Shown piece after piece: positions 1 through 25,438 of a stretch of DNA of 25,438 nucleotides. Under the pieces are notes generated by a model. That model worked only from the letters and a program-made list of their open reading frames with translations. It did not search any database and was not told the origin of the DNA. The stretch is from a virus. Position 1 is the stretch's first letter. Every line of letters begins with the position of its first letter. Position numbers and translations under genes: made by a program. The stretch covers positions 1 through 25,438 of the IMG/VR virus record IMGVR_UViG_3300030061_003881. One strand, written 5' to 3'.

Positions 1-498
1 TAATAAATCGTAGGGTAAATTTCCTCGTTTTTGTTCATCCATTAAATCTAAAATAAACATAGCTACATCTTCTATACTATGGATAGTTTCTCTATCAGCA
101 TAAATAAATTCACCTTCAAAGTTTGTAATTTCTCCAGTTTCTTTATCTACTATTTCATTTACTTCTAATCCCATCTGCTTAGCATGTTCCCAGTTCCATT
201 TCATCTCAGTAATAATAAAAACAGGAAGAATACCTCGTTTTTGAGCTGATACTGCTGCTTCTAATAATGCTGTTGTTTTTCCTGTATCTGAATGTCCTCT
301 AAGTAAAACAATATGCCCTGTTGGGATACCAGGGATTGATGTAACATCTTGAAATGCTTGTGATAAAGGAATCCATTCTTGATCTTTAAACTTAACATTT
401 TGTTTAAGTCCCTTCTTTTCTTTGAAGGAACTTAAATCAAACTTAGATTTTATTTCAGCAGAGACTGCTTCCTGTAACGATTTTTTAACTCTAGGCAT
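1..498 (-). CDS. uvsX: UvsX/RecA-like recombinase, N-terminal 166 residues (cut by window edge)
   Basis: The frame is open from the ATG at 498 to the left edge of the window, so the C-terminus is missing. A Walker A motif, GHSDTGKTT, lies at residues 68-76. It is followed by a strand and FIITEMKWNWEHAKQMG, which lines up with the RecA/UvsX segment carrying the catalytic glutamate (here Glu98) and the YxRxMG-like helix. In T4, UvsX is the strand-exchange recombinase that loads on ssDNA in competition with gp32 and drives recombination-dependent replication. The gp32-like gene sits only 10 bases upstream, which fits a joint recombination/replication operon. There is no Shine-Dalgarno sequence; the leader is all A/T. 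A RecA-fold helicase is the main alternative, because Walker B and the DNA-binding loops lie outside the window. Confidence 0.8.
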   Translation of the reverse strand, partial: MPRVKKSLQEAVSAEIKSKFDLSSFKEKKGLKQNVKFKDQEWIPLSQAFQDVTSIPGIPTGHIVLLRGHSDTGKTTALLEAAVSAQKRGILPVFIITEMKWNWEHAKQMGLEVNEIVDKETGEITNFEGEFIYADRETIHSIEDVAMFILDLMDEQKRGNLPYDLL

Positions 499-508
499 AT
501 ATTTTTAA

Positions 509-1354
509 TTAAAATGGTAAATCATCATCCTCAAATAAATCATCAAATTCATCTGATTTTGCTTTCTTAGGTGATCCTTGTGATGCTAAACTAAATGCTT
601 TTTTAGATTCAGTTTTTGTAGTATTATTTGTATTTCCATCAAATTCAACTGCTGGTTCTGATACTATTGAATCTTCACTACCTTCATTTCCTGATATGAA
701 ATTTTGTAGCTCATCTTTTAGTTTTTCATAAGTGTACTTATATCTTTCTTCTAATAATTTTGGTTGATTTTCTAACCATGTACTTACTTGATTAGCATCT
801 TTACTTAATGGTGTTTGTTTTGGTTTTGGTCTTAAACTAAGAGCAAATCCTGGTCTATCAACTACCTTAGAGGCGTTAACAACAAAATCAAATCCTTCAG
901 CTACATCTGTAAAATCACCATAATCTTCATCATCAGCAATTGATAATAATTCCATATAAATGGTTTTACTAAATTCAAATAAACGAACACCCTTATCCTC
1001 TTCTCCTCTAACAACAACAGGAGCAAATAATCTTAATTTTGGATCTAACTTTTTAGCTAATCTCCAATTTTCAGAATCACTTGTTGTTCTTAATTTTTTA
1101 GTAAAATCTACTATGGGATCTTGTTCACCCCAATTTGTTAATGCTACTATTGGATATTTTCCAACTCCATAATGCATATAAACCTCCTGGAATGGGTTGT
1201 TTTTGTTTATTAATGAAGGAACAAATCTAATTTGATATTTTCCTTCCTGTCTTGGCTTCCAATAGACTAATGTGTAATCTTTTTTCTCACCTGTTTTTGG
1301 TTTAGAATCCTTATTTAAAGATTCCAAACGATTTTTAATCGCGTTTAAATCCAT
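509..1354 (-). CDS. gp32: gp32-like single-stranded DNA-binding protein
   Basis: The 281-residue product resembles T4 gp32 in length and layout. It has a short basic N-terminus, then a KYQIRFVPS strand matching the gp32 'AVIRFLPS' segment, an OB-like core to about residue 180, a helical region to about 225, and a low-complexity acidic tail. The role is coating ssDNA during replication, recombination and repair. Two points are odd. T4 gp32 binds zinc through a Cys/His cluster, but no cysteine occurs anywhere here. The last residues are DDDLPF, very like the DDDIPF tip that bacterial SSB uses to recruit partners. The gene lies directly upstream of the UvsX-like gene and has its own promoter-like element at 1383-1414. 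Family assignment rests on pattern and context. Confidence 0.83.
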   Translation of the reverse strand: MDLNAIKNRLESLNKDSKPKTGEKKDYTLVYWKPRQEGKYQIRFVPSLINKNNPFQEVYMHYGVGKYPIVALTNWGEQDPIVDFTKKLRTTSDSENWRLAKKLDPKLRLFAPVVVRGEEDKGVRLFEFSKTIYMELLSIADDEDYGDFTDVAEGFDFVVNASKVVDRPGFALSLRPKPKQTPLSKDANQVSTWLENQPKLLEERYKYTYEKLKDELQNFISGNEGSEDSIVSEPAVEFDGNTNNTTKTESKKAFSLASQGSPKKAKSDEFDDLFEDDDLPF

Positions 1355-1382
1355 ACTTATAACTTTTTAAAATAATAATACT

Positions 1383-1414
1383 TAAATATAATGAGAGTTT
1401 GACTGAAGGCCAAA
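1383..1414 (-). promoter_or_regulatory. Bipartite promoter-like element before gp32-like gene
   Basis: On the coding strand this reads TTTGGCCT, 12 bases, then TCATTATATTTA. The same two blocks with the same spacing occur at 3141-3172 before the polymerase gene. TTTG followed 20 bases later by TATATTTA closely matches the Bacteroidetes housekeeping promoter (TTTG about 19-21 bases before TAnnTTTG). A 6-bp inverted repeat (AGTTTG/CAAACT, 1396-1416) overlaps the upstream box and could be an operator or simply chance. The element ends 28 bases before the ATG. Confidence 0.6.
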
Positions 1415-1421
1415 CTATGAC

Positions 1422-1895
1422 TTATGAGAGGTCAATTATATCGTGAATTTTAGTGTTCAGTTGTTTTAAATCCCCATGCTGAGTGAGTAAAACACAGTTT
1501 CTATAATGTTGCCAGTTAATTGGGAATTTGGTGTCAACTACACCACCATTAAGCTTTTTGATTAACTCATTTAAGGCATTTATAGTATATAATGTATTTG
1601 TTTCTTTCTTCCTATGTACTAAAATAGTATTTGGAGGAATTTCTCCCACATTACCTTGATCAACATTATAAGTGATCACGTACTCATCATTGCTTTTGAT
1701 ATAAAGAACAAACATTTTATTATACATTATAGTATATGTAGTTGAAAGTTCTTTGACTTTAGACTCAATCTCCTCGGATTTCACAAAAGTACAAAATAAT
1801 TTATTATTCAAATCTCCTAAATTTATTAAATTGTCATTGTCATATTCTATGGTATACATATCAAGAGTTTGGTCAAAAGTCATAATTGGTTCCAT
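1422..1895 (-). CDS. Hypothetical protein downstream of the PolA-like gene
   Basis: I do not recognise this protein. The frame is open back to an ATG at 1934, but that start would overlap the polymerase gene by about 60 bases. I prefer the internal start MEPIMTF at 1895, which overlaps the polymerase stop by 23 bases; ATG 1883 is also possible. From 1895 the product is about 157 residues, mixed alpha/beta, with no signal peptide or membrane segment. The C-terminal third contains INWQHYRNCVLL and ends in a helical KIHDIIDLS. The overlap implies translational coupling to the polymerase, so a role in replication is a reasonable guess but is not shown by any motif. Confidence 0.65.
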   Translation of the reverse strand: MEPIMTFDQTLDMYTIEYDNDNLINLGDLNNKLFCTFVKSEEIESKVKELSTTYTIMYNKMFVLYIKSNDEYVITYNVDQGNVGEIPPNTILVHRKKETNTLYTINALNELIKKLNGGVVDTKFPINWQHYRNCVLLTQHGDLKQLNTKIHDIIDLS

Positions 1896-3135
1896 GTGTA
1901 ATTTTTGTATTAAGTTTATGTTTTTTAAATACACCTAATATACGTTCTAGTGTATCTCTTTCAGAGTTTTTGAAATCTAATAAGAATGCATCATATGTGT
2001 ATAAAACTAATTTTGTATCTTTATTTTTTAATATTTTAATTATGTCCCATAATATATAGACATTTTTTGCAGTTTCAAAATTTTGTAGTAGATAATTGAA
2101 TAATTTTTGGGGATTCATGTTATCTAACTTAGACTTTTCAAATTTATATTTTGAGAGAGGGCATTTAATAAAACCTTTATTTTGAAAATCATTCCACATA
2201 TTATCTATGAATTTTTGGATTTTCTGAAAAAACTCAAGATCCCTATACTGCTCAAATACACCCCCATAAAGCTGTTTAAACGTAAGCTCTTTAGATTTTT
2301 TGTAATCCACCCCATACATTTGTGCAAAGGATTTATGAATATCATCAGTATCGAACTTATAATCAATAAGATAACTTGCAAGGGTAGGATGATAAGCAGA
2401 AATATCAATTTCAATAAATCTGTCATTCCTCGGTATAAACGCTTTCCTACATCCATTTTCTTTATTTAACGCTGCGAAGTTAATCCCTCCGAACCTATTT
2501 GAGGGTCTAGTTGTTGTGGTTCTGTAGTTATATTGTGTGTACACTTTATCTCCCAAATCTTGGTTGAAGTGTTCTCTGAATAACTCGGGAGAAACTCGTA
2601 TACCATTTCTTTCGATAGCGTTGAATACCAATGGTACACTGTTGTTGTAAAAGTTGTTGATTGGTTCATTGAAGTATTGTTTTAAATTATGATAATTTTT
2701 TTCACATGTTTCATAATGTTTAACGATAGGAATAATTCTGTTAATATCCAACTTATCTTTGTTTCTTTGTTCTAAAATTTGATGAGCTTTTGTAGTTTCC
2801 ATCTCATATTCAGGGCAAAGTAAAGAAATATCATTTATATTTCTACGCGTAAAATAATGCAGAAATTCTTTTTTCCCCCAAACATGCAACAAATCATATT
2901 TATTAATTAAATGTGCAATGTACTCGCTGTCTAATGGCATAGATTCACTATGGTTTATTGATATCATGTATCCTTTACTTGCATTTATAGGACGTAAGTA
3001 TACAAGAGATACTTCTGTAATTGTTGGATGAGTTTTGTATGAGTAGGGAATAACTTCTATATAAGCTTCCTTATGATATTCTTTATTCTGGTATAAATTC
3101 CAGAATTGTTCACTATTTTCTACTAACCAAAACAT
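1873..3135 (-). CDS. Reduced family A (PolA-like) DNA polymerase
   Basis: Residues 205-390 carry the family A polymerase motifs in order. TTTTRPSN at 206-213 and GGINFAALN match the 'TxTGRLSS...NLQN' block. Motif A is IEIDISAYHP, with catalytic Asp244. Motif B is KKSKELTFKQLYGG (279-292), equivalent to the O-helix K...F...YG. Motif C is YTYDAFLLDF, with Asp382 and the usual His replaced by Tyr. The product is 420 residues, shorter than T7 polymerase (about 700) or Pol I (about 930). The N-terminal 110 residues look like a decayed exonuclease fold without the D-x-E motif. The motif A glutamate that acts as steric gate appears to be His249. T4 itself uses a family B polymerase, so this may be the replicase of a divergent lineage or an accessory enzyme. 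A promoter-like element lies immediately upstream. Confidence 0.75.
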   Translation of the reverse strand: MFWLVENSEQFWNLYQNKEYHKEAYIEVIPYSYKTHPTITEVSLVYLRPINASKGYMISINHSESMPLDSEYIAHLINKYDLLHVWGKKEFLHYFTRRNINDISLLCPEYEMETTKAHQILEQRNKDKLDINRIIPIVKHYETCEKNYHNLKQYFNEPINNFYNNSVPLVFNAIERNGIRVSPELFREHFNQDLGDKVYTQYNYRTTTTRPSNRFGGINFAALNKENGCRKAFIPRNDRFIEIDISAYHPTLASYLIDYKFDTDDIHKSFAQMYGVDYKKSKELTFKQLYGGVFEQYRDLEFFQKIQKFIDNMWNDFQNKGFIKCPLSKYKFEKSKLDNMNPQKLFNYLLQNFETAKNVYILWDIIKILKNKDTKLVLYTYDAFLLDFKNSERDTLERILGVFKKHKLNTKITHGTNYDF

Positions 3136-3140
3136 TTGGC

Positions 3141-3172
3141 TAAATATAATGAATAAATTTTATGAGGCCAAA
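3141..3172 (-). promoter_or_regulatory. Bipartite promoter-like element before PolA-like gene
   Basis: On the coding strand this reads TTTGGCCT, 12 bases, then TCATTATATTTA. It is identical in both blocks and in spacing to the element at 1383-1414. The upstream box lies inside the last codons of the preceding structural gene. The downstream box ends 5 bases before the polymerase ATG, so a transcript starting here would have an extremely short or no leader. It resembles the Bacteroidetes -33/-7 promoter with one mismatch in the -7 box (TATATTTA for TAnnTTTG). Confidence 0.6.
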
Positions 3173-3801
3173 TAATATTTAGTATAATTTTCTTTGAAAA
3201 TTGAACTAAACCCATACCATTTAAACTTTTTTTCTATAAGAGATACAATGTTTTTGTTTGTATTATAAACTTTTTCAATATCCCCAGTTAGGGACCATGG
3301 AAGTTGAATTGATGTATATAAATCAAAAGCTATTGTTGGTGTTTTAGATGATAATAAATCTGATGTTTGTTGGTTTATTTCAAAATATAAAAGTTCATTA
3401 TTTTTTTTACAGAAATATCTTTCAAACTCTCCTAATTGATAACTAGCTGTGTTAGGTATAGGTGAACTTGGGGGAGGTAGTAGTCTATTTTTTGATGTAT
3501 TTGAAATATTGGCATATTCTAAGTTAATACCTGTAATTTCTGGTAGGCTGTAACTTTCATAACTTTTACTTTGTACTACTATTTCATTTTTTAAAAAACT
3601 ACCATCAAGATTTTCATCAGTTGGTTGGGGGTTAGGGGTGAGTCTTCTTATTGGTGGGGTATTTGGTGTTTTACCTGTGAAAAATTGATTTGATGATATC
3701 ATATGGTAAAAACCAGTATATCTTTCACCTGTGGAAGTTAGAAAAAAATCTTCCCCATTTGTGTATAAATTAGTTTTTATTTGTGATTTTGGATAGTACA
3801 T
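3160..3801 (-). CDS. Hypothetical structural protein, last gene of the tail/baseplate run
   Basis: The 213-residue product is not assignable to a named T4 gene. It begins YYPKSQIKTNLYTNGEDFFL and continues with an aromatic-rich segment, GERYTGFYHM...FFTGKTP (residues 25-50). A proline-rich linker spans roughly 45-62 and a second one about 105-115. The C-terminus is helical with many aromatics. No signal peptide or membrane segment is visible. The ATG overlaps the stop of the hub gene as TAATG, so the two are probably translationally coupled. Its position at the end of the baseplate cluster suggests a virion or baseplate component. It may be cotranscribed from the late region, because no promoter-like 9-mer precedes it. 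Confidence 0.75.
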   Translation of the reverse strand: MYYPKSQIKTNLYTNGEDFFLTSTGERYTGFYHMISSNQFFTGKTPNTPPIRRLTPNPQPTDENLDGSFLKNEIVVQSKSYESYSLPEITGINLEYANISNTSKNRLLPPPSSPIPNTASYQLGEFERYFCKKNNELLYFEINQQTSDLLSSKTPTIAFDLYTSIQLPWSLTGDIEKVYNTNKNIVSLIEKKFKWYGFSSIFKENYTKYYLAS

Positions 3802-6800
3802 TATTTAGAATGGTCTATTGAAGGGTCTATATTAGCGTGGATATGAGGAGGATCATGGTATAAAATTCCTGTAAAGCCTGCATCTTGTAATAATTCTATC
3901 ATTAAATTAATTTCATCAACTGATTGGCTTATCCAACCAGCATTTACTCTAACATCTATAGCTAAACCTCTAGTATGAGTTGTATTTGATGGATTCACTG
4001 GTGATGTACTTGGTTTTGGATATGAACTTGCATTTTTAAGTACTGTTTTTCCTTGGTGAAAATGATCATTACCTGCGGTTATTGTAACATTTGAAATTAC
4101 ATCAAACAAATCATCATACTTATCATCATTTGATATATCAAGCAACTTTAGTAGAGTATTGTATAATCCTTTTGAAATATCACCACCATTTCCTAATTCT
4201 CCAGGTTTACTGTAATTACCATTACCTTTAATAAATATCTTTTTATCAAATTTTCGAGATCTTGATTGTATTTGTGAATTGATTTTCATAACATAAGAAT
4301 TTGGATCACTTCCTTTACGTATTACAAAATTATCAAAATCTTCTCCCAGTTGGTTTTTATATAATTTTAAATATTTTTTCTTTTGTTTCTCATCTTCAAT
4401 TATAATTGGATTTGGATTAGTCTTTGGATTTGTAATTACTGTTGGGCTATCTGTTATTCTTGTAAATGTTGAATTATTTGTTTTGATAGTTCCTTTTCTC
4501 ATTCCTTTTTGTCCAATTTCATTAAGGTTTAGGTCTATACTACCTAAAACATCATTGGTGTTGATTAAGTTTTTTACTGTAGCTATACTATCTATTTTTG
4601 TTGTCCATTTATTATTTTTTAACTCATGGTTTACATTAGTTGTAATAAATTCTAATTTTTCTGGGTAGTTTGTTGGTAAAAAGGTAGAATCAACTTCTAT
4701 TTTTTGATATATTTTCATTCCAGATAAACCATCCATTTCTAATTTTAAATTAAAAGGTAAAAATCCTTGACCTGATGATTTATTTTTATCATGTGCTTCT
4801 TGTACTGTTTGAGCTTGTAAAAGTTTATAATACTCAGGAATTACTTCTAAATTTGTTGAAATACTTTCAGGGGATAAATATACTGCCTGTGTTCCATTAA
4901 ATGCTATATTTTTATCTTTTAGTGCTTTAGTAAGATTAAGTGTTGCTCTTGGAGCTGTTATTGGGGTTGTGAATATCATATCCCAAGTAAACATCATATC
5001 AGCTGCTTCTCCAAGTGCATCCCAAAAAGTTGGAAATACTAACCCTGCGTAAGAATACCAATTTATAACACTATCTTCTTCTGATGTTACAGATAATCTT
5101 TTATAATAATTTTCTTGAATAGTTTCATATTTTTTGATTAATTTATTATTTTGAGGGGTGTTATTTAAAGAGATAGCTTCTTTAAATCTGTCAATAATTC
5201 CTATATTCCATTTTGAAAAAGCTGTGGCCTCAGATCCTACTACATATCCATCAGCTGTAGCCCCAACTGTTATCATAGTAGCATATTCTGGGGTGATTTC
5301 AGTAGTTAAGCCTACATTATGTATAAAGTTTGAAGTGTCATTTTTAACATTATAACCATATAAATCAAATGGAGCTTTTATACCTGACCCTGTTGGGTAA
5401 ACATTTGATGGAAGAAATTCTTTATTTGGTAGTGGGGTTTGATCAAAAATTTTAATAATGTTGGTTTCTGGGTCTATTTTTGGTTCTAATTTATTAACTT
5501 TCCCTAAAGAATTACTAACATTATTACATAATTTTCTTAAAAAATCCATGAATACTATATTTCCATCTTTATCAGCTTCACCAAATAATTCAAGAACATG
5601 GTTTATATTAATATAGATATTCATAATATTCCCATATGTAGTGTTTGTTGCAGGATAATTTCTTTGAAACATTTGGAGACCCCCAAATATTGTATCTATT
5701 AGATTATTTGGTTTTTTTACTTGATAGTTTGAAATTATGCAAATCCTAGGATCTAAAGATACCATATTAGGAATATAATACATTAAATTTGTTTCAGGAT
5801 TGGTATCTATCTTTAATGAAGGATATGATGTTCCATCATTATTTTTTAGATTTTGTATTAATAACTTATTAATAAATGATAATAAAGCACCAAATCTTAT
5901 ATACCATTGATGTTTTGGTTCAAAATATGACATTTGAACAACCTCATAATCAAATCTTGATGTAGATGTTTCATCAATTTCTAATACCCTATTAGGAGAT
6001 GATTTGTCTTTCTCGTTAGGGTTAAAGAGATAATGATAAATTTTAGGCATAACAATTGTTCTTCCTATAGGTATATATGCTTGAGTTGGTCTTGTTGCTT
6101 TCCCATTAAATGAATCCTTACATGTTTTTACAAAAACTGGACCATTAGTATTTGGATTTGAAGAGTTAAAAATATCATTTGCTTCTTCAAAGAAACTCTT
6201 ACCTGTTGAGTCAAGTAAAGCTTTTGTTTTTATATCATAAAACACTTTTGCTAATTCATTTGATTCTCTTTTACTATCAATTAAAGGTATGACTTCATCT
6301 TCTTCTGCTGCTTCTTCTGGGTCTTTTGAGTTTGCTGGTATACTAAATGGAGCTACATTTAGTTTTAAGGATTCAACAACATCTCCTAAACTTATAATCT
6401 CTAAAGTAATATCATATGAACCATCTGGGTTGAATGTCCATTTAAAATTAGAAATTTTTCCTAAAATACCATCATAACATCCAGAATATTTTTCTCTTTC
6501 TTCTTCTAAAATATCTAAACATGAATAGTAAGTTGGATTAAAATCACTTCTAAAAAAATCTTTTTCTATTAATGTTGTTTGAAGGGGGGTGACTGGGTTA
6601 GATTTGTTATTATTATCTAAATAATGACTATCTCCCCATTCTAAAAGGATAGCATATCCTAATCTTAAATATAAAACATCAATTATATCAAATTGAAGTT
6701 TATTATGTGCTTTTATTTTTATTGTTGCTCTTTTTATAGAGCCTCTTTCTAAAGTTCTTACATTTACACTTTCTATACCAGGCATTGGAACTATACCAAA

Positions 6801-7256
6801 ATCAGTTCCTCCTATTCCATAAGCACCATTAGGACCTAAAAAAGTAGTTTTCTGTGTTGTTGTAAACCCCTTACCATTATAGTATATATCTTGTACTCTT
6901 TGGTAATCCTTATTAGCTAGTGCTTCATCAAGATTTTTTTGGTCTTGTTTTGAAAAATTTATGGTATTATCTATTTGTGTATCTGTACCTGTGCCTGTTT
7001 TAGTAGTTCCATTAAATAAAGTAAAACTTTTAGCTAACCCCATTCCTAAAAATTCTGGTTTATTTTTTAGTTCTGGGATTAAGTCGAGTCTATCTTGTTC
7101 TATAAAAGTACCACTGGCTAATTTTATCCAAGAAGTTCTAGAATTAAGATAAACTAGATCTTTATCTGTTCTGTCTTTTTTACCGTGTACTTCTTGCCTA
7201 AGATTTATTTGATTTTTTACATAATCTTTAAACGGTTCTCCTACTATATTCCCCAT
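3801..7256 (-). CDS. Large baseplate hub protein with C-terminal M15-type peptidase domain
   Basis: The product has 1151 residues. Roughly residues 150-300 look like a tail hub domain (a beta-rich run with GSIKRATIKIKAHN and YAILLEWGDS), and the middle is long and beta-rich. The last 95 residues form a probable zinc D,D- or L,D-carboxypeptidase/endopeptidase. THTRGLAIDV supplies His1094 and Asp1101 in the S/TxHxxGxAxD pattern, and PPHIH at 1136-1140 supplies the HxH pattern. In T4 the hub is gp27 plus gp5, and gp5 carries a lysozyme that opens the murein during injection; here a peptidase seems to do that job on a single chain. Its position between the LysM protein and an unknown virion protein, far from any lysis gene, supports an entry role. 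The hub label is from context and the peptidase motif is seen directly. Confidence 0.78.
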   Translation of the reverse strand: MGNIVGEPFKDYVKNQINLRQEVHGKKDRTDKDLVYLNSRTSWIKLASGTFIEQDRLDLIPELKNKPEFLGMGLAKSFTLFNGTTKTGTGTDTQIDNTINFSKQDQKNLDEALANKDYQRVQDIYYNGKGFTTTQKTTFLGPNGAYGIGGTDFGIVPMPGIESVNVRTLERGSIKRATIKIKAHNKLQFDIIDVLYLRLGYAILLEWGDSHYLDNNNKSNPVTPLQTTLIEKDFFRSDFNPTYYSCLDILEEEREKYSGCYDGILGKISNFKWTFNPDGSYDITLEIISLGDVVESLKLNVAPFSIPANSKDPEEAAEEDEVIPLIDSKRESNELAKVFYDIKTKALLDSTGKSFFEEANDIFNSSNPNTNGPVFVKTCKDSFNGKATRPTQAYIPIGRTIVMPKIYHYLFNPNEKDKSSPNRVLEIDETSTSRFDYEVVQMSYFEPKHQWYIRFGALLSFINKLLIQNLKNNDGTSYPSLKIDTNPETNLMYYIPNMVSLDPRICIISNYQVKKPNNLIDTIFGGLQMFQRNYPATNTTYGNIMNIYININHVLELFGEADKDGNIVFMDFLRKLCNNVSNSLGKVNKLEPKIDPETNIIKIFDQTPLPNKEFLPSNVYPTGSGIKAPFDLYGYNVKNDTSNFIHNVGLTTEITPEYATMITVGATADGYVVGSEATAFSKWNIGIIDRFKEAISLNNTPQNNKLIKKYETIQENYYKRLSVTSEEDSVINWYSYAGLVFPTFWDALGEAADMMFTWDMIFTTPITAPRATLNLTKALKDKNIAFNGTQAVYLSPESISTNLEVIPEYYKLLQAQTVQEAHDKNKSSGQGFLPFNLKLEMDGLSGMKIYQKIEVDSTFLPTNYPEKLEFITTNVNHELKNNKWTTKIDSIATVKNLINTNDVLGSIDLNLNEIGQKGMRKGTIKTNNSTFTRITDSPTVITNPKTNPNPIIIEDEKQKKKYLKLYKNQLGEDFDNFVIRKGSDPNSYVMKINSQIQSRSRKFDKKIFIKGNGNYSKPGELGNGGDISKGLYNTLLKLLDISNDDKYDDLFDVISNVTITAGNDHFHQGKTVLKNASSYPKPSTSPVNPSNTTHTRGLAIDVRVNAGWISQSVDEINLMIELLQDAGFTGILYHDPPHIHANIDPSIDHSK

Positions 7257-7262
7257 AACTTA

Positions 7263-7562
7263 TCATTTGTTTATAACTTCATATTCTGATATAATTGGTG
7301 TTGGATTAGATGGTATTCTAATCTGGGTTCCAACTGGTGGTGTTAATGAGTCTTGTACTAATTCATTATTTGATATAGATATAATCCACCATAATGAAGA
7401 ATCACCATAAAATTGTTGTGCTAATGTGTCAAATCTATCCCCTATAGTTGTAAAAACATAGGTATCATTAATAGATCTTGGCACTTCAGGATAACGTGTA
7501 GTTTTATACATTTGTTTTCCATCTGGTGATTTAGTAAAAGGTATTGGTGAATAACGTCTCAT
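7263..7562 (-). CDS. gp53: LysM-domain tail/baseplate protein (gp53-like)
   Basis: The 99-residue product is mostly one LysM-like domain. TYVFTTIGDRFDTLAQQFYGD at about 34-54 is followed by LWWIISISNN and a terminal VGTQIRIP strand. This is the pattern of phage tail protein X and of the N-terminal part of T4 baseplate wedge protein gp53, which is about twice as long. It probably sits in the baseplate close to the hub rather than acting as an enzyme. Its ATG overlaps the stop of the upstream gene (TAATG), and the hub gene starts 6 bases after its stop, so all three are likely made together. The gp53 label is by domain and context; tail protein X is the alternative name. Confidence 0.75.
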   Translation of the reverse strand: MRRYSPIPFTKSPDGKQMYKTTRYPEVPRSINDTYVFTTIGDRFDTLAQQFYGDSSLWWIISISNNELVQDSLTPPVGTQIRIPSNPTPIISEYEVINK

Positions 7563-9661
7563 TAATTTCTTGGTTTTATTTTTATTGGGTCTTTTCTCTG
7601 GTTGTTATAAGCATTGTTACCTCCACCATCATCTAATTGGACAAATCTTTCATCACCGTATTTTATAATTGTTTTATTTTCACCTTTTCCTTGGAATGTA
7701 TTTTTCTGTTTAGCAGGTCTAAAGTTATGAATTGGTGTAAAGCTAAACCCAGACACCTTACATATCATAGGCATTTCTTTAACTTTTGAATCTCTGAATT
7801 TTATCCCTCCAAATTCTTTTTCAGTATTATCTAAATTAGGTATTCCTATTTCCCAAGGTGATTCTTGTGGAACATCTAAAGTTATTGATTTTATAAAACC
7901 TGGTAGTTCATAACACCACCCTCCTAATGTTAGTTGCATTAAGGGTCCAGCCATATAACCTGCATCTGTGTAATCAGGTGCTAGATTAGAAGCTAAAAAA
8001 TTCAGTTTTTTATACATTATCATCATTTCCTCTCTTGATTGAGCTGCTACAGTGAAAGATAAGTTAATATCTCTAGAAAAACTATCGTATTTGTAAAAAG
8101 GTTCACCTCTTCCCATATATTTTTGAGAGGACCAATTAGCATTATAGGAATCTGAAAATGAATCTATAAATGCTCTAAAATGTATAAATTCTTTTGAAGA
8201 AGGGTCATTATTATCTATAGCAGCTATTCTAAATTTAACTAAGTCATTTTTAATAGGATCGGCTATAACTGTTGAGCTTTTATATATTGGTAATGCATTT
8301 ATTTGGTCTGCTGCTCCTAAGGGTTCACCTGTTACTAAAGATAATTTACCTTGAGAATAATCTATGACATTTCCTTTAGCACCCGGAGATCTCATATTTA
8401 TTCTTGATGTTCCTTCTTCATTATCTATAGTTCTTCTTTTTTTAGGATCATAAGAAGGGGCAAGACCCATTATAGTAGATTCTCCTTCTGCATCTTTTAA
8501 TAAAGGTTTTCTAAAATCTTGGAGGTCTGGAGTTGTAGATTTTGAACTATTGTTAAGGTGGGGTTCAGCTGCTAATTGATCTTGGTTCCATGTTTTAGAA
8601 CCATTATCATACATTCTATTACTGCCATTTTGAGTAAAAGAGGGTTTACCTGGTAATGATGAAGGGTAAACTGAAGTAGCCCCTACTAAAAAAGATTTAG
8701 CATCATCTGAAACATTTAGTCCTTCTTTAAGGTTTTTAGGGGTATTAAATATACCAACAGTAGAAGCATATTTATTTGTAACTGTATTGTCATTAAAAAA
8801 TAAAATATCTCCTTTTCTTGTTATTACTTGAGGTTTTGTAAAAACACTAAAACCACTTTTTGGAGGTGGAGTATATGTATCATCACCTTCGGGAGTGAAA
8901 TTAAAATTTGGGGACCCTAAGATTCCTGGGTCTGAATTTATAGTTGCTTCAGGGCTAGGTGGAGGTGTAGGAACTGGGAAAAATCCTTTTGTTTTTAAAT
9001 ATGCACTATTAACTCCTGTTCTTTGTTCTGATGGTACTATTAAGATGTTAGTTCTACCTATACCTAAATCAGAGTTAGGACCTCCTGAATAATCATATAA
9101 AGTAGCATCTAAATTTTCTGTACTAATGAATTTATCAGTTAAATCAACTAATCTATTTCCTTCACCACTAGGTTCACCAACAATTCTTGTTTTAGCATTA
9201 AGATAAGTTTTAGGTGAAGCAAAGGGTATTCCTTGTTTATTAACATGACCCCCTGTAAAATTAATTCCTGCTTGGGCTAATGTGGATAAAGGGGTATAAG
9301 AACCTTCATTTAATGGGGCATTTGTCCAATCTATATCACTACTAGCTTGAGTAGCTACTCCTACTCTTGATAATAAATTTTGTTTGGCAGTGAAAAGAAA
9401 TCCACTTGGTGATTTTAAATCTGTAAAATATTTGCCAAGTCTTAAAACATCAACACCTGTATCTAAAACGGCGTTAGCTCCACCTCTTAATAAAAAATCT
9501 TCATTTGAAGTTAAGTTCCCTGGAATTTCTGTTAATGTTCCAGGTATTTTCTTTTTCATATAGGGTTGTCCACTATTCCCACCACCCGGCCTATCAGTAG
9601 CTGGAGCAGTACCAAACTTAAGAGACTTAAGGTCAGTTGTTAAATCTAGTAAAGAACCCAT
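7562..9661 (-). CDS. Baseplate/tail-tube junction-like structural protein
   Basis: The product has 699 residues. The N-terminal 130 residues include a conserved-looking SPSGFLFTAKQNLL segment. A long low-complexity Pro/Ser/Gly-rich middle (about 225-465) follows. The C-terminal 470-650 region looks like a tail-tube-type fold, with KFRI at the start, then FIDSFSDSYNANW, a YMGRGEPFYKYDSFSRDI stretch, REEMMIMYKKLNFL and LTLGGWCYELPGFI. This arrangement recurs in baseplate or tube-initiator proteins of T4-like marine phages and is comparable in role to T4 gp48/gp54, which cap the baseplate and start tube polymerisation. Its position next to the gp53-like and hub genes supports this. The exact T4 equivalent is uncertain. 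Confidence 0.62.
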   Translation of the reverse strand: MGSLLDLTTDLKSLKFGTAPATDRPGGGNSGQPYMKKKIPGTLTEIPGNLTSNEDFLLRGGANAVLDTGVDVLRLGKYFTDLKSPSGFLFTAKQNLLSRVGVATQASSDIDWTNAPLNEGSYTPLSTLAQAGINFTGGHVNKQGIPFASPKTYLNAKTRIVGEPSGEGNRLVDLTDKFISTENLDATLYDYSGGPNSDLGIGRTNILIVPSEQRTGVNSAYLKTKGFFPVPTPPPSPEATINSDPGILGSPNFNFTPEGDDTYTPPPKSGFSVFTKPQVITRKGDILFFNDNTVTNKYASTVGIFNTPKNLKEGLNVSDDAKSFLVGATSVYPSSLPGKPSFTQNGSNRMYDNGSKTWNQDQLAAEPHLNNSSKSTTPDLQDFRKPLLKDAEGESTIMGLAPSYDPKKRRTIDNEEGTSRINMRSPGAKGNVIDYSQGKLSLVTGEPLGAADQINALPIYKSSTVIADPIKNDLVKFRIAAIDNNDPSSKEFIHFRAFIDSFSDSYNANWSSQKYMGRGEPFYKYDSFSRDINLSFTVAAQSREEMMIMYKKLNFLASNLAPDYTDAGYMAGPLMQLTLGGWCYELPGFIKSITLDVPQESPWEIGIPNLDNTEKEFGGIKFRDSKVKEMPMICKVSGFSFTPIHNFRPAKQKNTFQGKGENKTIIKYGDERFVQLDDGGGNNAYNNQRKDPIKIKPRN

Positions 9662-9670
9662 TTAAAATTT

Positions 9671-9910
9671 TTATATGTTACCTAATCCTTCTGCTGGTGC
9701 TGTTTGATCATATGAATTTGAAGGTTTTTGACCATCTAAATCCAAAATTGAAGGTTGTGGTTTGTTTGGTATATAAGGTATACCATTAATTGAATAAGTA
9801 TATTGTAATGTTGATTGTGCCGTTGCACCTATTGGTGTTGGAGGTGTTGCTCCATTTCCTTTTGATAATGGTGAACCAACACCTGTAGTTAATTTATCTT
9901 TTAATCCCAT
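9671..9910 (-). CDS. Small hypothetical protein, Pro/Gly-rich
   Basis: The 79-residue product is rich in Pro, Gly, Ser and Thr. A short predicted strand pair, TLQYTYSINGIPYIPNKP (about 34-51), is the only structured-looking part. No signal peptide, membrane helix or catalytic motif is visible. It lies between the tape measure gene and the tube-junction gene and has its own copy of the ATATTTATA element 24 bases before the ATG, so it is likely expressed late and belongs to the virion or to baseplate assembly. I do not recognise the family. Confidence 0.68.
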   Translation of the reverse strand: MGLKDKLTTGVGSPLSKGNGATPPTPIGATAQSTLQYTYSINGIPYIPNKPQPSILDLDGQKPSNSYDQTAPAEGLGNI

Positions 9911-9934
9911 GATATTATGATTTTAATTGTTTAT

Positions 9935-9943
9935 TATAAATAT
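9935..9943 (-). promoter_or_regulatory. Late-gene motif ATATTTATA
   Basis: The coding strand carries ATATTTATA in the gap between the tape measure stop and the next ATG, 24 bases before that start. It is one of eleven identical copies in gaps upstream of structural genes. Confidence 0.6.
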
Positions 9944-12307
9944 TTAAGCTGAGTAGAGACTACCAAATGGGTCATCCATTTCTACCGTTTTATTTGCTTT
10001 TGTAGATATTACTAATTCTTGCAGTAGTGAATTTGTTTTTCTTTGTTCTCTTCTTTGTTCTTTTCTTTCTTGTCTTAGTTCTTGTCTTGAAACTTCATCA
10101 ACACCACCACCACCTATTGATGGTTTAGTTCCCATATTTGGACCCATAGATATTCCATCTTGTTTTTTTCCTTGAAATATAGTTCCTAATCCTGGACTTG
10201 TTACTATAGGACCACCATTAGGGTCAATTCCCATATCACCTACTTGTTTTGGTTTTGATATTTTGTTAAGCATCATCATCCCCCCAGCCATTGAAGCTAA
10301 AACAATTGCTGCTCCTACACCAAAGGTTAAAGAAGCATTCATAAAGAAAGCAGCGGCTCCTATAGCCACTAATAAAGAAAGAATAGCACCTAATGGTCCA
10401 TTTATTGATTTTGCCCATCCTAAAATAGCTGTAATGGGTGAAAGAATAAAATTAACAACTTCTAAAACACCTGTTATTATTGTAAAGATTGATGAAAGTG
10501 CTGGTTCCATAGCTACAAACACTTCTTTCATTTTTTCAACTGCTGCTGTAAAATCTTCTTGTTTACTTGTTTGATCCATTAAATTTTCAATACCTTCTTC
10601 TTCTAATTTTCTTTGGGCTCCTTCTACTCCATATTGTTCTATTAAATTATTTAATGTTTCTCTTCCTAATCCCTGATCTTTTTCTGATAATGCTACTAAA
10701 GCTTCCCTTTCCATAAGAGTTTTGGCTAATGATTCTCTTGTCATTCCAGCTGCCTCTGCTATTGCCTCTTGTTGGATTCTATTCATGTTTGAGAAATCAG
10801 CTGATGTTCCAATTTCTCTTGATATTTCCTCTGCTACTGTTTTATAGTCGTTATTTAATGCTGCTAATCTAGCTCTTTCTAAATTAATATTTCTACCTAA
10901 TAATAACTCAGCTTTTAATTCATTAGTAATAGAAGATTCAAAATTTAACAATGCATCAGCTGACGACTCTAACTGTTCCATTGTCATTCCTAATGATTTA
11001 GCTGTAGCTAATGCTTCACCTAAAGCTCTAGCACTTCCCCCTAATGATAATTGAATAGCAGAACTTGTATTACTTATAGCTTTTAATAAATCTTTATCAT
11101 TTATTAAAACTTTATTATTATATGCTGATATTTTAGCTTGTGCTAAAAATTGAGCTGTGTTATCATCTAAAGATTGACCATTTAAAAGACTTAATTTATA
11201 AGTCCCCATTATTTCTTCATTAGTTAATCCTGCTTGTTCTCTTAGTTTAGTAAATAATGCTAATTCCGCATCTGCAAATACAACACTAGTTCCTAATGAT
11301 TTATTTATTGCCATCAAGGATTCTTGTAAAGCTCTAGTATTAAGGTAAGTATCATTTGATAAAGCAGCAAAAGCTGTAAGTTCTCCTCTTACTCTAGATG
11401 CTTCCCCAAAGGTCATATTCATACCTTTAGCCATATCTCCTCCTGCTTTATCTGCTAATTTAAAAGCTTTAATCATTTCAGTTATGAGGAAAATAGGAAA
11501 TGCCTTTTTCATTAATGGACCTAAAGATTTAGCTCCTGCTTTTAAGGATAGCATTCCTTTTTTGGAAGCACTCATACCCTTTAACCTTTGGGCTGCTGCT
11601 CTACCTGATAGGTTACCTAATTCTTTTTCTAAACCTAATTGTTTTATTTTTTCTTTTGTTAATCCTTTACCTCCACTATCAGCTGCAGATTCAATACCCT
11701 GAGCCATTTTACGAGCAGCATCTGAGGCGTTTTCAAATCCTCCAGAGAATCTACTTAAACCTGGTATTGCTTTTGTTATATCTTTTAATCCCCCAAATGT
11801 TTTTACACCTAGATTTTGATTTATTTTTTTAGTAATTTCAAGTACTTTTTCAGATCCTACAAGGAATTCTTTTTGTGCTTCAATTGATCTTTTAATCTCT
11901 GCTGTTTGTGCTTTACTAAGATTTCCGTATTTTAAAGCATTTTGTAATTCTTCAAATCTTATTTTTGCTTTTTGTTGAAGTTTTTCAATATCTTTAGCAT
12001 CAGCTTCTACTTCACCTTTTTTAATTTCTAGTAATTTTAACGCAATACTAGAAATACCTCTTAATGCAGATTTAGATTGGGAAAGGTATGTGTTTTGTTT
12101 AGAAAGTTCATTTACACTATCTCTAAAAGAATCAGCGATAAATTTTAAATCGCTGTTCATTTCATTTAGATCAGTTCGTAAACCACTTAAATAAGTTCTT
12201 GCTATTTTTAAGTCTTTTTCATCAAATATAGGGGGAGTTTGACCTAATTGCTTTGAAAGTTTAACTATCTCAGCATTTATTTTTTTTATATCATCCGCAA
12301 GACTCAT
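9944..12307 (-). CDS. Tail tape measure protein (gp29-like)
   Basis: The 787-residue product has the layout of a tape measure protein. The first 180 residues are charged coiled coil. An Ala/Gly-rich helical middle follows, with long heptad-like stretches. A block of hydrophobic membrane-type segments lies at about 605-682 (IFTIITGVLEVVNFIL, AILSLLVAIGAAAFF and GAAIVLASMAGGMMML). After a Gly/Pro-rich linker there is a very basic helix of RQELRQERKEQRREQRK type near 740-758. It sets tail length inside the tube and is injected ahead of the DNA. The gene directly follows the tail tube and the frameshifted chaperone pair, the standard order for long-tailed phages. A hydrophobic patch at about 265-280 may be a further membrane-active segment. 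Confidence 0.85.
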   Translation of the reverse strand: MSLADDIKKINAEIVKLSKQLGQTPPIFDEKDLKIARTYLSGLRTDLNEMNSDLKFIADSFRDSVNELSKQNTYLSQSKSALRGISSIALKLLEIKKGEVEADAKDIEKLQQKAKIRFEELQNALKYGNLSKAQTAEIKRSIEAQKEFLVGSEKVLEITKKINQNLGVKTFGGLKDITKAIPGLSRFSGGFENASDAARKMAQGIESAADSGGKGLTKEKIKQLGLEKELGNLSGRAAAQRLKGMSASKKGMLSLKAGAKSLGPLMKKAFPIFLITEMIKAFKLADKAGGDMAKGMNMTFGEASRVRGELTAFAALSNDTYLNTRALQESLMAINKSLGTSVVFADAELALFTKLREQAGLTNEEIMGTYKLSLLNGQSLDDNTAQFLAQAKISAYNNKVLINDKDLLKAISNTSSAIQLSLGGSARALGEALATAKSLGMTMEQLESSADALLNFESSITNELKAELLLGRNINLERARLAALNNDYKTVAEEISREIGTSADFSNMNRIQQEAIAEAAGMTRESLAKTLMEREALVALSEKDQGLGRETLNNLIEQYGVEGAQRKLEEEGIENLMDQTSKQEDFTAAVEKMKEVFVAMEPALSSIFTIITGVLEVVNFILSPITAILGWAKSINGPLGAILSLLVAIGAAAFFMNASLTFGVGAAIVLASMAGGMMMLNKISKPKQVGDMGIDPNGGPIVTSPGLGTIFQGKKQDGISMGPNMGTKPSIGGGGVDEVSRQELRQERKEQRREQRKTNSLLQELVISTKANKTVEMDDPFGSLYSA

Positions 12308-12320
12308 ATAGATATTTTGT

Positions 12321-12329
12321 TATAAATAT
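12321..12329 (-). promoter_or_regulatory. Late-gene motif ATATTTATA
   Basis: This is an exact copy of the repeated 9-mer, 13 bases before the tape measure ATG and just after the stop of the chaperone extension. Confidence 0.6.
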
Positions 12330-12340
12330 TAAAAAGGGAG

Positions 12341-12634
12341 TTATTTATACGATGTTTTCTTAGGTGATTGTTTAGAAAACTGAGGCATATTAGATGGATT
12401 TACTTTACCTGATGAGTCCATTACTGTTGTTTGGCCCTTACCTTGTGCTTTTTCATATTCTTTTTGCTCTTCCTTGTAATGATCTTGGATTTCTTTGAAT
12501 GTAAATTTCCGTAACCAAATAGGCATATGGTATACAGTATTGTAATCATATCCACCCTTACCATGAAATAAAATTTGGTGGATTTGTTTAAATAAATTTA
12601 ATCTTGATTGTTGGGCGTTATCAAACGTCAGGCC
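12341..12634 (-). CDS. Frameshift-dependent extension of the gp26-like chaperone (GT-type tail chaperone part)
   Basis: This frame is open from the run of seven T (12635-12641) to the TAA at 12341 and encodes 97 residues. The first ATG in frame is only at 12526 (MPIWLRKFTF...), but the 36 codons before it read as clearly protein-like sequence: DNAQQSRLNLFKQIHQILF, then HGKGGYDYNTVYH. No ATG, GTG or TTG lies between the upstream in-frame TAG (12650-12652) and ATG 12526. The likely product is therefore the gp26-like protein joined to this extension by a +1 or -2 shift. This fits the G/GT tail assembly chaperones of other long-tailed phages, in which the extension binds the tape measure, and the tape measure gene is next. 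If there is no shift, a 61-residue protein from ATG 12526 is the fallback. Confidence 0.72.
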   Translation of the reverse strand, partial: GLTFDNAQQSRLNLFKQIHQILFHGKGGYDYNTVYHMPIWLRKFTFKEIQDHYKEEQKEYEKAQGKGQTTVMDSSGKVNPSNMPQFSKQSPKKTSYK

Positions 12635-13349
12635 AAAAAAAGCTAACCCCTATGGGGATGGTGACCTCCTCATCACCATCTAAATCAAAATCCAAATTAA
12701 CATCTGGTTGTGTGTTTCTAATATGTTCTCTTAAAGCTCTAGAATCTATAGCTAATAAATAATTATCAACAAATTCTCTTACTGTTTTTCTTTCAGAATC
12801 TCCATTAACTGAGGTGATCATGTATTTTAATCTTGTTGATAGTTCATGGGATGCTTCTTTATTTATTTTTTTAAGACCCCTTAACTCTTGATCTATTTTT
12901 GTATCATCGTGGCCTGTTAAAATTTTATATGTAATTTTATTACCACTATGAGGTAAAGTAAATGAAAAATTATTTTCACCTTTTGATATTAATGAATCAT
13001 CAAACTTTTTATTATCTACTTCTGATAAATCCACTGTATGACTCTTACCATTTAAAGTAAATGTATAACTTTTACCATATCCTAAAATACGAGCAGCTAT
13101 TAGAACTGCGTTTTTGTCTCCTAAAATAAGGTCTTTATAGTTTATATCTTTATCTATAATTAAAGATTCAATTAATTTATCTAAAACTGTACCTTTTTGA
13201 ATGTATGATTGATTGGTTAAAATATCTTCTTCCTTAGCGGTCATATATTTTATTTCTATTTTACCTTTAGATAAAGGATGCCCTTCAGGATAAATTAAAC
13301 CTTTTGAGGGTAAATCTACCTCTTCTGAGGGAAACTTAAATTCTGCCAT
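12621..13349 (-). CDS. gp26: gp26-like baseplate hub/tail assembly chaperone (T4_baseplate family type)
   Basis: The 242-residue product begins FKFPSEEVDLPSKGLIYPEG, continues with KGKIEIKYMTAKEEDIL (residues about 29-45), and ends in an acidic stretch followed by IPIGVSFFWPDV. This is the pattern of the small T4-type baseplate assembly family that includes gp26 (208 residues in T4). Such proteins assist hub or tail assembly rather than forming the bulk of the tail. The gene lies between the tail tube and tape measure genes, the place of tail chaperone G in other phages. Five codons from its stop is a run of seven T from which ribosomes could shift into a 97-residue extension. A terminator and the ATATTTATA motif precede it, so it probably begins its own transcription unit. 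Confidence 0.75.
   Translation of the reverse strand: MAEFKFPSEEVDLPSKGLIYPEGHPLSKGKIEIKYMTAKEEDILTNQSYIQKGTVLDKLIESLIIDKDINYKDLILGDKNAVLIAARILGYGKSYTFTLNGKSHTVDLSEVDNKKFDDSLISKGENNFSFTLPHSGNKITYKILTGHDDTKIDQELRGLKKINKEASHELSTRLKYMITSVNGDSERKTVREFVDNYLLAIDSRALREHIRNTQPDVNLDFDLDGDEEVTIPIGVSFFWPDV
12635..12641 (-). promoter_or_regulatory. Candidate programmed frameshift site (T7 run)
   Basis: The coding strand reads AGC TTT TTT TGG in the gp26-like frame, five codons before its stop. Phe-tRNA on the second TTT can re-pair perfectly after moving +1 or -2, and both moves enter the long open extension frame. A -1 move would enter a different frame. Polymerase slippage on the homopolymer is a second way to reach the same product. 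Confidence 0.6.
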
Positions 13350-13378
13350 AATCTTTTATTTGTTAATAACTTGTTTAG

Positions 13379-13387
13379 TATAAATAT
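13379..13387 (-). promoter_or_regulatory. Late-gene motif ATATTTATA
   Basis: This copy lies 29 bases before the gp26-like ATG and a few bases downstream of the tail tube terminator, which is the position expected of a promoter for the next unit. Confidence 0.65.
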
Positions 13388-13392
13388 GAATA

Positions 13393-13423
13393 TAAAAAAG
13401 GAGCTTGACATAGCCAAGCTCCT
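13393..13423 (-). terminator. Rho-independent terminator after tail tube gene
   Basis: On the coding strand a 9-bp stem, AGGAGCTTG/CAAGCTCCT, closes a 7-base loop and is followed by a run of six T. It sits just after the stop of the gp19-like gene. Confidence 0.88.
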
Positions 13424-13446
13424 CTCTAGAAATATTTGTTTCTTTT

Positions 13447-13935
13447 TTAGAAATTTAATACTGCGTAATCTAATCCTAATGTTAATTCGATTTGTTTAGC
13501 TTCGTTTTCTGTATCCCAGTTGTAATCACCGAAAGTAGCTTCTTTAATAAATGCTCCTTTTAGTATCCATTCTGAAACGATATCACCTACAGGTCCTAAT
13601 ACATTTACTGTAAGATCTTTTTTATAGAAATCTGAATAACCATCTCTACCTGTTACTGATTCATGTCCTAAACGAACCCATTCCATAACGGCTTGAGCAC
13701 CTGATGGAGTAATTGGATCGAATAAAGTCATGGTAACATCATTCCATACTGATTTACCCTTAACTTTTCTAAGGATGTTGATGTGGTTTAATATAACTTC
13801 ACCTTGTGTTAATGAAATTGCGCTTATCCCCTTAATAATAAAGCTTGGTATACCATCCATATAAAGGATGAATCTGTTAGCTTGCTTCGGTTCAAACGCG
13901 GTGAAGAATATTTCGTTAGGATCTAGTACTGCCAT
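13447..13935 (-). CDS. gp19: Tail tube protein gp19
   Basis: The 162-residue product matches T4 gp19 (163 residues) in length and layout. It has NRFILYMDGIPSFIIKG near the N-terminus, VTMTLFDPITPSGAQAVMEW in the middle, a D-LTVNVLGPVGDIVSEW strand, and the terminal IELTLGLDYAVL. It polymerises as hexameric rings to make the inner tube through which DNA passes. It directly follows the sheath gene and is bounded by its own motif upstream and a strong terminator downstream, so it can be transcribed as a short, abundant message. Confidence 0.93.
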   Translation of the reverse strand: MAVLDPNEIFFTAFEPKQANRFILYMDGIPSFIIKGISAISLTQGEVILNHINILRKVKGKSVWNDVTMTLFDPITPSGAQAVMEWVRLGHESVTGRDGYSDFYKKDLTVNVLGPVGDIVSEWILKGAFIKEATFGDYNWDTENEAKQIELTLGLDYAVLNF

Positions 13936-13957
13936 TTTGTTCTAATTTATTTTCAAT

Positions 13958-13966
13958 TATAAATAT
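13958..13966 (-). promoter_or_regulatory. Late-gene motif ATATTTATA
   Basis: This is an exact copy of the 9-mer, 22 bases before the tail tube ATG, in the 46-base gap after the sheath stop. The same 22-base distance is found before the sheath gene. Confidence 0.62.
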
Positions 13967-13981
13967 TTAATTTTTTAATTT

Positions 13982-16054
13982 TTATGCTGGAAAAGTTGCT
14001 CCAGTTGGTAATATATTGAAATCTAGGTAGATAAATTCAGCTGTTTTAGTTGGTTGAATATAAATTTGACCTATCATTTGGTTTCTATCAATAACATCTG
14101 GTGTATTGTTTGAATCGTCCATTACTACTTTAAAAGCATATAATCCTTGTCTTTGTTGAACACTTGCTAAATATGGATTAACTTGTGTTAAGAAGTTATT
14201 TCTTGTTGCTATTGTGTTTTGTTCAAATACTAAGTTATCAGCAATTTGAGAAATGTATGATTTTAATTCAATTAATAATCTTCTAACATTTACTCTATCT
14301 AATGCTGATGCTGCTGTTTGTAATGTTTTCTGACCAAATACTACTACACCTGAATTAGGGAATGTAGCAATTGGATTTACATTAGCTTGGTATAAAGTAT
14401 CTCTATTACCATTTGTTAATTTTCTTTCTGCTCTTAATACAGTTGACATTCCACCTCTACTTAAACCTGCAGGTGCAAACCATGCTTCTCCTGCTCTATC
14501 ATTAAAGGCAAATACACCTGGCATCATTGTTGAAGCTGGTACCCAAACTTGAGATCCTAAATCTGGATCAATCGTTTGAACCCATGGCCAATACGTTGCG
14601 GCATATGAAGAATCTACAGATGATGCTTCATTTATTACTGAATTAATTTCTGAATTGTAATTTCTTAAATCTATTATAGATAAATTATCTCCTCTTTGCT
14701 GAGAAGTGTCTATCATTGTAGTTAATGGAGCTGAGTGGCTTTGTTTTGTTAAACCTGGTGCTACTATTAAATTATATCTATATTCATCTTGATTAGATAA
14801 TAAGTTAATTGAATTTGTATAATTGTCAGCTACTAATCCTTGAGTTTCTGTTCCTATGTTTTCATAGAAATTTCCTACAGTTGTAACAAATGGAGTACCT
14901 TCAGCTGCTCCCATTGCACCTGATGCGGCTACTGGTATTGATGCTGTGTATTCTGTTTTAGCATTTCCTGCATTATCAAAATAATTTAAAGTTTTGTAAG
15001 TTACATCTTTAACCCTTACATATCTACTTAATGTGTTATAAGTTCCTTCATTTTTAACATAATACTGACCGTTATCTGATGTTACTATTTGTTTTGAATT
15101 TCCTATTACTTTTTCAATGTAGTTTGAAGCATTTGGATCTAATGATAAATTAGACCAAGTCTCTAATACTGTTTTAGATGTTGTAATATCATCACCTCTT
15201 CTAATTAATAAACTAAATGTACCTGAGGCTGTATTTGGTGAAACAACTTCCCATCTAATATTATCTCTAGTACCATTAGTTAAATCTCCAGCTGCACCCT
15301 GAGAACCTGAGCTATTTTGATCAGTTCCTTCTGAAAGTGTTTCTAAAGTAAAGGCTGAGTCACTTACACTATCAGTTCCTCCTGCAAATGTAGCATATAC
15401 AGGAGCAGAACCCCCTATTATTTGTCCTAAAGATCCTGATGTTATAGTTTCACCATTAAAAGCAGTTCCTGCTGATGATGCTGAAATTGATATGGTATTT
15501 CCACCCTCATCATTTGCTACAACAATACCATTTAAACGTAAATTAACAGTATCTATAAATCCTGCTTTTGAACCTGTAAAGTAAAACATACCTATACCTG
15601 GTTGGTTTCCAGTAAATGAAGTAGATATAAAAGATTTAGGCCCATCAGGTGTTGATATTTGTAAACCATTAAATGGACCAGGAATACCATATTCAAATGT
15701 AACTGTTGATGTTAATCCTGCTACTGCGGTTTTATTATTTGGTATAACAGAACTAGTTGCGCTAGTGTAAGAACCACTAACTACTCTAGTCACCAATAGT
15801 GAATCTCCTCCTTGTTGGAAATAATTATATGCTGCTATTGAAGTCAAGTAAGTGTATTCTGCACTTCCACTTTCTACTATAGCTCCGAATCTGTTTTGAT
15901 AGTCACTATATGTAGTAACTAATGTTGGGATGCCTACTGGACCTTTTACTGTTGGACCTAATATAGCTGCGCCAGCTTGTATAGGTTGCGCTTGAAGGAA
16001 TGAATTGTCATTCTCGTTAGCTAATACACCTGGTGATAATAATACTTCTGCCAT
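13982..16054 (-). CDS. gp18: Contractile tail sheath protein gp18
   Basis: The product has 690 residues; T4 gp18 has 659. The N-terminus has LSPGVLANENDNS and GAAILGPTVKGPVGIPTLVT, the usual sheath start. A variable, Ser/Thr/Gly-rich surface region fills about 90-370. The conserved C-terminal domain (about 560-690) carries VVVFGQKTL, RVNVRRLLIELK, LYAFKVVMDDSNNTPDVID and the final EFIYLDFNIL strand. These form the interlocking domain that contracts around the tube during infection. The variable insert is typical and may face outward. It has its own motif 22 bases before the ATG. Confidence 0.95.
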   Translation of the reverse strand: MAEVLLSPGVLANENDNSFLQAQPIQAGAAILGPTVKGPVGIPTLVTTYSDYQNRFGAIVESGSAEYTYLTSIAAYNYFQQGGDSLLVTRVVSGSYTSATSSVIPNNKTAVAGLTSTVTFEYGIPGPFNGLQISTPDGPKSFISTSFTGNQPGIGMFYFTGSKAGFIDTVNLRLNGIVVANDEGGNTISISASSAGTAFNGETITSGSLGQIIGGSAPVYATFAGGTDSVSDSAFTLETLSEGTDQNSSGSQGAAGDLTNGTRDNIRWEVVSPNTASGTFSLLIRRGDDITTSKTVLETWSNLSLDPNASNYIEKVIGNSKQIVTSDNGQYYVKNEGTYNTLSRYVRVKDVTYKTLNYFDNAGNAKTEYTASIPVAASGAMGAAEGTPFVTTVGNFYENIGTETQGLVADNYTNSINLLSNQDEYRYNLIVAPGLTKQSHSAPLTTMIDTSQQRGDNLSIIDLRNYNSEINSVINEASSVDSSYAATYWPWVQTIDPDLGSQVWVPASTMMPGVFAFNDRAGEAWFAPAGLSRGGMSTVLRAERKLTNGNRDTLYQANVNPIATFPNSGVVVFGQKTLQTAASALDRVNVRRLLIELKSYISQIADNLVFEQNTIATRNNFLTQVNPYLASVQQRQGLYAFKVVMDDSNNTPDVIDRNQMIGQIYIQPTKTAEFIYLDFNILPTGATFPA

Positions 16055-16076
16055 TTTCTACAAAATTAATTTTGTT

Positions 16077-16085
16077 TATAAATAT
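16077..16085 (-). promoter_or_regulatory. Late-gene motif ATATTTATA
   Basis: This is an exact copy of the 9-mer, 22 bases before the tail sheath ATG. Between it and the ATG lies an imperfect A/T inverted repeat (ACAAAATTAATTTTGT). Confidence 0.63.
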
Positions 16086-16108
16086 TGTAGAGGTTTTTAA
16101 AAGTGCAG

Positions 16109-16357
16109 TTAAGATTTAATAAATTCACCACTTTCTAAATTTATGGTTCCTTCACCATATTTTTGTTTAAGTTGGTTGCCTACTTCTGTCTGCTTGCTTT
16201 CAAAACTCTCTATGTTCTGTTTTAAGTTTTGTTTAAACTTTTCTAATGTACTTATTTGGTATTCTATTTGCCCCAATTGAAGTACGAAATCGTTTTGTTG
16301 TTTTTGTAACGAAGCTAAATTATCTAGCTCTTCTTGTGATAAAACTGTTTTTTCCAT
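16109..16357 (-). CDS. Small coiled-coil (prefoldin-like) protein
   Basis: The 82-residue product is almost entirely helical coiled coil from about residue 8 to 66, rich in Gln, Leu, Glu and Lys. A short turn-strand, YGEGTINLESGEFI, ends it. That shape is similar to half of a prefoldin subunit and to small proteins beside the sheath gene in other T4-like marine phages. A role in sheath or tail assembly is plausible from position only. The ATATTTATA motif stops 3 bases before the ATG, so the message would be nearly leaderless. There is no alternative Met further in. Confidence 0.7.
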   Translation of the reverse strand: MEKTVLSQEELDNLASLQKQQNDFVLQLGQIEYQISTLEKFKQNLKQNIESFESKQTEVGNQLKQKYGEGTINLESGEFIKS

Positions 16358-16360
16358 GAT

Positions 16361-16369
16361 TATAAATAT
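16361..16369 (-). promoter_or_regulatory. Late-gene motif ATATTTATA, 3 bases before a start codon
   Basis: This is an exact copy of the 9-mer. Only 3 bases separate it from the ATG of the 82-residue coiled-coil gene, the shortest spacing of all eleven copies. Confidence 0.58.
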
Positions 16370-16432
16370 TAAATGTTTTTGTTAAAATATATAAAAATTT
16401 AAGGGAAAACAAATTATTTTTTAAATAACTAA

Positions 16433-16479
16433 GAGAGGGGTGAGTATATTATCTTTAATTGGAAAAATAAACCCCTCTC
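16433..16479 (-). terminator. Long-loop hairpin, candidate terminator
   Basis: A perfect 9-bp inverted repeat, GAGAGGGGT/ACCCCTCTC, flanks a 29-base A/T-rich loop just after the stop of the 73-residue gene. Only a weak T-rich stretch follows (TTAGTTATTT), so it could be a terminator, a processing site or an mRNA-stabilising hairpin. Confidence 0.6.
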
Positions 16480-16486
16480 AAAGCTA

Positions 16487-16708
16487 TTATGTTATCTCTT
16501 CTTTTATGAAATCACCATCATCATCTATAGTAATCCTATACCTTTTCCCTGAAGGAGAATTGAGGATAATCCCTTTAGTTGAATCTGTTATTTCTATGTC
16601 TTGATCTGTCTGAGAACCTATTTTAGTATCTATGCGAGCTTCTAAATAATTTTTTAGTTCCTGCATTTTGGTACCCATAAAGGCTCCTACATCTGATAAT
16701 ATACTCAT
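16487..16708 (-). CDS. Small hypothetical protein beside the sheath gene
   Basis: The 73-residue product has an N-terminal helix (about 1-30, LSDVGAFMGTKMQELKNYLE) and a C-terminal beta segment, GIILNSPSGKRYRITIDDDG. It is acidic at its end and has no membrane segment. The terminal segment resembles small virion-associated proteins of other marine phages, but I cannot assign a function. It is punctuated on both sides: a UUCG terminator and the 9-mer motif lie upstream, and a 9-bp hairpin lies downstream, so it appears to be a single-gene transcription unit. Confidence 0.7.
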   Translation of the reverse strand: MSILSDVGAFMGTKMQELKNYLEARIDTKIGSQTDQDIEITDSTKGIILNSPSGKRYRITIDDDGDFIKEEIT

Positions 16709-16738
16709 ATGACCTGTTTGGTAAAAACATTAATATGG

Positions 16739-16747
16739 TATAAATAT
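16739..16747 (-). promoter_or_regulatory. Late-gene motif ATATTTATA
   Basis: This copy is 30 bases before the ATG of the 73-residue gene and about 20 bases downstream of a strong terminator, again the place for a promoter. Confidence 0.65.
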
Positions 16748-16760
16748 GTAAAATTTAGTC

Positions 16761-16787
16761 AAAAAAAAGGGGAACCGAAGTTCCCCT
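16761..16787 (-). terminator. Rho-independent terminator with UUCG tetraloop after the Ala-rich gene triplet
   Basis: The coding strand has an 8-bp stem, AGGGGAAC/GTTCCCCT, closing a TTCG tetraloop with a C-G closing pair, followed by seven T. It ends the three-gene unit that starts at 18320. Confidence 0.92.
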
Positions 16788-16843
16788 ATTTAATTATTAT
16801 ATAGTTAAAAAACTATAAATTAATTATTTGTATTAGAGTTAGA

Positions 16844-17302
16844 TTATGCTGCTCCACCTGAAAATGGTGCGTCTGTGTCTAAACCATCAAATTCACTATC
16901 CATTTCTGCTACACTACCCCATACAGCTTTTTCAGCATCTAATGCTGCGTCAACTGCTGTTTGTACAGCTGCTGCTTTAGCTATTACTTCTACTTTCATC
17001 TCATCCATTTCTGTTTTTAACTCATCTAAAGATCTATATGCATCTGCGGCTGAAACATTTTTTACTATGTTTATTTTACTTGCCCATGCATCATCTCCAG
17101 CAGTTATGATATCTTCATATTGTCCTTGTTTTGTATCATAATCAGACTCTACTGCTGATACGTGTCCAGCTTGTGCTTCCTCTAATGATGTTTTTCTAGC
17201 GTTTCCGACATTATCAATACTTACAACGTTACTAGCCATTGCAGCTTCTCTTGTTTTAAGTCTTGTAGCTATTTTTTCTGCTATTAATTCTATTTGATTC
17301 AT
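16844..17302 (-). CDS. Ala-rich helical protein, third member of a tandem triplet
   Basis: The 152-residue product is nearly all helix, Ala- and Glu/Asp-rich, with no Cys and few aromatics. QYEDIITAGDDAWASK in the middle and SLDEL lines up with DYKDVTTGEDAVANA and SLDDL in the protein encoded at 17871-18320, and both end in a D/NSEF segment. The C-terminus is a short Gly/Ala tail (FSGGAA). It lacks its own 9-mer motif and is probably cotranscribed with the two genes before it, ending at the UUCG terminator. Location between fibre and sheath genes suggests a virion or assembly role, perhaps an elongated coiled coil. The family is unknown to me. Confidence 0.72.
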   Translation of the reverse strand: MNQIELIAEKIATRLKTREAAMASNVVSIDNVGNARKTSLEEAQAGHVSAVESDYDTKQGQYEDIITAGDDAWASKINIVKNVSAADAYRSLDELKTEMDEMKVEVIAKAAAVQTAVDAALDAEKAVWGSVAEMDSEFDGLDTDAPFSGGAA

Positions 17303-17339
17303 TTTGATATAATTTTAAATGTTATTCTATTGTTTAATT

Positions 17340-17831
17340 TTATGCTGCTCCGTTACCAGCTCCGTTACCAGCTCCGTTACCATTAGCACCGTTACCTGAT
17401 CCAACTCCAGCAAATCCATTATCAAAATCACTTGAATCTCCTAATTCATCTTTCCAATCTTGTAGATCAGATGCTTCTTGAGATAAAAGTGCAGTTATAT
17501 TTGTGTTTTGTTGGTCATCAAAAGCAACTAATACTGCTGTTGCCTCTGCTAAACCTTCAAATTTTGCTGTGTTAGCATCTACTGTATCTTCAACATATGC
17601 TAAATCTGCATTCATTGCTGATGTTTTTTGTGCTCTAGCTGTAGCGTTATCTGCTAATTTAGCTTGTACTGCAGCTTCATGTGCTGATAATGTTAAAAGA
17701 TATGAATCATCAGATGCTGATAATTTTCCGAAGTTTTCTACTCCTTTATTTTCCATATCTTGATTATGCTGTGTTAGCATAGCTGTTGCTTTATTTACTG
17801 TTAATACAGCTAAGTCTCTTAATCCTGCCAT
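17340..17831 (-). CDS. Ala-rich helical protein with Gly/Asn repeat tail, second member of triplet
   Basis: The 163-residue product is an Ala-rich helical rod up to about residue 125. A WKDELGDSSDFDNGF segment follows, comparable in place to the ends of its two neighbours. The last 20 residues are a Gly-Asn-Gly-Ala repeat made by a 12-base tandem repeat in the DNA. There is no Cys and only one Trp. The A/T-rich leader (ATAACATTTAAAATTA, then CAAAATG) is nearly the same as that of the next gene, as expected if gene and leader were duplicated together. Function is unknown; an elongated structural protein with a flexible tail is the simplest reading. Confidence 0.72.
   Translation of the reverse strand: MAGLRDLAVLTVNKATAMLTQHNQDMENKGVENFGKLSASDDSYLLTLSAHEAAVQAKLADNATARAQKTSAMNADLAYVEDTVDANTAKFEGLAEATAVLVAFDDQQNTNITALLSQEASDLQDWKDELGDSSDFDNGFAGVGSGNGANGNGAGNGAGNGAA
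17347..17396 (-). repeat. 12-base tandem repeat encoding a Gly/Asn/Ala tail
   Basis: Three exact copies of GCTCCGTTACCA (+ strand) at 17347-17382 are followed by a degenerate fourth. They encode the C-terminal NGAG-type repeats of the second Ala-rich protein. Copy number could vary by replication slippage. Confidence 0.9.
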
Positions 17832-17870
17832 TTTGTTTAATTTTAAATGTTATTAATTTGTTTAATTTTA

Positions 17871-18320
17871 TTATGCTACTGTCTCGAACTCTGAATTGAA
17901 TTGTGCAGTGAAATCAGCTGGTGTTCCTGTTTCTGTAGCAAATTCATTAATATCAGCTATGATTTCAGCTTGTTTTGTATTAAGAAGAGTTACTAAAGTA
18001 CCTCCTTCTGCAGAAATTTGTGCTCCTATAGTAACTGCTTCTGATCCTCCCTCTGCGAATAAATCGTCAAGAGAAGCTTCTGCTGTTGAATACATTGCAT
18101 TAGCTACTGCATCTTCACCTGTAGTAACATCTTTGTAATCCTCAGTATGACTTGTATATTGAGCATTTGCTGCTGCTTGTGCTTTAGTCATTAGTCTTTG
18201 ATGTTCTGCATTTAATTCTGCTAATTTAGTAGCATATTTTGCACTAAATGAACCATTCATGGAAGCTTCCATGTCCTGGATTTTTGCCCCTAGTCTATAA
18301 AAATATGATTGTTGTGACAT
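17871..18320 (-). CDS. Ala-rich helical protein, first member of a tandem triplet
   Basis: The 149-residue product is predicted mostly helical and is rich in Ala, Glu and Thr. The N-terminus is SYFYRLGAKIQDMEASM and the centre has DYKDVTTGEDAVANAMYSTAE, matching the third member of the triplet. The end is ADFTAQFNSEFETVA. It is the first gene of a three-gene unit whose 9-mer motif lies 105 bases upstream, so this unit alone has a long leader. No membrane segment, signal peptide or enzyme motif is visible. Position in the neck-to-sheath stretch suggests a structural or scaffolding role, which is inference. Confidence 0.72.
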   Translation of the reverse strand: MSQQSYFYRLGAKIQDMEASMNGSFSAKYATKLAELNAEHQRLMTKAQAAANAQYTSHTEDYKDVTTGEDAVANAMYSTAEASLDDLFAEGGSEAVTIGAQISAEGGTLVTLLNTKQAEIIADINEFATETGTPADFTAQFNSEFETVA

Positions 18321-18530
18321 ATTATATGTTTTTAATTTTGGTTAATAAAAATGAAACTTAATGTGAAAACAAGCTATACAGAAATGTATAACTTAATTGG
18401 TGTACTTTATAATTTTATGTACGGTTATAAATATTAAAAAATATAAGAAAAATGCAAAAAATATGCAAAAAAATTAAAACAAGTTTTAAATGTTATATTA
18501 AAGTAATATACAGAATTTTATATTAAATTA
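18321..18530 (-). other. 210-base non-coding gap with long leader of the Ala-rich unit
   Basis: No credible gene is present. On the coding strand the gap opens with A/T-rich DNA containing two TTTTTTGCAT repeats, then the ATATTTATA motif at 18426-18434, then about 100 bases of leader. The leader includes a perfect 6-bp hairpin, TATACA-TTTC-TGTATA (18375-18390). The leader could be an untranslated control region. Confidence 0.5.
18426..18434 (-). promoter_or_regulatory. Late-gene motif ATATTTATA, distant copy
   Basis: This is an exact copy of the 9-mer, 105 bases before the ATG at 18320, much further than the 3-30 bases of the other ten copies. Confidence 0.58.
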
Positions 18531-19136
18531 TTAAAAATCATCGAATACACTTTCAAAATCATCCACATCAGACTCGTCAATACTACCTTGTCTTTCCCAT
18601 TTAGTATCATCAAATTCTGATGTAGAGGTATGTGATTCTATACAATTATATAATCTATTATCTGGACCAATAACATCATTACTAACTTCATAATATGTGT
18701 TTGAAGTCCAATCTGTTATACCTGAAGTATGTCCTAGAGCTTTTTCTTGTAGTACATTTATTGTTATTTTAATTTCTTGAGTAGTACTACCTAATTGGTT
18801 AGTAATTCCTATACATTCAAATGTAAGATAATTTACATTTCCTGCTGCAAATTTACCTGAATTTTCTAGAATAACAAATTGAGTATTACCTGCTAGAAAA
18901 TTTTGGTTCACTTGATCCAATTCGTATCCATCTATTTTTATACTCGCAGTTGAGGTGTATAATCTAATATGGCATGTTTTACCAGGGGATAATTTTAAAA
19001 GACCAGCTAAATGCCCTTCATTACCATTAAATTTGTTTTTATGGTCAGAGTTATCTTTATCAAGAACTCTAAAGTCTATAGCCCTATCTTGAAAAATTAC
19101 TCGAGTTTCTTCTTTTATTTGATTTGGATTATACAT
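18531..19136 (-). CDS. Putative fibre-associated protein with C-terminal chitin-binding-like module
   Basis: I chose the ATG at 19136 (MYNPNQIKEE...), giving 201 residues. A longer frame begins at 19181 but would overlap the fibre gene by 32 bases and place the late motif inside the coding region. Residues 10-130 look beta-rich and virion-like (HIRLYTSTASIKIDGYEL, FVILENSGKF). Residues 143-180 match the carbohydrate-binding module 5/12 pattern: DWTSNTYYEVSNDVI, LYNCIESHTS and DTKW. The end is very acidic (DESDVDDFESVFDDF). Such modules on phage fibres and decoration proteins can bind polysaccharide. The gene follows the large fibre gene directly, so it may be a tip, adaptor or accessory fibre. 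Sugar binding is inferred from the pattern only. Confidence 0.7.
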   Translation of the reverse strand: MYNPNQIKEETRVIFQDRAIDFRVLDKDNSDHKNKFNGNEGHLAGLLKLSPGKTCHIRLYTSTASIKIDGYELDQVNQNFLAGNTQFVILENSGKFAAGNVNYLTFECIGITNQLGSTTQEIKITINVLQEKALGHTSGITDWTSNTYYEVSNDVIGPDNRLYNCIESHTSTSEFDDTKWERQGSIDESDVDDFESVFDDF

Positions 19137-19141
19137 TCTGT

Positions 19142-19150
19142 TATAAATAT
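19142..19150 (-). promoter_or_regulatory. Late-gene motif ATATTTATA overlapping the fibre stop codon
   Basis: This is an exact copy of the 9-mer. It shares a base with the fibre gene's TAA and ends 5 bases before the ATG chosen for the next gene, which supports that start. Confidence 0.58.
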
Positions 19151-21876
19151 TAGAAAATAAACCAATTAGTTCCTCCATCACTTACTACAGAAATAGCTTC
19201 ATATTGTATATCTAAAGCAGTAGTATTACTAGCTGCTCCATCTATTGTATCTGCTCCTTGACATTGTAATGTAACTGTATTTGCATTTGAATTTTCTGTT
19301 AATTTTAATTTTATTTCTCTACCTGGGTATGTGGCTGCATCTGGTAGATTTACTATAACATCTGATGTTAAAGGATTTATTAATACAAATTGTTGGGTTC
19401 CTGTTAATGTGTAGGGTGAATCTGTGTGGTCTATTGAAACTGTTCCTGTATTTAAAAGTGAGCCTGAGATTGTAAGTGAACCTGATATTATAGCATCTCC
19501 ATCATATGGAAATGGATCTGTTTCTATGCCTGTTAATTGAGATCCATCACCTAAATATGTTCCAAAGGATGCTGTTGAGGCTGCACTTGAAGATACATTA
19601 CCATATGCTGTTATATCAGCATTATTAGAAGAATTACCTATAAATATTTTATTATATGTAGAATTACCTATATTTAATTGGCTGTTCATAGGAACTGAAC
19701 CTAAAACTTCATTGGTTAGTCCACTTTCTTTTATATAAAATGTTTTTCCTGCTATAGTGCTAGATGCTGTTATAGCACCATCTACAATAAGATTACTTCC
19801 TATAGGCAGATCACCATTTGATCCTGATAATTCAGTAACTCCATAGATTCTATGATTAATCATTCCAAGATCAACCCTAGCAATCATTTGGCCTGTTGAT
19901 AAAGTTATTTCAGGAGATCCTCCTGCTGCAAGTTGGAGTTGTAAATCTCCAGGACCTGAAGAATACATTCCTGTACCTCCATCTTCATAAAATGTAAATG
20001 AAGGTTCATTAGCAGAACCCCCCGCTTGAGCTACAAACCTACTGGCTGATATATCACCACTTGCACTTATATTACCTTCTACTTCTAAACTCTGATGTGA
20101 AATATTTTGATTATCTTCAAGGGTAAATTTATTAATATTAAACCTTCTAAAATGTAAATCATCACTTGTCTGTGTGCCTATTATACCACCTGCAATTTCA
20201 CTTGCTATAATTTCTACTTCAGCTGCACCTCCATCTCTAGAAAATCTACCATCTCTAACACGTAAATCACTACCACTTATGTCTCCAACCCTATTAACAT
20301 GAAATACACTAGTACCTAAAATATTATTACCTTGAAATAAATTTAAATCATAATTTGGTTCTGCCTCAACATGAACCATTGCTGATGCTGTATAATATTG
20401 TTGAAATCCAAATCCTTTACTTTGGTTTAAGTTAATTGCTAAAGATCCAGATTTACATACTCTAAAAGGTATTGAAGCATCATTTCCTGTACCTGTACTA
20501 TCATCTTGAATTTGAAGATATACATTATTTGGATTTCTTAAATAACCGTCATCACCAGATCCAGTTGCACCGGGTACAGGTGAGCCTGATACTACAAGTC
20601 TCATACCTGAGGCTTGGTTGTATTTACCATCACTTCTTTGATATCCCTGGGCTGCAGAGTTTAGGTAAAATTGTTGTTTTGCATATGTACCATCTGATAT
20701 AAATTGACCCCCTATTTGAGCCATATAATATTTATAGAAAGGTCTAGAGTTAGAACCTATAAAAGGTGCTGAGGTTATACCTGCTGATACTGGGAGTATT
20801 CCATGTCCAACAAATTTAATACTTCCTGTGTAGTCAGGATAAGGACCACTAGTAAATACTTGACCATCACTTTGAAATATAACATTGCCAGAGTCTCCAT
20901 CATTTCTAGATAATATAATTTTTGAAGATGAAACTCTGCTTTCTATTAATAATGTTGGGTCACCATCATCAAAGAAAAAATCTAATCTATTATCATTTGG
21001 GTCACTTTTATCTGTTTCAGTTATAGTAAATGCTGAACCTGAGGGGATAGCTATATCTACTGAGCCTGATATTTGTAATGAACCCGTTGATATTATATTA
21101 CCTTTTACATCTAAGGTTACATCTGATGAACCTGATATTACTAATTCATTTGTACCAGCTGTATGTCTTAAAGATACTAAATCTATATCAGGGGTAGTAT
21201 TTACACCAAAACCTATTTTATCTCCAGTATTAATATAAAGATTTTTCCATCTTCTATTATAAAATCCTAAATCCATTTGATTACCAACCTTGGGGCTAAA
21301 GCTGGTTCCTATAGTAACACCATAATCAGTCCCCCCTGAATTTCTTGTGATTTCACCTTGTGAATTATATGTTGTTCCTGTACTAGCTCCTCCAGTTTTT
21401 AAATGTAATAGACTTGTAGCACTTCTAGCTGTAATTGTTAGTGTTGGATCTTGTTGATCATATGCAAAATCTAAACGATTTGTATAGGCAGCTTCTGCGT
21501 CTTCTTCTATAACTGAAAATGCTGAACCGGATGCGAGTGATATAGTAGTTGATCCACTTACTTTAAGTGAACCTGAAATTTGTAAGTCATTTGTAGTAGC
21601 ATAGTAAGAGCCAGTTTCTGAAAATATTCCACTTCCACCTGTTCCTCCATTTAAAGCATATGAAGCTGTAATAGCATAAGAAGCAGTATCAGCATATGAA
21701 GATGATACTTCTTTTACTATTTCATGTGAAGCTGATAAAGCATAAGATGCTGATACAGCATACTGTGAGTATGAAGAGGTTGAAGCATAACTAGAGGATA
21801 AGACTGAATCGCCTCCAGTTCCACCCCCAGAGTTAACACTTATATTACTGTCTACAAATCTTACTTGTTGTGCCAT
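19150..21876 (-). CDS. Large tail/neck fibre protein
   Basis: The 908-residue product is rich in Ser, Gly, Thr and Asp and contains hardly any Cys. Residues 27-75 hold repeats of the type SASYAL/TASYAI, common near the start of fibres in marine T4-like phages. Two copies of a roughly 50-residue unit lie at about 98-150 and 266-314: ISGS, then SGSAF, then NRLDF and DPTL-I. NRRWKNLYI near 208-215 is another common fibre motif. The last 80 residues (from TGTQQFVLINP to GGTNWFIF) look like a receptor-binding or trimer tip. No S74 chaperone domain is seen. The gene sits between the tail completion and sheath genes, not with baseplate genes, so a neck fibre (whisker-like) and a tail fibre are both possible. 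Confidence 0.75.
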   Translation of the reverse strand: MAQQVRFVDSNISVNSGGGTGGDSVLSSSYASTSSYSQYAVSASYALSASHEIVKEVSSSYADTASYAITASYALNGGTGGSGIFSETGSYYATTNDLQISGSLKVSGSTTISLASGSAFSVIEEDAEAAYTNRLDFAYDQQDPTLTITARSATSLLHLKTGGASTGTTYNSQGEITRNSGGTDYGVTIGTSFSPKVGNQMDLGFYNRRWKNLYINTGDKIGFGVNTTPDIDLVSLRHTAGTNELVISGSSDVTLDVKGNIISTGSLQISGSVDIAIPSGSAFTITETDKSDPNDNRLDFFFDDGDPTLLIESRVSSSKIILSRNDGDSGNVIFQSDGQVFTSGPYPDYTGSIKFVGHGILPVSAGITSAPFIGSNSRPFYKYYMAQIGGQFISDGTYAKQQFYLNSAAQGYQRSDGKYNQASGMRLVVSGSPVPGATGSGDDGYLRNPNNVYLQIQDDSTGTGNDASIPFRVCKSGSLAINLNQSKGFGFQQYYTASAMVHVEAEPNYDLNLFQGNNILGTSVFHVNRVGDISGSDLRVRDGRFSRDGGAAEVEIIASEIAGGIIGTQTSDDLHFRRFNINKFTLEDNQNISHQSLEVEGNISASGDISASRFVAQAGGSANEPSFTFYEDGGTGMYSSGPGDLQLQLAAGGSPEITLSTGQMIARVDLGMINHRIYGVTELSGSNGDLPIGSNLIVDGAITASSTIAGKTFYIKESGLTNEVLGSVPMNSQLNIGNSTYNKIFIGNSSNNADITAYGNVSSSAASTASFGTYLGDGSQLTGIETDPFPYDGDAIISGSLTISGSLLNTGTVSIDHTDSPYTLTGTQQFVLINPLTSDVIVNLPDAATYPGREIKLKLTENSNANTVTLQCQGADTIDGAASNTTALDIQYEAISVVSDGGTNWFIF
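20935..21585 (-). repeat. Duplicated fibre unit (two protein-level copies)
   Basis: The copies lie at about 21427-21585 and 20935-21081 (residues 98-150 and 266-314). Both carry LQISGS, SGSAF, an acidic linker, NRLDF and DPTL in the same order. The copies are too diverged to be recent. Confidence 0.6.
21652..21798 (-). repeat. SASYA-type repeats in the fibre N-terminus
   Basis: Residues 27-75 contain SSYAST, SQYAVSASYALSAS and SSYADTASYAITASYAL, about six copies of a Ser/Thr-Tyr-Ala unit. These probably form a repetitive beta or collagen-like shaft start. Confidence 0.65.
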
Positions 21877-21893
21877 TTAGTTTTTTTTATAAT

Positions 21894-21902
21894 TATAAAT
21901 AT
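21894..21902 (-). promoter_or_regulatory. Late-gene motif ATATTTATA
   Basis: This is an exact copy of the 9-mer, 17 bases before the fibre ATG. It overlaps the stop codon of the gp15-like gene by one base. Confidence 0.62.
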
Positions 21903-22996
21903 TAACCATTTGATATAGTTGGTACCCCTCCATTATTCCATATTACACCTGCTACTAAAGGATCTGATGTTGGTAAATCACTTAAAGAAGTATATAAAGG
22001 TGGTGTTGGATCATTTGGAAAACTAACAGGGGAAGTTCCTAAACTTACTCTACCTGCTGGGTTGTTTCTAGTTCTACCATCTGGTGCTGATGTTGGGTCT
22101 GCTTCGTATCTTTCATCTCTAGAATCTGTCTCCATTTGAAATACAATCTTTGATTTTTCATTATATTTCTTTACAGCTTCCATATCCTTTTGTATTACTT
22201 CAGGAATTATATAACCATACATTTTTATATCAAATGTACCTCTTACTAATCTTTCTTGACTTTGTTGTAATTCTGTAACTGTAGTAAAATTATCTATTCG
22301 AGCTCTAAACTTAAAACGTTCAGGATTACCCCAATATGAATCAGAAGCGTAATTTATTGCCTCTATTATTTTATTTAGTTGTTCTACATAATAAGTTTGA
22401 ACTATGCAAGTATAAGTTAAATTAACCCAGTCTGGTATAACATTTGTTATAAATTGTTTTGTTGGTACTCTATTATTAAGTAAATTAAAATTACTATAAA
22501 AATTTTTATCATTGTATGCTTTCTGCCATGAAGTATATAAATTAGGACTATTAGCATCTAATTTTCTTGATAATGTTCTATTTTTTTCAATTGAATTCCT
22601 TTTGAACATTATAATAGGATTCATTATAGCTCCTTTTTTATCTCTATAGTATCCATCTTTTTGTACTGATTTCCACCTTTCAGGTGAACCATATATAATA
22701 GGAACTGGTATACGTTCTCCATTTTGAACTACTGATGGCTGGATAACATTTTGGAAATAATACATTATAGACTCATCTATATCTTGTATTCCTATTGAAA
22801 ATGGTTTAACTGTATCTCCTTTAAAGGACATCTTAGTAGACCTATTAAAAGGAATATTTGCTTGATTATTTGGATTAAATTGTCCTCCTTCAGCAGCATC
22901 ATTAGGATTACCATATTCAGATGAAGATGGTGTTTGTAAATCCTTAGATATTTCTTTTTGGGATTTAGGTACTGGTTTTCTATAGTTTTTAGCCAT
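21902..22996 (-). CDS. gp15: Proximal tail sheath stabiliser/tail completion protein gp15
   Basis: The product has 364 residues; T4 gp15 has 272. The first 65 residues are a polar, Asn/Pro/Ser-rich extension missing from T4. The core begins with a helix (DIDESIMYYFQNVIQPSVV) and RIPVPIIYGSPERWKS, equivalent to the T4 'IRVPITYASKEHF' segment. It continues with PIIMFKRN (about 130), VNLTYTCIVQTYYVEQLNKI (about 190-210) and RGTFDIKMYGYIIP near 260, also as in gp15. In T4 gp15 forms the hexamer that caps the tube and sheath and docks to the gp13/gp14 neck. The C-terminal 70 residues are disordered-looking. It overlaps the gp14-like gene by 8 bases, so the two are likely coupled. Confidence 0.85.
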   Translation of the reverse strand: MAKNYRKPVPKSQKEISKDLQTPSSSEYGNPNDAAEGGQFNPNNQANIPFNRSTKMSFKGDTVKPFSIGIQDIDESIMYYFQNVIQPSVVQNGERIPVPIIYGSPERWKSVQKDGYYRDKKGAIMNPIIMFKRNSIEKNRTLSRKLDANSPNLYTSWQKAYNDKNFYSNFNLLNNRVPTKQFITNVIPDWVNLTYTCIVQTYYVEQLNKIIEAINYASDSYWGNPERFKFRARIDNFTTVTELQQSQERLVRGTFDIKMYGYIIPEVIQKDMEAVKKYNEKSKIVFQMETDSRDERYEADPTSAPDGRTRNNPAGRVSLGTSPVSFPNDPTPPLYTSLSDLPTSDPLVAGVIWNNGGVPTISNG

Positions 22997-23552
22997 TAAT
23001 TCTTCCTTTCTCTATTTGTACCTTGTCTACTGGTGTGTAATGAGTTTTGCATATAATTGATAAATCACTACCAAAATTTTCTAATCCTGGATTTATTGGG
23101 TTTTCAGCATAATTATATTCAGGATCTTTACCCATAAAATATTGGTTACCTACAACATCATCTACTTCATAATATCCTCCATAATACATTATTATGTCTC
23201 CTACTTGAGGAACTAAGTCAGCTCCAAAATAATCTCCTTGGTCAAAATCTTTATTAAAATCTAAATTTCTTTGCAATAAATCATCGCGTAAAAACTTGAA
23301 ATCAACATTTCTATAATATTGTACACCAAGTTCATCATCAGGGTATGATTGCGGTTCATGTGATATTAAACAACTTAATATAACACCCCTATAATAATAT
23401 TTTGAACCTGCAGATTCACCATAAAGATTAACCTTAGTTTCATCTAATTTAAATTTATAGTAAACACACTCTTGAGATATAATGTTACCCATCAATTCCC
23501 TATTTACATGCCTAAATAAGCTTATATCTCTTTTTCCACCGTATAAAGCCAT
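22989..23552 (-). CDS. gp14: Neck protein gp14-like (head completion)
   Basis: The product has 187 residues; T4 gp14 has 256. The N-terminal DISLFRHVNRELMGNIISQ is followed by a beta-rich core. PQVGDIIMYYGGYYEVDDVVG at about 133-153 lines up with the T4 gp14 segment 'PKEGDLIYFP...FEINWVEP', the most recognisable part. Gp14 with gp13 forms the neck that plugs the filled head and takes the tail. Order gp13, gp14, gp15 is conserved here, with 1 base between this gene and gp13 and an 8-base overlap with gp15. The shorter length means the T4 C-terminal region is absent. Confidence 0.8.
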   Translation of the reverse strand: MALYGGKRDISLFRHVNRELMGNIISQECVYYKFKLDETKVNLYGESAGSKYYYRGVILSCLISHEPQSYPDDELGVQYYRNVDFKFLRDDLLQRNLDFNKDFDQGDYFGADLVPQVGDIIMYYGGYYEVDDVVGNQYFMGKDPEYNYAENPINPGLENFGSDLSIICKTHYTPVDKVQIEKGRING

Positions 23553-23553
23553 A

Positions 23554-24699
23554 TTATCCTATAAAAATGGTATAAGGTACCTTGTTAAGTTCTTTTTCTA
23601 AGTAATCACCTTCTTGTGATCTTCTTTCTAATAATTTATCTCTTGATGTTTCATCAAAATATGCTCTTAATCTTTCTATTAAAGCATTTCTATCAGCTGT
23701 AGCTGATGATAATAAGTCTTGTTGATTTAGAGTAACATCTGAGTCTGGAATTGGGATTGTTGAGTATTTACCTCTAACATATCCTAAAATTTCTTTAGAT
23801 ATTGCTAATGTCATTTCAAAAATCCATTGTCTGCCTATTGAATTAATGATATCATAATTTGGATTTTCAAATGGTACTTCAGATACATTTGTTATTTTAT
23901 TAGTACCATTACTATATGGGTTAGCTCTTTCTGATTTTTTAATATATTCAAACCATAAGTGTCCTTTACTTTGAGGAATTGGGAATACTTTTAAATTATT
24001 ATTTACTAATTCAAATGAATAGTTTGATCTTCTGATAGTATCATTAAATTCTATGGCTTGCATTACTTGCATATCATAGTTAATAGGCATCATTAAGAAG
24101 TTAATTGCAGGTGAGTAACTACCCCAACCAAATGAATCCATTAAATCTATCATTCCTGTTCCTGTACCCGCGTAAGGATCAAAATATCTTGTTATTGCTG
24201 GGGGTGCTTCATAGAATACTCTTTTAATTTCTATTGAATCATTTGCTTCTAAGCTAGCACTAGCTGCAGCCCAAGCATTCATATCATAAGTCTGTTTTCC
24301 GTTTGTTAGAGATAATGAACCTGAATACCAGGTTACATCTCCACCTACTCCTGCTTCTTCACCATATTGTTCTGATATGTTAACTATATTGGCTAAAGTT
24401 GGGGATATGATTTGTCCATTTGTTTCTGTTATGGATGTTGCTCCTTGTAAGGATAAATAATTTTCTCTTACTTTGTAAGCGTATAATTCGTTTCCATATA
24501 TAGTAATTGCTTCTTCAAAAGCAGTATAAAAAGATCCAGATTGTAATTCTACATCTGCTAGGGGATAACCTAGTCTTCTAGCACAAAAATCTGCTACTTT
24601 ATCGGCATCTGCTTTAAATGATAATTGATGATCATAAAAACCAAATGGAGTTTGACCTGCTGCAAAAGTGGATGTTCCTGTCCAAATAGGTATATTCAT
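23554..24699 (-). CDS. gp13: Neck protein gp13-like (head completion/adaptor)
   Basis: The product has 381 residues; T4 gp13 has 309. An adaptor-like N-terminal segment reads DFCARRLGYPLADVEL followed by YTAFEEAITIYGNELY, a helix pair usual in gp13-type neck and head-tail adaptors. The middle is beta-rich. The C-terminal helix bundle has WIFEMTLAISKEILGYVRGKY, IPIPDSDVTL, then LLSSATADRNALIERLRAY, the usual gp13 ending. The protein would join the portal vertex to gp14 and the tail. No late motif lies in its 11-base upstream gap, so it is probably read from the motif at 25146, together with the small gene before it. Confidence 0.8.
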   Translation of the reverse strand: MNIPIWTGTSTFAAGQTPFGFYDHQLSFKADADKVADFCARRLGYPLADVELQSGSFYTAFEEAITIYGNELYAYKVRENYLSLQGATSITETNGQIISPTLANIVNISEQYGEEAGVGGDVTWYSGSLSLTNGKQTYDMNAWAAASASLEANDSIEIKRVFYEAPPAITRYFDPYAGTGTGMIDLMDSFGWGSYSPAINFLMMPINYDMQVMQAIEFNDTIRRSNYSFELVNNNLKVFPIPQSKGHLWFEYIKKSERANPYSNGTNKITNVSEVPFENPNYDIINSIGRQWIFEMTLAISKEILGYVRGKYSTIPIPDSDVTLNQQDLLSSATADRNALIERLRAYFDETSRDKLLERRSQEGDYLEKELNKVPYTIFIG

Positions 24700-24710
24700 A
24701 ATATTTTAAA

Positions 24711-25136
24711 TTAAGTAGTTGCTATAAAATACTCCACTTTAGCACTACCACTATATGGTTCTACTGATACTGACATTATATTATCGTATGTAAAAGTATT
24801 AGTGATACTCCCTGTCATTTCACTAGTTGAAAGCATAAAAGTACCTCCAGCTGCTACTGAGAAGTTTAGTAATTCTGATGAAGATGAAACTTTTAAATTT
24901 AATGGAACTGTTGTTGAATAATTTGATATTCTTCCATATTTAAAACTTCCAGTTCTGAATGTGCCTGCTCCAGGTAATTCATCGTATTTGAATATTGTGG
25001 TTACACTTCCAGAAGGAACTGTCACTATACGATTATCTATATTCTCAACATCTTTTATTGATAAATTATAGTCAGTACCTCTCTCGGTACCTTCAAGTAA
25101 TACTCTTTCTTTAATTAAAAGGGTGAAATCAGCCAT
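24711..25136 (-). CDS. Hypothetical beta-rich protein following the capsid gene
   Basis: The 141-residue product is Ser/Thr/Gly-rich with many short strands (GSVTTIFKYDEL, TVPLNLKVSSSSELL, GTFMLSTSEM, VSVEPYSGSAKVEYFI), suggesting a small beta-sandwich. There is no Cys, signal peptide or membrane segment. It starts a new unit after the capsid terminator, 9 bases after an ATATTTATA copy, and precedes the gp13-like gene. A capsid decoration or neck-associated role fits that place, but no motif proves it. Confidence 0.68.
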   Translation of the reverse strand: MADFTLLIKERVLLEGTERGTDYNLSIKDVENIDNRIVTVPSGSVTTIFKYDELPGAGTFRTGSFKYGRISNYSTTVPLNLKVSSSSELLNFSVAAGGTFMLSTSEMTGSITNTFTYDNIMSVSVEPYSGSAKVEYFIATT

Positions 25137-25145
25137 GGTTTTGGT

Positions 25146-25154
25146 TATAAATAT
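25146..25154 (-). promoter_or_regulatory. Late-gene motif ATATTTATA
   Basis: This copy lies about 20 bases downstream of the capsid terminator and 9 bases before the next ATG, which is the best positional argument that the motif is a promoter. Confidence 0.66.
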
Positions 25155-25173
25155 GAGAAAAAATAATTAAGAT

Positions 25174-25203
25174 AAAAAAAGACCTGACTAAAAAGCCAGG
25201 TCT
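25174..25203 (-). terminator. Rho-independent terminator after the capsid gene
   Basis: The coding strand has a 7-bp stem, AGACCTG/CAGGTCT, with a 10-base loop, followed by a run of T. It starts about 30 bases after the capsid stop codon. Confidence 0.9.
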
Positions 25204-25231
25204 AATTTTTAGAATTTATGTTTGTATTTTA

Positions 25232-25438
25232 TTATACAGCGTTTAATCCGCTAACAAATACTCTTCCGTAAAATTCTGGTCTGATCATCTTCTTAGCATA
25301 TCTCGTTAATAGACCTTTTCTTGGTGTGAAAGTGTCTGGATCATATACTAGTGGAGTCATAATCAATGGAATGTAAGGAGCAAATACAGCACCTGTTTCT
25401 AGGAACTGGTTACCTCTATATCCCATAAGGATTGTACC
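25232..25438 (-). CDS. gp23: Major capsid protein gp23, C-terminal end (cut by window edge)
   Basis: The frame is open from the right edge to the TAA at 25232; the Met at 25426 is internal, and GTIL precedes it. The 68 visible residues include ETGAVFAPYIPLIMTPLVYD, then DPDTFTPRKGLLTRYAKKM and RPEFYGRVFV. This is the highly conserved C-terminus of T4-type gp23 (the PYIPL...DP-TF-PR--L-TRY pattern). It forms the hexamers of the capsid lattice. In T4 gp23 is followed by gp24, but here a terminator and an unrelated small gene follow, so any vertex protein must lie elsewhere or be absent. Confidence 0.94.
   Translation of the reverse strand, partial: GTILMGYRGNQFLETGAVFAPYIPLIMTPLVYDPDTFTPRKGLLTRYAKKMIRPEFYGRVFVSGLNAV

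Follow-up and report, generated by a model that had tools for sequence, protein, structure and literature searches.

Two repeat copies ahead of gp32 and polA probably belong to a family-wide promoter class in phages related to Flavobacterium phage immuto

Results

The locus and the two repeat copies

The window, i.e. the whole stretch of DNA analysed, is an entire IMG/VR record of 25,438 bases. It is a phage fragment whose main genes lie on the minus strand, and the nearest cultured relative found was Flavobacterium phage immuto. The phage family would comprise T4-like myoviruses related to immuto, with the Bacteroidetes probably being their host group. The features relevant here were as follows:

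509..1354, minus strand: gp32-type single-stranded DNA-binding protein, 281 aa (PHROG 1192/224, E ~1e-13 to 1e-12; PF08804, E 4.7e-11)
1377..1378, minus strand: predicted gp32 transcription start, 4–5 nt past the box (F. johnsoniae distance, available text of PMC6847099)
1383..1414, minus strand: putative promoter element, site 1 (gp32); TTTGGC at 1414-1409, -7-type box TATATTTA at 1390-1383; exact copy
1396..1416, minus strand: site 1 hairpin with TTTG in the 5' arm (folding energy -7.7 kcal/mol, z -3.85; none of 200 shuffles was as stable)
1422..1934, minus strand: ORF between polA and gp32, without a confident family, ending 7 nt ahead of site 1
1873..3135, minus strand: small family-A DNA polymerase (polA), 420 aa, 37% identity to the immuto 'DNA polymerase family A'
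3135..3136, minus strand: predicted polA transcription start, at the A of the ATG or one base upstream of it (box position plus the F. johnsoniae distance, available text of PMC6847099)
3141..3172, minus strand: putative promoter element, site 2 (polA); TTTGGC at 3172-3167, box TATATTTA at 3148-3141; exact copy
9944-12307, 13447-13935 and 13982-16054, minus strand: examples of genes with a late-type ATATTTATAA box in the upstream segment

The repeat pair described by the first-pass annotation was exact. TTTGGCCT-N12-TCATTATATTTA occurred twice in the window, on the minus strand, at 1414->1383 and 3172->3141, and the distance of 20 bases from TTTG to TATATTTA was confirmed at both sites. The chance expectation for the window (100 shuffles) was 0.00 exact copies and 0.01 copies at ≤3 mismatches. 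Site 1 ended 28 nt upstream of the gp32 ATG at 1354, and site 2 ended 5 nt upstream of the polA ATG at 3135. The 5' half of site 2 overlapped the end of the upstream ORF 3160-3801.

The polA protein was not recognized in Pfam, PHROG and PDB sequence searches. Its predicted fold resembled the Klenow fragment 1kfd (Foldseek E 2.5e-14; mean pLDDT 78.9). A second, longer gene annotated as a family-A polymerase is present in immuto at 37898-40231.

Conservation ahead of gp32 and polA

Relatives of gp32 were found at 68 viral loci. The upstream set comprised 66 of them (two had too little upstream sequence) and the window, and 32 regions were left once near-copies had been removed. The site 1 element was found in 31 of these 32 distinct regions at a score of ≥10 of 14 and in 29 at ≥11; shuffled regions of the set reached a score of 10 in 14% and of 11 in 2%. 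The distance from the box to the ATG was 24–33 nt in 30 of the 31 element-bearing regions.

For polA, 37 viral loci were found, 33 of which (four were truncated or had short upstream sequence) formed the upstream set together with the window. After the removal of near-copies, all 26 distinct regions carried the site 2 element at a score of ≥10 of 14 (25 at ≥11). The box lay 4 nt ahead of the start codon in 11 regions and 5 nt ahead in the other 15. Taken over both genes, the element was kept across dozens of relatives, down to about 51% gp32 identity.

The start codon of polA was checked in 38 sequences (the 33 loci of the upstream set, three further loci, the window and immuto). The first codon was ATG in 23 and TTG in 15. 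Variation was 0.28 at third codon positions, compared with 0.10–0.12, and an in-frame stop was located ≤12 nt upstream of the start in 24 of the 38. By this codon check, the polA start codon is real. In many relatives (L079, L081, L084 and others), the -33 position ahead of polA read GGTGG and the start codon was TTG; this GGTGG apparently encodes the Gly-rich end of the preceding gene.

A class with fixed spacing across the genomes

The class consensus would be TTG(GC)-N18-TA(T/A)(A/C)TTTA, with TTG at -33 and an A/T box that spans -12 to -5. In 106 loci (1.30 Mb) that had not been fetched by motif, [TC]TTGGC-N18-TA(T/A)(A/C)TTTA was found at 48 distinct places with a spacing of 18 and at ≤2 with any other spacing from 12 to 26. 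These loci provide the unbiased count, because two of the relatives, G002 and G003, were first met via one motif hit each. TTTGG-N19-TA(T/A)(A/C)TTTA, which places TTTG at about -33, was found 59 times (distinct) in loci not fetched by motif.

The element was strongly biased to the gene strand. TTGGC and TANNTTTN at exactly 18 bases occurred 21, 34 and 7 times on the gene strand and 0, 2 and 0 times on the other strand in G001, G002 and G003, respectively. In G001, 21 of 22 spaced pairs on the gene strand had a gap of 18, compared with 0 of 6 antisense pairs. The flank of the TTG depended on the lineage, with GGC in the clade of the window and GTTGC in immuto, where the GTTG form with the same geometry was found 30 times on the gene strand and twice on the other.

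Upstream segments contained the element in 19 of 78 cases in G001 and in 36 of 88 in G002 (shuffles 0.1, antisense 0), and the GTTG-N20 form was present in 25 of 88 segments of immuto. Only two signals stood out in the upstream segments: the TTGGC-N18-box element and the late ATATTTATAA. The latter was found in 8 of the 15 upstream segments of the window, ahead of structural genes. It shares an ATATTTA core with the element described here, but has no TTGGC upstream at the fixed spacing. Hence, the comparison of upstream segments supported the earlier claim that the repeat is separate from the late 9-mer.

The repeat had also been said to sit only at DNA metabolism genes. This holds within the 25-kb fragment, but not in the relatives, where the element occurs genome-wide. 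Further copies did precede replication genes there (DNA ligase, DNA polymerase B and thymidylate kinase). In immuto, however, 23 of 34 elements were located in 16 kb (60.6–77 kb) of small hypothetical genes, while the head and tail genes (46 kb) had one element. In G002, 16 elements fell into one 10-kb bin. These positions did not bear out a class of middle promoters that specifically marks the switch to DNA metabolism. Of the letters regarded as extra by the first-pass annotation, GGC proved to be conserved across the class, whereas TCAT was one of several variants and had no class-wide conservation.

G002 carried the same element with the same flanks at both record ends (positions 52-83 and 154769-154800), which suggests a complete genome with a terminal repeat. 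In Microcystis phage Mel-JY01, no TTGGC-N18-box pair and no late ATATTTATAA were found (140,000 of 190,001 bases), and the element was absent from its gp32 and polA (38% and 31% identical). As Mel-JY01 is also more distant, divergence and host are confounded in this comparison.

Distance between the box and the start codon

The census covered 325 elements, 25 of which were left out because an ATG-started ORF of 40 aa was absent from the next 70 nt. The box-to-ATG distances of the remaining 300 fell into two groups, with 44 elements at 4–5 nt, only two at 9–12 nt and a broad hump from 13 nt upwards. The share of short distances (20%, 61 of 300) is overestimated and that of long leaders underestimated, because many loci were fetched with a pattern requiring an ATG within 30 nt; the shape of the peak inside 30 nt is not affected by this pattern. 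Among motif-independent loci, 44 elements had a distance, 13 of them ≤12 nt, and 9 of those were at 4–5 nt.

The short distance was not restricted to polA. Thirty-five of the 44 elements at 4–5 nt preceded other genes, and the short-distance group included DNA ligase, DNA polymerase B and thymidylate kinase. Independently annotated starts of immuto coincided with short-distance elements at 16431, 20739 and 52406. The box was 4 nt ahead of the ATG in three DNA-ligase-like genes (L130:13564-14655, L170:2463-3563 and L196:3555-4649), one of which was confirmed by profile and two by similar N-termini.

If transcription starts 4–5 nt past the box, the 5' end of the message would fall on the start codon in the short-distance genes, and a gp32 message from site 1 would have a leader of about 23–24 nt.

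Discussion

Probable promoter identity and host-type geometry

We consider both sites to be members of a family-wide promoter class (probability about 0.8), judging from sequence comparison. The bipartite promoter with Bacteroidetes -33/-7 geometry proposed by the first-pass annotation is supported, and the copies at gp32 and polA are kept in relatives. In the available text of PMC6847099, the F. johnsoniae promoter has a box TAHHTTTG at -12 to -5, a start 4–5 nt later and a weak -33; the G at the last base of the box is nearly invariant. In Bacteroides, the spacing within the consensus TTTG/TAnnTTTG is variable (available text of PMC7366714). The phage element shares with the Bacteroidetes sigma-ABfr/sigma-A promoter the -33 TTG, the -7 TAnnTTT, the range of the gap and the expected start 4–5 nt past the box.

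Both sites in the window have the TAnnTTT pattern with A as the last base, and the last base was A in all 85 spaced elements (21 of 21 in G001, 34 of 34 in G002 and 30 of 30 in immuto), where the host promoter has G. Moreover, the phage TTGGC (or GTTGC) is strongly conserved at a single spacing, in contrast to the weak -33 and the variable spacing of the host promoter. The geometry is thus of host type but fails in one defining base, because A replaces G at the end of the box. Recognition by unaltered host sigma-A is therefore doubtful. The polymerase would be the host core with sigma-A or with a phage-altered sigma-A, starting 4–5 nt past the box.

Alternatively, TTGGC and the A-ending box might be read by a specificity factor that the phage encodes or carries in its virion, either a sigma-like protein or a sigma-remodelling activator. 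We regard this as a realistic possibility that falls short of the favoured reading. The A-ending box in 85 of 85 elements and the lineage-dependent TTG flank fit such a factor, and the host-type TAHHTTTG was not enriched in the upstream segments (5 of 78, 5 of 88 and 0 of 88, with 4.2, 4.9 and 3.6 in shuffles), a result that rests on simple ORF calling. In addition, TTTGGC-N18-TATATTTA was found 8 times in 60 Flavobacteriales genomes, compared with about 6 (≤7) for the reversed control, which is chance level. Canonical host boxes 4 nt ahead of ATGA numbered 20 among the matches listed for 30 genomes, with 5 for the reversed control. TTTGGC-N17-TTATATTTA-N4-ATG gave 23 matches in 84,980 cellular species genomes, spread over many phyla; we estimate this to be the order expected by chance. 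A host promoter was rejected as the identity of the element, which occurs only at chance level in the cellular genomes covered.

However, TTG-N20-TANNTTT otherwise fits the host geometry, no RNA polymerase subunit was found, and the sole sigma-like protein found was weak, below the cut-offs, and could serve the late class. This protein (G002 L142:1330-2031) matched sigma region 2 with PF04542 at E 8e-4 and TIGR02937 at E 6e-4. An ORF around G001:29133-29249 also had a weak sigma region-2 match. Both may be late sigma factors of the gp55 kind, and the one in G002 could alternatively be the specificity factor. A search for sigma region 4 found none in 7 records. A search for a T7-type polymerase (PF00940), run without a working control, led nowhere.

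The polA message

Site 2 falls into the 4–5 nt peak, which equals the published Flavobacterium distance from -7 to the start, and the polA message is therefore probably leaderless, with its 5' end at the first codon. In all 26 distinct polA regions, the box was 4–5 nt before the true start codon, as is expected of a leaderless gene. Against this, TTG is an unfavourable leaderless start (15 of 38), and most of the TTG clade has a weak -33 (GGTGG).

In the host phylum, leaderless messages are rare, with a share of 5.5% in F. psychrophilum (available text of PMC9723704). According to the authors of the AR9-phage study, they are common in phages (available text of PMC5312081), so leaderlessness as such is not a new finding. 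In a bacterial survey (PMC3160421, available text), leaderless genes had a -10-type box about 10–12 nt before the start. The element shares with these genes a promoter box immediately ahead of the start codon. The survey reports the type in one of 37 Bacteroidetes/Chlorobi genomes, whereas here this position of the box is seen in a family of phages that belongs to the same host group, and it is conserved at polA.

It is unlikely, in our view, that site 2 acts as an internal promoter of the genes that follow polA, with polA being translated from read-through messages and the closeness to its start codon being incidental. Other genes of the same strand do immediately precede polA, and a leadered message would agree better with the TTG starts seen in 15 of 38 relatives. 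However, the box keeps its distance of 4 or 5 nt in all 26 distinct polA regions, and 35 of the 44 elements at this distance belong to genes other than polA, both of which speak against an incidental closeness.

Timing

From the gene content and the lack of another candidate class, we infer that the class is an early or pre-late promoter and not a dedicated middle one, because most immuto copies precede small early-looking genes and the only other class seen is late. A true middle-type promoter, at which a phage activator reads GGC(CT) and TCAT and switches on DNA metabolism genes, is quite unlikely. Elements ahead of replication genes have the same -33, spacing and box as those ahead of small genes, the TCAT of the window is common to few elements, immuto has nearly one variant (TTC) throughout, and no separate early class was found in the upstream segments.

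The distribution of variants nevertheless speaks for a middle-type promoter in part. Non-TGT variants (including the CAT of the window) were located outside the densest cluster more often than TGT in G001 (13 of 16 vs 3 of 11, p 0.015) and in G002 (9 of 13 vs 3 of 24, p 0.0008), although the cluster window for these tests was picked after the data had been seen. Non-TGT variants were also more frequent at ≤8 nt from the start (47 of 182 vs 14 of 118, p 0.003), and some precede replication genes. To some extent, an early/middle division within the class is thus conceivable. TCAT as an essential part was rejected, as several variants occur.

The MotA box of T4 is 12 ± 1 bp from the -10 (available text of PMC2988021). 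This geometry was rejected for the element, in which the gap from TTGGC to the box is 18 bp, the spacing of a -33 element. Like T4 early and middle (MotA) promoters, the element forms a phage class with a host-like downstream box ahead of prereplicative genes; it differs from the MotA promoters of that text in the gap and probably also in extending beyond middle genes.

Hairpins

In part of the elements, TTGGC/TTGC forms the 5' arm of a hairpin that has T-rich sequence behind it, similar to an intrinsic terminator. The fraction of elements with MFE ≤ -4 was 0.26 of 27 in G001, 0.54 of 37 in G002 and 0.29 of 34 in immuto, and the mean z was -0.73, -1.49 and -1.09, respectively. The site 1 hairpin was kept in close relatives, with compensating changes in one (by eye), and probably serves the upstream gene as a weak terminator that forms part of the promoter. 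Site 2 had no stable hairpin by RNA fold. Such hairpins likely allow the upstream message to be ended and the next one to be begun within the same 30–40 bases.

That the repeat is a terminator or another structured RNA signal and no promoter at all is very improbable: such hairpins, with a z of -3.85 at site 1, occur in part of the elements, but most G001 and immuto elements and site 2 lack a stable one, on which ground a terminator-only reading was rejected, and a terminator has no need of rigid spacing to TATATTTA.

Significance

Messages of the host phylum lack Shine-Dalgarno sequences, and little has been published on how Bacteroidetes phages programme their transcription. In the open-access literature searched, we found no paper on promoter motifs of early genes in Flavobacterium phages. 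To our knowledge, and within the literature searched, the family-wide class, the A-ending box and the conserved overlap of promoter and start codon at polA are new.

Whether the host or the phage determines recognition can be clearly tested by means of the final box position, with A in the phages and G in the host. The short-distance group makes leaderless translation testable, and immuto is a phage of a named Flavobacterium host. All non-late promoters seen combine an A-ending box with an extension of the -33 that is specific to the lineage and not used by the host, so the polymerase might be re-aimed by a phage factor that is borne by the virion or made very early. On this tentative and rather doubtful reading, the phages would possess a transcription specificity of their own right from the first minutes, and the same promoters would feed a leaderless route for some of the genes, including polA, DNA polymerase B and DNA ligase. 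As the class is rigid and easily recognized, it may be used to map operons and to predict timing in many environmental phages.

Follow-up and report, generated by a model that had tools for sequence, protein, structure and literature searches.

A proposed tail-assembly chaperone gene of a T4-related contractile-tailed phage with a probable +1 frameshift at UUU_U

Frameshifting in tail chaperone genes is reportedly conserved in several groups of T4-like phages, with T4 itself said to use genes 26 and 51. The tail assembly chaperone genes of T4-like phages have been identified (Vladimirov, Gautam and Davidson 2022, Virology 566:9-15), and citing papers mention separate short and long copies in some T4-like phages (PMC10885494) and poly-T -1 signals in T4-like TAC-N genes (PMC12846349). 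T4 has been termed an exception to G-T frameshifting, and +1 frameshifting is regarded as very likely in the tail chaperone of HSTV-2, a myovirus of Halorubrum (Atkins et al. 2016, PMC5009743). The kind of gene treated here, a frameshifted T4-like tail chaperone, is already known, and the suggestion of a sequence-only reading of this DNA that such a shift is undescribed for T4 gp26 has been overtaken since 2022. What may be novel is the +1 polarity across a clade, together with an SD-like element conserved some 25 nt ahead of the site.

The window, i.e. the whole stretch of 25,438 bases analysed here (IMG/VR virus record IMGVR_UViG_3300030061_003881), carries all features described below on its minus strand. 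The gp26-like gene (12621..13349), the putative short chaperone form (TAC-N), encodes 242 aa ending in FFWPDV* and closes with AGC TTT TTT TGG CCT GAC GTT TGA. In profile searches its protein matches the baseplate hub family PHROG 150 (E 1.7e-7), by which it is assigned to the T4 gp26 type, and PF12322 (T4_baseplate) gave E 0.002 and 18.3 bits, under its cut-off of 24.5 bits. Close to the stop lies a run of seven T (12635..12641), read in frame 0 as TTT (12641..12639) and TTT (12638..12636) and followed by TGG. The +1 frame is open past this run for 97 codons plus a TAA at 12343..12341; the first ATG of this extension (12341..12634), a candidate TAC-C or GT-like domain, is codon 37 (12524..12526), which is dispensable in that several relatives are missing it, and a TAG at 12650..12652 shuts the +1 frame upstream. 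The sequence-only reading had placed the frame end SFFWPDV, the T run and the 97-codon frame correctly, and its statement that no ATG, GTG or TTG occurs from the ATG at 12526 back to the TAG at 12650 was confirmed in the sequence, there being none among the extension codons ahead of Met37. The -1 frame meets a TGA at 12628..12630, which every one of the 58 distinct sequences in our first set shares, and -1 slippage in the window would therefore be fruitless. With 238 residues from the gp26-like frame and 97 from the extension, the predicted frameshift product (TAC-NC, 12341..13349) would comprise 335 aa, which is the fusion length proposed before.

The two overlapping frames are situated, as in the G/GT kind and as the sequence-only reading had it, between a tail tube and a tape measure gene. 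The order is tail sheath (13982..16054; PF04984, E 5.7e-12), tail tube (13447..13935; PHROG 4542, E 1.6e-15), the gp26-like gene, and then a 787-aa ORF (9944..12307) that is the probable tape measure protein gene by position and length; it had no family match in profile searches, and its counterpart in Flavobacterium phage immuto is annotated as tail tape measure. Elsewhere in the window, three proteins of some 150-160 aa each, alike in style, are encoded in tandem between the sheath and fibre genes (16844..18320). By eye, a 420-aa ORF (1873..3135) looks like the palm portion of a DNA polymerase of family A (DISAYHPTLASYL, YTYDAFLLD), and the C-terminus (HTRGLAIDVR...DPPHIHANI) of a 1151-aa protein (3801..7256) resembles an M15-type peptidase.

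Scanning with the gp26-like protein as query returned 80 loci, and further scans added distant ones, some of them from assemblies of Flavobacteriales, Winogradskyella and Saprospiraceae; among the isolate relatives are immuto and Microcystis phage Mel-JY01. The extension profile, run over 192 loci having the gp26 stop, matched 185, of which 183 have it in the +1 frame and two in another frame. Since 183 of the 185 relatives with an extension have both the site and an open +1 frame, the relation of the frames and the presence of the site are far more than chance, and the comparison strongly supports the earlier proposal of a programmed shift by which a GT-like extension is fused to a gp26-type protein. 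In the two exceptions, L103 and L107, the extension has its own ATG a few bases past the gp26 stop, and the site reads TTC TTG TAT (degenerate) in the former and TTC CTT TGG CCA in the latter. An own start for the extension thus goes with loss of the +1 relation, and these two loci, having the one and lacking the other, form a natural lineage control. They stand near the immuto subclade, and a coupled ATG start (TAGAAATG, TAGAAATCATG) seems to have replaced the frameshift in them. Sequence comparison provides a conserved site, an open and selected extension, this lineage control and one lineage in which only +1 re-pairing is possible; that the shift occurs, with what efficiency, and that the product acts as a chaperone is what we infer. 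We consider it highly probable that the locus encodes the tail-assembly chaperone of a T4-related contractile-tailed phage, in which a +1 slip at UUU_U leads to the 335-aa form, and ribosomes very probably skip one base near the end of the gp26-like gene on some passes.

The extension might instead be a separate small gene, translated into 61 aa from the ATG at 12526, or reached by ribosomes that reinitiate past the gp26 stop. Most relatives possess an ATG at the window's Met37 position, and a coupled ATG start did evolve in L103 and L107, but selection does not begin there: by uncorrected counts, pN/pS is 0.27 for the stretch from the gp26 stop to the Met37 column versus 0.26 for gp26, and conservation of the extension sets in at GLT, directly after the site and 36 codons ahead of the ATG. 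By this measure the pre-ATG part is under protein-level selection, as the sequence-only reading had anticipated, and the extension combines such selection with the lack of an initial start of its own, as expected of the G/GT kind. L039, L070 and L001 have no start codon at the Met37 position, and in L036 and L044 no ATG, GTG or TTG occurs anywhere in the extension frame, so that the pattern adverse to a frameshift, a conserved start at 12526 with nothing kept upstream, is not the one encountered. Furthermore, the gp26-like part and the extension were modelled as separate structures, and the model of the extension, confident for residues 1-60, has three helices, the first of which (residues 4-24) precedes Met37 and would be removed by a start at the ATG. 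A separate gene is accordingly very unlikely.

The G/GT kind calls for a conserved slippery site where the first frame closes, and the gp26-like frame indeed ends in one. Among 155 distinct +1 sequences the first site codon is TTT in 144 and TTC in 11, the second TTT in 141, CTT in 13 and CTA in one, the third TGG in 147, TAC in four and TTC in four, and the fourth CCT in 153 and CCA in two, while the Asp codon is GAC in 133 versus GAT in two, all of these being raw counts over related sequences and thus non-independent events, a dependence that disjoint pairs lessen. YTT_T (TTT or CTT, then T) is present in 154 of them. Gene-wide, TTT makes up 0.835 of Phe codons, CTT 0.17 of Leu, CCT 0.39 of Pro and GAC 0.17 of Asp, so that CCT would be expected in 39% and GAC elsewhere accounts for 17% of Asp codons. 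When 131 nonredundant sequences are compared in 65 disjoint pairs, 1.5 synonymous changes are counted over the last five gp26 codons versus 69.7 expected, with zero at both Phe codons of the site; this five-codon stretch is the lowest of the gene for synonymous change, and the constraint starts abruptly at the first TTT.

The direction of the shift was approached by a re-pairing analysis of the 155 sequences, in which full re-pairing of the P-site tRNA was required and wobble was allowed. A +1 site is present in all 155, at the second codon in 154, and the slip in the window would accordingly fall on TTT_T (12635..12638). The sequence-only reading had named +1 or -2, and a Mu-like -2 shift would reach the same frame, with re-pairing two bases back possible at the second codon in 143 of the 155 sequences, the window among them; the 11 TTC-TTT-TGG sequences, however, have +1 sites and no -2 site nearby, which upholds the former direction and leaves the latter with a very low probability. 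The same lineage speaks against RNA polymerase slippage at the T7 run, from which a mixed mRNA population would arise. Seven consecutive T are found in most of the clade, but the TTC-TTT-TGG sequences have only four in a row and the immuto-type three plus three (TTTCTTT), and there, as in the L092 group (TTCTTTTGG), the frame is equally open with the long homopolymer absent. Transcript slippage is extremely improbable. That a sequencing or assembly indel split one gene would be suggested by the homopolymer at the junction, but 183 loci from many metagenomes and the isolates immuto and Mel-JY01 share the frame relation, also without a homopolymer, and we give this explanation next to no credence. 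A +1 slip at the proline codon, CCU_G, in place of YUU_U is in our estimate quite unlikely: CCT, found in 153 of 155, is able to re-pair on CUG, this would fit most single lineages, and +1 slips on CCC are known in Listeria phages (PMC5009743), but L151 and L180 have CCA, which allows no re-pairing, RM378 has AAT at the proline position and keeps TTT TTT TGG, and the synonymous conservation of the two Phe codons would be left without a reason, while that of CCT follows from the Leu of GLT being encoded there in the +1 frame. Since the TTC-TTT-TGG lineage excludes both -2 and T7 transcript slippage in that lineage, we take the shift to be +1 and RF2-like, and among the sequences compared YUU_U is the best supported site for it.

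Under a +1 shift at YUU_U, standard decoding would yield the short gp26-like form, and in some ribosomes a P-site Phe-tRNA paired to UUU (12638..12636) would move one base forward onto UUU, much like the Leu-tRNA at CUU_U of the RF2 gene, so that the slipped base 12635 enters the re-paired codon and decoding picks up at GGC (12634..12632). The shifted ribosomes would thereby produce the 335-aa form with a helical gp51/GT-C type domain at its end. If lambda G/GT is a guide, the tape measure protein would be coated by both forms, with the extension aiding the polymerisation of tail tube subunits around it.

The window has an SD-like element, GAGGAGGT (12664..12671), some 25 nt before the slip codon. 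An SD-like hexamer occurs within 60 nt upstream of the site in 87 of 131 nonredundant relatives, versus 1.1% of the gene's other 60-nt windows; its spacing to the slip codon is mostly fixed at about 25 nt, and its Glu codons are GAG, whereas GAA is the norm. To our knowledge, this spacing falls outside those that stimulate +1 or -1 shifts. As a speculation, a 30S subunit held at the element, or a trailing ribosome, might push the leading ribosome forward. No alifold consensus RNA structure was found in the 46 nt around the site or in the 66 or 120 nt downstream.

At the level of fold, the model of the gp26-like protein (pLDDT 88) has an N-domain for which VIA-align gave as its best two matches 3klu (YqbN, Z 5.3) and the HK97 tail assembly chaperone 2ob9 (Z 4.8), with rows for unrelated structures at Z 3.9 and lower. 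We take 3klu, a B. subtilis prophage-type protein, to be a tail chaperone. With Z about 5, the two matches are modest and at most suggestive of a fold like that of tail-assembly chaperones; Foldseek with the gp26 model yielded nothing significant (HK97 2ob9 at rank 20), the gp26 sequence profile had no significant match among PDB chains, and Foldseek with the extension model found no match in the PDB. Lambda G/GT and the HK97 chaperone share with the locus a place between the genes for tail tube and tape measure and the short and extended forms (predicted for the locus), and HK97 also the N-domain match, but their shift is -1 and sequence similarity to the locus was not found. As a separate observation, PF20546 (DUF6760) weakly matches 21 of 82 extension domains (best E 0.0013). 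This family presumably occurs in contractile injection system loci next to T4_baseplate proteins, a placement from which the chaperone pair may exist in such loci as well; a DUF6760 search was silent in three host genomes and likewise in control genomes.

The proposed slip most closely recalls that of RF2 (prfB), CUU_UGA, in which a P-site YUU likewise moves to UUU; P-site YUU followed by U is found in 154 of the 155 sequences, and the immuto-type CTT TGG C is one base apart from the CUU UGA C of RF2. In RF2, however, the A site holds a stop codon, whereas the locus and its relatives have sense UGG, UAC or UUC, and the SD-like element is mostly about 25 nt off, not 3 nt upstream. The site may thus act in an RF2-like manner, yet it is no member of the RF2 type, since TGG, TAC or TTC in the A site is no stop. 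HSTV-2 differs from the locus in having an archaeal host. Among the relatives assembled here are more than 100 natural copies, now diverged, of a single probable +1 recoding site that is of bacterial type and lacks a stop codon; along with sister -1 lineages and lineages that have dropped the shift, they can serve comparison and experiment alike in learning what determines the direction of shifting. In addition, the annotation of genomes in this phage group is at fault, since it passes over the predicted long chaperone form, the 3' part of which appears as a small hypothetical gene or not at all.

T4-like phages of cyanobacteria, Rhizobium and Vibrio (P-SSM2, Syn30, S-CAM1, IC12 and others) share with the locus the gene order and the Phe-Phe position, but their gp51-type extension is in the -1 frame, i.e. 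of opposite polarity. In this set (L089, L201-L208, L090 and L091), the extension is preceded by T_TTT_TTC, a canonical -1 slip site, in 9 of 11 and by TTTTTTT or TTTTTTG in the others, and the gp51-type ORF is often without a usable ATG and often left out of annotation. The +1 extension is homologous to these -1-frame extensions, including annotated gp51 (hhalign probability 85.5, E 5.7e-6), and hence of gp51 type (TAC-C). In a gp26 tree of 46 sequences, with three changes of mode in total, the +1 rows group together bar one -1 row, L112, at their base, a placement that depends on a long branch. We would propose only tentatively, and with some doubt, that a deep polarity reversal took place at a homologous Phe-Phe pair, from which -1 at T_TTT_TTC in cyanophages and +1 at YUU_U before a sense codon in Bacteroidota phages are derived, and that the SD-like element at about 25 nt is a new kind of stimulator. 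Profiles of gp26 and of the extension, aligned by hhalign with single T4 gp26 and gp51, gave no significant match (T4 gp51 E 0.12); T4 gp26 ends in KEFFELL, and by eye there is a resemblance between the extension and the end of T4 gp51. Like the locus, T4 thus has a gp26-type N part and a C-terminal domain, but its genes 26 and 51 are separate and divergent, where the locus would be one gene with a +1 shift; and, to judge from the sequences, a large and mostly marine clade shifts forwards, whereas the T4-like cyanophages examined appear to shift backwards.
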